Source: Candidatus Nitrosocosmicus franklandus
GTDB taxonomy: Archaea > Thermoproteota > Nitrososphaeria > Nitrososphaerales > Nitrososphaeraceae
Length of the DNA stretch: 64,000 nt
NCBI RefSeq assembly: GCF_900696045.1
Contig: NZ_LR216287.1
Location: 2,523,854-2,587,853 of the forward strand
Direction: 5' to 3'
Position numbers and translations under genes: made by a program. Below, in pieces: positions 1 to 64,000 of this stretch (position 1 is its first letter; every line of letters begins with the position of its first letter). The notes beneath the pieces were generated by a model that did not search any database, was not told the DNA's origin, and saw only the letters and a list, made by a program, of their open reading frames with translations.

Positions 1-129
1 CCCCAACCATGATCATCAAATACCAAGTTACATACTTGTAGTAATTTTAAATACATGAACCAAGATATTGACAGAAAAGGATTAACTACTTTTATGTTGC
101 TCTATGTCATACTTTTTTAAAGATTAAAT

Positions 130-796
130 GGCTCTGTTCATTTAGCGTCAAGTCTATAGCTTGAAGATGTCCTATCTCTTTTATGAATACTAGAAACAGA
201 ACACCTTCAAGGTATGTGTATTATGGCTTACATTTGTACTTTTCAGGTCTTTCTCTTAGGAAAACATCTGAAAGATTATCATACTGTATCAAACGAAATC
301 ATGTCACTATCTGGAACTGGATTCAAAAGTACCAACCTAAGATTATCAAGACAAAACAAAGAAGGATATGTGAATTCATTGTAGATGAAACATTGCTTAA
401 GGTTGGTTCAGAATACACGTGGTTATGGGTTGCAATAGATGCGAAAAGTAAGGAAATTCTCTCACTATCCATTTCTAAGGAGAGAAACATGTTTGTTGCG
501 GAACGGTTTCTGTCAAACATAGTCAGAGACTATGGAAAGCATCCAGTTTCAACAGATGGTGGTACTTGGTATCCCATGGCTTGTCAATTCCTTAAATTAG
601 AACACCATCTCCATTCCTCCTATGAAAAAAACTTGATTGAAAGAACAATGCAGTATATCAAGGACAGAACTGAAAGTTTCGATGATTACTTTCCCTGCAG
701 GCTAAAGAACTGCAAACTAAAACACGTAAAAAACTGGTTGAACCTGTTTGTCGACTATCACAACAAGGAATTAAAACCTGTTAACTGAACAGAGCC
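130..796 (+). mobile_element. IS6-type insertion sequence, copy 1 (667 bp)
   Basis: Complete insertion sequence. Both ends carry the terminal inverted repeat GGCTCTGTTCA, followed by TTT on the left and GTT on the right when read inward. It is flanked by a perfect 8-bp direct repeat GATTAAAT at 122-129 and 797-804, the target duplication size known for IS6-type elements. One transposase gene fills it. A second copy of exactly the same length lies inverted at 32085-32751 with a different 8-bp duplication, so the two are independent insertions. Confidence 0.93.
183..788 (+). CDS. IS6-family-type DDE transposase, copy 1
   Basis: Transposase of 201 residues that would cut and join the ends of its own insertion sequence. 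An N-terminal helix-turn-helix-like stretch (about residues 28-50, with ..RNHVTIWNWIQ..) is followed by an RNase H-type DDE core: Asp68 (IVDET), Asp125 (STDGG) and Glu153 (NLIER). It is somewhat shorter than the roughly 230 residues usual for IS6 transposases but looks complete, as it starts 53 nt after the left inverted repeat and stops just inside the right one. The ATG start is preceded by TATCTCTTTT. It differs from copy 2 at residue 10 only (Arg here, Lys there), so recent activity is likely. The family assignment rests on the DDE pattern, size and the 8-bp target duplication. Confidence 0.9.
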   Translation: MNTRNRTPSRYVYYGLHLYFSGLSLRKTSERLSYCIKRNHVTIWNWIQKYQPKIIKTKQRRICEFIVDETLLKVGSEYTWLWVAIDAKSKEILSLSISKERNMFVAERFLSNIVRDYGKHPVSTDGGTWYPMACQFLKLEHHLHSSYEKNLIERTMQYIKDRTESFDDYFPCRLKNCKLKHVKNWLNLFVDYHNKELKPVN

Positions 797-1036
797 GATT
801 AAATATATTACACGCATATACAGAATATGGAAGATCGGCAGAGGATGTTCTAAGGCTAGTTATATTCTTGGTAGGATAGTATACGATTTGATTTGTTGAA
901 TTTACTGATCTAGTCTTTTTATATCGATTACATAGGTTAACTTTATCGTGTTTTCATTTAAACGATGGTCTTAAATCCATCCTACAACTTATTGTAGAGA
1001 GTGTAGGGTAGAACCATTCTTGTTATTAATTTTCGA

Positions 1037-1187
1037 ATGCTTACTGCAACTGAATTCAGAAATATGTCTGTGAAAGTGGGTGAATTTAAACCCGAAAATA
1101 TTTCCGACTGTGGGCTTTGAGGTTTGAATGATTCTCCCGTACCTCAACATCCTGCAGAAGCTACAAAAAATAGCAATTTAATTTTGA
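1037..1187 (+). pseudogene. Decayed int(N) remnant of an earlier tRNA-Ser element
   Basis: In one frame this stretch reads MLTATEFRN... then ...SDCGL-stop-GLNDSPVPQ...EATKNSNLILNQRRERD. The intact int(N) at 9830 begins MLSKAEIQY and contains ..DCEGREGLNPSPVPQ..IEATK..NSNLVLNQRRERD. The start and the end therefore match, but most of the middle is missing and a TGA stop (1118-1120) interrupts it. It lies outside the left boundary of the integrated element, where unmodified chromosome downstream of the tRNA would otherwise be expected. Inference: it is the leftover N-terminal integrase fragment of another element that once used the same attachment site. Confidence 0.65.
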
Positions 1188-2077
1188 ATCAGCGCCGGGA
1201 GAGGGATAAGAGACCATACAGCGGTAACAAATTATGCTCAATTGATGAGAAATTGGTACAAGATTTCAAAGAGTATCTTGTTAACCAGAAACAAAGTCCT
1301 CATACTATAAGAAACAAGATTCAATATATAAAGAGATTCTACTATGTTTTAGAAGAAGAAAATGCTCAAGATTTAATGTCTGTTTCTCCAGAAACACGCC
1401 AGCATGCAATGAAATCATTGGCATCATTGTCAAAGTTTATGGGAATATATGATCGGTGGCAAACCCTCATTAAGAGATTCCAATTAAAATGGCCAAAGAA
1501 AGAGGCATATGCTATATTTAATGAAATTTTCAATGATTCTAATGAATCCTATACTACTATGTTAAAATGGATAAAGGATTCTATTCTAGTTCTTCCAAAA
1601 TCGTGGGGGAATATTATCCTCTTTAATACCTTAACGGGGCTTCGGCCGGATGAAGGGTATAAAGCAATGGATCTCATTAGGACTGAAGGTACTACATATA
1701 TTGACAAGAAAAGGATGCTCTTGATGCATTATAAATTTCCAAACCACTTTATCCGCGTTTCCAAAAAGGCATATGTTAGCATTATAAATGAGGAAATCTT
1801 ACAAATTGCTCGTAAGTCCGAACAAGTTACTTCATATAATTTGATGAGAAACACCTTTAGTGAATATTGCGTCTCTATGAATATGTATTACTGTAGAAAG
1901 GTCTTCGCCACATTTTTGAGGAATGAAGGAATTGAACCAGAGATAATAGATCTATTACAAGGGCGAATTCCAAACTCTATATTTGTACGACACTATTACA
2001 GACCGGATTCATCAAAGTTTGACGTGGTTAGAAAGAAATTGGCCAAATTGCATAAACTTGTCACAACAAAAGAGTGA
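1124..2077 (+). CDS. Split tyrosine recombinase, C-terminal part int(C)
   Basis: C-terminal, catalytic part of an SSV-type archaeal integrase. Real integrase sequence begins at the attachment site (about residue 28, RRERD); the preceding residues from the TTG start belong to a decayed neighbour. A core-binding, SAM-like helical region (about residues 38-110) has the typical ..SPHTIRNKIQYIKRF.. pattern. The catalytic domain shows Arg174 (TGLRPDEG), Arg258 (YYCRKVFATFLRNEG) and the tyrosine nucleophile at 291/292 (FVRHYYRP). Joined in frame to the int(N) fragment ending at 10288, it gives one protein of about 442 residues. In the integrated state neither half should be active by itself, so excision would need a helper or a circular copy. 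Confidence 0.88.
   Translation: MNDSPVPQHPAEATKNSNLILNQRRERDKRPYSGNKLCSIDEKLVQDFKEYLVNQKQSPHTIRNKIQYIKRFYYVLEEENAQDLMSVSPETRQHAMKSLASLSKFMGIYDRWQTLIKRFQLKWPKKEAYAIFNEIFNDSNESYTTMLKWIKDSILVLPKSWGNIILFNTLTGLRPDEGYKAMDLIRTEGTTYIDKKRMLLMHYKFPNHFIRVSKKAYVSIINEEILQIARKSEQVTSYNLMRNTFSEYCVSMNMYYCRKVFATFLRNEGIEPEIIDLLQGRIPNSIFVRHYYRPDSSKFDVVRKKLAKLHKLVTTKE
1182..1207. repeat. Left attachment site, copy of the tRNA-Ser 3' end
   Basis: These 26 bp are identical to 10263-10288. The last 15 bp (1193-1207, CGCCGGGAGAGGGAT) are the reverse complement of the tRNA-Ser 3' terminus. The rest of the tRNA is absent here, as expected for the distal site of a tRNA-targeting element. Confidence 0.85.
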
Positions 2078-2403
2078 CTCAAATGACGCTAATCCTAAAT
2101 CCTTTGATTTCTTATCAATTGGGTAAAAGGGGTTGGGATGACATAGGTTTTTGGGATGGCCTAGGATTGTCGCTACTTTACTATGATTTATAGGATTCTT
2201 AGGATAATGAACCATAGGCAATAGTTTGGTAGGGGTAGTATCGATTGATCCTCAGTTGTAAAAAAATCTAGTTTGTATTTGAGATAACTAGAGATCAATT
2301 TACAAAGGTGATCATAAAACCGAATTAAAAATTCTTTAAAAAAAATGGTAGATGGACTAGTTTATCAACAGAACTCACAGTATCCGCCGCTAGGGGACCC
2401 ACT

Positions 2404-2619
2404 TCAAGATACTATGGTATTGCCAGAGCAGCCATTGCCGCCATTGCCACCATTGCCACCTGAGCCACCATTGGTTTTGGACTTTTTGAATTTGAACTTC
2501 CAAGCATCGGCTTTTTGATCAAAGCAAGAACCTGTTGCCATACTTGTTATCATAACGGTTGACAAAACAACTATTGCAGTTAGTATTGCAATTTGTCTTT
2601 TTTGGGTTAAATTTCCCAT
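2404..2619 (-). CDS. Small secreted glycine-rich protein
   Basis: A 71-residue protein with a clear N-terminal signal sequence: basic start (MGNLTQKRQ), hydrophobic core IAILTAIVVLSTVMITSMA (about residues 10-28), and a likely cleavage near ATGSC-FDQKADA. The mature part is short and basic (WKFKFKKSK) and ends in GGSGGNGGNGGNGCSG, a Gly/Asn repeat with a second cysteine. No enzyme motif is visible. The gene is transcribed towards int(C) and stands alone. It is probably exported and loosely structured. Function unknown; the signal peptide makes it more likely real than chance. Confidence 0.6.
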   Translation of the reverse strand: MGNLTQKRQIAILTAIVVLSTVMITSMATGSCFDQKADAWKFKFKKSKTNGGSGGNGGNGGNGCSGNTIVS

Positions 2620-3055
2620 AACTATAGGGTATTATCAAAAACAGGATATAAATATCGTCTAATGTTGGTAATGTTTTTTGATGTATCTGGTTGACGCTTG
2701 AATTTGGTTGTTAGATGTTTTACCTCCTGTAAAAATGAGATTTTAGACAATATAATTGATCTATTCCGTGTTATCGAACCGGATGATATAAGACGTACTG
2801 AAAAAATTTTACAAATGATGGAAACTATTGGTGTTAAAGGAAGGAAGGGGGGGTTCTATAATTAAGAATGGTATATATCGGTATTACATACTGGTTTGCA
2901 TTATATTTGGTTAGGTAAGAATTTTAATATAAATGTATATTAATTCCAATTATTGCATGTTTTATATGTGATTATAACTTTTTATACAAGAATTTCAGAT
3001 TAAACCTTTGAAAATGAACATTATAACAAATACTATAGGTTGGAGGGGTGCCTAA

Positions 3056-5122
3056 TTGGAGCGTCCCCAAGAATGTCGTCCTTGGACGATAGAAGAAATC
3101 GATGATTTAAACAACGAGCGACAACAACCATGTAATTGTTATACACGCCCGGAACAACCTCCCAAAGAGGAAAAACCTCCATGTTCCCATGATAAGAAGA
3201 AAGACTGTTGTGAGCTGCTACTTGAAATATTGAGAAATGGGAGACTGCCTGAAAAATTCGAAATCCATAAACCTAAGCAATCCATAAAGGTAAAGACTGC
3301 TAATCTTTGCTGCAAATTTTCCCACAAGACATCGGTTGTACCAGTGTTGATGCTATTTTTGAAACGATTTCTACAAGGTAAGCGACCGGTAAGTGATTTT
3401 GAAGAGAAAATCCAAGACTACCTGGGAAGTCTACCTGACGAAAGGATTGAGGCATTAACTGTTGGTTTAAAGGCTTATGAGCAAGTACCCATTGGAGTAC
3501 GAAAATGTGCATTCGAAGACCGATTCGATGATTGTGAAAACCCAGAGGTTTTGGATCCAAGGTTCTTTTTTAAAGTTTGGGTCCAAGAAGCGATCAGACT
3601 CGGTAGAGAAATATTGTATGATAGAGTTCCGGGTCCAGGTAAAGTGCGACCATGGGAAAGAATTTTTCCAAAAGATGCTGATGTGAAAGGTACCCCGAAA
3701 CTGACCGCCCCATGGCCATGGATATGCGCAGTAAATCCTTTGGGAGATAACCGTGAATGGTTTAAAAACAATGATGTAACTGAACCAGGAAACATTCCAA
3801 TTGAAAAATTCATCTTTGAAAAGCATGAATTTTCAAGAATATGTAAGCAAGATACATCAAAGCCTGTCGAACCAAACAAGTTCCATCTTATATGTATGAA
3901 TGAGGAGGCGCCAACCATCTCAGGAGGTTTTGGAGGAATCGGTACATGTCATGGTAATAGCCGATATAATTACTCCCAAGGGGGAAAGACATATTGTTTA
4001 AAGATACCTGAAGTTGAACCAGGAGATTCTGTAACTTTACGTGGACTAAATTTCTTTTCCATGAATAGTAAGGTTCTGTTGAAAAAAATCGATGGACCTT
4101 TCGAAAATATACCTCCTATAAATTGCACGGTTCTTGGAGACCAAGAAACCCCTGATGACATACATACTTGTCAAGTGCAAGACCTCATGACTTTTACTAT
4201 CCCAACAAGGGTCAAGGATAAAGATGGATTAAACAATATACCTCTACCTCCTGGTAGATACTCTGTTCAAGTCCAAGTACCGAATGAGATTGGATATGCT
4301 CCATTGCCCGGATCTGCGCCTTCAGAATTCTTAAGTAACATTGTATGGTTGGATGTGATGGTTCACCCCACTGAGAGTTTTCGATACTTTACAGACTATG
4401 CCTTCTGTCATGAAGAAACCGATGGACCTGGTTCAGACGAACCCTGGTTTCAAGCCTTTTCCGTTACTTTTGCGCCGGGTGAAAGTGGTACCGGGAATAT
4501 AACGATGATAGGACAACGTCATATAGAGATTGTGAAGGGTGATGATGTGGATTCTGGAGAGCCCATATCAATCAGTGCCCCGCCATTATTCCAGGGATCT
4601 TTTCAGAAAGGAATGGCCTGTGCAATAGCGATAATAGGATTGGAAGTAGATAGCGAAGATGCGGCTAAAAAACAGATAAAGGATTTTGCTGACGCCTATT
4701 TGGAATATTGGAAATCATTTTTCACCCAAACTTTAGTGGCTGCAGATTTGGAAATCGTGAAAGAATTGATACGAGCTGGGATAGCAACATCCACTGTCAT
4801 CACTGCTGGCATAGGTGGATTGATTGCAATAGCTCTTATAGGCGTACTTTATGCACTTTGGGCCCCTGCGGATCCAATTGCTGTTGATTTTATGATATTG
4901 AGTGCAGTTGGATTACATGATCTAACAAATCCTAACAAACCTATACCTCCACCATATTCGAGATCGTTTGGAGAACTAGGCTTATCTGTAACTCCACTAC
5001 AGACCAAACCAGAGGATATCCAACCTGGAGGTACACATAGGACATATTCGGAAGATCGTATCTATACAAGTTCGGAAGAAAATAGTAAGTATCGATTCAC
5101 TTATAAAGTACAGAGAATATAA
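3056..5122 (+). CDS. Large element-borne protein of unknown function (688 aa)
   Basis: The longest cargo gene. It starts with TTG after a good ribosome-binding sequence (TTGGAGGGGTG). The N-terminal 60 residues are rich in Cys, Pro and charge (CNCYTRPEQPP..CSHDKKKDCC), with no signal peptide. A region around residues 325-440 has an IPT/TIG-like immunoglobulin look (PGDSVTLRGLNFFSMNSKVLL ... LPPGRYSVQVQVPNEIG). Near 460-480 there is a ..CHEETDGPGSDEPWFQAF.. segment. Around residues 595-620 there is one strongly hydrophobic stretch (STVITAGIGGLIAIALIGVLYALW), followed by a Pro-rich tail. The combination suggests a surface, adhesion or membrane-inserting protein, but I do not recognise the family. 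The gene stands alone, with about 430 bp of empty DNA upstream and 930 bp downstream. Confidence 0.75.
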   Translation: MERPQECRPWTIEEIDDLNNERQQPCNCYTRPEQPPKEEKPPCSHDKKKDCCELLLEILRNGRLPEKFEIHKPKQSIKVKTANLCCKFSHKTSVVPVLMLFLKRFLQGKRPVSDFEEKIQDYLGSLPDERIEALTVGLKAYEQVPIGVRKCAFEDRFDDCENPEVLDPRFFFKVWVQEAIRLGREILYDRVPGPGKVRPWERIFPKDADVKGTPKLTAPWPWICAVNPLGDNREWFKNNDVTEPGNIPIEKFIFEKHEFSRICKQDTSKPVEPNKFHLICMNEEAPTISGGFGGIGTCHGNSRYNYSQGGKTYCLKIPEVEPGDSVTLRGLNFFSMNSKVLLKKIDGPFENIPPINCTVLGDQETPDDIHTCQVQDLMTFTIPTRVKDKDGLNNIPLPPGRYSVQVQVPNEIGYAPLPGSAPSEFLSNIVWLDVMVHPTESFRYFTDYAFCHEETDGPGSDEPWFQAFSVTFAPGESGTGNITMIGQRHIEIVKGDDVDSGEPISISAPPLFQGSFQKGMACAIAIIGLEVDSEDAAKKQIKDFADAYLEYWKSFFTQTLVAADLEIVKELIRAGIATSTVITAGIGGLIAIALIGVLYALWAPADPIAVDFMILSAVGLHDLTNPNKPIPPPYSRSFGELGLSVTPLQTKPEDIQPGGTHRTYSEDRIYTSSEENSKYRFTYKVQRI

Positions 5123-6051
5123 AACAGGAATCCATTTGACTTGTTTCTCTAATCCTAAACGAGGATCAGATGTAGACCAAGTCGGATCATCTTTTTAATT
5201 CCCGATAGTAACTATAGTAGTTCTGCTGACACAATTTGGAATATATGCTGTAGTATTATAATGGAGGGCTAGATCAAAAAATCATAATCTAATGGTAGTG
5301 AACTCTGTTAAAGGACCGCGTTCTTTGGCTAAAAACGGTATTTAATGGTATTTTGTGGTATGTAATATTACTCTTGATCTACTACAACAATACAATCTAT
5401 TTTGAAGATTAGTTGAATTGAGAAATGTATGTTTAGTGGGTATTTTTCCAAATTTTACAAGTATTTCAGGTTAAAAATTGAAGAAAACTTTCTTGTTAAT
5501 TAATGAGATATTTTGGCGACGGCGGATCCGTGAACTACGCAAGCCGGGACAACACAGCTTAACTCAAATCATTAACAATAGTCTTAATGTATGTCTTTTC
5601 AAGGGGTGACTGATACAGTCTTCCTCTTAATGGTCTTAAACAAAAAATAGTTTAATCAGATTAGTAATTGCAAAGAATGCCTTCTATATTAAAATCTCTT
5701 TTGGATTTGTAACAAACTAAAGAACGGTATAACAATTTAGGACCTATGTGAAATGATAAAGCCTACTACTACTACTACTACTACTACTACTTTTGTTTAC
5801 CTCGATTATTTTCAAAAACAATTAACGTATTATATTGCATGTCCAAATCAGCGTCAATTGAGAATTAAGCATATCTTTAATCTGCATACTCAAAAGATGT
5901 ACTTTTTAATCTATGTTGATATAGTACTGCAAGACTTCAAAAATGAGGGTGTGGTTTTATAATTACGTATGTAGATAAAAGGGTTCAAACATTTAAAGTC
6001 GAAGAGGCAGTAGATCGTTTAACGAATACATATAACCATGGCTTACACTGC
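5123..6051. other. Intergenic stretch with a CTA microsatellite; no convincing gene
   Basis: About 930 bp between the 688-residue gene and the MEDS gene. The only structured feature is a 29-bp pure period-3 tract (CTA)n at 5763-5791. A 69-codon frame crosses it, but its poly-Thr start comes from the repeat and it has no recognisable content. A 13-bp motif TTTTGGCGACGGC at 5511-5523 recurs at 8246-8258. Confidence 0.5.
5763..5791. repeat. (CTA)n trinucleotide microsatellite
   Basis: 29 bp of uninterrupted CTA/ACT period-3 sequence, nearly ten units, in non-coding DNA of the integrated element. Such tracts can vary in length by slippage. No gene clearly depends on it. Confidence 0.9.
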
Positions 6052-6553
6052 TTGCTGATTTATGATTCTTTGGTAACATATAGAGAATTTTACTGTCATT
6101 ATGCACAAAAGTTGCTTGAAGAACTAAATGAAGTCGTTCTGATTGTTCCCTTTTATGAAACCCTTGGTTCGGTAAGGGAAATGCTTTCGATAGGTCACAG
6201 AGCAATTGATGTAGAAGAACAAGAAAATCTAAAGAATCTTTTCATACACGACTCGGTGGACGAATACTTTGGAAACGAAATTGTAATGGACTCGAGAAAA
6301 AAGATATTGAATGAAGCCATTGAGAATGGCAAAGAAGGTTTCTCCGTTGTGGCCGATATGGGCTCCTTTTTTTTTCAAAGGAGCTGTCAAAAAGTTGTTA
6401 GAGTATGAAATGAATTTGCCGACTCGCTTTGAAGACAAGACATTTAGCGGTATATGTGTTTATCATCAAGCTGATTTTGACAGGTTATCCAAAGACCAGA
6501 AGAATGATGTGATCAATCACCATCGTATTACCATCAAACTCGAGGCCTACTGA
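6052..6553 (+). pseudogene. MEDS-domain sensor gene, frameshifted at a T9 tract
   Basis: Two overlapping frames together give one MEDS-type (methanogen/methylotroph DcmR sensory) domain protein. Frame 1 (6052-6408) supplies ..HCLLIYDSLVTYREFYCHYAQKLL.. through ..VVADMGSFFF; frame 2 supplies FFKGAVKKLLEYEMNLP ... FSGICVYHQADFDRLSKDQ..DVINHH. They join perfectly if one T is removed from the run of nine at 6367-6375. The domain continues upstream of the first TTG (..RVQTFKVEEAVDRLTNTYNHGLHCLL) without a standard start codon. MEDS domains are ligand or signal sensors often linked to two-component systems, and a receiver gene lies next door on the other strand. The shift could be decay, phase variation or an assembly error. 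Confidence 0.75.
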
Positions 6554-6639
6554 CTGATAGATTACTTGGTAGTCGATACAAAAATAGTCCATTTATCTGG
6601 ATAAACAAATTAAACTTTTTTAAATATCTTGACAACTCA

Positions 6640-7023
6640 TTAATCATTTGTTTGGATATTTTCTTTAATGATATTACAAAGAGTATTCAGGTTTACTGGC
6701 TTTTGAATGAGTTTACAAATATTTGCAGATTGAAAGGCTGGATCCTTTTCCAGACCTGATATATCAAAAGCAGTGATGAGAAATATCTTGATTGATGAGT
6801 TGAGTTTTCTGATCTCATTTGCTAGTTCTAATCCATTCATACCTGGCATTTTCAAGTCAGTAAGGATCATTGAATATTTGTAAGGATTTTGACGATAGTG
6901 CTCTAAAGCGAGTAATGGCTTTGTAAAGGATATAACTTCGAAACCAGTAAGAGATAAAAATTGAGTATATAGGGAAGCTAATTCCTCTTCATCGTCTACT
7001 ATTACTCCCGACACGGATTTCAT
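6640..7023 (-). CDS. Stand-alone response regulator receiver protein
   Basis: CheY-like receiver of 127 residues with no output domain. The acidic pair is Asp10/Asp11 (IVDDEEE), the phosphoacceptor Asp56 (ILTDLKMPGMNG), the conserved Thr84 (FLITAF) and Lys108 (IQKPV), all in the expected places, so phosphorylation should work. It would receive phosphate from a histidine kinase and act by protein contact. It is convergent with the broken MEDS sensor gene. The nearest kinases in the window are two soluble ones at 27.3-30.6 kb, outside the element; any pairing with them is speculation. Confidence 0.9.
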   Translation of the reverse strand: MKSVSGVIVDDEEELASLYTQFLSLTGFEVISFTKPLLALEHYRQNPYKYSMILTDLKMPGMNGLELANEIRKLNSSIKIFLITAFDISGLEKDPAFQSANICKLIQKPVNLNTLCNIIKENIQTND

Positions 7024-7174
7024 GTTATAGGCAATAGATTACAGAGCCGAACTACTTAACTATTGCCATGGATTCTATGGATTTTGATTTAAAAGCGGTA
7101 TTTGTATTGCTTGTATAAAGTCAAAAGAGATGGAGGCGGCATCTATAACGGCCATGACCCAAACTTAAAGGCGG

Positions 7175-7411
7175 TCAATTTTGTATATATTCTATTGCTA
7201 TAGACTCGTCATAATTTCTTATGTTCAATCTTTTTATCAGTCTATCTAGATTTGTATCTTTATCCAATACCTTTTTATCTTTTATAGCAACGTATTTGTT
7301 ATCATACTTTTCTCTGAGGTCGCCGCGTTGTTTATGTATCCACTTAAAGTTGTTTGCCAATCTTTCCAATTTATCTAGATCGGATTTGGCAAAATCATCT
7401 AGATTTTGCAT
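7175..7411 (-). CDS. Small DUF5678-like protein
   Basis: A 78-residue, highly charged protein. The segment RGDLREKYDNKYVAIKDKKVLDKDTNLDRLIKRL (about residues 29-63) matches the usual pattern of DUF5678 proteins (..L..KY.GKYVAVK..KV...D...L...). The N-terminal part (MQNLDDFAKSDLDKLERLANNFKWI) looks helical. No enzyme motif. It lies upstream of the receiver gene on the same strand, about 150 bp away. Function unknown; the family assignment is by eye. Confidence 0.55.
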   Translation of the reverse strand: MQNLDDFAKSDLDKLERLANNFKWIHKQRGDLREKYDNKYVAIKDKKVLDKDTNLDRLIKRLNIRNYDESIAIEYIQN

Positions 7412-7933
7412 CGTAAATACTATTACGGTCTTTTACCACTATTAAACATTGGCTTAATTCTAATTTCTTAGAACTATTTACCCTAACAACTTGACATAAT
7501 CGCCTCGTCAATCCTATTTGATCCAACCATTATGTAATAGAGTCGTGGCTTAAAACTCATCTATTAAGTCTCATTTACTAGTCTTAGAACAGGGGGGCTC
7601 GGACTCTATATATCGATTTGTTGTTCTCTTTCTTTAGAATATTCCAAAAGTTTTAGTGAATGTTTACCTGACTAAATGATATGGTTTAATGATGTCTAAC
7701 TTTTTGAAAAGAAATTTCCCAATGATTATGAGAATGGTTCTGAGATTCTATAGACAATATACACGTAGCAGTGTACGCCGATAATCTCCAATATTTTTTT
7801 AGAATATTAGGGATCTTGATATAAAAAAACATCTGTATTGCTCATTTAAAATCAAAAAGATTTGACCGCTGATGTTTCACAGCAAATTTTAATTTGTCAT
7901 GCCGATTAAATATCTTGTTTTATAAGATCATTC
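7412..7933. other. Non-coding stretch, nothing recognised
   Basis: About 520 bp of AT-rich DNA with stop codons in all frames and no recognisable repeat, RNA or gene remnant. Confidence 0.5.
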
Positions 7934-8050
7934 ATGTCAGAAGTTAATGACTCTGTAGAAATTGCAAGAAAAAAAGCAAAAACAGGGATAAACAAATACA
8001 CAAAAGATGTTGATACAGGAGAACCTGACCCCATAGCAAGTGCAGATTGA
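7934..8050 (+). CDS. Possible 38-residue small protein
   Basis: ATG at 7934 opens a 38-residue frame, MSEVNDSVEIARKKAKTG..., ending DPIASAD and a TGA stop. Composition is protein-like (charged, no runs), and an AT-rich TATA-like stretch (TAAATATCTTGTTTTATAAG) ends about ten bases before the ATG, which suits a short-leader or leaderless archaeal transcript. No homologue is known to me. It could be a chance frame. Confidence 0.35.
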   Translation: MSEVNDSVEIARKKAKTGINKYTKDVDTGEPDPIASAD

Positions 8051-8399
8051 TACCTAATGGAATATTGTTAAGATTAGGTTTGACATTCACTGTTACGAGA
8101 AGTACATTTCGTTAAGGTTAACATGCCTCTCGCAGAATCTACAATAGATTGGTTATAGAAAACTATATCAGATAGAATATTATCAAAATTTCTACGATAT
8201 TTACTAGTGAAAACTGTAAAAACTTTATCATATTTTTAGCGAATGTTTTGGCGACGGCACATTGACCTTTGCTAATAACCAATCGAGTCGATTATGTTGG
8301 AAAAGTGGCCTGCCCCAACCTTAACTTTATACCTTTTCAAGCTACCCACGTGAATAGTATTCCACTAGTCGTGATGTTTTCTTTTTCCTTCCATGAAGT

Positions 8400-8560
8400 T
8401 CTGAGTCTGTCTATCAGTTCTTGATTCTGCAACGAGACTAAGAAAGAAGGAAAATGATAATGGATTCTCCGAATTTTTTCCAACTATGATATCGGCTGCC
8501 ATTTACTCAAACCATCAAAAACCATACTAACAAATGGAACTTGGGTAACCTGACCCCCCA
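8400..8560 (-). pseudogene. Remnant of a paralogue of the 9115-9666 gene
   Basis: The reverse strand encodes, across stops and a frameshift, ..VSMVFDG.. then ..MAADIIVGKNSENPLSFSFFLSLV. The intact gene at 9115 has ..LSMLVSCCSGMSDGAASLIKGKDSRSISVLFFYSLVLQNQ. at its C-terminus. The DNA is also alignable (TGATTCTGCAACGAGACTA against TGATTCTGTAATACAAGACTA). This is a decayed C-terminal fragment of a second copy, in the same orientation, just downstream of the secreted protein gene. Confidence 0.65.
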
Positions 8561-8574
8561 ACTGACTAAAAACA

Positions 8575-9093
8575 CTAATCAAAAAAAATTAAAGAATTAA
8601 GAATCTGTTCAAAGGTATCTCTTGAATAATCATGTTGATATTTAATAGTGCTAAATTTGTAAATATCACTTCCATGATGTAAGAATACCTCTATATACAA
8701 AATCCCCTTTCCATCGTATACTACAAATTCATATCCCGATATATTGGAGTATGTAACAGGATGTATATTCTGAACTATAGTATCATTAGAAAGTGAATAT
8801 TTATGTAAATCATCCTCTACATAGGGCTTTATATCACTCAAACCATTATCGGGTTTTATCTCTAGGGTAAATCCATTACCTATTGTAGTATTTAGTACAT
8901 CTGAAGAAGGTGAGATTCCACCTATAAAAGTTATATCGCCTGATTTTTGATAAGGATAATCTAATGTAAATTTGTGTTCCGGGCTAATGTAAGTTTTCCA
9001 TTCTTCTTGTTGGGCTAAGGTGGAGGGGGGCGCCCCTAATCCTAACACTACTAACATAACGATTACCACTAACCCAAACCATTTCATCATCAA
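8575..9093 (-). CDS. Secreted protein, PsbP-like fold candidate
   Basis: 172 residues with a signal peptide (MMMKWFGLVVIVMLVVLGLGAPPSTLAQQ, cleavage probably after LAQ). The mature part opens WKTYISPEHKFTLDYPYQ, the typical first strand pair of PsbP/DUF1795-type domains, followed by alternating strand-like segments and an end ..YKFSTIKYQ...FEQILNSLIFF. Two or three N-x-S/T sites are present. It lies 21 bp downstream of the 9115-9666 gene on the same strand, so the two are probably one transcript. Probably extracytoplasmic; substrate unknown. Confidence 0.72.
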   Translation of the reverse strand: MMMKWFGLVVIVMLVVLGLGAPPSTLAQQEEWKTYISPEHKFTLDYPYQKSGDITFIGGISPSSDVLNTTIGNGFTLEIKPDNGLSDIKPYVEDDLHKYSLSNDTIVQNIHPVTYSNISGYEFVVYDGKGILYIEVFLHHGSDIYKFSTIKYQHDYSRDTFEQILNSLIFFD

Positions 9094-9114
9094 TGTAATG
9101 CTGTTCTATTAGAT

Positions 9115-9666
9115 TCATCCACTATTTAGCTTTTCAATAGAATTCTTAATTCTCTCTAGAAATTTTTGATTCTGTAATACAAGACTATAAAAGAATAGAA
9201 CGGAAATAGATCTCGAATCTTTCCCTTTTATAAGGCTGGCCGCCCCATCGCTCATACCACTGCAACAACTAACTAGCATACTAAGCAATCTTTCTCTATC
9301 ATCTTGACGGAGTGAGTTGATTAGTCCATACCACTTTTCATAGGTCTTATCGTATAACTCTGTGTTATAGGGTTTGTATATTTCTAGCGTAACTATTTCT
9401 TGATCTATTCCAAACTCCTTGTTTGTACTGTTGTTTGCTAAATCCACGACTTTTTTGTAAAGATGAAATATCATTCCAAACATGATTGGTTCTATCGGTA
9501 CAGGTCTGTTTGCAAAGGACAAATATGTAATATAATGTTCGGTATTATCAAATAGAGAATCAAACATCTTTTTATCATTCTTGGTCTCTAGTTCCTTTCT
9601 ATATTCAGACCAAACTATTCTTTCTATTTCAATGAGTTGTCTAAACGATGGTATACTGCGGCCCAT
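9115..9666 (-). CDS. Hypothetical protein, first gene of a two-gene unit
   Basis: 183 residues, predominantly helical, with no signal peptide. The C-terminal half has ..LLSMLVSCCSGMSDGAASLIKGKDSRSISVLFFYSLVLQNQKFLERIKNSI, including a double cysteine and a segment that recurs as a decayed copy at 8400-8560, so the gene has been duplicated within the element. I do not recognise the family. It is divergent from int(N); the space between them holds a 15-bp palindrome (9707-9721) that could regulate either gene. Confidence 0.7.
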   Translation of the reverse strand: MGRSIPSFRQLIEIERIVWSEYRKELETKNDKKMFDSLFDNTEHYITYLSFANRPVPIEPIMFGMIFHLYKKVVDLANNSTNKEFGIDQEIVTLEIYKPYNTELYDKTYEKWYGLINSLRQDDRERLLSMLVSCCSGMSDGAASLIKGKDSRSISVLFFYSLVLQNQKFLERIKNSIEKLNSG

Positions 9667-9706
9667 CTTTTAGGATAGGAATCATCTGTTATAACCTTTA
9701 CGCATA

Positions 9707-9721
9707 TATACGCAGCGTATA
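9707..9721. promoter_or_regulatory. Palindrome TATACGC-A-GCGTATA between divergent genes
   Basis: Perfect inverted repeat of 7 bp with one central base, 41 bp upstream of the 9115-9666 gene and 109 bp upstream of int(N). Its position and symmetry fit a binding site for a dimeric repressor controlling either the cargo gene or the integrase. There is no direct evidence for a regulator. Confidence 0.45.
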
Positions 9722-9829
9722 CTGTTTGTCGTTAGCCTGGGCCCCAACCTCCAAGATATAAGTATTGCGTAATCTACATGTCTAATAGAAAAAGCTTAAT
9801 TCGTCTTTGGATTTAAAATTCATATTGCA

Positions 9830-10378
9830 ATGTTATCGAAAGCTGAGATCCAATATCTTCAAGGTCAAAAGCAAGTTTCAAAATCTTATGAAAGGAAGTT
9901 AAAATGCTTAATCAGAAAAAAGATTGAGGTTTTGGAAAAGGAGATTCCTCTTTTGTCAAGTCTTTTTGCTAAAAATATCAAATCCATTTTTTCTGAGCAT
10001 ACAAGCCAAATGGAATGGGCCCCATCGACCATGAACCAAGAAAAAAACAATATTCTTGTACAAAATTCTAGCAATACCAAAAACGCCGCTACTGACTTTA
10101 GTAATGCACCCTTGAGTGACAATGGACATAATGAAGTGAATTTTAATGTGGATTGTGAGGGCCGCGAGGGTTTGAATCCTTCTCCAGTACCGCAACTTAC
10201 TATAGAAGCTACGAAATTCAGTAATGGACAAATGTTTAGCGCTACGAAAAACAGTAATTTAGTTTTGAATCAGCGCCGGGAGAGGGATTTGAACCCTCGA
10301 GGCCCTCACGGGCCACAAGCTTTGTGGTCTACATTTCCAGGCTTGCGCCCTTCCAGGCTAGGCGACCCCGGCTTTTGA
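9830..10378 (+). CDS. Split tyrosine recombinase, N-terminal part int(N)
   Basis: N-terminal fragment of the element's integrase. Residues 1-48 (MLSKAEIQYLQGQKQVSKSY..LKCLIRKKIEVLEKEI) form the basic helical start typical of thaumarchaeal integrases; then comes a low-complexity linker. True integrase sequence ends at about residue 153 (NQRRERD, 10288). Everything after that (LNPRGPHGPQ...) is antisense tRNA-Ser read as protein. Codon 153 lies in the same frame as the matching Asp codon at 1205-1207 in int(C), so excision would rebuild one gene. Overlap of int(N) with the intact tRNA is the hallmark of SSV-type integration. Confidence 0.88.
   Translation: MLSKAEIQYLQGQKQVSKSYERKLKCLIRKKIEVLEKEIPLLSSLFAKNIKSIFSEHTSQMEWAPSTMNQEKNNILVQNSSNTKNAATDFSNAPLSDNGHNEVNFNVDCEGREGLNPSPVPQLTIEATKFSNGQMFSATKNSNLVLNQRRERDLNPRGPHGPQALWSTFPGLRPSRLGDPGF
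10263..10288. repeat. Right attachment site within int(N) and the tRNA-Ser 3' end
   Basis: Identical to 1182-1207. Bases 10274-10288 are the 3' terminal 15 nt of the tRNA gene (discriminator, acceptor 3' strand, part of the T arm) on the reverse strand; 10263-10273 is int(N) coding sequence just beyond the tRNA end. Confidence 0.85.
10274..10372 (-). tRNA. tRNA-Ser(GGA) with a short intron
   Basis: On the reverse strand, acceptor GCCGGGG pairs with TCCCGGC (last pair G-T), with discriminator G. The T arm is GAGGG-TTCAAAT-CCCTC. A long variable arm GGCCC-GTGA-GGGCC marks a class II tRNA. The anticodon stem CAAGC/GCTTG encloses 20 nt instead of 7: CTGGAA..., then an insertion of about 13 nt, which fits an intron at the canonical position after base 37. 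The spliced loop CTGGAAA gives anticodon GGA (Ser). No CCA is encoded. The gene is intact and serves as integration target. Confidence 0.9.
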
Positions 10379-10414
10379 TATTGATTGACTTGTCCTCTTT
10401 TTATGTATATCTAA

Positions 10415-10579
10415 TTAGCTCATTTCAATCTTGTCTATCATACGCCCCGATAGCAAATCAAATTTATATATTCTAGAATGACCTGTAGAGGCTTTATGAT
10501 CTTGAATATCTGAATAAAACAAAAAATTTTGACTACATTGGGTACATACCCAAACTATGTTTAGATCTTTATCATTCAT
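10415..10579 (-). CDS. Small C2H2 zinc-finger-like protein
   Basis: A 54-residue frame with ATG at 10579. It starts MNDKDLNIVWVCTQCSQNF and contains Cys12-x2-Cys15-x12-His28-x5-His34, the spacing of a C2H2 zinc finger, with hydrophobic residues between (FLFYSDIQDH). The tail KFDLLSGRMIDKIEM is strand/helix-like. Small C2H2 proteins are common in Thaumarchaeota and are presumed nucleic-acid or protein binding. It sits just outside the integrated element, between tRNA-Ser and nfo. Confidence 0.68.
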   Translation of the reverse strand: MNDKDLNIVWVCTQCSQNFLFYSDIQDHKASTGHSRIYKFDLLSGRMIDKIEMS

Positions 10580-10925
10580 CTCAGTCTAACGATAGGAATC
10601 AAACAAACGATATAAGCAGTTTGAAAACTAATAATGTTAATTTATTTTGATTAATCTATAGTAAAATTATCTTTAAATAATCTTGTAATAAAGTGTGTAT
10701 AATAAATTACATATTGTATATATCATTAACGCCTAATTACTATTGTACAAAATTATCATCAATTTTTATCTAGCATTGTAATTCAAGTATCTTATCAACA
10801 AACTAAAATTACTATTTCTCATGACACTTCATTAGCGATATAAGTTAAAGAAAAATTATACTAAAAATTTCTTGACAGATATTTCTACGTCAACCTTTAT
10901 GTGCTGATTAGATGATTTCAAAATA
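10580..10925. other. AT-rich non-coding stretch, nothing recognised
   Basis: About 345 bp of very AT-rich DNA between the zinc-finger gene and nfo. It must contain promoters for both divergent genes, but no specific box stands out. Confidence 0.45.
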
Positions 10926-11792
10926 GTGTCGTTGAGGGTAGGAGTACATGTCTCCATAGGAGGCGGAATTCAAAATTCAATAACTAATGCAACCAATATT
11001 GGATGTACATCTTTTCAGATATTTAGCAGGAATCCGAGACAATGGAAGGCAAAACATCTAGAAACAGAAGCGATAACTCTATTTAAAGAAAATCTGATAC
11101 AAAGTCCGATAGATTCTAAAGCAGTATTTGTGCATATGCCTTATTTGCCTAATTTGTCTGCCCCTACAAGTGAACTTTATGAAAAGTCCATTTTGACCCT
11201 GACAGATGAAATAAGTCGCTGTAATTTATTGGAGATACCTTACTTGGTAATACATTTGGGAAGCCATTTGGGAAAGGGAGAGCAGAATGGTATCTCTCAG
11301 CTAATCCAAGCATGTAAAAAGTCGTTTCAAAACTACGAAAATAATGGTTTTTCAAAAAATAACGTTAAACTCTTACTTGAAAATAGTGCTGGACAAAAGA
11401 ATAGCATTGGTAGCAAAGTTGAAGAACTTCAAAAAATTCTTGATCAACTTGGTACATCCGAGTATGGCATTTGCTTAGATACTTGCCATCTATTCGCAGC
11501 AGGATATGATTTATCTACTGAAAAAGGCATTTATGAATTGCTCGACTTATTTGATGATTGTATAGGAATTCAACATTTAAAGTTAATTCATTTAAATGAT
11601 TCTAAAGGGGAGCTGGGATCCGGGCTCGATAGGCATTATCATATTGGAATGGGTAAAATCGGTGAAAATGGTTTCAAGACTCTAATAAATGCTAAAAAGC
11701 TCAAGAATTTGCCTTTCATAATGGAAACACCGATTGATTCTATAAGGGGAGACAAAGAAAACTTGGATTATGTTAAGCAGTTACGAGACTAA
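10926..11792 (+). CDS. nfo: Endonuclease IV (AP endonuclease)
   Basis: Zinc-dependent apurinic/apyrimidinic endonuclease of base excision repair; it nicks DNA 5' to abasic sites. The 288 residues form the expected TIM barrel: GVHVSIGGGIQNSI at the start (metal His), FSRNPRQWK, the HMPYLPNLSAP segment, LVIHLGSH (metal His), LLLENSAGQKNSIG (Glu), GICLDTCHLFAAGYD (Asp, His), LKLIHLNDSKGELGSGLDRHYHIGMG (His, Asp, His) and a final PFIMETP (Glu). All metal ligands appear present. Starts with GTG. Length is normal for the family. It stands alone. Confidence 0.96.
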   Translation: MSLRVGVHVSIGGGIQNSITNATNIGCTSFQIFSRNPRQWKAKHLETEAITLFKENLIQSPIDSKAVFVHMPYLPNLSAPTSELYEKSILTLTDEISRCNLLEIPYLVIHLGSHLGKGEQNGISQLIQACKKSFQNYENNGFSKNNVKLLLENSAGQKNSIGSKVEELQKILDQLGTSEYGICLDTCHLFAAGYDLSTEKGIYELLDLFDDCIGIQHLKLIHLNDSKGELGSGLDRHYHIGMGKIGENGFKTLINAKKLKNLPFIMETPIDSIRGDKENLDYVKQLRD

Positions 11793-12006
11793 ATAGGGGA
11801 GTGGCGCTGTCTTTTGATACAAAATAAGAATATGCTTGGAACAAATTTGCCAATGCAATGACCCAAAATCAATTGGGTTCTATTCCATTTGTAATGAAGT
11901 TACTTTTGAATTGTAGAAATACAAATCGCTATGGGTAATACATTGATCTACCAAACAGATATGAAACTAATTACATTTATTAACTTTCTTTAATACTAAT
12001 TTTAAG

Positions 12007-12174
12007 ATGATAAGGATCAGAGAGGAAACACCAAAAAATGGTGGTTCTCCAAAAGTTTACCTAAATGTTGAGAATAAATTTGAAGTTATAGAGGACTCTT
12101 ATCCCGTTGTTATAAGGCCGAAAAGTCTTACTCATTCGGTTTACCTAGCGTCAGTTCTGGAAAAAAAGAATTGA
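12007..12174 (+). CDS. Small conserved-looking protein (55 aa)
   Basis: ATG at 12007 opens MIRIREETPKNGGSPKVYL... and the frame ends SVYLASVLEKKN at a TGA (12172-12174). Charge and hydrophobic spacing look like a small beta-rich fold (KVYLNVENKFEVIEDSYPVVIRP). TATTAACTTTCTTTAATAC upstream may contain a TATA-like element. No known family. It precedes the DUF2382 pair on the same strand by 77 bp. Confidence 0.5.
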   Translation: MIRIREETPKNGGSPKVYLNVENKFEVIEDSYPVVIRPKSLTHSVYLASVLEKKN

Positions 12175-12251
12175 CCTTTTGCAAGTCCTTTTAATTGTCT
12201 CAACTAAAAGATGTATATACTATCTCATCCACTTACTAGGAGGGCAAAAAT

Positions 12252-12935
12252 TTGAATTCCCAAACTAATGATAAGAATTTTTCCGAAATTAAGGTGGCCG
12301 ACCGGAATATGTCTGAAGGAGCATATGGATTGAGCAATATCAATAGTAGTGAAATCGTAAAGGTGGAGGAATTAGTGAGCAAGATTCCTCTCTATAATGA
12401 GAATTTTAATATTACTAAGAAGGAGGAAAATGGACATTTAAATATCGAAAAAAAATGGATAACATCTAAGAAAAAAATTGAAATTCCAGTCTTACATGAG
12501 GCAATATTCATTAATGGTAAAGAATTAGAATCCTTTGATGATTCAGAAGTTGGTGAGATCCTTTCTCGAATAAAAAGCAAACTCTCAGATGTGTTCATTC
12601 GTGAAAAAACGGAAGGGGAACAAAAGGAAATTAAGAATGCTAATGAAAGCGCAATTAGCATAATTAATACGAGACACAAAGAGGACAGTACAAAGAAAAA
12701 TGTGTTGGAAGAGAAACCGATTCCAATATTTGATTCCTCAGGTAAAGCTTCAACCGATTCATACAAGATTGAATTATGGGGAGAAGAGATTATTATTAAT
12801 AAAAGAATGGTTAAGATGGGTGAGATACTTTTAAGAAAGTATGAAGTGCGGGAAAATCGAAAAATCGATGTTGATGTCAAAAAAGAAAAATTAACCGTAA
12901 AGTTTCCTGGGAATTATAAGGAAGAAATTTTCTAA
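12252..12935 (+). CDS. DUF2382 (YsnF/AvaK-type) protein 1
   Basis: 227 residues. The segment VSKIPLYNENFNITKKEENGHLNIEKKWITSKKKIEIPVLHEAIFINGKEL (about residues 43-92) is a DUF2382 unit: strand, VPV-like turn, and a conserved E at IP(V/L)xxE. A related second unit, IELWGEEIIINKRMVKMGEILLRKYEVRENRKIDVDVKKEKLTV, forms the C-terminus, with a charged linker between. DUF2382/YsnF proteins are general-stress-associated and structurally beta-rich; no catalytic role is known. Starts with TTG after a strong ribosome-binding sequence (TAGGAGGGCAAAAATTTG). Located 73 bp before a second DUF2382 gene with a PRC barrel. Confidence 0.8.
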   Translation: MNSQTNDKNFSEIKVADRNMSEGAYGLSNINSSEIVKVEELVSKIPLYNENFNITKKEENGHLNIEKKWITSKKKIEIPVLHEAIFINGKELESFDDSEVGEILSRIKSKLSDVFIREKTEGEQKEIKNANESAISIINTRHKEDSTKKNVLEEKPIPIFDSSGKASTDSYKIELWGEEIIINKRMVKMGEILLRKYEVRENRKIDVDVKKEKLTVKFPGNYKEEIF

Positions 12936-13008
12936 AATCCAGGGTCATAATAGGATTTCAAAAAAACACATCCATATTATTTTATATATCTTGTTGTCAA
13001 TATGAAAT

Positions 13009-13752
13009 GTGTCTGTTAGTAACAATAAGGAAAAAATAAACTGGACTAGTGTTCTCAAAAAGGAGGTAATTGGAACTGATGGATTAGATTTGGGAGAGGT
13101 AGCGGAGGTAGGAGATAATTTTATCATTATCCAAAAGGGATTACTGAATAAAAAGAGATTCATTATACCTATTTCTACTGTTGAAAATTTTGATGGAGAT
13201 ATTTTAAGAGTAAGAGTTAATGAGAATGATTTACTTGAGTACGAGGAACCAAATGAACCTCAGTTTAAAGATTATTCAACATTCAAGGCTTCAGACATGT
13301 CTAGAGAGATAGAAACTAAGATACCAGTCATTGGTGAAAATTTGCAGGTGGCCAAGAAGATTGTGGAAGATAAGGTAGATATTATTAAGGATCCAATCAA
13401 AGAAACTAGAACAGTTGAAATCGAGCTTACTTATGAAAAAATAAGTATAGAGCGAATACCAATTGAAAACAAGGACAAAAACTCCAAGGAATATACTGAT
13501 ATATCAAGCGCAGAGTACAAACCTGAAATAGAAAAACCAGTATCCTCGAAAACACAAATTTCAATTCCATTAAAAAGAGAGGTTCCCGTAGTCATCAAAA
13601 ACCCTTACATCCGTGAAGAAGTAATAATAAGAAAGAAGCCTGTTAAGGAAACTAGAATCATAACTACCGATATTACAAACGAGAGGGTTAGCTATAATGA
13701 AAATGGTTCCCAGAATACAAGTGAAGACTCTCAATTAGGGAAAAAAGATTAG
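13009..13752 (+). CDS. PRC-barrel plus DUF2382 protein 2
   Basis: 247 residues. The N-terminal 75 residues are PRC-barrel-like (VLKKEVIGTDGLDLGEVAEVGDNFIIIQKGLLNKKRFIIPISTVENFDGDILRVRV). Then come two DUF2382-type repeats: IETKIPVIGENLQVAKKIVEDKVDIIKDPIKETRTVEIELTYEKISIERIPI, and ISIPLKREVPVVIKNPYIREEVIIRKKPVKETRIITTDITNERVSY. This domain order (PRC then YsnF) is known from stress proteins of bacteria and archaea. Starts with GTG, just downstream of a TATA-like ATTTTATATATCTT. Likely a partner or paralogue of the preceding protein. Confidence 0.82.
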   Translation: MSVSNNKEKINWTSVLKKEVIGTDGLDLGEVAEVGDNFIIIQKGLLNKKRFIIPISTVENFDGDILRVRVNENDLLEYEEPNEPQFKDYSTFKASDMSREIETKIPVIGENLQVAKKIVEDKVDIIKDPIKETRTVEIELTYEKISIERIPIENKDKNSKEYTDISSAEYKPEIEKPVSSKTQISIPLKREVPVVIKNPYIREEVIIRKKPVKETRIITTDITNERVSYNENGSQNTSEDSQLGKKD

Positions 13753-13983
13753 AATGAAACTACAAAGCAATTTTCCCATATGTTCTGGTTCTATTAATAA
13801 TAATAACAAAAGGTGGCATCATTTGTAATTTGAAAAGTCAATAAAAGAACAAGGATGATAAACTATTAAGATGAATTTTAGTGGTTAGTTATTCAAAATT
13901 TTATGCATTTTAGAATAATAGTTGGTTTTTATTTCTCACAAATAGATTTAAGGATCCGAAATTTCTAATATGATTAAATATCA

Positions 13984-15483
13984 ATGAATACTTATGACCA
14001 AATTATACAACTTGCCTTAGAAAGGGGATTCTACTTTCCCAGTAGTGAATTGTATGCTGATGCGAGTGCTGGTTTCTGGGAATATGGACCTAATGGAGTA
14101 AAGATCAAAAACAAGTTTCTCGATCTTTGGCGTAGAGAATTAGTAAGACGTGATAATATGTTAGAAATTGATGGTTCTCAAATAATGAGCAAGAGTGTTT
14201 TTTCGGCCTCCGGACATCTGAGTAATTTCACAGATCCCGTAGTAAAGTGCAAAAAATGTTTTAGCTCATTTAGAGCCGATAAATTGATTCAAGAAGTTGC
14301 AAAGATCGAGGTACCAGAAAGATTGGCTAATGAACTCGTAGATAATTTGATAAAAGAACACAATATCGTATGTCCGCTTTGTAAGGGAAATTTATCTAAT
14401 GCTGAGAGGTTTAACATGATGTTTAGGGTCGAAATTGGGCCTAATCATGATGAAGCTTATTTGAGGCCCGAGACATGTCAATCAATCTTTGTAGATTTCT
14501 CGCGAATTTATAAGGTTAGTAGAGGAAAATTGCCATTAGGTATAGCTCAAGTTGGAAAAAGCTTTAGAAATGAGATCTCCCCGCGACAAGGATTATTAAG
14601 ACTTCGAGAGTTCTACCAAGCCGAAATAGAGATATTTTGTAATCCATCTAAACTTGATGAGCTGACTAAATTTGAGGAAGTGAAAGACACTATTTTGAGA
14701 ATATACGATGGCCACACGATTGAAATTTCTGTTCAAGAAGCGCTTGACAAGAAAATTCTGCCAAACAAATTAGTTGGATACTATCTAGCGTTACTTGTAG
14801 AGTTTTTCGAAAAAACAGGTATAGATAGAAAACGAACACGGCTAAGGAGACTTTCTGATGATGAAAAGGCGTTCTACTCAACTATTGCATTTGATTTTGA
14901 AGTAGACACATCTATAGGATGGCTTGAGCTCGTTGCTTGCAACTATCGTTCAGATTATGATCTTAAATCTCATTCTATTACTAGCAAAACTAACCTTGAA
15001 GTAATGGATGGCGACATAAAGGTTCTTCCCCATGTATTTGAACTTTCACTTGGAGTTGACCGGTGTATTTACTCCATTATAGAACACTCCTATTATATTG
15101 ATCGCGAAAGCGATGACAGGTCTGTATTGAAATTGAAGCCATACTTAGCCCCAATTCATGCTGGAGTACTCCCACTTTTAAGAAAGCCTGAATTCAAAGA
15201 AAAATCAATGAAGTTATTAAATTTGATCCAAAAGGATTTTGATGTCTTTTACGATGAAGCGGGATCTATTGGTCGTCGGTACAGACGGCTGGAGGAAATA
15301 GGGACTCCATTTGCATTCACTATTGATCATCAAACACTCGAAGATGATACTGTTACTGTGAGATATAGAGATTCTATGAGTCAGGAACGAATAAGTATTG
15401 ATAATGTCAGTTCATTCTTATTTACAAATGTTTATACGTTTGAAAGGCTTCCTTCTTCTAAAGCCCAATACTTACCAAAATGA
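13984..15483 (+). CDS. glyS: Glycyl-tRNA synthetase, class II dimeric type
   Basis: Charges tRNA-Gly with glycine in the cytoplasm. 499 residues, normal for archaeal/eukaryotic-type alpha2 GlyRS. N-terminal motif 1 region YDQIIQLALERGFYFPSSELYADASAGFWEYGPNGVKIKNKF; a zinc-ribbon-like insert with CKKC and CPLCKGN; FRVEIGPNHDEAYLRPETCQSIFVDF; motif 2 VGKSFRNEISPRQGLLRLREFYQAEIEIF; motif 3 HVFELSLGVDRCIYSIIEHSY; and a C-terminal anticodon-binding domain (LAPIHAGVLPLL ... IGRRYRRLEEIGTPFAFTIDHQTLEDDTVTVRYRDS). The convergent gene at 15472 overlaps its last 12 bp. Confidence 0.97.
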   Translation: MNTYDQIIQLALERGFYFPSSELYADASAGFWEYGPNGVKIKNKFLDLWRRELVRRDNMLEIDGSQIMSKSVFSASGHLSNFTDPVVKCKKCFSSFRADKLIQEVAKIEVPERLANELVDNLIKEHNIVCPLCKGNLSNAERFNMMFRVEIGPNHDEAYLRPETCQSIFVDFSRIYKVSRGKLPLGIAQVGKSFRNEISPRQGLLRLREFYQAEIEIFCNPSKLDELTKFEEVKDTILRIYDGHTIEISVQEALDKKILPNKLVGYYLALLVEFFEKTGIDRKRTRLRRLSDDEKAFYSTIAFDFEVDTSIGWLELVACNYRSDYDLKSHSITSKTNLEVMDGDIKVLPHVFELSLGVDRCIYSIIEHSYYIDRESDDRSVLKLKPYLAPIHAGVLPLLRKPEFKEKSMKLLNLIQKDFDVFYDEAGSIGRRYRRLEEIGTPFAFTIDHQTLEDDTVTVRYRDSMSQERISIDNVSSFLFTNVYTFERLPSSKAQYLPK

Positions 15484-15750
15484 ACTCTCTGTCTGCGCAT
15501 CATTGCTTTCATGAGATTTTTTTTGCTTTGCAAACTCTACATAATCTTCTATAACGGATTTATCGCGAAAAATTCCTTCAACTGCGATTACAGACGGAGC
15601 CTTAGTAGTAGGTAATTCCATACAGCAACTTTTTTCAAAATTCTTAACATGATATTTTACAAAGTCTATGCCGTTATCTACAAATAATTTAATAACTCTT
15701 TGTGACTCTGGGGAATCATCGATTAATAAGATTGGTTTTCTTGCTCTCAA
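15472..15750 (-). CDS. Glutaredoxin/thioredoxin-fold protein lacking CxxC
   Basis: 92 residues. PILLIDDSPESQRVIKLFVDNGIDFVKYHV looks like the first beta-alpha-beta unit of a glutaredoxin, and LPTTKAPSVIAVEGIFRDKSVIEDYVEFAK carries the cis-proline (APSV) and final helices. The redox CxxC position is SPES, so a classical disulfide reductase role is unlikely; a CC pair in the middle (KSCCMELP) could be metal- or thiol-reactive. The gene overlaps the glyS 3' end by 12 bp in convergent orientation. The fold assignment is my inference from pattern. Confidence 0.6.
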   Translation of the reverse strand: MRARKPILLIDDSPESQRVIKLFVDNGIDFVKYHVKNFEKSCCMELPTTKAPSVIAVEGIFRDKSVIEDYVEFAKQKKSHESNDAQTESSFW

Positions 15751-15907
15751 TTTTGTCTCTATACTAGGTAAAGAATATCCTCTAATAAAATATTTAAATT
15801 TTATTAGGCAAACGGTAAGTTCGGTGCTGGCCTGGCCTGTATGGACTAGAATACTATTATCCGTAAACTAGAAATAATTTGTATGGTTAACTTAATCCAA
15901 ATAGCAA

Positions 15908-16477
15908 TTGAAAACTCTTTTGGTAAATAATTTTTCACCATTTATAGCGGACATTGTAAGTATTTTCAACGAATTAGATAATAAATTTGATTGCTATGAT
16001 TGTAATCAAATTCAGACTATAGATACCCATTTGGATTTTTTACGAGACTTTGATAATGTGATTCTATCAGGCCGACAGAAAAACTCTGTTATTATAAATA
16101 AGATCAATTCTAGTATAGTAAAGGCATGTTTGATACTGGACAAGCCCTTGCTTGGAATATGTTACGGAGGACAAATCTTGGCCCTGACTCTCGGATGTAC
16201 TTTAAAAAAAATTCAAAAAGTTAAGAATACGATTCAAATTGATTTGATTGAACCCACACCTATCTTAGAAGGGTACACGTCGGTACGAATGTATGAAAGT
16301 CATAATTTTTGTATTTCCGCTCTCTCAAGTGATTTCAAGTTGCTTGGTACATCAGAATCTTGTACCAATGAATTGTTTTGCTTTCGTAACAAACCGCTTT
16401 TTGGAACTCAATTCCATCCGGAGAAAAGTGGACGACATGGGAAAGACATGCTTCGTAATTTTCTAAAACTGAAGTAG
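15908..16477 (+). CDS. Class I glutamine amidotransferase (GMP synthase subunit A-like)
   Basis: 189 residues, a stand-alone glutaminase domain. Cys85 sits in the nucleophile elbow LGICYGGQ; His170 and Glu172 are in GTQFHPEKSGRHGKDMLRNFL, so the Cys-His-Glu triad is complete. Length fits GuaA subunit A of archaea, which supplies ammonia to a separate ATP-pyrophosphatase subunit; however, VILSGRQKNS replaces the usual LPGG/SGGP motif, so another partner is possible. Starts with TTG behind a TAACTTAATCC stretch. No GMP synthase B subunit is in the window. Confidence 0.83.
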   Translation: MKTLLVNNFSPFIADIVSIFNELDNKFDCYDCNQIQTIDTHLDFLRDFDNVILSGRQKNSVIINKINSSIVKACLILDKPLLGICYGGQILALTLGCTLKKIQKVKNTIQIDLIEPTPILEGYTSVRMYESHNFCISALSSDFKLLGTSESCTNELFCFRNKPLFGTQFHPEKSGRHGKDMLRNFLKLK

Positions 16478-16552
16478 ACGCAAATCATACTATGCTGAGG
16501 GTTGACTGACAAATCATTATGATTTTTATTTCCTTATCTCCAAATTTAAAAG

Positions 16553-17527
16553 GTGTTCAAAAACGAAGATATTGATGCCCACCAAATCTCATTACCTCTT
16601 GTAAACAAAAATGAAGACAAAACCGTATTTCCTCTTGTATTAAATGTAATATCTAGGTTCTGGGGTGAAGAGCCTCCTAAAACCGAGATTGAGACGAGGT
16701 CTACGAGTTATAAAAATTATAAAGGCAGTATTTTCATAGAGGGATTAGAAATAATTGAAAAAAAATTAAATCTTTCTTCCATCATTTATAGGGGATCTCT
16801 TGATGATCTGAAAAAACGTATAGATCAAGGGATACCTTGTATTGTAATTCTTCCCGGAATTGCAGAAACCATTCAATTTGCTACGATTGTATGTGGTTAT
16901 GATGAGAATGAGAAAAGAATTATTACATACGTTCCTGAACCTGACTCCTTTGGGGCTATTCCTATAGAAAAATTTGTCAAGGAATGGGAACAAGATGACT
17001 TTTTGACAATGGTAGTTTGTCCAGCAGACGTAATGAATATGTTAAAGAACGATTCTTTTCCATTCAGTCATTCAAATCGTGTAGCTTTAGAAGCTGAAAG
17101 ATTAAGAATCATGGGCAAGGACACTGAAGCACTAAGTTTAATTCAAAAGACTATAGATAGGTATGATGATGCCAGTGAAAATCCGCAGTTATTATTAATG
17201 TTGGCCAGTATTCTCAATGAAAATGTCGATGCTAAGTGTATCGAATATTATAAAAAAATAATTGAAATAAACCCTAAATTCTATTTAGCGTATAGGGGAT
17301 TAGGAAACTATTATCTAAAGAAAAGAGATTATAGTGCATCAAATATGTATTATAATGAGGCCATTAAAATAAGTCCAACAAGATACGGTCCAATTTATAA
17401 AAACCTTGGATTGACTTACATGAACGTAGGCGATAACGTCTCTGCAAAAGAGTCCTTCAAAAAATATCTCGAACAAGTACCTGAAGCAAGGGACCGTGAG
17501 AGTATTCTTGAATTTATCCATTCATAA
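16553..17527 (+). CDS. C39-peptidase-like domain fused to TPR repeats
   Basis: 324 residues. The N-terminal part (about residues 10-155) follows the papain-like C39 layout (..ISLPLVNKNEDKTVFPLVLNVISRFWGEEP..; GIPCIVILPG; IQFATIVCGYDENEKRIITYVPEP), but the position of the catalytic Cys near the start is occupied by KNEDKTV, so it is probably inactive or binding only. The C-terminal part has at least three TPR units (LAYRGLGNYYLKKRDYSASNMYYNEAIKISP; IYKNLGLTYMNVGDNVSAKESFKKYLEQVP). Suggested role: peptide- or protein-binding scaffold. Starts with GTG. Probably co-transcribed with the following THUMP gene (about 50 bp apart). Confidence 0.7.
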   Translation: MFKNEDIDAHQISLPLVNKNEDKTVFPLVLNVISRFWGEEPPKTEIETRSTSYKNYKGSIFIEGLEIIEKKLNLSSIIYRGSLDDLKKRIDQGIPCIVILPGIAETIQFATIVCGYDENEKRIITYVPEPDSFGAIPIEKFVKEWEQDDFLTMVVCPADVMNMLKNDSFPFSHSNRVALEAERLRIMGKDTEALSLIQKTIDRYDDASENPQLLLMLASILNENVDAKCIEYYKKIIEINPKFYLAYRGLGNYYLKKRDYSASNMYYNEAIKISPTRYGPIYKNLGLTYMNVGDNVSAKESFKKYLEQVPEARDRESILEFIHS

Positions 17528-17576
17528 TTTTTTTAGAAATTAGATCAAGATTATATAACCTAATTCTGGATCCCAA

Positions 17577-18830
17577 ATGACGCAACCATTTGACAATTCT
17601 TCATATGAGAACAAGGTTATTGTGATAGAACCTACTATCAAATCCAGCGAATTTAGAGATTTTTTAGTGGAGTCAACAATCCAATTATTGGAAACAACTG
17701 GTATAAGAATTCAATCAATAAGAACCGAAGGATGTTTTATAATTCTAAGATTATGTGATCCTTCACTCAATGTAATTGCAATCGATATTCTAAAAAAGAC
17801 TTCTGGCATCTCTTTCATCTTCTTTGGGGTCGCTATTGAACCATGCTACGATACTATTGTAAATACTGTTTTCGCTTTTTATTCAAACAGTTTGATTAGT
17901 GGCAAGACTTATTTCATACACATAAAGTCAGCGAGCATGAGCTGGGAAGATGAGAAACCTATTTTGGACCAATTTGATTTGGAATTTCATCTCAACAATG
18001 AACTGTTTAGCAAATTTGCTAAGTCTATAAGGGTGGATAACGATAAAACGGCCGAGATTGTTATCTATATTCTATTATCAGGCAAAATTTGCTATATTAG
18101 CATGTTGAGTATTAGAGGACAATCTATCATACCATTAAATTATTTACAAGATGCTATAGTATGCCCAATTTTTGATAATGTATCTTTGATTTCATTAGTT
18201 AAAGTCCTAAATTCTGGGTATATTCCAATACCATTGTTCTTCTTCAGTAGAAAGGATGATTTGAAAAGACTGTTAAAGGCATTTGAAAATATAATCTCAG
18301 CCTACCCAATTGACCTTATTGAAATCTATCTTATCTCTATAGAAAATCAGGTGACGGAGCTGACTCAAAAGGTCCAGGCATATGAAGCCAAGAAAAAATT
18401 ACACAAAGTAGGGAATAACTCAGTTTCTTGGCTAATTTTTCGGATGACAAAGTCGATGATGACGGAAGATCCTATATTCAAAATGAAAATGGTAGAACTA
18501 CCTTTGACGCCATATGCACATCCACGTTGGTTAATTAGGGATGTCATAGAAAATTTCAGAGAATCGGGAAGAACTATCTTTACCCCTTTGCTTTTTAATA
18601 ATGGTACAAGAGAATTTGAAGTGGATATTTTTGAATTAACAAAAAAGGGATTTTTGATTGATTATCATGGAACTGATATTGAACAGCAAATCGAATTCAA
18701 TCAATGGGAATACAAAAACTTTCAAAAGGAAATATTGTATAATTCCTATCCATCCAATTCAAAAGTGGTGAAAAAAATTGTACTACGAGTAAGAAAGGAT
18801 GATATTCTTGATATTTTCAATTCCATTTAA
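17577..18830 (+). CDS. THUMP-domain-like protein without a visible catalytic domain
   Basis: 417 residues. The N-terminal half has the THUMP-type pattern (GIRIQSIRTEGCFIILRLCDPSLNVIAIDILKKTSGISFIFFGVAIEPCYDTIVNTVFAF ... GKTYFIHIK), followed by a ThiI-like segment (KTAEIVIYILLSGKICYISMLSIRGQSIIPLNYLQDAIVCPIFDNVSLISLVKVLNSGYIPIPLFFF). There is no PP-loop (SGGxDS) or methyltransferase motif. The C-terminal third is basic and beta-rich. Likely an RNA-binding protein related to tRNA modification factors; the actual reaction is unknown. Its 3' end overlaps the convergent glycosyltransferase gene by 48 bp. Confidence 0.6.
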   Translation: MTQPFDNSSYENKVIVIEPTIKSSEFRDFLVESTIQLLETTGIRIQSIRTEGCFIILRLCDPSLNVIAIDILKKTSGISFIFFGVAIEPCYDTIVNTVFAFYSNSLISGKTYFIHIKSASMSWEDEKPILDQFDLEFHLNNELFSKFAKSIRVDNDKTAEIVIYILLSGKICYISMLSIRGQSIIPLNYLQDAIVCPIFDNVSLISLVKVLNSGYIPIPLFFFSRKDDLKRLLKAFENIISAYPIDLIEIYLISIENQVTELTQKVQAYEAKKKLHKVGNNSVSWLIFRMTKSMMTEDPIFKMKMVELPLTPYAHPRWLIRDVIENFRESGRTIFTPLLFNNGTREFEVDIFELTKKGFLIDYHGTDIEQQIEFNQWEYKNFQKEILYNSYPSNSKVVKKIVLRVRKDDILDIFNSI

Positions 18831-19961
18831 CTTTGTGCTGATTTCAGCAAGTTTATCTATTTCTTCCTTGTATTTCAAATTACTAAATAATTCGGTTAAT
18901 GTATTAAATAGGACTTCATCATTAATGGATTTCGCATCAATTTTGCAACCTATACCAAGCTTTACTATCTTTTCAGCATTCGATAACTGTTCTCCATGAC
19001 TTTCTATAGGTAGCGAAATAAATGGTTTTCCGAATTGAATTGCTTGGGAAATGGCTGTGTGGCCTCCTCTGATTATCAATATATCCGAAATTAAAAAGAT
19101 TTCATCTCGACATGGACACCATTCATAGTACCAAATATTTTCTGATATTTTTCTTGGTTGAACACTGCCGTTAGCTTTTCCTTCTGAAATAATTATTTGA
19201 AAAACTCTTTGGTTTTTGAGTATACGAATAAGTGCATTGATAATTGGTAATCTTGTATCTTGTGGACCACTGATATGAACAAATATTACTGGTTTAGTAC
19301 TATCAAGTTTAAGATCTCGTCTAACTTTGTTTATATGTGTTTGTGATAATTCAACTCGTGGGGTGGTAAACCCAATATATTCTATTTTCTTTCTTACCGA
19401 TTTAACCGAATTAATGTTCTCCTCTGATATCGTATAAGGTGGAGGTAGATCTGGTACCAGTATTCTATCTGCTATATTCCATAATCCTCCCATAAGTTCA
19501 GCATTACATGTTTCAAAAATCTTGGCCGCTTTAAACTCTCGTAATCTGGGGGTTAGTAATAATTTGATCTGATTAATCACCAAAATTCTCGGTATTTGAA
19601 GAATATTCGAGGCGATCAAGGGGGAGAGTCTAGAATCTGAAACAACTACTTGAGGATTAAATTTTTTCAAATATTTTATCTCTTTGTTAATTTGCCATGG
19701 TAGGTTGACTAACCATTGTGGGATCTTATTAATGTTGTTTTTTACAGAGAATTCTCCGTCTTTTCCCCAATGAAATTCTACAGGGGGAACGAGATTACAT
19801 TCAAAACCTTGGCCTTTTATATAATGAGACGCTTCACCAAAAGATGAAAAATGAAATCGAATGCTGAGTCTATTTAAGCTCTCTGCTAATAGTATTAACC
19901 TGCTGGCGTGTCCCAAGCCAACTCCATATGGCGCTAAATAGACTCTTTGCACTAATATCAC
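18783..19961 (-). CDS. MurG-like glycosyltransferase (GT-B fold)
   Basis: 392 residues. N-terminal Rossmann start VYLAPYGVGLGHASRLILLAESLNR, typical of GT28/GT1-type enzymes that add sugars from UDP-sugars; the C-terminal donor-binding motif is DILIIRGGHTAISQAIQFGKPFISLPIESHGEQLSNAEKIVKLGIG. The acceptor side reads FNPQVVVSDSRLSPLIASNILQIPRILVIN. No membrane segments. A role in cell-surface glycan or glycolipid synthesis is likely; the substrate cannot be told. Starts with GTG; it overlaps the THUMP gene convergently. Confidence 0.83.
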   Translation of the reverse strand: MILVQRVYLAPYGVGLGHASRLILLAESLNRLSIRFHFSSFGEASHYIKGQGFECNLVPPVEFHWGKDGEFSVKNNINKIPQWLVNLPWQINKEIKYLKKFNPQVVVSDSRLSPLIASNILQIPRILVINQIKLLLTPRLREFKAAKIFETCNAELMGGLWNIADRILVPDLPPPYTISEENINSVKSVRKKIEYIGFTTPRVELSQTHINKVRRDLKLDSTKPVIFVHISGPQDTRLPIINALIRILKNQRVFQIIISEGKANGSVQPRKISENIWYYEWCPCRDEIFLISDILIIRGGHTAISQAIQFGKPFISLPIESHGEQLSNAEKIVKLGIGCKIDAKSINDEVLFNTLTELFSNLKYKEEIDKLAEISTKLNGIENIKNIILSYS

Positions 19962-20130
19962 AAATTTGGATGTGTTTAAAAAGTGTTAAGCAGATTAAAA
20001 TGAATTATTTATTCTATACTAAAACATCATCTTGAAATCAAAGTGACATCATACCTTGATGGGTCATTTTGTGTCACTATGGAATGCCGAGTTCACTTAA
20101 AACAGTACATAACACAATACAATATGTACT

Positions 20131-20502
20131 CTAATCTTCGATCTTGTTACCATTTGTTTTTATCCTTGATATTTCAGGGATCATCCATATGAATTTTGTG
20201 TGTATACAGTTATTACTCTGATCAGCCTCGCATTGGAGTTCTCCATTCACGTAAAATACATCAACTAGGACTTTCTTCTTTACATCCTTTAGCGTAATTC
20301 TGTTGCCTTCGTAAGAATCAACCGAAAGGGATGGAGCTACTCTCGATAGAAATTCTTCTTTCTCAATGTATACTTTAAGGAAATCGTTAACATACTCTTT
20401 GATATTGAGTCTCTTTTGAATCGCTCGTTTTTTCAATTTTTCATAATTTTCTAAGAAAATCTCTACGGTAACAACACTTCTACCCCCTCTCTTCACAGGC
20501 AT
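20131..20502 (-). CDS. RHH-type regulator with SWIM-like zinc motif, paralogue 1
   Basis: 123 residues. The N-terminus (SVVTVEIFLENYEKLKKRAIQKRLNIKEYVNDFLKVYIEKEEFLSRVAPSLS) has the strand-helix-helix look of a ribbon-helix-helix DNA-binding domain. The C-terminal half (ITLKDVKKKVLVDVFYVNGELQCEADQSNNCIHTKFIWMIPEI) resembles a SWIM-type zinc site with Cys...Cys-x-His; one cysteine is replaced by Asp. The gene at 40692 has the same architecture with all cysteines. Perfect TAACATGTTA palindromes lie at 20511-20520, directly upstream of the start, and 20583-20592, suggesting autoregulation. Function beyond that unknown. Confidence 0.7.
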   Translation of the reverse strand: MPVKRGGRSVVTVEIFLENYEKLKKRAIQKRLNIKEYVNDFLKVYIEKEEFLSRVAPSLSVDSYEGNRITLKDVKKKVLVDVFYVNGELQCEADQSNNCIHTKFIWMIPEISRIKTNGNKIED

Positions 20503-20510
20503 ACATTTAC

Positions 20511-20520
20511 TAACATGTTA
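20511..20520. promoter_or_regulatory. Palindrome TAACATGTTA, candidate operator copy 1
   Basis: Perfect 10-bp palindrome beginning 9 bp upstream of the RHH gene's ATG (20502, reverse strand), in the expected transcription start region. A related half-site TTAATATGTT follows at about 20527. The same palindrome recurs at 20583. The TATA-like stretch for the gene (ATAAATATATACTTAAATAC) lies between the two copies. Confidence 0.55.
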
Positions 20521-20582
20521 TTTTGTTTAATATGTTTTCTCGAAATTTCTATAAATATATACTTAAATACTGGAGTATGCGA

Positions 20583-20592
20583 TAACATGTTA
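20583..20592. promoter_or_regulatory. Palindrome TAACATGTTA, candidate operator copy 2
   Basis: Second perfect copy, 63 bp from the first, again followed by a half-site (ATATGTTA, 20595-20602). Two copies of one palindrome bracketing an AT-rich promoter next to a ribbon-helix-helix gene is the layout expected for a repression loop or bipartite operator. Confidence 0.55.
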
Positions 20593-20596
20593 ATAT

Positions 20597-20944
20597 ATGT
20601 TAAGGAGGTTTAAGCTACGAATAATTTTGACGTTTAAACACATAATAACGGCAACCAAGATGATAAAATTTGTTACACGAAAGAAAATCGCTTTCGAGTC
20701 GGACCTGCTAAGCTATGTCACCAAATTTACATCCTGCTTCGCGATCGAATTATGCTCAAAGTATTATTTCAAGAAACTTAGTATACTTTTGAGGGTTAAT
20801 TTTAGAATCGCCTTGCCGGAAATAGATGCTCGAAGATTATTTAGGTGGGTAAATGCAATAATATGTAAATTTTTATTCTTGTTAATTGCCATGACAAGCA
20901 AGTTAGTATTATATCTAATAAACGTCATAGCCGGACTTTTTTAA
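20597..20944 (+). CDS. Doubtful hydrophobic protein
   Basis: 115-codon frame starting within the candidate operator region. Content is basic and hydrophobic (..FKHIITATKMIKFVTRKK.. and a C-terminal VNAIICKFLFLLIAMTSKLVLYLINVIAGLF, one or two membrane segments). No family recognised, and amino acid composition is what random AT-rich DNA gives. An internal ATG at 20660 is an alternative start. The divergent promoter region upstream is the only support. Confidence 0.25.
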   Translation: MLRRFKLRIILTFKHIITATKMIKFVTRKKIAFESDLLSYVTKFTSCFAIELCSKYYFKKLSILLRVNFRIALPEIDARRLFRWVNAIICKFLFLLIAMTSKLVLYLINVIAGLF

Positions 20945-21111
20945 ATGGAAAATCTGTATAAAGTATGAATTTCTTTAAACAAAAAGGATTTGTCTATCGG
21001 ATCACATTACTTTTATATTTGAATAACCATTTCCGACTCGCATAAATCGATACTCAAATTTGCTAGTAATTAACTTCATTATAGACAAAAAATTGGGGTT
21101 TTTACAATTGT

Positions 21112-22113
21112 CTAATCAGATTCTTCTGCATAAATCAATTTCATTTCATCGAAGGTAAGTTTTTCTCCACTAGACATTTTCTTTAATGCTACTTCCTTTA
21201 ATGAATTCCATAACTCTTGATTTTCCTTATTCTTTCGCATTTTATCTTGCGGTAACTCATGCTTGCTTCTTCTCTCGGTACTGTATCTTCTTTGTCTTTC
21301 AGATGAATGCTGTAATCTGTTTTTCTTGAACTCAATTGCATTTAATTGCGTATCCACCATTTCAATTTTCGCTGCTGCTTCTCTAACTTTATGGATTATA
21401 CCTCTCCTCTCCTCATACAGTGCTTCTCTTTTATTCAATAATTCATCCAAATTTGCCTTGATCTTGCCAATTACTTTGCCAACGTCTGCCTTTTGATCAA
21501 AAATCTGATTCATTTTACCTTTGATATCTTCAAACTTTGTTGCCAACGATTTGTATGTATCTTCTTTCTTGTTGATCATTTTTAAGGCATGTAATCTAGT
21601 TGCAATTTCTTTTGACTTTAAAACAAGACGTCGTTCTTCGTCCTTTGACAATTTCTTAGTTTGGATATCCTTTTCTATTTGTTCTAATGCCCTAGTTAAA
21701 TTTGCGATGTTAAATCTATCTCGCCTTGACCTAGGTCCGACACCACTTGAAGCTTTCGAATCTAGGGTTTTCATTCTTTTTCTCTCTGCGATCAGACTGT
21801 TCTTCAATTCTGTAAATTTTGCATAATCCGCATCCTTTAATTCATTGATCTGTTTTAGTTTCTGCCTCTCGGCCTCCAATTTTACCCGTTCTTGATCAAT
21901 AATTTTCTTCGTTTCCTCGATTTTCTGATTGATTTGCTCAATCTGACTTTCGCCTGATTTCTGTTCCTCAATTAGAGATTTTTTAAATTCTAATAAGGTT
22001 TTTTGATTTGAATCTATTGTACTATCTATTTTGTTGTCCTTTTTTGTTGTAGAAGCTGAAGCTGCAGTTGACTGTGCTGTAGCTGGATTTCCACTATTCT
22101 GTTCTTGAACCAC
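21112..22113 (-). CDS. Long coiled-coil protein
   Basis: 333 residues, almost entirely charged heptad-like helix (..LLEFKKSLIEEQKSGESQIEQINQKIEETKKIIDQERVKLEAERQKLKQINELKD..). The order is: Ala/Ser/Thr-rich start, first coiled coil, a short break near GVGPRSRRDRFNIANLTRALEQIEKDIQTKKLSKDEERRLVLKSKEI, second coiled coil, basic hinge (SSERQRRYSTERRSKHELPQDKMRKNKENQELW) and a C-terminal tail LKEVALKKMSSGEKLTFDEMKLIYAEESD. Archaea have a conserved family of such proteins of unknown function, sometimes misnamed phosphoserine phosphatase. GTG start. It stands alone. Confidence 0.78.
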   Translation of the reverse strand: MVQEQNSGNPATAQSTAASASTTKKDNKIDSTIDSNQKTLLEFKKSLIEEQKSGESQIEQINQKIEETKKIIDQERVKLEAERQKLKQINELKDADYAKFTELKNSLIAERKRMKTLDSKASSGVGPRSRRDRFNIANLTRALEQIEKDIQTKKLSKDEERRLVLKSKEIATRLHALKMINKKEDTYKSLATKFEDIKGKMNQIFDQKADVGKVIGKIKANLDELLNKREALYEERRGIIHKVREAAAKIEMVDTQLNAIEFKKNRLQHSSERQRRYSTERRSKHELPQDKMRKNKENQELWNSLKEVALKKMSSGEKLTFDEMKLIYAEESD

Positions 22114-22377
22114 GCCGCTTACAAGCAGTAATGATATGGAAAAATATATTTTTTCTCATTTTCCAGATCGATGATCCTTGATGTCTAAAGGTTACATCTT
22201 TAGCTACAAGCTGCAATACAAACAAAACCTTATAAATTATCCACATATGGTTTGATGACACTCAGAAACCTAGTGCCAGGTCATAGAGCCTCTGCTCAAC
22301 AAGATGGCTCATACCAAGCACCAAATAATTTAAACATATATTTATATTCTATCCTGCAGTTAATTATATGAATACCA

Positions 22378-22773
22378 ATGGATGATTTTGATAAAGATTT
22401 TCCAGGCTTTGATTGGAAAAATACTCCAGCTTATAAACATCCAGGGGGAAAGGATTGCCCTTGTCCTAAGCACGAGTATATTAGAGAGCAAATTAATGTT
22501 GCCAAGACCCTGAATACAAATAGCAAAAATACTGATAATGATAAAAAACCATCATCTAATGTCACTCTCAAGTTTTGTCCTGATCACTACAATGTATACT
22601 TCAAAGAGGTTATTCCTGCCATGCCTTTAAAGTATAGAATAATTACCAAAATTGCATTAAAATTGGGAGCCGTTGTAATTCAACAAATTCCATACATGAT
22701 GTCCGACAAATGCTTTTATTGTAAATTTGGGTCCGGCGGCTTTGACAAAAAGGTGGAGCTCCCACCTATCTAG
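22378..22773 (+). CDS. Hypothetical protein with putative zinc ligands
   Basis: 131 residues, unrecognised. Three Cys/His clusters (DCPCPKHEY near residues 27-35, FCPDHYNVYF around 67-76, DKCFYCKFGSGG near 110-121) suggest one or two metal sites. The segment between is acidic and probably disordered; RIITKIALKLGAVVIQQIPYMM is an amphipathic helix. ATG after a TATA-like ATTTATATTC at a leaderless-type distance. Its 3' end overlaps the convergent kinase gene by 4 bp. Confidence 0.6.
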   Translation: MDDFDKDFPGFDWKNTPAYKHPGGKDCPCPKHEYIREQINVAKTLNTNSKNTDNDKKPSSNVTLKFCPDHYNVYFKEVIPAMPLKYRIITKIALKLGAVVIQQIPYMMSDKCFYCKFGSGGFDKKVELPPI

Positions 22774-23483
22774 TTATATTTAATATCCGACTTTGTAAGG
22801 AGATTAGTCACCAGATTATTGTGATTTGAAGCTAGTACCAAGGAAGCGATATTCCTTATTATAATCGATAAGTAAGGTATCCTTTGATTTGATTTTGTAT
22901 CACAAATGTATCCTGCTATAAAATGCTCTTCGATTTTTTTGTATTTTTTATTCTCCAAGTCTAGTAAGCTTGCGAGGAAAATGCCTATGTCCAAACTTTT
23001 CATAAATTCGTTAGCTTTGTTTTGTATCAGGCCTAAATCAGTCCTATAAATTTTGGAATTTCGCACCAAGTAATTTTGAGCTTTGTTATCGATGAAACAT
23101 GCTCCATTGTCGTGAAGAGTTCTTGTGATCCATCCGACTTGATGGACTATGCCAAAATCATTGCTATTTTTTAAGTATTTATACAAGTTTCCATCTTCAA
23201 AATATTCTTCTACTATAACATCTGAATCTATTTGCAGTAGTTTGGGTGTATGAATTCCAATTTTTTCCAGTTCTTTTCTCGCTGAAAATCCTTCATTGCG
23301 CAATATGTAATTTCCTGTCTTAAGTGGAGAAGAGGGATGTAATAGGATTAACGATAGAAAAGTAAAACTAAATACTAGCAGATACTCGTGAATATTTTTT
23401 ATGGACTTATTTCTTTTTATTACGACCTTTTGCCCATCAATGGTCGAAATCGAAATATCTCTTTGCCAATTCACAAAGTGCAA
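22770..23483 (-). CDS. Bud32/LPS-kinase-like protein kinase fold
   Basis: 237 residues with small protein-kinase features: VVIKRNKS as the ATP lysine strand, RNEGFSARKELEKIGIHTPKLLQID (alphaC-like), DVIVEEYFEDGNLYKYL as hinge, GACFIDNKAQNYLVRNSKIYRTDLGLIQ as catalytic (D-x-x-x-x-N) and metal-binding (TDLG) segments. This set resembles Bud32 and RIO-like kinases. A hydrophobic stretch near residues 33-50 (YLLVFSFTFLSLILLHPSS) is unusual for Bud32 and may anchor it at the membrane. It lacks the fused Kae1 of many archaea, so it is probably a paralogue rather than the KEOPS kinase. TTG start. Confidence 0.68.
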   Translation of the reverse strand: MHFVNWQRDISISTIDGQKVVIKRNKSIKNIHEYLLVFSFTFLSLILLHPSSPLKTGNYILRNEGFSARKELEKIGIHTPKLLQIDSDVIVEEYFEDGNLYKYLKNSNDFGIVHQVGWITRTLHDNGACFIDNKAQNYLVRNSKIYRTDLGLIQNKANEFMKSLDIGIFLASLLDLENKKYKKIEEHFIAGYICDTKSNQRIPYLSIIIRNIASLVLASNHNNLVTNLLTKSDIKYN

Positions 23484-24356
23484 GAATGTTCTTTATAGTA
23501 GATGCAATCTCTTTAAATACTTTTAATTAGTGTGATTCCAATACTATTGATGGACATGATTATCCGAATAATACTTGGAAATAGGATTAATTTTCTGAGT
23601 TGCCATTAGGTAAGTATTGAAAGAAGGAAGGTTTGTGAACAGGAATCATGAACCATTAATTTATGTCCCAGTATGCGAAACAATCCATTCGTAATACATA
23701 ATGTTTTGGGTAATTTGCTTACTCTACTGACTGCATATTACTATGAAGTTGCTGTGGCCTTTAGATTATCCTCTCTGTTTTGGATCGATTGTCACCATCA
23801 ATATAATGAGATGGGTTTTGGCCATGCCTACCGAATCATCTAGTGTAATCCTCAAGCCATCTGACTTGTCTTTTCTCAAATTAATGCGGTGCCAAACAAG
23901 ATCTATACATCACCTGTTCCCTTAAGCAACAGGTGGTTCAATACTGTTAAAATGGTTGACGATGACGAATTAATTTAAAAGAGATTAATTAATCGATGAC
24001 TGATGGAGATGTGTTGACTTTATTTAACATTGGAGCAAAGTAGTTCGATATTACGACATAGTTTATAAGGCTTTTTCAATAGGAGAAAATCATTTTGGTG
24101 ATACCCTGTTTAATTTGTGGATAATTCATTTCCTTGATAACACAAAATACCGTAAACAATCAATTATTGGAAGATTGTTGAGATTCTAAAGTATGTACAT
24201 GATAAATATAATTTAATTAGGCATCCATTTTACTTTATTGTATAAATCACTATTTCAAAAATAACGATGATTCCAATTTTTTATTTAGTTCTTAAATATA
24301 TCCTTTGTTGCAAAATCGTATCGTTTAATCATTAATAATTATTGCAACTATTCGTT
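23484..24356. other. Non-coding stretch of 870 bp with one hairpin
   Basis: No convincing gene. An 8-bp perfect hairpin CACCTGTT ... AACAGGTG lies at 23911-23935. Around 23730-23940 a somewhat richer composition and a 60-codon frame could be a worn-out gene, but I cannot name it. Confidence 0.45.
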
Positions 24357-25400
24357 CTACCTTCCTATACATAGTCCTGACGGCAAGCTAGTTTGGCAAT
24401 TGTTGTTCGAATAATAATTGTTATTTATATTTACTGGAAGATTGTTTGCATTGTTAATGTCCAATATATTGTTAAACACGTTGTTGAAATCCACTTTGTT
24501 TGTTGAGCTTTGAGTATCCAGAAAGATTCCGTTACTTGTATTTAATATATTGTTACCATATATCAAAGAATTTTGAGTATTGATCAAAGTGATACCTGAG
24601 AGACGATTTTTGCTAAATTGATTATAGTTTATCTCTGCGTTTTTAGAAGAATGTAATGCCACTCCAATTGTATTTTTACTGACCATGTTATCTGAAATTT
24701 GTGAGTTTTGTGAACCAGTAATATAGAAAGCAACCTTGTTGTCATTCACATTTATTTCGTTGACATTGATATTGGTGCTTCCTGATATATAAACACCCGA
24801 CTGAAATCCGGAAATAATCCCATTACCTGTAATAGTTACATTATTTTGCCCACCTACCATTATTCCTACTTTGTTGCTTTCCATGCCCGGTCCTTTAAGT
24901 GAGAATCCGTTCATATCTATCACCGTATTATTTTCTCCAACTATTAGGCCATCTCCATCACAAATCAGATTAGAACCTAATTTTACGTTTCCTTGTACTA
25001 TCTGACCACAAGCAGGGATTAGATCTGTGGACAAGAGTTGTCCACCATTTGGCAAAGATTGATCACTAGTTGGGAGACCTGACGGCGTCGTATCTCTATC
25101 ATCCGTTGTTTGATTTTCTTCTTCCAAAGTCAATTCGGTATCTTGAACTTGTGTACTCTCTATCTGATCGCCAGATTGCTCATTACTATTATAGTTACCT
25201 GTATTTTGACTAGTAATGATATTCCTTTGAGGGTCAGGTTGATTCGTTTGTGATAAATCAGAATCATTTAAAGTTGAACTTGATACCACTTCCCAGTCAG
25301 AAAGAGGTAATTGAATTAGAATAAAGAGCAGAGCGAAGACCACTGAGAATTTTAAGATTTCATTCATATTCTCGTTCCCACGGCGATCAGTCTTTTTCAT
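24357..25400 (-). CDS. Secreted right-handed beta-helix protein
   Basis: 347 residues. A hydrophobic export signal follows the second Met (MNEILKFSVVFALLFILIQLPLSDW), so translation may start at residue 12. Residues 40-120 are a low-complexity Asn/Gln/Ser/Thr linker. From about residue 128 (PACGQIVQGNVKLGSNLICDGDGLIVGENNTVIDMNGFSLKG) come NosD/PbH1-type repeats of some 22 residues: NNVTITGNGIISGF, TNINVNEINVNDN, QNSQISDNMVSKN, KNAEINYNQFSKN, QNSLIYGNNILNT. Such helices bind or cut polysaccharide or serve as surface proteins; no catalytic residues are evident. Two Cys near each end may form disulfides. Confidence 0.85.
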   Translation of the reverse strand: MKKTDRRGNENMNEILKFSVVFALLFILIQLPLSDWEVVSSSTLNDSDLSQTNQPDPQRNIITSQNTGNYNSNEQSGDQIESTQVQDTELTLEEENQTTDDRDTTPSGLPTSDQSLPNGGQLLSTDLIPACGQIVQGNVKLGSNLICDGDGLIVGENNTVIDMNGFSLKGPGMESNKVGIMVGGQNNVTITGNGIISGFQSGVYISGSTNINVNEINVNDNKVAFYITGSQNSQISDNMVSKNTIGVALHSSKNAEINYNQFSKNRLSGITLINTQNSLIYGNNILNTSNGIFLDTQSSTNKVDFNNVFNNILDINNANNLPVNINNNYYSNNNCQTSLPSGLCIGR

Positions 25401-25553
25401 CGATACAAATCTACAAGAAGTATATTATATCAATATTGCCCTTGTAGTATGATTATAAAAAAGGTATTACAATTTGAATATTATTTATATAGATAGCATA
25501 TGTGGACATGAATTTTTCACCTCACAACTGATAAATCATATGAGTAGTTCTCT

Positions 25554-25910
25554 TTATTTCTTTAAATAGTTGTCCTCTAATTCTAAATATTTTTTTCGAA
25601 TATATTCGTACTCTTCAGGACCAATCTCAGGTGCATTATGGTATAGGTAGTTTTTAGCTATCTCATGGCTCTTGAATTTCTTCCAATTCGATAGGAATTT
25701 CGATATGAAATCGTCAATAACTTCCTTATTTGAAATTCCAGTCGAATCTATTCTGAGAGTCTCATTAATTATACAAATCTCTTCTTTGTTGTCTCCGCTT
25801 ATATATTCAATTGGGATTGGTCTAAACTTCTTTCCTTCTACCTTGTTAGGTATTACAATCGCTATAAATGGATTGTTGCCTGGAACTCGAGACATATCAT
25901 CATATCCCAT
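25554..25910 (-). CDS. Hypothetical protein (118 aa)
   Basis: Soluble protein. The first half is strand-rich (NPFIAIVIPNKVEGKKFRPIPIEYISGDNKEEICIINETLRIDSTG), the second helical (VIDDFISKFLSNWKKFKSHEIAKNYLYHNAPEIGPEEYEYIRKKYLEL). No family known to me. An alternative start is Met6. It stands alone upstream of the beta-helix gene on the same strand. Confidence 0.62.
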   Translation of the reverse strand: MGYDDMSRVPGNNPFIAIVIPNKVEGKKFRPIPIEYISGDNKEEICIINETLRIDSTGISNKEVIDDFISKFLSNWKKFKSHEIAKNYLYHNAPEIGPEEYEYIRKKYLELEDNYLKK

Positions 25911-26102
25911 AATTATCTTTGAACTATTGAAATTAAAAACTCATTGGATTTATTCTCTTCAATCTTCATGGAGCAAGTAATCCCTCAATTTTTTTGTATA
26001 AATAATACACTGTTGCTAAAATCTTTGTTCTCAATCAGCTCGGATTAATTTACGGACCTATCAACAAATATTTATGTGGAAATAAAATACATCTATCTAA
26101 CA

Positions 26103-26176
26103 GGGCCGATCGTCTAGCCTGGTAGGATACGGCATTGGCATTGCCGAGGTCGTGGGTTCGAATCCCACTCGGTCCA
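26103..26176 (+). tRNA. tRNA-Ala(GGC)
   Basis: Acceptor GGGCCGA pairs with TCGGTCC and includes G3-U70, the alanine identity pair. Anticodon stem CGGCA/TGCCG encloses TTGGCAT, anticodon GGC. T arm GTGGG-TTCGAAT-CCCAC. Discriminator A. No intron, no encoded CCA. An AT-rich TATA-like stretch (AATATTTATGTGG) lies about 30 nt upstream. Confidence 0.95.
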
Positions 26177-27321
26177 TACTTATAGCAGTGCTAAAATACA
26201 GTTTTTACAATAACAATAGGGATCTGAGGGTCACTGGCTCAGCATTAACGGACTGTCTACTGGATAAGGATCCTTACGGCTAATTTATTAATTTGATTAC
26301 ATCTCAACCTATTTGATAAAAGCATTTTGATCGTTTAGATTCATTCTTTGACACTATAATATACCAAACTTATCCAAAAGAATCCTGTAAGAGATCCATC
26401 AATAATTGCAAAGGAAATCCAAACTATCCAACAAACCATGTCCGAACATTTGCAATTAATTTAAAAGCAAAAATAGAAAAATGAGATGATAGTTACTATA
26501 ATCTATAACCATGAGATCAATTAAACTGTTGGGTAAATCTAAATTATAAAGATTGAATGGAGAAAATTACTATCAAAAATCGCTTTCATCTATTCGGTCA
26601 TCACATGAGCATACCAATTTATATGAAAAACAAATCTGGGGCTAAATATTATATAGATTTTAACGATCTGAATTACCTTATCCAATTTCCCTAGAGTTCA
26701 TGAACCTTTAGTTAGCGTTTTTTCAACTACAAAGATATCCCAAAATCTGTAGTAGAGCATATGGAGATTGGCTAAATCAATTCTTTGAATTAGAGCATAA
26801 TATTTCTAGGTTTATAATCTACCTTTCTAAAGACTCATGCCAATTAAGAGATTTTGTGATAGTTGGAACCGCTGATTCAAGCAGAATACGCTGGTCATAA
26901 TATGTTTAGAAAATTGATTATCAAGTTTCCAAACTATTGTCAAATAGTCTTTAGGATAGTTGCAGTCTGCTGCATGATTTATACAGTTAGTTATGCGATG
27001 TCTTTTGAAACATATCGTTGTGGAATTAGTGTGTCTCAATTTTTGATTTGAATCATTAATTTGAATGTAGCCAAACAAGTTATCTGTCAATAATAAAATG
27101 AATCGTATCTGGTTCTATAAGAATAATGAGCTAATGAATCCTATACATCAATTTTAGATAAATTATGTAATTCGTGCAAATCAAAATCGAAATTTAAATA
27201 ATTCTATAGTTACTAGATCCAATAATTTTCTCTGCCTACCTAAAGTGATGATTTCCTTTAATTACTCATTACTCTACTTGATATCATCGGAACTTGTTTT
27301 CCCATATAATAATTTACTCCT
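26177..27321. other. Long AT-rich stretch without a recognisable gene
   Basis: More than 1.1 kb. Open frames near 26827-27090 (reverse) and 26863-27051 (forward) lie opposite each other and neither shows a family motif. Nothing structured was found. Confidence 0.45.
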
Positions 27322-28341
27322 TTAGGTAGGTATGGTGAAAGAAAAAGTTGTTCCTCTTTCTCCATTGTTATTTTCGACCCAAATGCTACCATCGTGAGCC
27401 TCAACAATTGCTTTACTAATAAAAAGACCTAGACCTGTACCACTGCGGCCAGATGTAGTGAAGAATTTTGAGAAAATTTTTGAGAAGAGGTTCGAGTCCA
27501 AACCCGTACCAGAATCCCTTACTTTGATAATTACATCTTTCTCGTAGTTTGGATTTCCGTTCTCTTTTATGTGAGTGGGATCAGCTGTAGTGGTGATAAT
27601 GGTTATCTTACCACTATCAGTGTTTTTGATAGCGTTATCCACCAAGTTGATAATTACTTGTGCAATTCTATCTCTGTCTGCCTTTATGAATACATCATTG
27701 TTGTTATTTTCCTGATTCAAGTTAAATCTCAAGATAGTAGAGTTATCATAAATTAGGTCAAGATTTTTCTTATTGCTATATTTAATCTGATTTCTGAAAT
27801 CCTTGACTATTGTAGATATCAGTGAAGACAAATTGAACTGTTCTTTAGTTAGTTCAAGATTAAAGTTATCTATTCTCGCCATATCAAGTATATTGGAAAC
27901 AAGTTTTTCAATCCGATTCGCATTCCTAGCTATGACTTTAATATATTCTATATTCGTAGTTTGCTCCGATAGAATCAATTCACTGTATCCTAATATTGAT
28001 TGAGTAGGCGTTCTTAGTTCATGAGCAGTAATGTCTATGAATTCCTTTTGTCTTAAAGATTGTTGCTTTATCTCTTCATTAGCCTTTGTAAGGTCTGAGG
28101 TAACCTTTAGCATTTCATCATTAATAATAGTGAGCTTGTCGTTGGCCTCTGATAAGTCTGTGTTTGCAATAACTAGGTTTTTCTCTATTTCGGTCAGGTG
28201 TCTTTTTGTTTTTTTCAGCTGTTCAACCTTTACTTTAATTTTTTCATTTGAAAGACGGAGAGATACGTTTGCTTCTTTCAGGTCTTCGCTCTTGGCTAAA
28301 AACTCTCCTGTTTTTATTTCCAAAAAGTCCTTTACGGACAA
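27322..28341 (-). CDS. Soluble histidine kinase, coiled-coil input only
   Basis: 339 residues. The first 95 residues are a continuous coiled coil with no sensor or membrane domain. The phosphoacceptor is His107 in FIDITAHELRTPTQSILGYSELIL. The HATPase domain has the N box (VIINLVDNAIKNT), G1 (IKVRDSGTGLD), F box (FSKIFSKFFTT) and G2 (SGTGLGLFISKAIVEAHDGSIWVENN). It could sense through a partner protein or dimer rotation. The only standard start is TTG at 28341; the coding pattern seems to extend a few codons upstream (..STAEKERKWRRKG) where only ATA codons are available. It is followed by another kinase upstream on the same strand. Confidence 0.9.
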   Translation of the reverse strand: MSVKDFLEIKTGEFLAKSEDLKEANVSLRLSNEKIKVKVEQLKKTKRHLTEIEKNLVIANTDLSEANDKLTIINDEMLKVTSDLTKANEEIKQQSLRQKEFIDITAHELRTPTQSILGYSELILSEQTTNIEYIKVIARNANRIEKLVSNILDMARIDNFNLELTKEQFNLSSLISTIVKDFRNQIKYSNKKNLDLIYDNSTILRFNLNQENNNNDVFIKADRDRIAQVIINLVDNAIKNTDSGKITIITTTADPTHIKENGNPNYEKDVIIKVRDSGTGLDSNLFSKIFSKFFTTSGRSGTGLGLFISKAIVEAHDGSIWVENNNGERGTTFSFTIPT

Positions 28342-28724
28342 TCCTTTTCTCCGCCATTTTCGTTCTTTTTCCGCCGTACTTATCGCTATTCACAGACTAT
28401 TATAAAAATAACTTTAAATAACCAACAAACAATCACCCGCCGAATTCTTGTCAAAAATTTAAACAGCAATTGTTTTATTTAACGTATGTAATCAAGTAAT
28501 TCTTGAAATACTTTTAGTATGATGTAAAATATCCAGATAAAAATACTAAACTATGGGACTACACATCAGGATTACATTTGCTAAACTATCTTACGCGTCA
28601 GATGATTTTGATATCCATTAATACAACGATAGATCATTTATGATCGAAAACTTTGTCATCTTACTTAATCGGCAAACAGTATGAATGACCTTATCTTTTC
28701 ATTCATCCCAAGGAGATGATAGAT

Positions 28725-30602
28725 TTACAATCTGGGAGAATCGAATTTGGGAAGACTAAATACAAATGTCGAACCCTTTCCATCGGCATTGTTGAACGCC
28801 CAGATTCTTCCTCCCATGGTCTCTATTAGCTTCTTGCTGATATATAGACCTAGACCAGTGCCAGAAGTTGAATTTGAGTTAAATTTTTCAAAAAGCCTTG
28901 GCATTATCTCGGGAGAAATACCCTTACCTGAGTCAGAAACAGCAATGTAAATTTCCTTTATGTTGTCTTTTTTTTCTATGTTGGATGATTTTATCTTGAT
29001 ATCTTTTGTTCTTTTAAAAGCACGAATATTTTCTTGTTTTGTCACGTCGTCTAAATCCTCGTAAATAAGTATGTCTATACTACTGTTACTTTCAGAGAAC
29101 TTTATAGCATTTTCGAGTAAATTGATCAGGATCTGGTTTAGTCTTGATCTATCTGCGTATACGTAATATGTTTCATCGAATATATCATTAATAATACATA
29201 CCTTGATATTCTTGTTTCTTAATTTTTCTCGTAGTTGAGTATCGACTATGTTGTTTATTTCGGCTATCAAATTGATGTTTTCCTTGTTTAGCATTATCAT
29301 GTTCTTTTGATGGGAATCTATTCTTGCAACATCTAGTAAGTTGTTTATCAAGTTCTCTAATCTTGATGCGTTCCTGAAAATAATATCTTGGTACTTCTTT
29401 AAACTTTCAATAATTTTAGATGATTCTTTCAAAGTTGTTTGGTTTTTTTTGGAGGCCTCTAAATAATCGTCGAAAACTTCATTATTTAATTCCAGATATC
29501 CTGTTATCGCCTGTGTAGGAGTTCTAAGTTCATGTGCTGCAGTATTGATAAAATCTCTTTCCAACTCTTCACTTTGCACCAGCTTCTCATTGACTCTTTT
29601 CAAGTCTTCTGACATTTCTGCTAGCGTCCACAAACTTCCGAAAAGAGATACATAAGATAACACGGTTGGCTTGTTTGTAGAAAATGTGCATCTCCCTACT
29701 GCGTCTTCGAACGATTGTTTATAGTCATCCTTTAATTCGGTAGCCAAAACATACTTTCTATCGACAATTATAATTGTAGATTTCAAATCCTTTTGCTTTC
29801 GGATTGTTCTGCATACTATGTTTTTTATCACAAGATGTTTATTCTTGGTATTACCTGAGTAGATTATTTCTTTAATTCTTTTATTAACGGGGGACAAAAT
29901 CTTGATCCTGACATTTTCAACACTTTTTTGTTTTAGTATTTCTACAAAACCCATGACCACCTCTCTTTTTACTGCATTTATTGTTGGAAACAATATCATG
30001 ATCTCTCTTGTGGCCCTTAACACGGTTTTTATCAGTTGGTTTTTGGCCTGATAAGGATTATTGATTAGCATGGTAGAGCCTGAGGGAACCTCTTTCTCAA
30101 TTTGTATGATTCTCTCTTCGGCGTCTAATGCCGAATTCCAAAGGCTATCAAAAAAGGACTTAAAATGCCGTATATACAATTGATCTGTGCTACACAATAT
30201 AGAAAAAACCATCTGCCCTCCTTTCATTTCTTCAATCATGCTGTTTAACTGTCTTTCAGATACTGCAAAACTAAATAGTAGAGGGTTATCAATATGCCTC
30301 ATGCGAACACCCATATCCATGAATTTCTTTGCTAATCTAATTGTTTCATCATTGTTATCAATGTTAATTATCCATCGAACACCATCATTTACTTTATCTT
30401 CCTTACATCTAGAAACTAGATTTACAAAACAGTCAAAAATTTGCCTGTTACTATTTGTTAACTCAAGGCCACCTAGTGAAGAACATATGGATAATCCAGT
30501 TTCTGTTCTCTCAATAATGTTTTTTGTTTCTACAAGAACCTTTTTACCGTAGACAATCTTGGTTTCCTCTTTATATGATCCTTTCTTGACCCTGTCTTGC
30601 AT
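28725..30602 (-). CDS. Histidine kinase with TrmB-like sensor region
   Basis: 625 residues. Residues 1-170 (..GLSICSSLGGLELTNSNRQIFDCFVNLVSRCKED..GVRWIINIDNNDETIRLAKKFMDMGVRMRHI..) and 170-310 (GSTMLINNPYQAKNQLIKTVLRATREIMILFPTINAVKRE..VRIKILSPVN..IIIVDRKYVLATEL) resemble the PLD-like effector part of TrmB regulators, used in many thaumarchaeal kinases. The phosphoacceptor is His357 (FINTAAHELRTPTQAITGYLEL). The ATPase domain is complete: NQILINLLENAIKFSE, VSDSGKGIS, FEKFNSNSTSGTGLGLYISKKLIETMGG. No membrane helix, so it reads an intracellular cue. Confidence 0.9.
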   Translation of the reverse strand: MQDRVKKGSYKEETKIVYGKKVLVETKNIIERTETGLSICSSLGGLELTNSNRQIFDCFVNLVSRCKEDKVNDGVRWIINIDNNDETIRLAKKFMDMGVRMRHIDNPLLFSFAVSERQLNSMIEEMKGGQMVFSILCSTDQLYIRHFKSFFDSLWNSALDAEERIIQIEKEVPSGSTMLINNPYQAKNQLIKTVLRATREIMILFPTINAVKREVVMGFVEILKQKSVENVRIKILSPVNKRIKEIIYSGNTKNKHLVIKNIVCRTIRKQKDLKSTIIIVDRKYVLATELKDDYKQSFEDAVGRCTFSTNKPTVLSYVSLFGSLWTLAEMSEDLKRVNEKLVQSEELERDFINTAAHELRTPTQAITGYLELNNEVFDDYLEASKKNQTTLKESSKIIESLKKYQDIIFRNASRLENLINNLLDVARIDSHQKNMIMLNKENINLIAEINNIVDTQLREKLRNKNIKVCIINDIFDETYYVYADRSRLNQILINLLENAIKFSESNSSIDILIYEDLDDVTKQENIRAFKRTKDIKIKSSNIEKKDNIKEIYIAVSDSGKGISPEIMPRLFEKFNSNSTSGTGLGLYISKKLIETMGGRIWAFNNADGKGSTFVFSLPKFDSPRL

Positions 30603-31051
30603 CTTTTTACCATTCTTAGTAAGTAAAGATACATCTGTTGAAGAAGAATTTTTCTGGGAGGCTCGAGAGGATTTATTCTGTTTAATTTCATTTACCCCCT
30701 TTTTACGTCAAATTTGGGCTAAGCAATTTTTAGTCAAATTAATGTAATCCTAGACCAATAAAAATATTGTTGCAATTTAGAAGGCTAATTATCCTTATAA
30801 CCATCAAATTCATAAAAGTTTCATATCAAATCTATTCTGTGATTATTATAAATAACATGAGAAGGTCAATCTTTTTAAAATTCCTTAGTTTGTCTGGCTC
30901 AAAATACAAACCTGTCTGTTCGTAAAAGTCGATATCCAAAAAGAGAATCTATTTTTAGTACCAAAATTAATTTTAATTATCTCACTCGACCCAGTACGGT
31001 AACAATGGTGTTTTATCCTGAATTTATCAAACAAAGTTACAAAAAAGCTTA

Positions 31052-31999
31052 GAGCCTATCCCAAAATTAACTTTCTATAGATGATTATACTACAAGAGAA
31101 CTGTGCTAGACCAAGATAGTTTTCATCCTTCTTTTCATATCGTGTGAAGAGTTTCCTAAACCTGTTATGCCATGAATTCGTTCTCTCTACAACCCATCTC
31201 TTGGAAGAATATTTCTTACGGTTTGGCATTGATATTTCTTTGCCAATTTCACCTTTCTTCCCTTTTTTCTTCTTGATTGGAATGTGCAGAACATATCCTC
31301 GTTTGATTAATTCCTGTTCTTCCTCTGCAGATTTGTATCCCTTATCAAGACACAGATGTTGTAATCGTCGTCGTCGTCGTCTCGATCTGGATAATGATTT
31401 TGGTCTTTTTATTACTGTATTATCGACTACATCTGTTACCAGATTGATGTCGTGAGTGCTAGCAGGTGAAATTACAACCGATAGAGGAATACCTTTCTTC
31501 TCTGTCAAAATGTGTCTTTTTGTGCCTAGTTTGCTCCTGTCTGTGGGATTATTTCCAGTCTTGGCCCCCCTAAAGGTGACTTTATGGATATACTGTCTAT
31601 GGATTGCCACGTCCAGTTGAGACCAATTTTATCATCATAATCTTTCAATAGTTTGATCCATGCATTTTTAAATACATCCAGTTTATTCCACTCCTGAAAT
31701 CTCCTGTGACAGGTAGAACCTGAACCATATTCTTTTGGAAGCATCTTCCATTGGCACCCCGTTCTAAGAACGTAAAGGATCCCATCCAGTACTTGTTTAT
31801 ATGGAATAATCGGTCTGCCCACAGTTTTTGGAGGCTTTTCTTTAGGCAGTATCTTCTTACACTCGTCCCATTATTCATCGGGAATCCTTCTGATAGTAGG
31901 AAGAGTGTGTTTTGCTTTGTCTTCCTTAGTCTGGACACAGATCACGGTTTACCAAGACAGATAAGGAGCTATATTTCTATCGAATTTTGGGATAGGTTC
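31052..31999 (-). mobile_element. Degenerate IS5-type element (948 bp)
   Basis: Terminal inverted repeats GAGCCTATCCCAAAATTA (left) and GAACCTATCCCAAAATTC (right, reverse complement) differ at two positions. A 3-bp duplication TTA flanks it (31049-31051 and 32000-32002). The transposase gene inside, on the reverse strand, is interrupted. It lies only 86 bp from an IS6 copy. Confidence 0.85.
31056..31945 (-). pseudogene. IS5-type transposase, nonsense codon plus frameshift
   Basis: Read from GTG at 31945: EDKAKHTLPTIRRIPDE-stop-WDECKKILPKEKPPKTVGRPIIPYKQVLDGILYVLRTGCQWKMLP, where TAA at 31871-31873 replaces an expected Glu/Gln. The frame continues to WQSIDSISIKSPLGG. A -1 shift at a run of six G (about 31565-31570) then gives GAKTGNNPTDRSKLGTKRHILTEKKGIPLSVVISPASTHDI ... 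HLCLDKGYKS ... SKRWVVERTNSWHNRFRKL. The shift at G6 may be programmed, as in the IS427 group; the TAA argues that the element is dead. The basic RRRRRR tract reflects a CGT repeat. Confidence 0.85.
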
Positions 32000-32084
32000 T
32001 TAGTAAATTCTCGAATGTGTGGGGTAGACGGGAATTTATGATAGATACAATTAATTGCGCGATAGTCAAACCAACTAAAGCCAG

Positions 32085-32751
32085 GGCTCTGTTCAGTTGA
32101 CAGGTTTTAATTCCTTGTTGTGATAGTCGACAAACAGGTTCAACCAGTTTTTTACGTGTTTTAGTTTGCAGTTCTTTAGCCTGCAGGGAAAGTAATCATC
32201 GAAACTTTCAGTTCTGTCCTTGATATACTGCATTGTTCTTTCAATCAAGTTTTTTTCATAGGAGGAATGGAGATGGTGTTCTAATTTAAGGAATTGACAA
32301 GCCATGGGATACCAAGTACCACCATCTGTTGAAACTGGATGCTTTCCATAGTCTCTGACTATGTTTGACAGAAACCGTTCCGCAACAAACATGTTTCTCT
32401 CCTTAGAAATGGATAGTGAGAGAATTTCCTTACTTTTCGCATCTATTGCAACCCATAACCACGTGTATTCTGAACCAACCTTAAGCAATGTTTCATCTAC
32501 AATGAATTCACATATCCTTCTTTGTTTTGTCTTGATAATCTTAGGTTGGTACTTTTGAATCCAGTTCCAGATAGTGACATGATTTCGTTTGATACAGTAT
32601 GATAATCTTTCAGATGTTTTCCTAAGAGAAAGACCTGAAAAGTACAAATGTAAGCCATAATACACATATTTTGAAGGTGTTCTGTTTCTAGTATTCATAA
32701 AAGAGATAGGACATCTTCAAGCTATAGACTTGACGCTAAATGAACAGAGCC
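32085..32751 (-). mobile_element. IS6-type insertion sequence, copy 2 (667 bp)
   Basis: Same ends and same length as copy 1 at 130-796, opposite orientation. Flanked by an 8-bp duplication AAAGCCAG (32077-32084 and 32752-32759). I see only three base differences from copy 1: two adjacent ones in codon 10 and one silent near the 3' end of the gene. Confidence 0.93.
32093..32698 (-). CDS. IS6-family-type DDE transposase, copy 2
   Basis: 201 residues, identical to the copy at 183-788 except Lys instead of Arg at residue 10. The DDE residues Asp68, Asp125 and Glu153 are preserved and the inverted repeats are intact, so this copy should also be able to move. The near identity of two copies 31 kb apart means one of them transposed recently or that gene conversion keeps them alike. 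Confidence 0.92.
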   Translation of the reverse strand: MNTRNRTPSKYVYYGLHLYFSGLSLRKTSERLSYCIKRNHVTIWNWIQKYQPKIIKTKQRRICEFIVDETLLKVGSEYTWLWVAIDAKSKEILSLSISKERNMFVAERFLSNIVRDYGKHPVSTDGGTWYPMACQFLKLEHHLHSSYEKNLIERTMQYIKDRTESFDDYFPCRLKNCKLKHVKNWLNLFVDYHNKELKPVN

Positions 32752-32759
32752 AAAGCCAG

Positions 32760-34127
32760 TCATGATAAATCTATAAAGTATAAACAAGATTCTTTGATTT
32801 CTTGGATAAAAAAGATTCGGAATCAGTTAGCAGTTTTAAATCTCGTTTTATAATACAGAAACAAATTCATATCATATTTGATTACATCCAATCGATACTA
32901 TTATCTGATCTCTACGAGAGTGTTTATTCAGACAATACCCTTAATCAAAGGGTTTGTAATCAAATGTAAGATTTCAAGTATCAGTATGAGCCATTCAAAG
33001 TAATAACATTATACTTCTTATGAGAGGTAAAGAGTAATCCAGCTCTATCTTGGAATTGATTACATAAATTATTAATTTTACCATTTTTCCCACTATTGCG
33101 CTTCAGAAGGATTAGAACTTAAATGTTTGATAAACTAATTCGTTCTACTTCCCAAATTTGAGTACAATAACTGTAAGTTGGGAACGTGCAGAATCTTTCT
33201 TATTGTGACAATAAAGGAGCAACTTTCATTTATGATGGATATATCATGTTACGATTTAGCAAGCATATATACGAGCTATAAAAAGACCAAAGTCATATAG
33301 AATACATTTTCCATTTAAACAAGATTTGTGAGTACTATGAAGTCATATGACAAACATGAATCCAGTTCGATACCAGTTTTTAAGTGAAAGAGAATTGGAT
33401 AATACAATAGGTTAAGAAACTGATGTAATCATGAAAATCTCGCATAGCATAGGGGATTTTCGTTTACTGAATGAATATAATTATAGAACGTCAGCATATA
33501 ATGGTCAATTTAGTCTGGATTATGTACTATCTATGGTTGATTTCAGATCAAATGAAACAGATCATTTTCAAATAATCTATCCGACTAAAGTACCTGTTTT
33601 GTTTATATTTCGATCAATATATTATATAATATATCTTCAGTAATCAGAGAACTGCAAAGACCGCCCTTACCGGATAATTTATATTTTCTTTATATACTTT
33701 TCAAGCACGAAATAAATGTGTCGCATGCGACACAATCGTTTAATGAATTATCCTTAATATATCTATACCACTCTACCTTTATAAATGATTAAACTTTGAG
33801 TGCAGAAATCTCTCTCCTTTTTACGGTATATCTGGTTGGTTTTCTCATCATTCAATACTACTTCACGGATAGATACTGTCTGGTGTATGTATTTTCTTCG
33901 GGCTAATAGGTAATCGAGAAGGAACATTACAACGCTGTATATAGTTCTCTACCATACCAGTCAACTCTTTCTATCCGATCCTTGGACGATTGGTATTCAA
34001 ACCAAATATACAGCAGATAAACCCTTTTTTATCGATATTTATCCCTTACTTTCTTTTTACACCGCTTATTAGAATTGATCATTGTGTTAATATATCAGTT
34101 CTACGTATAATACTTATTAAACAAATT
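32760..34127. other. Long stretch without recognised genes; carries an 18-bp palindrome
   Basis: About 1.37 kb of AT-rich DNA between IS6 copy 2 and the next gene. A 70-codon frame at 33431-33643 has no family motif. The outstanding feature is a perfect palindrome at 33717-33734. Confidence 0.45.
33717..33734. promoter_or_regulatory. Perfect 18-bp palindrome TGTGTCGCATGCGACACA
   Basis: Nine-base arms with no spacer; the GC-rich core stands out from AT-rich surroundings. It lies about 410 bp upstream of the gene at 34128, downstream of a TATA-like run (TTATATTTTCTTTATATAC). No T tract follows, so a terminator is unlikely. It probably binds a dimeric helix-turn-helix protein; the regulated transcript is unclear. 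Confidence 0.5.
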
Positions 34128-34658
34128 ATGAGCACAAAATTGCAAGATTTTATGTGCTTTTTGCATGAAAATAAATTAGTTGATATACACAGTGTTCGTC
34201 GAAAGGATGAAGTAGGCAGTATTAACCGATTGAAACTACAAAAATATGTTTACCTTGCTCAATCCTGTTTGAATAATGATATCGGCTACGAATTTAACAT
34301 GTACAACAATGGTCCGTACTCGCCAGAGCTAGCAAATTACTATTACGAAAAACTGGATATTAACGCAATAGAATCCGACATTATGAACAAGAATTGGAAA
34401 TTAGATGCTGGTTTCACAAAGAGATTCTTGGATTTGTTTAAGGACAAGGAGCTAGATTGGCTGGTAGTAGCATCAACGCTGGTAGACAACACTAACTACT
34501 TTGAAGATGAACAAGAAATTCTAAACAAAGTCTATGCAATGAAATCTGATTACAGTAAAAGTTACATAGATGACGTTTGGAATGACTTGAAAGATTATGC
34601 CTTGGTAAAATACGAATCTGGTCTAAAGCTGATGAACAACCTTTTGTCGTCGTTCTGA
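34128..34658 (+). CDS. YwgA/Panacea-like protein
   Basis: 176 residues from the ATG at 34128; a longer frame begins at 33990, but its first 46 residues are hydrophobic and chance-like, and the family-like part starts MSTKLQDFMCFLHENKL. The pattern RLKLQKYVYLAQSCLNNDIGYEFNMYNNGPYSPELANYYYEKL resembles YwgA and Panacea/DUF4065-type proteins (LQK..YLA....G..F....GPYS..L). Panacea domains can neutralise toxins, but no adjacent toxin is obvious; the next gene (34767) is on the other strand. Function unproven. Confidence 0.6.
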   Translation: MSTKLQDFMCFLHENKLVDIHSVRRKDEVGSINRLKLQKYVYLAQSCLNNDIGYEFNMYNNGPYSPELANYYYEKLDINAIESDIMNKNWKLDAGFTKRFLDLFKDKELDWLVVASTLVDNTNYFEDEQEILNKVYAMKSDYSKSYIDDVWNDLKDYALVKYESGLKLMNNLLSSF

Positions 34659-34766
34659 TAAATACCTACTTTTTCTTCACATTGAGCCGATAAATCATCT
34701 TGTTTTATATCCTCGATATGAATTTCATCTTCCTATCTATAACCTCTATAAATAACGATGATTTAG

Positions 34767-35081
34767 CTACCTGACAAGTTTCTTAATATCATCTAGCAAA
34801 TTCAATGTTTCATCCAACTGTTTTTTCATATTAAATCTCAATATGAACAGCTTCAATGCTATATAGAGATCTTCCTTCTTATCGTTTAATAACATCTTAT
34901 CTCTTTCGGTTAAAGGAAAAAGCGAAGATCTTTCCAACAGCGATAATCTAGAAAGGAATATTTGATAGATTTCTTCAGTATTTTTAGCATTATCGGTCAT
35001 CCTGATAGCCATTTCAGTATCCAGATTGATCAATTGGTCTACAAAAGCCGCACTATATTCCGGATATGTTGGCTCGGACAT
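34767..35081 (-). CDS. Hypothetical all-helical protein (104 aa)
   Basis: Helical and soluble: FVDQLINLDTEMAIRMTDNAKNTEEIYQIFLSRLSLLERSS ... DKKEDLYIALKLFILRFNMKKQLDETLNLLDDIKKLV. No motif known to me. ATG follows a TATA-like AAACTATTTAAAAACAG (reverse strand) about 25 nt away, consistent with a leaderless message. Convergent with the YwgA-like gene. Confidence 0.6.
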   Translation of the reverse strand: MSEPTYPEYSAAFVDQLINLDTEMAIRMTDNAKNTEEIYQIFLSRLSLLERSSLFPLTERDKMLLNDKKEDLYIALKLFILRFNMKKQLDETLNLLDDIKKLVR

Positions 35082-35462
35082 ACTAGTAAAATCGACTATA
35101 ATACTTATAACTGTTTTTAAATAGTTAAACTATTACTGATAAATTACAAATTAGTTTAAACTATATATTTATCTTATCATTCATTACTTCATCTCGTATT
35201 ATCTGAAACAATTTAAGGATCTGAACTTTCCTATCACATCTACATACAGATTTTAAAATTTTAGAATGGATAATGAACCGAAAAGTTAGGCATTATCTCA
35301 TTGGAACACAATAAACAGAGGAATCAGAGATAATATCACAACTCCTTGTGGTTATTTAAAAGGTAAAAAAATTGGTAGGGATTAAATCCTCACAAATGCG
35401 AGGAGCATGAGATACATCGCATATTTGTTTCCTTATATCGTTTCCATTAGTTGAAATTGAAC
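35082..35462. other. Non-coding stretch, nothing recognised
   Basis: About 380 bp, AT-rich, with a weak 5-bp hairpin (TCCTC..GAGGA) near 35387-35404. No gene, RNA or repeat identified. Confidence 0.45.
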
Positions 35463-35693
35463 TTATCTGTAAGTATTTGCCCCGCCCTCGGGTGTTGTAA
35501 CATTGGACATGTTAGATACAGTGTCTAATACCTGCTGTGTTGTTGAATTCTCCTGTACGGAAATATCCGAAGAATTTGCTTGTCCAGATGTTTGATTCTT
35601 ATCGATAGTTTGAGCAAATATAGAAGATGTACTTCCGATTAGTAATATAGCTATCCCTATTCCAACGACGTTTAAAAGATTGTAAGTCATCAA
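35463..35693 (-). CDS. Small secreted protein
   Basis: 76 residues: signal peptide MMTYNLLNVVGIGIAILLIGSTSSIFA (cleavage after IFA-Q likely), then a short hydrophilic mature chain rich in Ser, Asn, Gln and Thr (QTIDKNQTSGQANSSDISVQENSTTQQVLDTVSNMSNVTTPEGG) with several N-x-S/T sequons. Probably an exported, glycosylated or disordered peptide. No family known. Confidence 0.62.
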   Translation of the reverse strand: MMTYNLLNVVGIGIAILLIGSTSSIFAQTIDKNQTSGQANSSDISVQENSTTQQVLDTVSNMSNVTTPEGGANTYR

Positions 35694-35874
35694 ATAATGT
35701 ATTTTATCATATTATTTAAGACATGGAGCGTTATTCAGTCATCGAAGTCCAATTTTTAGCCACGAGAAATTAGGTAGAATAATAACGTTAGTTGGGTTTC
35801 TTCAAATCGACTCTATTACTGGAATCGGATCCTTTACTTTGGAAGTTTGATATACTCAAAGGTTTATAAAATAG

Positions 35875-35892
35875 ATTGCAAACGCTTGCAAT
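35875..35892. promoter_or_regulatory. Inverted repeat ATTGCAA-ACGC-TTGCAAT after a TATA box
   Basis: Seven-base arms with a four-base spacer, 5 bp after TTTATAAA (35863-35870), i.e. between the TATA box and the predicted start of forward transcription. It would be well placed for repression of the zinc-ribbon gene downstream. Confidence 0.5.
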
Positions 35893-35970
35893 TGAAACTG
35901 AATATTTAATTGAGTTTTATTCAAATCGAACGCATTGACGTGTAAAGGTTTGTGTCTGCGGTATGACAAA

Positions 35971-36102
35971 GTGGGAGGGGGAAAAAATTCTGTGTATGCA
36001 ATGGGGTATAAACGATGTACTGGATGTAGTTTGTATATTAAATTTAATGGAGTGAGATGTCCATGCTGTAACTTTCCATTAAGGACCAAAAAGAGAAACT
36101 AG
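35971..36102 (+). CDS. Small zinc-ribbon protein
   Basis: 43 residues from GTG (33 from the ATG at 36001). Sequence YKRCTGCSLYIKFNGVRCPCC then NFPLRTKKRN: two CxxC knuckles (CTGC and CPCC) separated by a strand pair form a classic zinc ribbon, with a basic tail. Similar one-domain zinc-ribbon proteins ending in LRTxxRN occur in Thaumarchaeota, from memory. The longer reverse-strand frame here (35856-36089) has no such pattern. A TATA box and palindrome precede it. Possible nucleic-acid binder. Confidence 0.68.
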   Translation: MGGGKNSVYAMGYKRCTGCSLYIKFNGVRCPCCNFPLRTKKRN

Positions 36103-36160
36103 ATTCCGAATCTTGTGTTTAGACAAAGAATATTATTATATAAATATGATAATATCATGG

Positions 36161-36712
36161 ATGCACGACACGGACAACTCCGGTTTCGAAGAATCAAAAA
36201 AAACAGCTACCATGACGTTTAGAATTGATGAAAATGTGATCAAGATTTTGAGGTCCGAGTCTAAGAGAAATCAAATTACACTTAATAGCTTAGTGAACCA
36301 ATTGCTGAAGCGGTATGTAGAGTGGGATATGTATCAACCAAAAGTAGGCCTTATACCGATAGCTAAACCCATAGTCGTTGAATTATTTAACAAAATGAGC
36401 AAAGAGGATATTTCAGATATGGCAAAGCGAATCGGAAAAGATGTAGTCCATGATATTGCTTTATTCATGAAAAATAGGATGGATCTTGATTCTTTTCTTT
36501 CATGGTTTGAACGACGAATGACTAGCTCCCTTACCGAAACCAATCATACAATTCAGGATGGTTATCATATTTATGTCCTAAAGCATGAGCTTGGTGAAAA
36601 TTGGTCCTTGTATCACAAGATTGTTATTGAATTAATCTTTAACGAAATATTTAACAAAACTGTAAACGTGACAGTGAGTAGTACTACAATTAGGTTTCGA
36701 TTCAAGGACTAA
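36161..36712 (+). CDS. Ribbon-helix-helix domain protein
   Basis: N-terminal RHH domain (ATMTFRIDENVIKILRSESKRNQITLNSLVNQLLKRYVEWD), then a 130-residue mixed region (LIPIAKPIVVELFNKMSKEDISDMAKRIGKDVVHDIALFMKNRMDLDSFLSWFERR ... WSLYHKIVIELIFNEIFNKTVNVTVSSTTIRFRF). Start choice: TATA-like TTATTATATAAAT at 36133-36145 lies about 25 nt before ATG 36161, which fits a leaderless transcript; frames from TTG 36113 or ATG 36146 are longer alternatives. The C-terminal part may be a ligand-sensing or heme-NO-like module, but I cannot assign it. Probably a transcription regulator. Confidence 0.72.
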   Translation: MHDTDNSGFEESKKTATMTFRIDENVIKILRSESKRNQITLNSLVNQLLKRYVEWDMYQPKVGLIPIAKPIVVELFNKMSKEDISDMAKRIGKDVVHDIALFMKNRMDLDSFLSWFERRMTSSLTETNHTIQDGYHIYVLKHELGENWSLYHKIVIELIFNEIFNKTVNVTVSSTTIRFRFKD

Positions 36713-36948
36713 ATCTGAGTTTGTGATATTCTCTTTATAATAATAATGGTTTTCTCAGATTTCTCTATCGTTAATATAATTTTTAGGCTATTGACCCTGG
36801 CCTCATAGTAAAATCTGATGATTTTATGTGGATTAATATACCGATTTAATATCAATTTCAATTTAATTTTAAAAGGCAAATAATTGTCAGTTCTTGCTTT
36901 AAGATATAATTTTATATAATTATCTTCCCTAATAATTTTGCATAAATA

Positions 36949-36960
36949 TCTATATATACT
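36949..36960 (+). promoter_or_regulatory. TATA box of the repeat protein gene
   Basis: TCTATATATACT ends 20 nt before the ATG at 36981, followed by TTTTTTTAATATAC. The distance fits an archaeal promoter producing a leaderless or very short-leader mRNA. Confidence 0.5.
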
Positions 36961-36980
36961 TTTTTTAATATACTTAATAA

Positions 36981-37736
36981 ATGTATAACATATTATCAGG
37001 AAAGAGAATATTAGCTGCATCAACAGTTATGGCTATCGCGTTCATTTTGGTCATGGGTACATCCTCAATCGCATTTAATGCTTTTGCTACGACCAATGAA
37101 TTAGATCAAGAAATAGAACAATCTCAATACTCTACACAACTAGGGATTTGTGTCTCTGGAGATGGCACCCTATTTTCATGCAATAATTTGAATATTCAAG
37201 CTCAAAGCAATCAAGGTAACAACGCAGCAGCACAAAGTTCAGGCAATGGCGATGGTGACAACGAAGCTGAGCAGGAAATAGAACAAGAGCAATCATCTGA
37301 ACAAAGCGCTCTTTGCGTATCAGGAAGCGGAACATTCCTATCTTGCAACAATGTAAACGTTCAAGCTCAAAACAATGAAGGTAACAACGCCTTAGCACAA
37401 AGTTCAGGCAATGGCGATGGTGACAACGAAGCTGAGCAGGAAATAGAACAAGAGCAATCATCTAACCAAGCTAGCCAGGTTTCATCAGGCGATGATTCAG
37501 TTGCATCAGGCAACAATGTAAACGTTCAAGCTCAAAACAATGAAGGTAACAACGCAGCAGCACAAAGTTCAGGCAATGGCGATGGTGACAACGAAGCTGA
37601 GCAGGAAATAGAACAAGAGCAATCATCTAACCAAGCTAGCCAGGTTTCATCAGGCGATGATTCAGTTGCATCAGGCAACAATGTAAACGTTCAAGCTCAA
37701 AACAATGAAGGTAACAACGCAGCAGCACAAGACTAA
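36981..37736 (+). CDS. Secreted 55-residue-repeat surface protein
   Basis: 251 residues. Export signal MYNILSGKRILAASTVMAIAFILVMGTSSIAFNAFA, cleavage probably after AFA-T. The mature part is made of three 55-residue repeats (residues 69-123, 124-178, 179-233) and a partial fourth: NVNVQAQNNEGNNAAAQSSG, NGDGDNEAEQEIEQEQSS, then a variable segment. In the first repeats the variable segment carries Cys (ALCVSGSGTFLSCN); in the later ones it is replaced by QVSSGDDSVASGN. Gln/Asn periodicity recalls curlin-like or beta-solenoid amyloid proteins. A surface fibre or matrix role is plausible, not shown. It has its own TATA box and T-rich terminator. Confidence 0.8.
   Translation: MYNILSGKRILAASTVMAIAFILVMGTSSIAFNAFATTNELDQEIEQSQYSTQLGICVSGDGTLFSCNNLNIQAQSNQGNNAAAQSSGNGDGDNEAEQEIEQEQSSEQSALCVSGSGTFLSCNNVNVQAQNNEGNNALAQSSGNGDGDNEAEQEIEQEQSSNQASQVSSGDDSVASGNNVNVQAQNNEGNNAAAQSSGNGDGDNEAEQEIEQEQSSNQASQVSSGDDSVASGNNVNVQAQNNEGNNAAAQD
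37185..37733 (+). repeat. Tandem 165-bp coding repeats
   Basis: Three full 165-bp units and a partial fourth encode the 55-residue repeats. Units two, three and four are almost identical at DNA level, including silent positions, which implies recent duplication or homogenisation; the first is more diverged. Assemblies may collapse or expand this array. Confidence 0.9.
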
Positions 37737-37763
37737 ATCTGAGCTTAAACTCGTCTAATTACT

Positions 37764-37779
37764 ATTTTTTTATTTTTTA
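37764..37779 (+). terminator. T-rich terminator after the repeat protein gene
   Basis: Two T runs (TTTTTTT and TTTTTT) in CTATTTTTTTATTTTTTATT, starting about 28 nt after the stop codon, match the oligo-T terminators of archaea. Confidence 0.5.
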
Positions 37780-37949
37780 TTCTGGTTCCAGTATTCATGT
37801 TCTTTAATACCGTTTTGCTGACTCTACTCTGAGATCTATAGGCTTTTTTCTGATCTTTATAGAAATTGATTGTCTACCTACTCTAAATTTAGATGACAAT
37901 TGAAGCATTTGTATAGGATGCTAGCGTTAGATATCTGAACATTTAAGAT

Positions 37950-39368
37950 TTGAACTACAAATGGTTAGCACTCAGTAATACCACTATCGGATCACTTATG
38001 GCGTCGTTGGACAGAAACATCATCATCATTGCCCTTCCGACAATAGCTGTGGAACTTGAATTGTCGTTAATTACCATTGTTTGGATAACTATCGGTTATT
38101 GGGTTGTGACTGCTTCTGTTTTACTAACCTTTGGAAGACTGGCAGATATGTTTGGGAGAGTTAAATTGTATAATGTTGGATTCGCATTATTTACACTGGG
38201 ATCTGCCTTGTGTTGTGTCGCTCAAACAGGCGAACAACTGATAATCTTCCGGGTGATTCAGGGAATTGGAGCAGCGTTTATATTTTCCAACAGCGCTGCG
38301 ATAATCTCGGATAGTTTTGCGGAATCTGAACGGGGTAAGGCTTTAGGAATAAATCAAATATCTATTGTCGTTGGTTCTGTCATCGGCCTTGTGGTAGGAG
38401 GAGTTTTAACTTCTTATTTGGGGTGGAGATCAATATTCTGGATAAATATACCAATAGGCATTTTTGCCACTGTTTGGGCATTCTTAAAACTAAAAGAATT
38501 AGGATATGCCAAAAAGGAGAAAATTGATTGGTCGGGTAACTTGGCCATGACATTAGCTCTACTGTTACTGCTCTGTGGAATTACTTTTGGATCATTCCAA
38601 ATAATCGACCTTTTTTGGACACTGTTTCTATTAACCTTTGGACTAGTTTTATTGGTATTGTTTTACATGATAGAAAAAAAGGTATTGTATCCTATGATTG
38701 ATTTGACTCTTTTTTGTTCAAAAGTTTTTACTGGAAGTAACATAGCAATTTTTCTTAATTCAATGGCCAGAGGTGCCTTCTCTTTTGTTATTGTGTTTTA
38801 TTTGCAGGGACCAAGCATGTCCTTATCCCCACTAGAAGCAGGCATCTATTTAATCCCCGTATCATTGGCGTTAGCAATATTTGCCCCCATTGCAGGGTGG
38901 CTATATGACAAATATAAATCGCATACCATTTCGATATTAGGTCTTTTAATATCTGCAGTGGGGTTCTTAATGCTAGCAGGTTTAGGAGAGAAGATGTACA
39001 TTATAGAGGCAATATTGCCATTCACACTGATAGGAGCGGGGATGGGGGTATTCACCTCCCCAAACCGTACTGCAATAATGAATTCTGTTTCTCAAGACAG
39101 ACGAGGAATCGCAGCTGGAATAAGTACAACGCTTGTTATGGCGGGAAGCGCATTTAGTGTTGCATTAGTTTTTTTAGTTTTTTCTATTTTGCTACCCGCG
39201 GATGATATAAACAAGATCTTTTCAGGCTCATTTGATGCAGAAACAGAAAATACATCGCTATCAAAACAGATCATCCTTGAAAGCTTTTTACAATCGTTAA
39301 GATATGTCTTTCTGATTTCTGCATTTTTAATGATCGGATCTGCATTGATTCAGTACAAGTTGAAATAA
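37950..39368 (+). CDS. MFS multidrug exporter, DHA2 (14-TM) type
   Basis: 472 residues with about 14 hydrophobic segments. Family signatures: SLMASLDRNIIIIALPTIAVEL in TM1 (usual LDxTIVNVALP), GRLADMFGRVKLYNVGFALF in loop 2-3, FRVIQGIGAAFIFSNSAAIISDSF (RxxQGxGAA motif B), GVLTSYLGWRSIFWINIPIG (motif C-like), SPNRTAIMNSV and RGIAAGISTTLVMAGSAF late in the protein. It would use the proton gradient to pump out drugs or metabolites. TTG start. No regulator gene directly adjoins it. Confidence 0.92.
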   Translation: MNYKWLALSNTTIGSLMASLDRNIIIIALPTIAVELELSLITIVWITIGYWVVTASVLLTFGRLADMFGRVKLYNVGFALFTLGSALCCVAQTGEQLIIFRVIQGIGAAFIFSNSAAIISDSFAESERGKALGINQISIVVGSVIGLVVGGVLTSYLGWRSIFWINIPIGIFATVWAFLKLKELGYAKKEKIDWSGNLAMTLALLLLLCGITFGSFQIIDLFWTLFLLTFGLVLLVLFYMIEKKVLYPMIDLTLFCSKVFTGSNIAIFLNSMARGAFSFVIVFYLQGPSMSLSPLEAGIYLIPVSLALAIFAPIAGWLYDKYKSHTISILGLLISAVGFLMLAGLGEKMYIIEAILPFTLIGAGMGVFTSPNRTAIMNSVSQDRRGIAAGISTTLVMAGSAFSVALVFLVFSILLPADDINKIFSGSFDAETENTSLSKQIILESFLQSLRYVFLISAFLMIGSALIQYKLK

Positions 39369-39690
39369 AAAATCTGCATAACAAATTGTTTCAGTATTTA
39401 TTATTCAATTGTATCTAATGTGACTAACGATCTTTTGGAAATAGTCTAACTATACTATTTATATTGCACTATGCCTATATAGTAGAATAGTGACAGAAAA
39501 CTTTTCACACCTAGTAGCGATGAATCCAATTTGGCTTGACAAAACTAATTACGGCCTTTTCAGGAATCTTTCTGATATATCTCAAGGGGGAGCAATCTAA
39601 ATAATCCCTATAGATAGCGATAAAGAAAACCTCGTAATAAACGCCGTAGAGAATGTTAGCAAGGATGTAGTTAACATAGCAAGCGTAAGG

Positions 39691-40560
39691 ATGGTCAAAG
39701 ATCAGTTATTAAGAATATTTCCTGTACAAGGTGTAGGATCAGGAATCATCATTGACAAAAAAGGCTATATCCTAACAAATAATCATGTGATCGAAAAGTC
39801 CAATAAACTGAAAGTGACAACAACGGATGGTAATATTTATGAGGGTGCTGTGGTGGGAACTGATAAGCACACCGATCTAGCGATTATCAAAATTGACTCA
39901 AAGGATGCATTATCAGCAGCAGAATTGGGCAATTCAGATCAACTCAAAATAGGGCAGATAGTTATTGCGATTGGGAACCCATTTGGTCTTGATGGAGGAC
40001 CATCAGTTACGGCTGGAATTATAAGCTCCTTATCCAGGAGATTACAATTTGAAAATGGCATCATGGAATTGATTCAGACGGATGCCTCCATAAATCCAGG
40101 GAATTCTGGTGGACCACTGGTCAATACCAAAGCAGAGGTAATTGGAATCAATACGGCTAAAATGCCATATGCTCAGGGGATTGGATTTGCTGTTCCAATT
40201 AATGTAGCCAAAACCATAATTGACGAATTGATTAGAAATGGACGTGTAACCAACAGACCCTGGATTGGCATTTTTGCCATCAAGATAGATAAGGAACTAG
40301 CGAGTTCCTATAGACTCCCAAGCATTCAAGGAGCTCTTATTGCAGAAATACAACTTGATAGTCCCGCCTATACGGCGGATCTCCGTAAGGGCGATATCAT
40401 AGAATCAATAGACGGAATCACAATAGTTGATCCCGTCCAGATTTCAAGCTACATTAGAAAGTTATCTATTCGTGATAAAATAATTGTAAAGATAAATAGA
40501 TATGGCAAAATAATTGAAAAAGAAATCGTGTTGATGCCTTTCCCAACAAGCATTAACTAA
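39691..40560 (+). CDS. HtrA/DegP-type serine protease with PDZ; 5' end disrupted
   Basis: Trypsin-like triad His32 (TNNHV), Asp62 (TDLAI) and Ser139 (NPGNSGGPL), plus IAIGNPFGLDGG, then a PDZ domain (GALIAEIQLDSPAYTADLRKGDIIESIDGITI). The true coding sequence clearly extends upstream of this ATG: ENLVINAVENVSKDVVNIASVR is in frame from about 39631 but has no start codon. Further up, in the same frame, GTG 39490 (about 25 nt after a TATA-like TTTATAT) opens MTENFSHLVAMNPIWLDKT.., then meets TAA at 39598-39600. So either a nonsense mutation truncates the gene, or translation restarts. No membrane anchor is seen. Confidence 0.85.
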   Translation: MVKDQLLRIFPVQGVGSGIIIDKKGYILTNNHVIEKSNKLKVTTTDGNIYEGAVVGTDKHTDLAIIKIDSKDALSAAELGNSDQLKIGQIVIAIGNPFGLDGGPSVTAGIISSLSRRLQFENGIMELIQTDASINPGNSGGPLVNTKAEVIGINTAKMPYAQGIGFAVPINVAKTIIDELIRNGRVTNRPWIGIFAIKIDKELASSYRLPSIQGALIAEIQLDSPAYTADLRKGDIIESIDGITIVDPVQISSYIRKLSIRDKIIVKINRYGKIIEKEIVLMPFPTSIN

Positions 40561-40691
40561 ATGTCTTGATTATGGATAAGAGAATTGAAACAACCATCCA
40601 AACTATTTTCTTCTATCCAATAATAATGGATTCATTAAAAGGGTTATCCGGAAAATTAAAATACTGATGTGACAGCAACGGTGGAAAATCC

Positions 40692-41159
40692 CTAGCTAGA
40701 GATTTTCCTTGAAATTGAATTTTTTCTCCTCTTATTCCTCGTTATGTTCTTTACTTGTTGTCCATCCGCTTCAATTTCTACATCAATCGGCTTTCGTTCT
40801 AGGTTTAACTTTGCAACTCTAGGTGTGGCCATTGCAAATTGGATATGGAAACAAGCAAAGGAATTACAAAGCGAACAATGCAATTTATTTTCGCTTATGC
40901 GGACTTCAGCTGTCTTATTTTCCTTAAAGTCTTTTATATACAATGTATCCCTAGTACATCCTTCTTCTGATAGAAAGGGTGCATAATGCCTTAAGAACTC
41001 GTCTTTTTCTAATATGTCATGAAGTAGTTCGTTTACAAACCCTCCGAAATGTTCATTTACATACGGGTTTCTTTCTCTTTCTCTTCTCCATTTATTTCTT
41101 AGTTCTTTTACAATACTAACTCGCAGAGTTATCAATTCTGCCGAATTTGACCTGGGCAT
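40692..41159 (-). CDS. RHH-type regulator with SWIM-like zinc motif, paralogue 2
   Basis: 155 residues. Same architecture as the gene at 20131: an N-terminal RHH-like part (LITLRVSIVKELRNKWRRERERNPYVNEHFGGFVNELLHDILEKDEFLRHYAPFLS), then YIKDFKENKTAEVRISENKLHCSLCNSFACFHIQFAMATPRV, with Cys-x2-Cys and Cys-x-His forming a plausible zinc site akin to SWIM. The tail is basic (QQVKNITRNKRRKNSISRKI). A perfect 14-bp palindrome lies 47 bp upstream (41207-41220). Likely a metal-containing DNA-binding regulator; targets unknown. Confidence 0.7.
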   Translation of the reverse strand: MPRSNSAELITLRVSIVKELRNKWRRERERNPYVNEHFGGFVNELLHDILEKDEFLRHYAPFLSEEGCTRDTLYIKDFKENKTAEVRISENKLHCSLCNSFACFHIQFAMATPRVAKLNLERKPIDVEIEADGQQVKNITRNKRRKNSISRKISS

Positions 41160-41206
41160 ATCTGTACACTAAATAGAGTAATGAGATATTTAACTTTACT
41201 AACCAG

Positions 41207-41220
41207 TGTAATATATTACA
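41207..41220. promoter_or_regulatory. Perfect palindrome TGTAATATATTACA
   Basis: Fourteen-base perfect palindrome upstream of the reverse-strand RHH/SWIM-like gene at 40692-41159. The paralogue at 20131 likewise has palindromes at its promoter, which supports autoregulation in both cases. Confidence 0.5.
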
Positions 41221-41869
41221 TAATATCCAAATACAGCGTAACTGCCTCTGTCCATTTTCGAATTGAGGTCTCCTAGATGAATATGGAGGAAGTAATTCAA
41301 AATCCTATTGAGGCATACCGTTCTATTACTTTTCTTTCTATTTCTTGTTTCTAATACTGCTCTTGTTCATATATACATCCTGTTCAAGTAGAATCTAGAA
41401 TACTAAGTTAGTCCTAAAATAACATCCTAAGAGAGATTTTATTGGTGTGGAACTCTCATTTTGTATTAATAAAATTATTTTTGATCTGATGGTCTAAACG
41501 GATCATCTTACGAAAAATACTGAATTACGAAAAAAAAGAAAGGTTTTAAGAAAATCTCATCATAAATCATGCATAATATTCCTACAAATAAAACGATCAA
41601 TCAATACACCCTGATGGATAGTATCTTGAATAGGTACATTATCTTTTTAAGTAAAGTGATAATGATATAGTGTGGAGGATTGTTACAAAAATTTGATCGT
41701 CTGATGACTAAAGTGTTGGAATGGGAAATGGATTGAAGAGGATCAATTTACAATTTGCAAAGACGTTTTTAGAAAGACGTTTTTAGAAATATCGTTATCT
41801 GTTTTCAAATGTTGGGATTATTGATTAGTGATACGAAATCCTCTAGTCAAATCGTTTGCTACTCAAAAA
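41221..41869. other. Non-coding stretch of about 650 bp
   Basis: AT-rich, no gene seen. A short tandem duplication AAAGACGTTTTTAG occurs twice at about 41759-41787. Confidence 0.45.
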
Positions 41870-42712
41870 CTATTTCAAATTCGCCATTTTCTTGAGCATG
41901 ATATGGAAATCTTCGTCTGATAACTTGCTTTTAATTTGCATTATTTGTTCGACATCTTTACCGGCCAAATAACGAATCCTGGGGATAGGGTCTTCTATGG
42001 CTTTCAATATGATTTCAGCCACAAATCTAGGATCCTGTCCATTTTCGATAAGATTTTTCATTCCTTTTTCCATATTCTGGATAAAATTCCTGTAGGGGGA
42101 GTTTGGATCAGTCGCTTTGCGTGCCAATTTAGATGATTTCAAAAAATTAGTCTTGATGATGCCTGGCTCGACAATAATAGTTCGGATGCCAAAAGCTTCA
42201 AGCTCATATGACATTGATTCAGTCAGTCCTTCGATCGCAAATTTCGAGCTAGAGTAGGCAGAACTAGTAGCAATTCCAAATCTCCCCAGGCCAGAACTAA
42301 TATTTACTATGATGCCTGATTTTTGCTGCCTCATAACTGGCAATACCGATTGTGTTGTTCTTATCAGGCCAAAAAAATTTGTTTCGTACAGGGATTTAAT
42401 TTCATCAATTTCGAGATCCTCAAATGCTCCTGTAAGTCCGTACCTCGCATTATTTACAAGTATATCAATTCGACCAGAACTTTTTGTAATTGATTCAATG
42501 GCATTTGAAACTGAATTTTCTTTCGTTACGTCTAGCTGTATTATTGTTAGTGGTAGACTTTCATTGATTGCGATTTCCCTAAGTGGCTTAGCCTTGTCAA
42601 TATCTCTCATGGTAGCATAAGTTGTGTAACCTGATCTAGCCAACAAAATCGAAGTTTCAAGACCTATTCCACTTGAGCTTCCCGTTACAATAACTACTTT
42701 CTGCCTATCCAT
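41870..42712 (-). CDS. Short-chain dehydrogenase/reductase
   Basis: 280 residues, classical SDR. Cofactor motif VVIVTGSSSGIGLETS (residues 7-22), LDVTKENSV, IDILVNNARYGLTG (the usual NNAG is NNAR), catalytic Ser in IVNISSGLGRFG, and Tyr/Lys in SSAYSSSKFAIEGLTESM; then VEPGIIKTNF. ATMRD after the second strand, with an Arg, suggests NADP(H). Substrate not predictable. It stands alone in a gene-poor region. Confidence 0.92.
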   Translation of the reverse strand: MDRQKVVIVTGSSSGIGLETSILLARSGYTTYATMRDIDKAKPLREIAINESLPLTIIQLDVTKENSVSNAIESITKSSGRIDILVNNARYGLTGAFEDLEIDEIKSLYETNFFGLIRTTQSVLPVMRQQKSGIIVNISSGLGRFGIATSSAYSSSKFAIEGLTESMSYELEAFGIRTIIVEPGIIKTNFLKSSKLARKATDPNSPYRNFIQNMEKGMKNLIENGQDPRFVAEIILKAIEDPIPRIRYLAGKDVEQIMQIKSKLSDEDFHIMLKKMANLK

Positions 42713-43211
42713 GATTTACTCATTCTATGAACAAGCTAATAAGTTGTTTATTTGATCTCATATCCAATACGAGATCAAAGATAAATATGCAAAATTTCTG
42801 CTCTTCTACTGACCTCTAATGTTAATACTGTGCCTTGTCTAAATTTCTCTCATTGGATGATGGCAAATCAATTAATTTGTGGTAGGTACCAACGCACGAA
42901 AAAATTTTTTACAGGTATTAGTCTTATTTTTTCTTCCATCACCTACTAAATAATTTAGAATTGTTATAAATAGAATTTGAATTTTCACGAAAGAAACCCG
43001 TCCAAATTTTGACCATAAGGGATGAGTAATTTGCAACATATGGTTGCTTCTGAAAATCTACTTTTGGACTTCTAATCAATCGATACCATGTCACTGAGAA
43101 TTTCAATTCTTGTAATCCAGTTGTTTTGACCTTTTTGTGGGTATTTATTCCGTAAATACATGCTCTAAATATTTATTTATCCATGGCTTCAAATTTTATT
43201 AAGGAGTAAAT
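42713..43211. other. Non-coding stretch, nothing recognised
   Basis: About 500 bp between the divergent SDR and parvulin genes. No gene or repeat identified. Confidence 0.45.
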
Positions 43212-43493
43212 TTGGGCGACAAGATAAAGTGTTATCATATATTGGTAAAGAAACATAGTGAAGCTTTAGAAATTTTGGAAAAGTTAAACAAGGGAGAAGG
43301 TTTTTCAAATTTAGCTAGAGAGTTCTCCATTGATAAAGGGAGTGGAAAGAAAGGGGGAGATCTGGGATTCTTTGGACGCGGGATGATGGTCAAACCATTC
43401 GAGGAAGCTGCATTTAAACTCAAAAAGGGCGAGGTTACAGCTGAACCAGTAAAAACAGAATTTGGATATCATATTATAAAAAGGGCCGGTTAA
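43212..43493 (+). CDS. Parvulin-type peptidyl-prolyl isomerase
   Basis: 93 residues, a single-domain cis-trans prolyl isomerase of the PpiC/Pin4 type, as known from Thaumarchaeota. Family residues: CYHILVKKHSEALEILEKLNKGEGFSNLAREFSIDKGSGKKGGDLGFFGRGMMVKPFEEAAFKLKKGEV ... VKTEFGYHIIKR, including both active-site histidines (YHILV and YHIIK). No signal peptide, so it is cytosolic or exported by other means. TTG start with a good Shine-Dalgarno (TTAAGGAGTAAATTTG). Confidence 0.93.
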   Translation: MGDKIKCYHILVKKHSEALEILEKLNKGEGFSNLAREFSIDKGSGKKGGDLGFFGRGMMVKPFEEAAFKLKKGEVTAEPVKTEFGYHIIKRAG

Positions 43494-43675
43494 AGTAACT
43501 TTTGCATTCTATATAGTTTAGTTTTTTTAATCATATAAAGAACTTGCCGGATTTTGGTTTTGTGATCCTAAAAGCAAGACAATTGATAATTATAGTCTAG
43601 ATTACGGAACTATTGATTTCTCTTGAATGTGGAATGTTAGTTCTATGTTTGATTGTAGCAGATATCACAAAAGCT

Positions 43676-43782
43676 GACATTTATTCTAAAATGTCTATTT
43701 GCATCATGACAGCAGTCCTACTAGCAAAGATTTCACTCGGGAACAAGAGTAATTATCTTTCTAATAGGGATCATGATGCAAA
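43676..43782. repeat. Nested inverted repeats
   Basis: A hairpin GACATTT-ATTCTA-AAATGTC at 43676-43695 is followed by a 12-bp inverted repeat TTTGCATCATGA (43698-43709) / TCATGATGCAAA (43771-43782) with a 61-nt loop. Lies in a gene-free region after the parvulin gene. Could be an RNA structure or the end pair of a tiny non-autonomous element. Confidence 0.5.
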
Positions 43783-43823
43783 CAAGTAGGATAAATGTAA
43801 CCGGTAATATAAATTGAGTTTAA

Positions 43824-43976
43824 ATGATTTTAACTTTTGGTACTCTACTTCTTTTTAGATTGATTATCGGATTACTAGAAAAAGGATGGTGTATAAACAA
43901 GGGATTATTTTACGTTTGGTTCAGTAAAGTAATACTTGTCCTTCTGTTTCTAATATTGTTGTTTACACTTTTGTGA
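43824..43976 (+). CDS. Possible small two-helix membrane protein (50 aa)
   Basis: ATG at 43824: MILTFGTLLLFRLIIGLLEKGWC.. then VWFSKVILVLLFLILLFTLL and TGA. Two hydrophobic segments separated by a charged turn (EKGWCINKG). A TATA-like AATATAAATT lies about 20 nt upstream, giving a leaderless layout. No homologue known; hydrophobic frames do arise by chance in AT-rich DNA. Confidence 0.4.
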   Translation: MILTFGTLLLFRLIIGLLEKGWCINKGLFYVWFSKVILVLLFLILLFTLL

Positions 43977-44499
43977 AATACATGAAATATGAGAAACGAT
44001 ATTGAGGAAGATGATTGTGTTGGACATATCTTGATAAATATAACAAATGATTGATATTTTTTTCGTGCCTAACTAATGATTATAGTATGAAAAACCGGCA
44101 TTTGGATAACTTTTGTAAGGCTTGATGTGAAATCCTCCGATTCCTGGTAGAATTAGGGGTAGTCAATTTTGATGATAATTAGCATATTTTGATTGCTTGG
44201 AACAATTTTATTACCACATGTAGAAGCAACGAAGCTGATTAGCTATGATATAAGCATAATTAGACTTCCATGAACGTGTTATGCGATTTATAGGTACAAG
44301 CAACAAGTAGACTGATTTCTGTGAAGTCCTGTATGAGTATGTTCTGGATGATTTTTAAGGCAACTTTCAACTTTCAATATTTTTTTTGAATACTCACATG
44401 TAATATTTTTATACTATATTCAATTGACAAAAGAATGTATTTTTTCATAAAAATGAATAATTGACAATCTGAATAGGTCTTTGATTATGGTTTCTTATT
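43977..44499. other. Non-coding stretch, nothing recognised
   Basis: About 520 bp, very AT-rich, no gene or repeat identified. Confidence 0.45.
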
Positions 44500-45060
44500 T
44501 CAATGAATTATCTTGTACGCCCATACAACCCTGCTTTCTTTTTCTATTACGTTGAATCTATATTTTCTGTGATAGATTTTTTCGGCTACCGATTTAGTTG
44601 TCTCAAAAATGATGATTCTAATTTTTTGGTTATCTAATTCAAGTGATTTAGATAACCCAATACAAAATTGCAAAATATACCTACCTATACCATAGCATCG
44701 ATATTCTTGTATTATACCGATCTTGTTTATTAGCAATCCCTTTATGCTGTTGGGGGTATCAAATTTCCCTAGTATGAAAGTTTTATGATTACGTTCCCTC
44801 CTTATGTTAGCGAATACTATGGAAAAGAATCCAATCCACTCGCTTTCATACTTTAAAACAAAAATTGCTTCATTATCGTGGGGTTTTTCAGTTCTAATGC
44901 GCTGATAATAATCTTGTACATGTAATGGATCCTCGCCATTTGATTGTGCAAAATTTAGATTTGGTAATGGTTGCTCTTGAGCAGAGTATTTGATAAACTT
45001 TAGCCTATCTGAATCAAACGGTAGATTTGATATCATTTTTGTGTTTCTCATAAAAGTCAA
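44500..45060 (-). CDS. GNAT-family N-acetyltransferase
   Basis: 186 residues (178 from Met9). The acetyl-CoA pyrophosphate loop is QEYRCYGIGRYIL (R-x-x-G-x-G/A). Upstream strands are IFVLKYESEWIGFFSIVFANIRR and LINKIGIIQEYR; downstream come IRIIIFETTKSVAEKIYHRKYRFNVIEKES. It transfers acetyl groups to an unknown amine. Its 5' end overlaps a small acidic upstream gene by up to 47 bp, a layout seen in translation-coupled pairs, including GNAT toxin-antitoxin systems, though the small protein has no recognisable antitoxin DNA-binding domain. Confidence 0.83.
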   Translation of the reverse strand: MTFMRNTKMISNLPFDSDRLKFIKYSAQEQPLPNLNFAQSNGEDPLHVQDYYQRIRTEKPHDNEAIFVLKYESEWIGFFSIVFANIRRERNHKTFILGKFDTPNSIKGLLINKIGIIQEYRCYGIGRYILQFCIGLSKSLELDNQKIRIIIFETTKSVAEKIYHRKYRFNVIEKESRVVWAYKIIH

Positions 45061-45226
45061 TAGCTTGCTCTAGGAAATCTCGTTCAAATTTGTCTGGATT
45101 GCCTTTTACAAGTTCGGAAATCTGAAAGTAATTATCGTCATCCAAAAAAACGTCGTGTAAAATGGATAATGTGTTATTCATGATTATATATTTACATTGT
45201 CCTATTAAAATCTCCGTATTAACCAA
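45014..45226 (-). CDS. Small acidic protein overlapping the GNAT gene
   Basis: 70 residues, or 55 from the inner ATG (MNNTLSILHDVFLDDDNYFQISELVKGNPDKF then ERDFLEQAIDFYEKHKNDIKSTV). Acidic and mostly helical. Its stop codon lies inside the start of the GNAT gene, implying coupled expression. Function unknown; a partner or antitoxin role is conceivable from context only. Confidence 0.55.
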   Translation of the reverse strand: MVNTEILIGQCKYIIMNNTLSILHDVFLDDDNYFQISELVKGNPDKFERDFLEQAIDFYEKHKNDIKSTV

Positions 45227-45624
45227 GTGGTTGTTACTGAAGTCCTTTGAATGACTATTATTAAGCGAGAATGGATCGACTGTACAGTGATAAAATCATT
45301 TTTAGATCATATCCATATCTTACACTAATCATCTTTCAACCTTTACTCTGGTCATTTTTGGCCGTATTCATGTAGGGATAAATCTCAATTGGGTTCCATA
45401 CAGACTAGTCAAACTTTCGATACCCTCATGCCATGTTTATTAAGGGCCAGTTTGGTTTAATACATGTATAGTATATCCTGTCCTGATTTCAGAAAGCCGC
45501 AAAAACTTTGCAGATAGTTTCTAAATTAATAGTGCAATTGAAATAAATGGTTTGATTAGAAAGCGAGCATAGAAACAATATTATATTTATTAAATTACAA
45601 ATTACGTAATTGGGATAGAGAAGA
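45227..45624. other. Non-coding divergent promoter region
   Basis: About 400 bp between divergent genes. A TATA-like AATATTATATTTATTAAATTAC at 45580-45600 precedes the Nudix gene. Nothing else recognised. Confidence 0.45.
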
Positions 45625-46050
45625 GTGACGATAGAGCTTTCAGTTGGTGGAATAATAAGATATCAATCAACGGAATTCAATAAGGATCATTCCGAATTTC
45701 TCCTTTTGAGAAATAAACGGGGATTTTGGGGATTCCCCCAAGGTCACAAAGAAAGGGGCGAAAATGAAATTCAAACGTTGCAGAGAGAAGTACAGGAAGA
45801 AACAGGAATAACCGACTTGGAGATCCATCAATATATCGGCAAAATACAATACAAGTATTTTAGAGCCGACGGAATAAGATCTGAAAAAGAAGTCAAATTT
45901 TACTTTGCCACAACGCCTGTGAGGGAAGTTGTGATTTCAAATGAGCATGAAGGTTTTAAGTGGACTACTTATCAGGAAGCACTCTCTATGCTTGACCATC
46001 GTCAACTAAAATCAATTATTCTAAAGGGAAGAAGACGAGGTCTATACTAG
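45625..46050 (+). CDS. Nudix hydrolase (Ap4A-hydrolase-like)
   Basis: 141 residues. A complete Nudix box GHKERGENEIQTLQREVQEETGI (G-x5-E-x7-R-E-U-x-E-E-x-G-U) at about residues 40-62, preceded by LLLRNKRGFWGFPQG, which is typical of diadenosine tetraphosphate hydrolases, and followed by KYFRADGIRSEKEVKFYFATT. It would hydrolyse nucleotide diphosphate linkages in the cytosol as a housecleaning enzyme. GTG start. The radical SAM gene follows after 100 bp on the same strand. Confidence 0.92.
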   Translation: MTIELSVGGIIRYQSTEFNKDHSEFLLLRNKRGFWGFPQGHKERGENEIQTLQREVQEETGITDLEIHQYIGKIQYKYFRADGIRSEKEVKFYFATTPVREVVISNEHEGFKWTTYQEALSMLDHRQLKSIILKGRRRGLY

Positions 46051-46149
46051 ATTATAGAATCCATTAATATCCTACGTAGCATACTCTAAATGTGATGAAA
46101 ATAATTTTATACTCACGTCTTTTAATTACTAGAGGATATAGATTAAAAG

Positions 46150-47724
46150 ATGGTTTCTGGCAAAAGAATTGTTCTAACTGCTGATCGTAGTTTGATGACT
46201 AACTATCGAGGCAACTTTCTTTATGGCTTTATAGCATGTGGTCCATATGAATTAGTCCCCGAATTTGTTTTCGATAAACTGTTTTGTCCAAGCGTCGAGA
46301 CAGATAAGAATACGGGAGAGGTTAAAGTTGCACAATGTGGATTGCGAAGAATAGAGAGTGCCTTAACAAGAGAATATGATCAAAGTGAGGTATTCTTAGC
46401 TCATCCTGAAATGTTGGACAAGTGTATTGGTCCTCAAACTAAAGTGGTTGGTATTAATGTTATGGATCCCTTAGGTATGGCTCCTGTAACAACTACAATG
46501 TCACCGGAGAAACTGTCTTACGTGGCTATGAAATTTAAAAAAATGTGTGCATCGATTATTCAGTTAAAGAAAAAATATAATTTCAAAGTTGTGGTAGGCG
46601 GTAACGGTTCTTGGGAGTTGGCAAAACCCGAGAGGATGAAAATACACGGAATTGATACTGTGGTTATAGGTGAGGCTGATGAATTAGCATTGGATTTGTT
46701 TCATGATTTAGAGGCAGGTGATGCACCAGAATTACTTCACACCTTTGTTCGAAATATTGAAAATATACCAATGATCAAGGGTCCTACAATAAATTCATTG
46801 ATTGAAGCAATGAGAGGTTGCGGGAGAGGGTGTGATTTTTGTGATGTAAATAAGCGTTCCAAGAAGGATATTCCGCTAGAAAGGTTACAAGAGGAAGCCA
46901 AAATCAATATCAAGTATGGGTTTGATTCAATTTGGCTCCAATCAGACGAGATGTTGTTGTATGGCTGTGATAATAAGGATTTTATTCCTAATCAGGATGC
47001 TATTCTAGGAGTCTGGAAAGGGTTAAAGTCTGTGGGGGCTAATTTTGTGGGTACTACTCACATGACTTTGTCTGCAGTAGCATCTTCACCTGATCTTATA
47101 AAGAGAATATCCCAAGTAAATGACATGGAAAATAATGGTCGCTGGCTTGCAACTAATTTGGGGGTGGAAACTGTTGCACCCCGAATGGTGAAAAAGCATC
47201 TTGGGGTGAAAACTAGGCCCTACCAACCTGAAGAGTGGGGGGCAGTAGTGCGAGAAGGTTGCAAGATTCTAAATCAAAACCATTGGTTTCCAGCATTGAC
47301 GCTTATAATCGGATGGCCAGACGAAACACCAGACGAAACGCAATATACTATAGATTTAATCCAAGATTTCAAACAAATGAACATGCGAGGTTTAGTAGCT
47401 CCATTATTATATCAAGACTTTTCAGAAAAGAACTCGATGCATTTTGGTAATCTCAATGAATCTCAGTTTGCTCTATTTTGGACTTGCTGGCAACATAACC
47501 TCCGGGTAATTAGTGATATTATACCAATTATTATTCGAAATAAATCATACGGACCGGCTATGAAGGTGTTTATGGCACTCTTGATCAAGTTTGGTACATG
47601 GGCGATCATGAGATACCTGCGAGGCTTGTCTAAAGGATTGTTTGACGGCAAACCCGCAGAGGATATTGTTGCAAAATACGTGAGACCGCGATCGGTAACA
47701 GCTCCTATGCCGCCAAAACTTTAA
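46150..47724 (+). CDS. B12-binding-type radical SAM protein
   Basis: 524 residues. The N-terminal part (residues 1-200) has a Rossmann-like cobalamin-binding-domain look (KVVGINVMDPLGMAPVTTTM ... KVVVGGNGSWELAKPERMKIHGIDTVVIGEADELALDLF). The radical SAM cluster is Cys224-x3-Cys228-x2-Cys231 in MRGCGRGCDFCDVN. Later, LVAPLLYQDF and TLIIGWPDETPDETQYTIDLIQDF fit the TIM-barrel end. The 4Fe-4S cluster cleaves S-adenosylmethionine to a radical. Reaction unknown; methylases, cyclases and lipid-modifying enzymes share this layout. Confidence 0.92.
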   Translation: MVSGKRIVLTADRSLMTNYRGNFLYGFIACGPYELVPEFVFDKLFCPSVETDKNTGEVKVAQCGLRRIESALTREYDQSEVFLAHPEMLDKCIGPQTKVVGINVMDPLGMAPVTTTMSPEKLSYVAMKFKKMCASIIQLKKKYNFKVVVGGNGSWELAKPERMKIHGIDTVVIGEADELALDLFHDLEAGDAPELLHTFVRNIENIPMIKGPTINSLIEAMRGCGRGCDFCDVNKRSKKDIPLERLQEEAKINIKYGFDSIWLQSDEMLLYGCDNKDFIPNQDAILGVWKGLKSVGANFVGTTHMTLSAVASSPDLIKRISQVNDMENNGRWLATNLGVETVAPRMVKKHLGVKTRPYQPEEWGAVVREGCKILNQNHWFPALTLIIGWPDETPDETQYTIDLIQDFKQMNMRGLVAPLLYQDFSEKNSMHFGNLNESQFALFWTCWQHNLRVISDIIPIIIRNKSYGPAMKVFMALLIKFGTWAIMRYLRGLSKGLFDGKPAEDIVAKYVRPRSVTAPMPPKL

Positions 47725-47832
47725 ATTCTTTATTAATGGTTTCGTGCTTTTGAAAATCAAAAGTAAAGGATTTCTTGAAGTTTATATTTTTTTATTGATT
47801 AATAAACTAAATTTTTATTTCTCTCCCATTAT

Positions 47833-48159
47833 CTAGCTTAACTGACTGATAGCTGCATCTGCTATGGTATCGCGTCTAGGAGAGATAACAATAAAATAAT
47901 TCTTGTCTGCTCTTTCCATAACGCTAACTAGTTTATGTTTCTTTGCAGAAATATCAAACTCGTACATACCTTGGTCCATTTTTCCCTTTGTATAGATCAT
48001 TAGTAACGTTTCGCCTGATAGTGGAGTAATCGGTACCATAGAAAAAACATATCCTTTGTACGAACTGATCGGAAGTATTTGTTTCATATAAGGGGCTACC
48101 GAGACTAGATAAACCAATACATCCTCAATGGTTTCAAATTCTTCAAATTCAAATTTCAT
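47833..48159 (-). CDS. Hypothetical protein next to a flavin reductase
   Basis: 108 residues: FEEFETIEDVLVYLVSVAPYMKQILPISSYKGYVFSMVPITPLSGETLLMIYTKGKMDQGMYEFDISAKKHKLVSVMERADKNYFIVI. Looks like a small alpha/beta domain with no signal or metal motif. Located 54 bp downstream of the reductase gene in the same direction, so probably the same transcript. No family recognised. Confidence 0.62.
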   Translation of the reverse strand: MKFEFEEFETIEDVLVYLVSVAPYMKQILPISSYKGYVFSMVPITPLSGETLLMIYTKGKMDQGMYEFDISAKKHKLVSVMERADKNYFIVISPRRDTIADAAISQLS

Positions 48160-48213
48160 TTATGTAAAGTATTTGAACTGAGGTTAAATAAACTTTAAAA
48201 ATTAAAAATGGAT

Positions 48214-49056
48214 TTAGCCGTAAGATTCGAATTTCACATCGAACGTTCCATCCTTTCTCTTGTTTCTTTCTGTCACAAATCCCTTGGGAACCAAGGAATC
48301 TAACACTCCATCTACAGTCCCCTGCCATCCACAAACATAAAAGGAAGTGTTTTCTGGAGTTATTTTTTCACCAACAAGTTCTTCTAATGGTGATTTATCA
48401 TGTCCAGGTTTTGGTCTCAAGAATGTCTCCACTCTTCCTTTATGTCCATTCCATGATCTATTAAACCATTCTTGTGGTCTACTAATGCTTGCTCGATATC
48501 GAAAGTTCCATTCATTTTCACCTTTGTCTAAACTTTCCTCTTCTAATTCTGTCAATAATTCCCGATAGCTAAGTTCATCTACATAACTTGCTCCGTGTAA
48601 TACTATTATTTGCCTCTTGCTTCTCTTGTATTTTAGATGTAAGGAATACGAGATAAAGGGTGCCAGACCTGTTCCTCCGCCTATCAAAACTAGTCTTCTA
48701 TTATCTGGACTACCGTCGGGCATTTTTTCATTTATGGTGAATATTCCAGTAGGTTTTACCCAACTAATTTCATCTCCCTCTTTCTTATTAAACAATTCGG
48801 TAGTAAGCCTACCTGGTAGTGGCTTTTTTACCCAACGGACAATGAGTTCAAAATATTTTTTTTGTTCTGGAGGAGATGCTATTGAATAAGCTCTTCGAAT
48901 AACTTTACCCTCTTTTGGTACATGTAATCCCAGAGTCACAAACTGCCCGGGCTTAAAGTCAGGAACCTGACCTTCATTTGGTTTTATATGAAAAATCGCA
49001 AGATCTTCCTTTAAAACTCTTATATAAGAAATCGTTGCCTTATTATCAACTACCAT
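48214..49056 (-). CDS. Ferredoxin-NAD(P) reductase-like flavoprotein
   Basis: 280 residues, FNR superfamily. FAD-binding barrel with PGQFVTLGLHVPKEGKVIRRAYSIASPPEQKKYFELIVRWV; NAD(P)-binding motif LVLIGGGTGLAPFISYSLHLKYKRSKRQIIVLHGA; C-terminal FYVCGWQGTVDGVLDSLVPKGF. It would pass electrons between NAD(P)H and ferredoxin or another small carrier. Thaumarchaeota use such reductases to make reducing power. No iron-sulfur motif of its own. ATG start after a TATA-like AAATATTTAACTAAC (reverse). Confidence 0.92.
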   Translation of the reverse strand: MVVDNKATISYIRVLKEDLAIFHIKPNEGQVPDFKPGQFVTLGLHVPKEGKVIRRAYSIASPPEQKKYFELIVRWVKKPLPGRLTTELFNKKEGDEISWVKPTGIFTINEKMPDGSPDNRRLVLIGGGTGLAPFISYSLHLKYKRSKRQIIVLHGASYVDELSYRELLTELEEESLDKGENEWNFRYRASISRPQEWFNRSWNGHKGRVETFLRPKPGHDKSPLEELVGEKITPENTSFYVCGWQGTVDGVLDSLVPKGFVTERNKRKDGTFDVKFESYG

Positions 49057-49181
49057 AATAATGTGTGTTTTAACCCAAGTTAGTTAAATATTTTGTTTTA
49101 CTGTTCATATGCCGAGTAGGTTACAGTAAAAGAAATCTGAAGGTTTATTGCAATCCTATTATCAAAGATCGATATTAAGAT

Positions 49182-49313
49182 TTAGTTGAATTTTTTTATT
49201 ATATTGTAATATGGTGAGCCTTTGTGTCTTTCAATACATTTCTGACAAAGTGACTTTTCTCCATACTTTTTATGACAAGGACAATCACATATGGAACTGA
49301 TATTAGCGCCCAA
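49182..49313 (-). CDS. Small cysteine-rich zinc-binding-like protein
   Basis: 43 residues from TTG: MGANISSICDCPCHKKYGEK then SLCQKCIERHKGSPYYNIIKKFN. Cys9-x-Cys11-x-Cys13-His14 and Cys23-x2-Cys26 with His30 give enough ligands for one or two zincs, which chance rarely produces. A related CPC-K-H cluster occurs in the protein at 22378. TATA-like ATAATTTATATGG about 40 nt upstream. Function unknown. Confidence 0.5.
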   Translation of the reverse strand: MGANISSICDCPCHKKYGEKSLCQKCIERHKGSPYYNIIKKFN

Positions 49314-49513
49314 ATATTATTATAGTACGCGTTACTGAACCATATAAATTATTATTGTATGTCAAATAAGAGATGCCTCAGCTACATTTGGAAATAATTA
49401 ATCCAGTGCTAACTTACCTGCATGTTATACACACCCTGCGAAAAAATCTTTTTGTGATCTTGTTAACCTAGAATTGTATATATATTTAGTTTAGAATTCA
49501 AGTAAGTTATAAT

Positions 49514-50191
49514 TTGTCCAATTCATTTTATCTTTTTACATCTCAAATTATTCTATCCACAGGACCATGCGATAGACTGTTAGAGTATGATGGAATTACT
49601 TCAAATAGGCTAGTGTTACGAGAACATACAGGAAAATTAATACTGAGCTGCAAAAATGTTCCGACACTAAAGGAAAAAATCTGTGGATTGGGGAATTCTA
49701 TTACAATTATCAAGAATTTAGATGAATATCAATACCTAATATGCAAATATATTCCAAATCTGAGTGATAAGAGTATTTTCAAGTTCAAATTTCAAAAGAT
49801 TCGTTTACTAATCTTTTTGTTTATCCATAAATTTACAAAGACTCTTGTTCAAAAAAATCATCAAATATCTGATATATTAGATAGATTAAACAAATCGGGG
49901 AACAATATACTTAAAGAAACCTCTGAATTGATCCAGGTCTATAGGGAAGCCTCAAATACAAAAGGTTTCGATATTGATAAATCAAAGGATATCGAATCTC
50001 AGATTAATCTAAATAACGATCACTTTGTTTATTTCGACCACACCGAAAGTGAAATCAATAAGATACTTTTTAGAATTTATAGTCTTGATCCTGATAAGGT
50101 AGGATTACGAAAGCACCATGATTATGACAAAGACAAATACGATGATGAAGATGACTATCAAATGGATAGAAATGAATATACTATTTATTGA
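49514..50191 (+). CDS. Hypothetical protein with acidic tail
   Basis: 225 residues: an N-terminal strand-rich part (FYLFTSQIILSTGPCDRLLEYDGITSNRLVLREHTGKLILSCKNVPTLKEKICGLGNSITII), a basic hydrophobic helix (KFQKIRLLIFLFIHKFTKTLVQ), helical middle, and a C-terminal run of Asp/Lys/Tyr (KHHDYDKDKYDDEDDYQMDRNEY) that could bind metal or nucleic-acid partners. TTG start. Its end overlaps the convergent peroxiredoxin gene by 11 bp. Family not recognised. Confidence 0.62.
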   Translation: MSNSFYLFTSQIILSTGPCDRLLEYDGITSNRLVLREHTGKLILSCKNVPTLKEKICGLGNSITIIKNLDEYQYLICKYIPNLSDKSIFKFKFQKIRLLIFLFIHKFTKTLVQKNHQISDILDRLNKSGNNILKETSELIQVYREASNTKGFDIDKSKDIESQINLNNDHFVYFDHTESEINKILFRIYSLDPDKVGLRKHHDYDKDKYDDEDDYQMDRNEYTIY

Positions 50192-50687
50192 TTGATTTAA
50201 AGTATTCTAGGACTTCTTCTGAATGGCCTTTTGGCTTTACTTTCTCGTAAATTTTTGATATTTTTCCATTTGTGTCTATGAGAAATGTAGATCTGTTGAC
50301 TCCATAGTATTCTTTACCCATAAATTTTTTTAATCCGTAGACTCCATACTTTTTTGCAATTTCATTTCGAGTATCTGAAGCAAGCATATACGGAATTTTC
50401 ATTTTTTCACGAAATTTTACATGTGATTCATTGGTATCGGGACTAATTCCTATTATTTCGATATTATCATTCCTGAACAAATTGTAGTCTCTACTAAACT
50501 CCTCAGCTTCTATGGTGCATCCAGGTGTAAAGTCCTTCGGATAAAAGTATACTACTATTCTTTTTTTCCCTATCAAATCTGAAAGATGAAATGTTTTGCC
50601 TTGATGATCCTGGAATTCAAAATCGTGGGCAGTATCTCCTATTTTAGCTATTTCGTTTTCTCCATGAATATCTTTTTTAGCTTCCAT
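50181..50687 (-). CDS. bcp: Peroxiredoxin, BCP/PrxQ type
   Basis: 168 residues. Peroxidatic Cys57 in YFYPKDFTPGCTIEAEEFSRDY. The resolving Cys found five residues later in many PrxQ proteins is Glu here, so it should act as a one-Cys or atypically resolved enzyme. Further family marks: IEIIGISPDTNESHVKFREKMKIPYMLASD, YGVNRSTFLIDTNGKI. It reduces hydrogen peroxide and organic peroxides in the cytosol. It lies downstream of a TlpA-like thioredoxin gene on the same strand (71 bp), a likely electron donor pairing. Confidence 0.94.
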   Translation of the reverse strand: MEAKKDIHGENEIAKIGDTAHDFEFQDHQGKTFHLSDLIGKKRIVVYFYPKDFTPGCTIEAEEFSRDYNLFRNDNIEIIGISPDTNESHVKFREKMKIPYMLASDTRNEIAKKYGVYGLKKFMGKEYYGVNRSTFLIDTNGKISKIYEKVKPKGHSEEVLEYFKSINK

Positions 50688-50758
50688 TCTAACGGCAATT
50701 ACTTAACATTAAACTCTTATTTAATCATCTAAGAGACACAAACAAATAAGATTTATGC

Positions 50759-51832
50759 CTACCCAAAAACAAAAGTGTAGAAATAGAAATTGTCTGTTGA
50801 TGGTAGTATCTCTAGCTTGTGGGTTTCTCGATTTTTAGTTTTAACAACATTCATCATAAATGGCCAGGTAATGTCTACCGAACTAATTCCGTCAACTAGT
50901 TTGGAATGATATCCTATTTGATTTTCCTCTAAATATTTACCATCAAGTAAGATCTCTGCCTTGGCCGGTTTTCCATCTGTAGAGCCTGTTATGATATTTA
51001 CATTTGAAGCAGAGTTATATCTAAAAGTAATAGATGGGTTCTTATCCTTGTGCTCGAATGAAGCGTATATACCTTCTTTTCCCCAGAACCATTTCCCTTT
51101 CAAATAAACAACATTGTCCATGATTTGGGTGGGTTCGTTGAAAATATTATATTCTTCAACCTTTACCTTTTGATTATTTCCAAACCTTCTGAGTCTAGAG
51201 TACCCTACACATATTTCGGGCGCCATCCCTGGAAAGTGCATTCCGTACATTCTAACTATCTTATTCTGTTCGTTACCCGATTGGGGTTCATGTTCTTGTT
51301 CATTTTTGTATTGGCCTGTGAAATCATTAAGATCGGGCTGTCTTACTTGTTTAGAATTGGTTTCTTGGGTCGTCTTTGGAGGTAGTTCCAGTAAATCTAA
51401 AATTGCTTCCTCAAAATCCTCAATAGTTCCATATCCTGGGTGTTCATACCTTACAAATCCATCTTTGTCTATAAGAATATGTTTTGGCCAATATGAATTT
51501 CCATATGCCTCCCAGGTCTTGTTGGTAATGTCAAAACCGGTTATAGTGTTCTTTAAATCGTAAGTTTCTAGTGCCTTGAGTATGTTTTCCTCTTTTCTTG
51601 CAAATTCATACTCTGAAGAATGTATGCCAATTACCTCTAGTCCATCTTTTTCATATTTTTTTTTCAACAGCTCTATAGTTGGGATTGTTCTTAAGCAAAA
51701 TATACAAGTATAGGTCCAAAAATCAAGCAATATTACCTTACCCTTTAATTCTCTAATGGAATGCATCTTATTGTCATTCCATTTTTTGATTTCTTTATAT
51801 TCTGGAGCAGGGGTTGCGGGAATAATATTCAT
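50759..51832 (-). CDS. TlpA/DipZ-like thioredoxin protein
   Basis: 357 residues. Thioredoxin domain with KGKVILLDFWTYTCIFCLRTIPTIELLKKKY, active site Cys43-Ile-Phe-Cys46 and cis-Pro in SYWPKHILIDKDG. The C-terminal 170 residues (MYGMHFPGMAPEICVGYSRLRRFGNNQKVKVEEYN ... AEILLDGKYLEENQIGYHS) form the beta-sandwich seen at the end of DipZ/CDSP proteins. No signal peptide or membrane domain, so a cytosolic thiol oxidoreductase. It neighbours the peroxiredoxin gene. Confidence 0.9.
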   Translation of the reverse strand: MNIIPATPAPEYKEIKKWNDNKMHSIRELKGKVILLDFWTYTCIFCLRTIPTIELLKKKYEKDGLEVIGIHSSEYEFARKEENILKALETYDLKNTITGFDITNKTWEAYGNSYWPKHILIDKDGFVRYEHPGYGTIEDFEEAILDLLELPPKTTQETNSKQVRQPDLNDFTGQYKNEQEHEPQSGNEQNKIVRMYGMHFPGMAPEICVGYSRLRRFGNNQKVKVEEYNIFNEPTQIMDNVVYLKGKWFWGKEGIYASFEHKDKNPSITFRYNSASNVNIITGSTDGKPAKAEILLDGKYLEENQIGYHSKLVDGISSVDITWPFMMNVVKTKNRETHKLEILPSTDNFYFYTFVFG

Positions 51833-51909
51833 AAATCATACAAAGTACCTGCCTGCTTGTAATTTATTCCTATTTTATTACTGAAAATACAGATAAATGG
51901 GATTCTTGA

Positions 51910-51994
51910 TGCGGGAGATGGGATTTGAACCCACGAACCCCTAAGGGATAAGGCCCTCAACCTTACGCCTTTGGCCAAGCTGGGCGACTCCCGC
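51910..51994 (-). tRNA. tRNA-Leu(GAG)
   Basis: Reverse strand: acceptor GCGGGAG with CTCCCGC, discriminator A; anticodon stem TAAGG/CCTTA encloses TTGAGGG, anticodon GAG; long variable arm (TCCCTTAGGGG) of class II; T arm GTGGG-TTCAAAT-CCCAT. No intron, no encoded CCA. Confidence 0.95.
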
Positions 51995-52093
51995 TTTAAA
52001 GAACTATTATTAGACCTATAATTTGAATATTCCCACCGCTTTGACTAGGGTCTTATTGAATGATTTTTATAAAGGATTTCTTTCATTTATGAT

Positions 52094-52330
52094 GTGCTTG
52101 TTCCAGTAAGATGCTTTACATGCGGAAAACTTATAGCCAATATTTATAATGAATTTCTGACACGGGTAAAACAAGGCGAAGAACCAAACAAAGTGATGGA
52201 TTCCTTAAAAATCACTAGATATTGTTGTAGGAGAATGTTTGTTTCAAGTGTCGAAACCATATATCAAGTCATACCTTATTATGAGGCCCTCAGAAAAAGA
52301 CGGGCGGAGATACAATCTGAAATGGAATGA
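52094..52330 (+). CDS. rpoN: RNA polymerase subunit N (Rpb10 homologue)
   Basis: 78 residues. VRCFTCGKLI near the start and ITRYCCRRMFVSSVE give the CxxC..CC zinc site of archaeal RpoN/Rpb10, which stabilises the Rpo3-Rpo11 assembly platform of RNA polymerase. GTG start close to a promoter in the 3' flank of tRNA-Leu. It heads the eno - rps2 - lipid gene array, 6 bp before enolase. Confidence 0.97.
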   Translation: MLVPVRCFTCGKLIANIYNEFLTRVKQGEEPNKVMDSLKITRYCCRRMFVSSVETIYQVIPYYEALRKRRAEIQSEME

Positions 52331-52336
52331 TATTGA

Positions 52337-53587
52337 TTGCCTAAGATAACATCCATTAAGGAAAGGCTTGTGTTTAATAGCCGCGGAGATAGGACTATAG
52401 AAATAGATGTAACTTCTGATAACAGGTACACAGGCAGAGCATGTGCCCCATCGGGTGCAAGTGTGGGAATGTACGAAGCACAAAGCTTTGTTGATAATGA
52501 TCCTGCTAAAACCATTTCAAATTTCAGAAATATAAGTAATAAATTCATAGGCTTAGATTCTTCCAATTTAAAAAGCATTCATGATAAAATAAGGGAAATT
52601 GACTCTTCAGATAATTATTCGAATATCGGAGGGTCAATTGCTTATGCGCTCACAATTGCAAGTATTGATTCGGCTTCTAAATCATTATCTGTACCCTTCT
52701 ATAAAGTCCTAAACCCCAACATCAATTCACTGGTTTTTCCCTATCCACTTGGAAATGTTCTTGGCGGAGGGGCTCACGCAGGTCCAGGTACACCAGATTT
52801 GCAGGAATTTTTGATCTGTCCTGTAGTATCACAAAATATTAGTGAGGCTATTGGTTTTAATTCTAGAATACACAAAGAGCTTAAGAAAAGCATTGAGAAA
52901 GTTGATCCCAAGTTTACATATGGGAAAGGTGATGAAGGAGGTTGGGCGCCGAATATAGTTAATAACAAGGCAATTGAACTGGTGGAAAGCGCCATAATTG
53001 AATGTGGCTTTGACCCAAAACGAGAAATTAGAATGGGCATAGATTTTGCTAGCTCATCATTATGGAATCCTCAAAAGAAATTATATGAATATTCTCGTGA
53101 GGGCATAACGAGAAATAGTGAGGAACAACTAGAATATGCTTGCGAGTTGATCGAAAACTATCACTTGATTTACGCCGAGGACCCACTTCACGAAGAGGAT
53201 TTTGAAAACATGGCGATACTCACTAAAGAAAATCCAAGTTGTATAGTTACAGGAGATGATTTGTTGGTAACAAACAAGAAAAGGGTGAAAATTGCGGCAG
53301 ATAAAAAATCTTGTTCTGGTGCAATCCTTAAAGTTAATCAAGCAGGTACTCTTTATGACGCGATGGAATTTGCTGGTGAATGTAATAGTAATAATATCAA
53401 GATAATTACTTCTCACAGATCGGGAGAGTCTGTTGATAATCATATTTCTCATATAGCAATTGCAACTAATTCTGTAATGATAAAGACGGGAGTGGTAGGC
53501 GGAGAGAGAATTTCTAAACTAAATGAATTACTTAGAATTTCAGAGTATGGTTTAATAGAAGGAATGGCTAAATTGAGCAATGTATAA
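52337..53587 (+). CDS. eno: Enolase
   Basis: Converts 2-phosphoglycerate to phosphoenolpyruvate in glycolysis/gluconeogenesis. 416 residues, standard. RLVFNSRGDRTIEIDVTSDNRYTGRACAPSGASVGMYEAQ (substrate loop Ser), GGGAHAGPGTPDLQEFLICPV, KGDEGGWAPN, MGIDFASSSLW (metal Asp), IYAEDPLHEEDF (metal Glu), VTGDDLLVTN (metal Asp), ILKVNQAGTL (base Lys), TSHRSGES (HRSGE). TTG start, 6 bp after rpoN; its stop overlaps the rps2 start by one base (TAATG), so translation is coupled. Confidence 0.97.
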   Translation: MPKITSIKERLVFNSRGDRTIEIDVTSDNRYTGRACAPSGASVGMYEAQSFVDNDPAKTISNFRNISNKFIGLDSSNLKSIHDKIREIDSSDNYSNIGGSIAYALTIASIDSASKSLSVPFYKVLNPNINSLVFPYPLGNVLGGGAHAGPGTPDLQEFLICPVVSQNISEAIGFNSRIHKELKKSIEKVDPKFTYGKGDEGGWAPNIVNNKAIELVESAIIECGFDPKREIRMGIDFASSSLWNPQKKLYEYSREGITRNSEEQLEYACELIENYHLIYAEDPLHEEDFENMAILTKENPSCIVTGDDLLVTNKKRVKIAADKKSCSGAILKVNQAGTLYDAMEFAGECNSNNIKIITSHRSGESVDNHISHIAIATNSVMIKTGVVGGERISKLNELLRISEYGLIEGMAKLSNV

Positions 53588-54546
53588 TGAATATGAACTC
53601 CGAAGAATCCGATTCTACTAACAATTCTAATCTTAATAGTAATAATAATTCTAATTTAGAATCTGAGACCAAGAATCAAGAATTGCAAAATATATCTCCA
53701 GAAAAAGATCAATCGGTAAATAAAGATCACGTTGATACCAAGGCCAATCAAGCCCTAGAATCCGAAGAGACCGGGTCAGATGATGAACGAGAGTTAGAAG
53801 ACCTAAAAGAAACTTCCTCAATAAACGCGCCACAGACAGATAATGAAGATAGAACTGATGACATAAGCAATGACGGCGATGACGATACTCGTAGTTACAC
53901 TACATCAACTGATGCAGAGGACTCGTCTGATGCATTAGAAGATCCTAATAATCTAGAAAAAATGATCTTGTCTACTGGGATAAGAGTTGGAACTCCAATC
54001 AAGACTAAATATATGAGTTCCTTCATCACGCGAGCAAATCCAGAGGGTTTGTATATACTTGATATTAGTAAGACTTTAGCAAGAATTGATGTCGCTGCTA
54101 AATTCATTGGTAGAACAAATATTGCAAACGTTGCAGTTACATCTGCAAGAGAATACGGTAAGACGCCGATTGAAAAGTTTTGTGAGTTGACGGGAGCAAG
54201 AGGAATATTTGGTAGATTCATGCCTGGGACATTTACAAATCCTTCCTTACCTAAATACTTGGAACCTGAAATTGTGATAGTTACTGATCCACAAGCAGAT
54301 GAGCAAGCCGTATTGGAAGCAACCAGGGCAGGTGTCCCTGTTATAGCATTATCAAATAGCGACAACATTACATCAAAGGTGGATCTGGTGATTCCTTCAA
54401 ATAACAGGGGAAGAAAAGCACTGGCAACAGTCTACTGGCTTTTGACAAAGGAGGTTCTTAAAAAACAAGGGAGGATAAAGTCAGACTCTGAAATGCCTAT
54501 GACAATTGATGATTTCGAAGCAAAGTTAGTTGAAGAATTGATTTAA
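53587..54546 (+). CDS. rps2: Ribosomal protein S2 (uS2) with a long acidic extension
   Basis: The core from about residue 125 is a normal archaeal uS2 (ILSTGIRVGTPIKTKYMSSFITRANPEGLYILDISKTLARIDVAAKFIG ... AREYGKTPIEKFCELTGARGIFGRFMPGTFTNP ... IVTDPQADEQAVLEATRAGVPVIALSNSDN). The first 120 residues are an Asp/Glu/Asn/Ser-rich, probably disordered tail, making the protein 319 residues against roughly 200-230 usual. The tail could be exposed on the 30S surface. Start coupled to the enolase stop; the Memo gene follows 15 bp later. Confidence 0.96.
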   Translation: MNMNSEESDSTNNSNLNSNNNSNLESETKNQELQNISPEKDQSVNKDHVDTKANQALESEETGSDDERELEDLKETSSINAPQTDNEDRTDDISNDGDDDTRSYTTSTDAEDSSDALEDPNNLEKMILSTGIRVGTPIKTKYMSSFITRANPEGLYILDISKTLARIDVAAKFIGRTNIANVAVTSAREYGKTPIEKFCELTGARGIFGRFMPGTFTNPSLPKYLEPEIVIVTDPQADEQAVLEATRAGVPVIALSNSDNITSKVDLVIPSNNRGRKALATVYWLLTKEVLKKQGRIKSDSEMPMTIDDFEAKLVEELI

Positions 54547-54561
54547 ACTAACTCCAAACTT

Positions 54562-55425
54562 TTGATACGCCCGCATAGTTTTAGCGATATTTTTTATCCT
54601 AGAGATTGTGAAACATTAAAAAGAGAACTTCAAAACCTATTTGATACAGTTTACTCATCCCTAGAAACTAGGCGATTTTTAGGTATGATTGAAGGGTTTG
54701 TTCAGAAAAAAAGAATCCTAAGTTTTATTGTACCCCATGGCGCCTACAAATATTCAGGTGTTGTATCCGCATTTGCCTATGCCTTGATTAAGACTTTGGA
54801 CTGTAATAATTTTATCATTCTTTCCTCAGATCACAAAGGCACAAGTCCAGGCATCTCAATCACTGACGACGACTATTGGAGTACCCCTTTAGGTGAAGTC
54901 AAGGTAAACAATTCTATGCGAAGTGATTTACTCAGAAAAAGTGCAAAAGATTACATAAGCTTGGATTCTCTTACCTTGGAATTAGACTATACCATCGAGA
55001 CGCAGCTTCCATTTATCCAATTTCTTCAGATAGAAAATTTGAGCATTCTTCCTGTTATCCAAAAAAGACAAGATATAGAAACATCAATAAGGTTGGGAAG
55101 GTTGTTGTCGTCTATAATACCATCAGGTGAAAGAGTGATACTAATTTCTACGTCAAATCTAACTCATTACTTAGACTACAATGAGTGTTATAAAATTGAC
55201 AATCAAATACTGTCTACAACGATCAGTATGAACTTAAATTCGTTTTACCAAACTGTAGGAAATTATGCTCATATTATTTGCGGATATGGGTGTATTGCTT
55301 CAACAATTGAATTTTCAAGGATGATTGGGAATTCTGATGCCATAGTCTTGAAACACTTGACAAGCGGAGATGTAGATGGGAATAAATCTTCAGTTGTAGG
55401 ATACGCTTCATTGGTAATGGTTTGA
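54562..55425 (+). CDS. Memo-family protein (AmmeMemoRadiSam B)
   Basis: 287 residues, MEMO1 family. Metal-site-like features: LSFIVPHGAYKYSGVVSAFAYALIK (His), FIILSSDHKGTSPGISITDDDYWSTPLGEVKVN (His), LELDYTIETQLPFIQFLQ (Glu), LISTSNLTHYLDYNE (His) and CGYGCIASTIEFSRM. The fold is that of extradiol dioxygenases, but the function in archaea is unproven; genome context commonly links it to mevalonate kinase, as here. TTG start; its end overlaps the mvk start by 4 bp. Confidence 0.9.
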   Translation: MIRPHSFSDIFYPRDCETLKRELQNLFDTVYSSLETRRFLGMIEGFVQKKRILSFIVPHGAYKYSGVVSAFAYALIKTLDCNNFIILSSDHKGTSPGISITDDDYWSTPLGEVKVNNSMRSDLLRKSAKDYISLDSLTLELDYTIETQLPFIQFLQIENLSILPVIQKRQDIETSIRLGRLLSSIIPSGERVILISTSNLTHYLDYNECYKIDNQILSTTISMNLNSFYQTVGNYAHIICGYGCIASTIEFSRMIGNSDAIVLKHLTSGDVDGNKSSVVGYASLVMV

Positions 55426-56504
55426 GAATGTTTATGAGTAGACCATCAATAACAACGACTTCAAACAGTTCCTCACAAACAATTAAGACCATGTCTCCAG
55501 GAAAAGTTATATTATTTGGTGAACATTTTGTTGTTTACGGATACCCTTCACTAATCGCCTCTATTGATAAATATTTCAAGGTAACAGTCAGGAGACCTAG
55601 CTTGTATAAAGGTGAGATTAGAATCGAGTCTAATTTGGGATTTACATCAGTGAAGTATAGGGGAGGAGAAATTACTATATCTCCAATGTCACTTGATACT
55701 AAATTTGTCAATATTGTAACAAAACTTTACACGATTATAGACTATTTGATCAACAATGAAAAGATGATCTCCAAGGAATTAGCAGAGACCTATAAAGAAG
55801 AAGGTCTGTTTATAAAACTGGAATCCGATTTGCCGCCAGGTGGTGGATTGGGATCTTCATCTGCATTCTGTGTAGCCTTATCTGGATCATTGTATTATGC
55901 AGAGCATAACGATCTAGATCAAAACAACATTTGTAATCAATCAATCAATGCAGAAAAATTAATAAATATCGACACATCGGGAGCTGATTGTAGTATCTGC
56001 TCTTTTGGAGGCTTTGGGACTTTTGATAAAATAAATGGATTCAAGAGGCTTTCGGCAGATATGGATGATTATCAATTTTTGATCATAAATAGTGGTGTGG
56101 CTCATGACACTTATTCTATGGTAGAGAGGGTTTCAAAGTTCAAGAAGAATAATTCAGATTTGTTTGATCAATTCTGCAAGTCCTATCTTCAAATTTATGA
56201 GGAGGGAATCAAAACAATTCAAAGCCAAAATATAAATCATCTGGGTATCTTGATCAATCAAAATCATGAATTACTTTCAAAACTAACAATTTCAAATACC
56301 TTGATCGAAAAAATCGTTGAAACTTGTAATGGTTTTGGAGCCTTGGGGACAAAGATAACTGGTGCAGGAGGAGGAGGGTGTGTTCTTTCATTAATAGACC
56401 GTAGTAATCATCAATCAGAAGTAAGGCTCTTAGAACGACTAGGCGAACTCGGGTTAGAATATTTTTTTACAAGGATTGATACATTGGGATTAAGGTTGAC
56501 TTGA
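55422..56504 (+). CDS. mvk: Mevalonate kinase
   Basis: GHMP-family kinase that phosphorylates mevalonate in the isoprenoid pathway. 360 residues, slightly longer than most archaeal homologues because of an inserted MISKELAETYKEEGLF-type loop and a 20-residue N-terminal tail. SPGKVILFGEHFVVYGYPSLIASI at the start, LPPGGGLGSSSAFCVALSGSLY (ATP loop), INIDTSGADCSICSFGG (catalytic Asp), and GTKITGAGGGGCVLSLI (motif 3). Starts with TTG 55422 or ATG 55428, overlapping the Memo stop. Feeds the next two genes of the archaeal mevalonate route. Confidence 0.96.
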   Translation: MRMFMSRPSITTTSNSSSQTIKTMSPGKVILFGEHFVVYGYPSLIASIDKYFKVTVRRPSLYKGEIRIESNLGFTSVKYRGGEITISPMSLDTKFVNIVTKLYTIIDYLINNEKMISKELAETYKEEGLFIKLESDLPPGGGLGSSSAFCVALSGSLYYAEHNDLDQNNICNQSINAEKLINIDTSGADCSICSFGGFGTFDKINGFKRLSADMDDYQFLIINSGVAHDTYSMVERVSKFKKNNSDLFDQFCKSYLQIYEEGIKTIQSQNINHLGILINQNHELLSKLTISNTLIEKIVETCNGFGALGTKITGAGGGGCVLSLIDRSNHQSEVRLLERLGELGLEYFFTRIDTLGLRLT

Positions 56505-56685
56505 TTTAACTTGCTTGACTTATTCGATCTGCAAATTATATAAATTCTTGCGTTCTTACGATTTCACCTTCAAATAGCGATCAACTAGAAAAGGCACTTT
56601 GAGTCTTAAATTATCAATGCAGTCGTCAAAATGCTATTGTATTTCATTGGTTTCATGGCCATTTCTGCTACCTTGCTACCAACAA

Positions 56686-56704
56686 ACACACACACATACA
56701 CACA
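56686..56704. repeat. Imperfect (CA)n dinucleotide tract
   Basis: ACACACACACATACACACA lies in the 230-bp gap between mvk and ipk, the only sizeable gap in the isoprenoid array. It may separate two transcripts; a TATA-like ATTATATAAATTC lies upstream at 56535-56547. Confidence 0.8.
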
Positions 56705-56734
56705 ATTAATAATGTCTTTGATTTCACTAAAGTC

Positions 56735-57577
56735 ATGGGTGCGATGATTGACTCTAATTTAATGATAATCAAGATGGGTGGATCGGTTGTAACTTTCAAA
56801 GATAAACCATTGACGCCCAACATCGAGGCTATCAAAGCCATAGCAAGAATCCTTTTGGATCTGAGAAAGAGAATTAAAATACTTCTTGTTCATGGAGGCG
56901 GTTCTTTTGGACATTATTGGTCAGTTAAATATGACATGCACACTAAACCCTCTCCATATTCAGATGAAGGAGTCGCAGTCGTACATGAATCCATGATAAA
57001 GTTGAACCATATTATAATTGATGAATTCATAAAATTAGGACTGAAACCTTATTCATTTCACCCATCATCCTTTATGTCAAATGGTTATGCTGACTTGAAT
57101 AAGGTTAAAGAATTAGTAGATATAACTACCGGAAACGAATTGATACCCATAACATTTGGGGACGTCATTCATATTAAGGATAACAATTTTTCAATCCTTT
57201 CTGGCGATACAATAATGTCTATTCTGGCAACAAATTTACATCCCCGATATTGTATTTTTACTACAAATGTAGATGGATTGTATGGAGACCTTGATAAGAA
57301 AGATCTAGTACCTCGAATTTTTTTAAACAATGAGGTAGTTGAATTATTTGATTCTAAGAGTCAATCCAGCAATAATCTAGAGGCGTCTACATCAAAGTAT
57401 GACGTAACAGGTGGAATGAAGCGAAAAATTTCTGAAGCAGTACCGATAGCAAGATCCGGCTGCCCTGTTTATCTAGTCAATGGTCTTAGGCCTGAAAGGA
57501 TATTAGACATTTTCAACGATCGTGATTGTGTGGGCACATGTATCATGTCAAAATCTACAAACCAATCAATTCGTTGA
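56735..57577 (+). CDS. ipk: Isopentenyl phosphate kinase
   Basis: Phosphorylates isopentenyl phosphate to IPP, the last kinase step of the archaeal modified mevalonate pathway. 280 residues, amino acid kinase fold: LMIIKMGGSVVTFKDKPLTPN (ATP lysine and glycine loop), ILLVHGGGSFGHYW with His60, the catalytic histidine known for this family, ITFGDVIHIKDNNFSILSGDTIMSILA, IFTTNVDGLYGD and DVTGGMKRKISEA. ATG 56735, with Met4 as alternative. Followed after 39 bp by the isomerase gene. Confidence 0.96.
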   Translation: MGAMIDSNLMIIKMGGSVVTFKDKPLTPNIEAIKAIARILLDLRKRIKILLVHGGGSFGHYWSVKYDMHTKPSPYSDEGVAVVHESMIKLNHIIIDEFIKLGLKPYSFHPSSFMSNGYADLNKVKELVDITTGNELIPITFGDVIHIKDNNFSILSGDTIMSILATNLHPRYCIFTTNVDGLYGDLDKKDLVPRIFLNNEVVELFDSKSQSSNNLEASTSKYDVTGGMKRKISEAVPIARSGCPVYLVNGLRPERILDIFNDRDCVGTCIMSKSTNQSIR

Positions 57578-57616
57578 GTACCTTGTTGGCCAGAAGGATG
57601 AACGGAGAGAAGCAAA

Positions 57617-58741
57617 ATGAATAACCCTGGCATAAAGGATGAGATCTCATCTGATGAGCAAATCGAACAAATTAGAAAAAGAAAACAAGAGGGTATCGAC
57701 ATCCCTCTAAAAGAACAAGTCCAAGGAAAAGAGAATTCTACCCTCTTTGAAGATGTCTTGCTAATGCATAATGCCTTACCTGAAATTGATTATGACAAGA
57801 TAGATTTAACAACAACCTTTTTGAATAAAAAATTCTCAGCGCCGCTTATCATTGATTCTATGACTGGGGGAACTGATGAGGCGTTTGTCATTAATAAGAG
57901 ATTAGGAGAGATAGCGGAAAATTATGGTCTGGGGATGGGTCTTGGAAGTCAAAGAGCAGGTTTGAGAAGTGATAAACTAGTTGAAAGCTACTCAATTGCT
58001 CGAAAGGTAGCTCCAACAGCTTTTCTGATTGCAAATATAGGGGGAGCTCAGTTGGCAGAAGGCCTTTCCAAGAACGACGTCATACGCATAATAAAAATGG
58101 TGGATGCTAACGCTTTGGCAATACATCTGAATCCGTTACAGGAACTCATCCAGCCTGAAGGCGAACCTAGATTTTCGGGGATTTTAAAAAAGATTTCAGA
58201 GATTATCGGAGAAATAGAAGTCCCTGTGATAGTAAAAGAGGTAGGATCAGGCATTTCGCCTCAGGTGGCAATCAAATTACAACAGGTAGGAACAAGTTCG
58301 ATAAATATAGCTGGTGCAGGTGGAACTAGCTGGGCCGGAATCGAAAAAATAAGAGCTGATAATATGAATCATCACATTAAATCTAACCTTGGAGCACTCT
58401 TTTGGGATTGGGGAATTCCAACTGCATTGAGCATAATTTTAGTATCAAGTGCAATTAGCATCCCAATAATATCATCTGGTGGTCTAAGAAATGGCTTGGA
58501 GGTAGCTAAATCTTTAATTCTTGGGGCCCAGATGTGTGCAATGGCATATCCTTTTCTTAGGAAAGCCTCAGAATCCGAATCCAGTTTGGATGATTTTACT
58601 CAACTTGTTTTAGCTCAAATAAAAAGTACGATGTTCTTGGTAGGGGCCTCAAATCTTGATGCTCTTAGAAATACAAGATATATATTGAAAGATAAATTAG
58701 CAACTATGTTGAATAGTTATGAGCTCAGTAAACGTAATTAG
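57617..58741 (+). CDS. fni: Isopentenyl-diphosphate isomerase type 2
   Basis: FMN- and NAD(P)H-dependent enzyme interconverting IPP and DMAPP. 374 residues. IRKRKQEGIDIPLKEQV (N-terminal RKxxH/D-type segment), APLIIDSMTGGTDEAFVINKRLGEIAENYGLGMGLGSQRAGL, FLIANIGGAQL, ALAIHLNPLQELIQPEGEPRFSG, VIVKEVGSGISPQVAIKL, INIAGAGGTSWAGIE and IISSGGLRNGLEVAKSLILGAQMCAMAYPFL: all substrate and FMN loops are present. The stop overlaps the following prenyl synthase gene by 23 bp. Confidence 0.96.
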   Translation: MNNPGIKDEISSDEQIEQIRKRKQEGIDIPLKEQVQGKENSTLFEDVLLMHNALPEIDYDKIDLTTTFLNKKFSAPLIIDSMTGGTDEAFVINKRLGEIAENYGLGMGLGSQRAGLRSDKLVESYSIARKVAPTAFLIANIGGAQLAEGLSKNDVIRIIKMVDANALAIHLNPLQELIQPEGEPRFSGILKKISEIIGEIEVPVIVKEVGSGISPQVAIKLQQVGTSSINIAGAGGTSWAGIEKIRADNMNHHIKSNLGALFWDWGIPTALSIILVSSAISIPIISSGGLRNGLEVAKSLILGAQMCAMAYPFLRKASESESSLDDFTQLVLAQIKSTMFLVGASNLDALRNTRYILKDKLATMLNSYELSKRN

Positions 58742-59726
58742 TGAGATTAATGCCGTTGCTTCCGAGATAAATAAATTTATCCTAGAGAACGTTTCTGGTG
58801 AGCCTAATGACTTGTATCAATCATCACTACATTATATCAGAAGCGGAGGAAAAAGGCTTAGGCCATTTATGGCAGTAAAATCCAGCGAGTTATTTGGGGG
58901 AACATTAAGCCAATCCCTTCCTGCTGCATCGGCAGTTGAATTGATTCATAACTTTACTCTGGTACACGATGATATAATGGATAACGATAATCTGCGTCAT
59001 AATGTAAAGACTGTCCATAGGGAATATGGAATACCACTAGCCATCTTAGCAGGTGATGTGCTATTTTCAAAAGCATTCAATATAATTTCATATCTTGGCA
59101 ATAAAGCTGGAATAAATGATTCCAGATTGATCAAGATGATAGAATTATTGTCATCTGCTTGTATCGACGTATGTGAAGGTCAATCTATGGATATACAAAT
59201 GGCGCAACAGAGAGAGTTTTCGTCAAAGGACTATTATATCAAAATGATCCAAAAAAAAACTGCAGCATTATTTCGTGTTTCCTGCGAGTTAGGAACTCTT
59301 TCATCTCCTAATTATACTCAAAAAGATCTTGAAAATATGTCTGCGTTTGGAGAAAAAATAGGAATTTCATTTCAACTAGTTGATGATCTCATCGGAATTC
59401 ATGGTGATTCAACGTTAACAGGCAAGTTTGTTGGTAATGATATTCGAGAAGGAAAAAAAACTTTGCCCATTTTGATAGCTTTAGAACACCTCGATCCGCA
59501 AGGTCAGGACTTGTTGAATAATATTTTTGGTAAAAAGGATGCCAGAGACTTTGAGATCAAACAAATTGTGGACAAAATTGCCGAATTAAATATAGATAAA
59601 CAAATACGGGAAATTGCGAATTTTTATACTCAACAGGCCTTTGAACATCTTCATGCATACGGGGATTTGAGCGCCAAAAGATCTCTAGAAAATTCGGCGC
59701 GATTTATTGTTGAACGGAGTCTCTAG
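58719..59726 (+). CDS. idsA: Geranylgeranyl diphosphate synthase
   Basis: Trans-polyprenyl synthase that condenses DMAPP with IPP units for archaeal lipids. 335 residues. GGKRLRPFMAVKSSELF, the first Asp-rich motif Asp84-Asp85-x2-Asp88 (LVHDDIMDND) and the second Asp222-Asp223 (FQLVDDLIGIHGD), with KTAALFRVSCELG and GKFVGNDIREGKKTLPILIAL. Phe79, five residues before the first motif, is the position that limits chain length to C20 in archaeal type enzymes, so GGPP is the likely product. Start overlaps the isomerase gene, pointing to coupled translation. Confidence 0.95.
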   Translation: MSSVNVISEINAVASEINKFILENVSGEPNDLYQSSLHYIRSGGKRLRPFMAVKSSELFGGTLSQSLPAASAVELIHNFTLVHDDIMDNDNLRHNVKTVHREYGIPLAILAGDVLFSKAFNIISYLGNKAGINDSRLIKMIELLSSACIDVCEGQSMDIQMAQQREFSSKDYYIKMIQKKTAALFRVSCELGTLSSPNYTQKDLENMSAFGEKIGISFQLVDDLIGIHGDSTLTGKFVGNDIREGKKTLPILIALEHLDPQGQDLLNNIFGKKDARDFEIKQIVDKIAELNIDKQIREIANFYTQQAFEHLHAYGDLSAKRSLENSARFIVERSL

Positions 59727-59732
59727 GTAGCA

Positions 59733-61646
59733 TTGATTAGTGATGAAAAATTTGTAAATACGATCAAACTAATAGCACTGAAGAATGCTATAGAGTTTGA
59801 TAACAAGATAAAGCTCGATGTCGTTATTTCAAAAGCTTTTTCTCTATCAAGATTCCTTGTAAAGGGAAATGATAATTTGAAAAATTATATTCCCGATATA
59901 AAGGAGATTGTCTCAGAGCTAGAAACACTTTCTTTAAAAGATAAAAAGGGGTTATACAGTGAACTACTTTCTAAGCAAAATGATTATCTAATCGATACCA
60001 AGAAAGGTGATAGTAAGGACCTAAGATCCGAACAGAAAAGAGATGAAAATGATGGTAATAAAATTTTAACTGCCTCTATATCTGGTGATTCCAAATCAAA
60101 GGAACAGCAAGTAGGATTTGAATTGCCGGAATTGCCTGAAGCTGTAAAAGGCAAAGTTGTTACTCGATTTCCTCCAGAACCAAATGGCTATCCTCATATA
60201 GGTCACGCAAAGGCTGCCATAATAGATGAAGAATATGCAAAAAAATATGAAGGTAAATTGATACTCCGGTATGATGATACCAATCCATTAAAAGAGAAAA
60301 TTGAATACTATGACGCCATTAAAGAAGGCTTAGATTGGTTAGGAGTCAGACCTCATATCATTAAAAATACATCAGATGACATTGAAAAATTATATGAATA
60401 CGCTAAAAAATTGATCCAGAAAAATTTTGCCTACGTTTGTACATGCTCTCCAGAAATCATAAAGAAGAATAGGTTAAACGCCATTAAATGTAACTGTACT
60501 CTTAATACCGTAGATGAGAACTTGGAATATTTTAATCAAATGATAGCTGGAAATGACTCGAGTGACATTGGTAACAAAAATAGTCGTGGTTACTCAGGTT
60601 CTGCTGTATTAAGATATAGGGGTAATATGTCATCCTTGAATACGGCGATGCGTGATCCAACTCTATTTAGAATGATAAAAGGGGGTAATCACCCAAAGGT
60701 AGGATCAAAATATTCTTTATGGCCTACCTATGATTTTGCCGCTCCAATAGAAGATAGCCTCGATGGAGTCACACATGCAATGAGAACCAAGGAATACGAG
60801 CTAAGAAACGAACTATACTATTCAATACTGGATAATTTGGACTTGCCAAAACCAAAATTATTGGAATTTTCCCGTCTCGAGTTGGAAGGAATACCAGTTT
60901 CAAAAAGAAAAATTACTCCCCTAATCGAACAAGGGATAATTCAGAGATGGGATGATCCTAGATTACCTACACTTATGGGTCTTAGAAGAAGAGGGATTAT
61001 GCCGCAAGCGATACGAAAGTTTGTAATGTCTTTAGGTATAACATTAGCTGAAACTAAACCTTCTATCGAAATTCTTGAAGCCTTTAACAGAAAGTTAATC
61101 GATCCGATTTCCCCGAGATTGTTTTTTGTTAAGAACCCTGTAAAACTTTGTATCGATTCTCTCGATTTAAAGACAATAGAGATTAAGAACCATCCGACGG
61201 TTGACATGGGTAGACGAAAGGTAGAGGTTGGAAATATAATTTATATATCTAACGATGATGCAATTAGAATTAAAACTGGAGATACATTAAGATTAATGGA
61301 TTTATGCAATATAGAAATTTCGAGTATTGAAAATTCAATAGATAAGCAAGTCGATGACAATACGACGAGTACAGCTATAATTTATGCTCTTAACAAGGGA
61401 AATGAAGTAAGTCACAGGATCCCCAAGATTCAGTGGATATCTGAGAAAGATTTTATTGAATACCGTATCTTAAGACCCTTACCCCTGTATAAAGGTGAAA
61501 CATACAATGAAAATAATCTACACATCGATAGAGGTTATGCAGAGTCCTTTGTGTCAAACCTGACCCCGGGGACCTCTCTTCAATTTGTGCGATATGGCTT
61601 TTGTCGAGTAGATGACAAAACAACTGCAATTTTTACTCACAGGTGA
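59733..61646 (+). CDS. gltX: Glutamyl-tRNA synthetase, archaeal type
   Basis: Charges tRNA-Glu (and perhaps tRNA-Gln for later amidation). 637 residues. A roughly 130-residue N-terminal region precedes the catalytic core; its middle (DSKDLRSEQKRDENDGNKILTASISGDSKSKEQQ) is a charged linker. Core: VVTRFPPEPNGYPHIGHAKAA (HIGH motif, near residue 155), LRYDDTNPLKEKIEYYDAI, DFAAPIEDSLDGVTHAMRTKEYE, and PVSKRKITPLIEQG as the KMSKS equivalent near residue 388. The C-terminal domain is the beta-barrel anticodon type of archaea/eukaryotes. TTG start, 6 bp after idsA. Confidence 0.96.
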   Translation: MISDEKFVNTIKLIALKNAIEFDNKIKLDVVISKAFSLSRFLVKGNDNLKNYIPDIKEIVSELETLSLKDKKGLYSELLSKQNDYLIDTKKGDSKDLRSEQKRDENDGNKILTASISGDSKSKEQQVGFELPELPEAVKGKVVTRFPPEPNGYPHIGHAKAAIIDEEYAKKYEGKLILRYDDTNPLKEKIEYYDAIKEGLDWLGVRPHIIKNTSDDIEKLYEYAKKLIQKNFAYVCTCSPEIIKKNRLNAIKCNCTLNTVDENLEYFNQMIAGNDSSDIGNKNSRGYSGSAVLRYRGNMSSLNTAMRDPTLFRMIKGGNHPKVGSKYSLWPTYDFAAPIEDSLDGVTHAMRTKEYELRNELYYSILDNLDLPKPKLLEFSRLELEGIPVSKRKITPLIEQGIIQRWDDPRLPTLMGLRRRGIMPQAIRKFVMSLGITLAETKPSIEILEAFNRKLIDPISPRLFFVKNPVKLCIDSLDLKTIEIKNHPTVDMGRRKVEVGNIIYISNDDAIRIKTGDTLRLMDLCNIEISSIENSIDKQVDDNTTSTAIIYALNKGNEVSHRIPKIQWISEKDFIEYRILRPLPLYKGETYNENNLHIDRGYAESFVSNLTPGTSLQFVRYGFCRVDDKTTAIFTHR

Positions 61647-61654
61647 TAAAATAG

Positions 61655-62527
61655 ATGAAGATAGCAAGAGTAAGACTAAAAGAAAATTCAATGGAAACAT
61701 ACGGATTAGTTTCCGAAGATGGACAAAAAATAATTACAAAGGAACAGATTCATGAAGAAACGGGTATCCCTGTCCCTCCTAGGATTAAAGAATTCTTATT
61801 TGGAGGCTGGCTGGAAGAGGTTAAAAAAGTCGGTAAGGATTTGGAATTCAAATTGCCTTTATCGAAGGTGGAATTATTAGCACCACTTCCAAATCCCCCA
61901 AAAATTATCTGTCTTGCCTTTAATTATTACGATCATGCCCGAGATGCAGGTCTAACTCCATCCGAAGAACCTGTTATTTTTTTAAAGCCTAGGACTGCTC
62001 TCAATTCACCTCTCGGTGACGTCATTTCGCCTTCATATGTAAAACGACTTGACTACGAGGCCGAATTAGCAGTCGTGATGGGATCGCGCGTGAAAAAGAT
62101 CGCTGAAGAGGATTCCCTCAATGCAGTATTTGGATATATGATCTTTCACGATGTCTCTGCTCGTGATATTCAATTTAGGGATAAGCAATTCACGCGCGGA
62201 AAGAGTATAGATACTTTTGCACCTTGTGGGCCGTGGATAACCACGAAAGATGAAATTCCTGATCCCCAAAACTTGCGCATAACAACCAAGGTAAATGGAG
62301 AAACAAGACAAAACTCGTCTAGTAGTAAGATGGTAATACCAATTCGTAAGATAATTTCGTCTCTTAGTAATTTGATAACCATGGAGCCTGGTGACATTAT
62401 ATCTACAGGCACGCCTGCAGGTGTCGCAATGTCGATGAAGGAACCTCGGTACCTAAAACACGACGATGTCGTGGAAATTTCTATTGAAGGGTTAGGCACA
62501 ATACAAAACAGGATCTTATTCGACTGA
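61655..62527 (+). CDS. Fumarylacetoacetate hydrolase family protein
   Basis: 290 residues. Catalytic domain from about residue 70: LLAPLPNPPKIICLAFNYYDHARDAG, VIFLKPRTALNSPLGDVISP, LDYEAELAVVMGSRVKKIAEEDSLNAVFGYMIFHDVSARDIQ (metal acid residues E-x-E and D), KSIDTFAPCGPWI, GDIISTGTPAGVAMSM. Members hydrolyse or decarboxylate 2-oxo acids or hydrate dienoates; the substrate is undetermined. It is last in the co-directional array, 8 bp after gltX. Confidence 0.93.
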   Translation: MKIARVRLKENSMETYGLVSEDGQKIITKEQIHEETGIPVPPRIKEFLFGGWLEEVKKVGKDLEFKLPLSKVELLAPLPNPPKIICLAFNYYDHARDAGLTPSEEPVIFLKPRTALNSPLGDVISPSYVKRLDYEAELAVVMGSRVKKIAEEDSLNAVFGYMIFHDVSARDIQFRDKQFTRGKSIDTFAPCGPWITTKDEIPDPQNLRITTKVNGETRQNSSSSKMVIPIRKIISSLSNLITMEPGDIISTGTPAGVAMSMKEPRYLKHDDVVEISIEGLGTIQNRILFD

Positions 62528-62608
62528 TTTTGTTATTTCTCTTTTAACATTTTATCCCATCAAGCCTGTTCTTACAAATTTCGATAAATAACCGAACAGT
62601 ATTATGTT

Positions 62609-62938
62609 TCACATTCGACTTGTCTGACTATTTTTCTTCTCATTTTCATCAAGTGCAATTCTCAATTCATTTTCCAATATTGAAATATATTGTTTATAAA
62701 TGCCAAGTAACTGTTCTCTTACATTTGCCAATTGCATTGATAAATTTAAGGTTTTGATGCAGCTTTCAAGTGTTCTCTCTGTCACGAAATTTTCCATTTC
62801 GATCTTGAATTGCTTTACAATTTCTCTTTGGTCATCACTGGCCTCTTCTATTGATCTTACCAAATGTTGCAAATTTTCATTAAGCAATTTGGTTTCTTTG
62901 ACATGAGCATCTTTCCCTCTTTTTCTTGAGAATATCAA
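62609..62938 (-). CDS. Hypothetical coiled-coil protein
   Basis: 109 residues, helical and charged (ETKLLNENLQHLVRSIEEASDDQREIVKQFKIEMENFVTERTLESCIKTLNLSMQLANVREQLLGIYKQYISILENELRIALDENEKKN). No membrane or metal motif. TTG start (MIFSRKRGKDAHVK, basic N-terminus). Divergent from the reductase gene, convergent with the FAH gene. Thaumarchaeal-type small coiled coil of unknown role. Confidence 0.6.
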   Translation of the reverse strand: MIFSRKRGKDAHVKETKLLNENLQHLVRSIEEASDDQREIVKQFKIEMENFVTERTLESCIKTLNLSMQLANVREQLLGIYKQYISILENELRIALDENEKKNSQTSRM

Positions 62939-63240
62939 GATATGTTTAATTAGGTTTTTATTTATTTAATTGTTAAAGTCATTTTTTATCTTTTTGCAAA
63001 GTTCACTATATTATTAGTTAATATTAGTTGTATACTATACAGCATTTTTCATATTATTACTAGCTCTTAGATTAATTGACTGAACTGAATAGTCAATACC
63101 TTGCGCAGATTCTTCTAAAGGCCGTAAAACAGAATGATGTCATGTAACATTGAAACAAAGACAAAGTAAGGTATGTATGTTATTTTTAGATGACTGCTTC
63201 TAAAACTATAAAGCCGTGATTTTGATTTGAAAGATTATCT

Positions 63241-64000
63241 TTGAGCTATGATATTGCGATAGTAGGTGGAGGGCCTGCAGGACTTTCTGCTGCATATTCT
63301 GCTTCAAAAGAAGGCTTGAAGGTTGCTCTTTTTGAAAAGGACCCGTCATTTGGCCACAATATTAGGACAAGTGGCGTGAGCTGGATAAAGGAAATGCTAA
63401 AGTATGAGATTCCGAGTGATTGTTACAATCCAATCAAAAACTTTGTTTTTATATCCCCTAATAATGAGATAAGAATTTCCGGAAAAGAGGATTCTGCTTG
63501 CGTGTTGGATGTAAGAAAAATGTACCAGTACTTGGCTAGCAAGGCAGCGGCTGCAGGAGCAAACTTATTCGTAAAAAGTCAAGTTGCGGATATTTCTAGA
63601 GACTTGATGACCAAGACAAGTCATTTAAAAGTAAACTCAACCATCAGTCCAAAATCCATTAAAGCCAAGCTAATCATAGATGCATCCGGATTTAGTAGTT
63701 TTGTTTCTAGAAAGTTGGGTTATGTAGTAGAGTGGAAAAGATTCGGTGCGGGTGCAGAATACGAGTGTTACTGCGACAATATCGATGAATCAACTCTAAC
63801 CCTTATGGTGGGAAGTATTTACTCTGAAGCAGGTTATGCCTGGGTTTTCCCTCTTTCAAAAAACAGAGTAAGGATAGGAGTTGGTATTGGTAAACCTGAT
63901 TCAAATGTAGATCCAGTCGAGAAACTAAATAAACTCATAGCGAATCGTGTTAAACCACTTGACAGTCTGGGCAAAATCCAGCCCATAGAATTCCATTTTG
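63241..64000 (+). CDS. Geranylgeranyl reductase family flavoprotein (cut by window end)
   Basis: The first 253 residues are visible. Starts TTG: MSYDIAIVGGGPAGLSAAYS, the dinucleotide-binding GxGxxG of FAD enzymes, then LKVALFEKDPSFGHNIRTSGVSWI, DVRKMYQYLASKAAAAGANLFVKSQVADIS, KAKLIIDASGFSSFVSRKLGY, and WVFPLSKNRVRIGVGIGKPD. This order of motifs is that of archaeal geranylgeranyl reductases, which saturate the isoprenoid chains of membrane lipids. The 3' part lies outside the window. Its proximity to mvk, ipk, fni and idsA supports a lipid role, though the family also covers other hydroxylases. Confidence 0.87.
   Translation, partial: MSYDIAIVGGGPAGLSAAYSASKEGLKVALFEKDPSFGHNIRTSGVSWIKEMLKYEIPSDCYNPIKNFVFISPNNEIRISGKEDSACVLDVRKMYQYLASKAAAAGANLFVKSQVADISRDLMTKTSHLKVNSTISPKSIKAKLIIDASGFSSFVSRKLGYVVEWKRFGAGAEYECYCDNIDESTLTLMVGSIYSEAGYAWVFPLSKNRVRIGVGIGKPDSNVDPVEKLNKLIANRVKPLDSLGKIQPIEFHF

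Follow-up and report, generated by a model that had tools for sequence, protein, structure and literature searches.

A ribbon-helix-helix protein with a probable metal knuckle, its predicted operator boxes and a likely RadA-paralogue target in Candidatus Nitrosocosmicus franklandus

To our knowledge, studies of gene-specific transcription factors in ammonia-oxidising archaea are few. The window considered here, a stretch of 64,000 nucleotides from an archaeal genome of 2.84 Mb in a single contig, contains a case in which both a regulator and its predicted operator, with a precise site, can be named from sequence alone. The gene (20131..20502, minus strand, ATG start) encodes 123 amino acids, a ribbon-helix-helix (RHH) domain followed by a CX2DX4CXH knuckle, and its promoter carries repeated palindromes. 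Does this protein control its own gene through these boxes, in which direction, and to what kind of regulator does it belong?

The preliminary description had reported two perfect palindromes, 72 bp apart and flanking the promoter, and the coordinates confirm this. The proximal copy of TAACATGTTA lies at 20511..20520 (centre at -13 from the ATG) and the distal copy at 20583..20592 (centre at -85); both are exact and conserved, and their centres are 72 bp apart. Between them sits a TATA-like element of the regulator promoter, TATTTAAGTATATAT, assigned by eye to approximately 20555..20569 on the minus strand, which reads TATTTAA or TATATAA in all congeners. Moreover, both copies belong to a longer array (minus strand TTAACATATATTAACATGTTATCGCATAC, centres 10 bp apart), of which they are the best boxes. 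A degenerate third box at 20593..20602, minus strand TAACATATAT, is centred 10 bp from the distal box and shows a conservation of 0.92 against a baseline near 0.57. The promoter alignment reveals a degenerate fourth box, minus strand GCATAC, at 20575..20580, which lies on the opposite side of the distal box from the third, at a distance of 10 bp. It adjoins or overlaps the predicted BRE and is a good ACATGT in several congeners.

Could such boxes arise by chance in AT-rich DNA? The 10-mer does occur at background frequency in the genome, with 13 sites where base composition predicts about 11, and congener genomes hold 2-15 exact sites against 1-17 for a control pattern. CATG pairs 10-11 bp apart are likewise close to chance genome-wide (60 against roughly 56 by our own estimate), the reversed control pattern giving only 25. 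Since the 10-mer is not enriched across the genome, the evidence for an operator is its local placement and its conservation, not its genome count. Locally, dinucleotide shuffling of the 120-bp promoter never produced two copies of TAACATGTTA in 20,000 trials, and under a Poisson model the genome count leads to an estimate of 1e-7 for two local copies. Chance palindromes, to which we give next to no credence, are ruled out by conservation at orthologues across genera.

This conservation is sharply placed. Orthologues of the regulator in 10 Nitrosocosmicus congeners are 85-93% identical, and in aligned promoters from 10 genomes of the genus conservation is high only at -100..-81 (the distal boxes), -70..-61 (the TATA-like element) and -30..-11 (the proximal box region). 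These segments reach about 0.8-0.9 (0.89 for -70..-61) against a baseline of about 0.57. The core palindrome AACATGTT is found upstream of all ten Nitrosocosmicus orthologues that have more than 100 bp of upstream sequence, and of six of the seven Nitrososphaera-type orthologues, whose proteins are about 35-40% identical; in the latter, there is usually a second box with its centre 10 bp from AACATGTT. The claim that these are autoregulatory operators is thus supported, because the palindrome, whose absence at orthologues the preliminary description had named as a refutation, is present there.

The wider family shows the same preference. Among 8-bp palindromes, AACATGTT ranks first in the upstream regions of 48 family members (25 against 0). 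In the same set, the segments from -200 to +20 contain 15 copies of TAACATGTTA, spread over 12 members, compared to a total of one for the 19 other palindromes made of the same half-site letters, and the downstream flanks contain no copy in 46 kb. In addition, the distances between CATG motifs upstream of 109 members peak at 10 bp (15 pairs) and 11 bp (6 pairs), while no pair at 10-11 bp occurs downstream of them. Further upstream of the regulator lies DNA that does not align with most congeners. A 115-aa open reading frame (20597-20944, plus strand) begins beside the distal box and is probably not a gene, given that its DNA cannot be aligned with most congeners.

The N-terminal half of the protein is modelled as an RHH domain. 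An AlphaFold2 model built from a 38-member alignment (pLDDT 90.9) places a strand at residues 8-10 and helices at 17-29 and 34-55, all with pLDDT above 90. The best solved-structure matches of this part are TacA, KacA, PutA, CopG and Arc (Z 6-7), for example TacA with Z 7.3 and rmsd 1.6 over 53 residues, and CopG with Z 6.4 and rmsd 1.6 over 45. The RHH domain of the preliminary description therefore holds on both the model and the structural matches. Among curated profiles, the regulator itself has no Pfam or NCBIfam match; an Arc-like repressor PHROG matches seven family members (best 7e-5), and single members match ParD (8e-4) and SeqA_N (1e-4).

Residues 3-16 (VKRGGRSVVTVEIF, codons 20455..20496, minus strand) include the modelled beta-strand of the RHH fold, which is predicted to read DNA. 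This stretch is 82% identical between Nitrosocosmicus and the operator-sharing Nitrososphaera-type orthologues, compared to 38% for the helices and 26% for the C-terminal half in the same comparison. Across these same residues, the remaining paralogues, the majority without AACATGTT, are 22% identical. To judge from these alignments, the joint conservation of the putative recognition strand and the operator is the strongest link between the regulator and the boxes. It also bears on the improbable reading in which the ACATGT boxes serve another factor, such as a family paralogue, and the regulator gene is merely a target. The genome does encode several family paralogues, and two of them (L040 and L043) have the same ACATGT boxes upstream, but strand and box are conserved jointly, and the box at a second locus, discussed below, follows the presence of the regulator orthologue.

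The regulator very probably controls its own gene, as an RHH protein sitting behind repeated sites that are conserved across two genera would suggest. The explanation that we consider probable is cooperative autoregulation, most likely repression, by dimers bound beside BRE/TATA. It would account for phased ACATGT-type boxes with 10-bp centres directly upstream of BRE/TATA, and for another box that lies past the expected start site and before the ATG. One RHH dimer would occupy each palindromic box, with cooperative binding of adjacent dimers side by side on one helix face, an arrangement that the helical phasing of the boxes fits. The bound dimers would then occlude TBP/TFB and give negative autoregulation. 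RHH autoregulators are common; MetJ, Arc and CopG bind repeated side-by-side palindromic boxes as cooperative dimers, and the met box has a period of 8 bp, compared to 10 bp in the present array. CopG and Arc resemble the regulator in their RHH fold (Z about 6), whereas the MetJ/Arc/CopG proteins differ from it in having no metal site and in the sequence and period of their boxes.

SvtR and AvtR are RHH factors of archaeal viruses that repress their own genes and are proposed to spread after nucleation at strong sites, oligomerising along the DNA toward BRE/TATA (PMC5569661). Like them, the present protein is a small archaeal RHH factor with proposed repression of its own gene; unlike it, they have no metal knuckle in their published description, and their sites are imperfect and different inverted repeats (PMC5569661). 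No specific sequence relation to either was found, AvtR reaching only E = 1.1 over the RHH part, nor was any viral relative of the regulator.

The direction of control is less certain than its existence. Sites flanking a promoter suit repression, and boxes that end just upstream of the BRE could instead recruit TBP/TFB. The same protein and boxes may thus exert positive or dual control of the regulator's promoter, which we consider unlikely, though the likeliest of the alternatives. The best-conserved boxes stop about 14 bp short of the TATA-like element on its upstream side, as recruitment by upstream dimers would have it, and AvtR activates as well as represses (PMC5569661). On the other hand, the conserved box centred at -13, past the expected start site, suits occlusion and hence the repression that we favour.

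Could the protein be the RHH antitoxin of a type II toxin-antitoxin pair? TacA-type antitoxins are its nearest folds and antitoxins typically autoregulate, but gene context argues strongly against this very improbable reading. There is no small partner ORF in the regulator's operon, where the neighbours are a 392-aa glycosyltransferase-like ORF downstream (gap of about 170 bp) and a coiled-coil ORF, and the regulator has no PADLOC match. With no adjacent toxin gene we rejected the antitoxin assignment; moreover, the C-terminus carries a conserved putative metal knuckle and not a toxin-wrapping tail.

The C-terminal half, described at first as SWIM-like, required a new name. In the model (pLDDT 85 for this half) it forms a four-stranded beta-meander with a knuckle built from C91, D94, C99 and H101 (codons within 20200..20232, minus strand), C99 and H101 falling at the start of a helix. 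Alignment shows C91, C99 and H101 to be invariant in 38 members, with D or C at position 94, and 102 of 109 family members contain the pattern CX2[CD]X3-6CXH. From these residues, the CX2DX4CXH knuckle probably binds zinc. The strict SWIM motif, CxCx(6-25)CxH, is found in none of the 109 members, and the SWIM profile PF04434 fails to match the regulator ORF at E values up to 10 while recovering a real SWIM protein of the same genome (G000:2618248, E 9e-9). The best PDB alignment of this half is weak (Z 3.6, to a metallo-beta-lactamase fragment) with no SWIM chain listed, and Foldseek returned nothing below E 0.1 for either the full model or the C-terminal half. On motif and profile, SWIM membership was therefore rejected, and 'SWIM-like' should read 'CX2[CD]X4CXH knuckle'. 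The two do share a C-x-H end at a helix start after a beta-hairpin, but the regulator has a first pair of the CxxC/D type and not CxC, and a spacer of about 4 residues and not 6-25.

A zinc ion in the knuckle might be structural, stabilising dimer-dimer contacts, or the knuckle might act as a metal or redox sensor that sets DNA affinity. NikR combines an N-terminal RHH DNA-binding domain with a metal-binding C-terminal domain, an ACT-like nickel domain, and uses widely spaced half-sites. The regulator would share this overall plan, its metal-binding part being putative, and has no Pfam or NCBIfam match to the NikR nickel domain.

Does the regulator act beyond its own promoter? The preliminary description had suggested scanning the genome for the palindrome upstream of genes. 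This yielded one further candidate target, and neither enrichment nor a broad regulon: when the 11 other exact 10-mer sites of this genome were compared with the sites of five congeners, matches besides the regulator's own promoter and the new locus fell only within coding sequence or between near-identical genomes. The candidate (G000:C1:446596-447198; L060, L179) has a TAACATGTTA site centred 19 bp upstream of its ATG and is present in 15 of 15 Nitrosocosmicus genomes. We class it on sequence similarity as a divergent RadA paralogue, because its Nitrososphaera homologues match Pfam Rad51 above the curated cut-off (E 2e-10 to 3e-9); the Nitrosocosmicus proteins themselves give weak Rad51 scores. 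Three Nitrososphaera-type RadA paralogues (L202, L201 and L199) carry an N-terminal CxxC...CxxC zinc-ribbon-like stretch before the Rad51 domain.

Upstream of this gene, AACATGTT occurs in all 11 genomes of the genus that have the regulator and in none of the four that lack it. It often forms a two-box array resembling the regulator's own, and in the other genomes its distance to the start of the reading frame is greater than in this one. The RadA-paralogue gene is thus a likely second target within the genus. The four genomes without the regulator may be one clade, so the split may reflect a single event on the species tree, at worst one concordant event. Of the Nitrososphaera-type genomes, three contain an orthologue as well as a detected RadA paralogue; a comparable array upstream is present only in G042.

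A family paralogue is encoded divergently from the RadA-paralogue gene in seven congeners (G001, G003, G004, G007, G008, G010 and G014) and in four genomes of other genera (G024, G041, G057 and G062). In the four congeners without a regulator orthologue the paralogue adjoins the RadA-paralogue gene and AACATGTT is missing there, while in eight congeners with the orthologue and no detected adjacent paralogue AACATGTT is present. By this comparison of genomes, the RadA-side box tracks the regulator and not the divergent paralogue. In several congeners a second, TTACRCWGYGTAA-like palindrome lies a few bases from the RadA-side AACATGTT (L187, L190, L186, L184, L185, L183 and L179); it was not found at the regulator's own locus and is perhaps the site of another factor.

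The regulator may belong to a large, undescribed family of ammonia-oxidising archaea. Of 300 genomes sampled from the whole phylum, 70 are matched by the family profile. Genomes of Nitrosopumilaceae have about one strong copy each, and soil relatives have up to seven. Sequence searches of Pfam, NCBIfam, PADLOC and the PDB returned no relative, PHROGs gave weak matches only, and a literature search found nothing on this RHH-knuckle family. The early suspicion of an undescribed regulator class fits this absence from the databases and, as far as could be checked, there is no earlier description of the RHH-knuckle pairing, of CATG-box arrays at 10 bp or of the RadA link. A broader proposal, which we consider possible though somewhat less likely than not, is a large, undescribed archaeal family of RHH + CX2[CD]X4CXH transcription factors in which at least one subfamily reads 10-11-bp CATG-box arrays and forms a module with the RadA paralogue. 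If true, divergent gene order and shared operators would tie the family to the RadA paralogue as the regulatory module of a recombinase-like protein. If the knuckle is a sensor of metal or redox state, this signal could be coupled to gene control through the family and, in soil lineages, could reach a RadA-type protein.

Three other members or relatives deserve a brief mention. A paralogue in the same window (40692-41159, minus strand; MPRSNSAELITLRV...) has a CxxC knuckle, and its promoter lacks the ACATGT box. All sampled Nitrosopumilaceae genomes contain a conserved member of the MPKAGFKSITV type (L049, L055, L073, L117-L120), in general a single copy. Finally, downstream of another TAACATGTTA lies an ORF (L066, G000:C1:1812100-1813300) in which the knuckle YCMTCNTDDCGHVGF is joined to a different N-terminal part.
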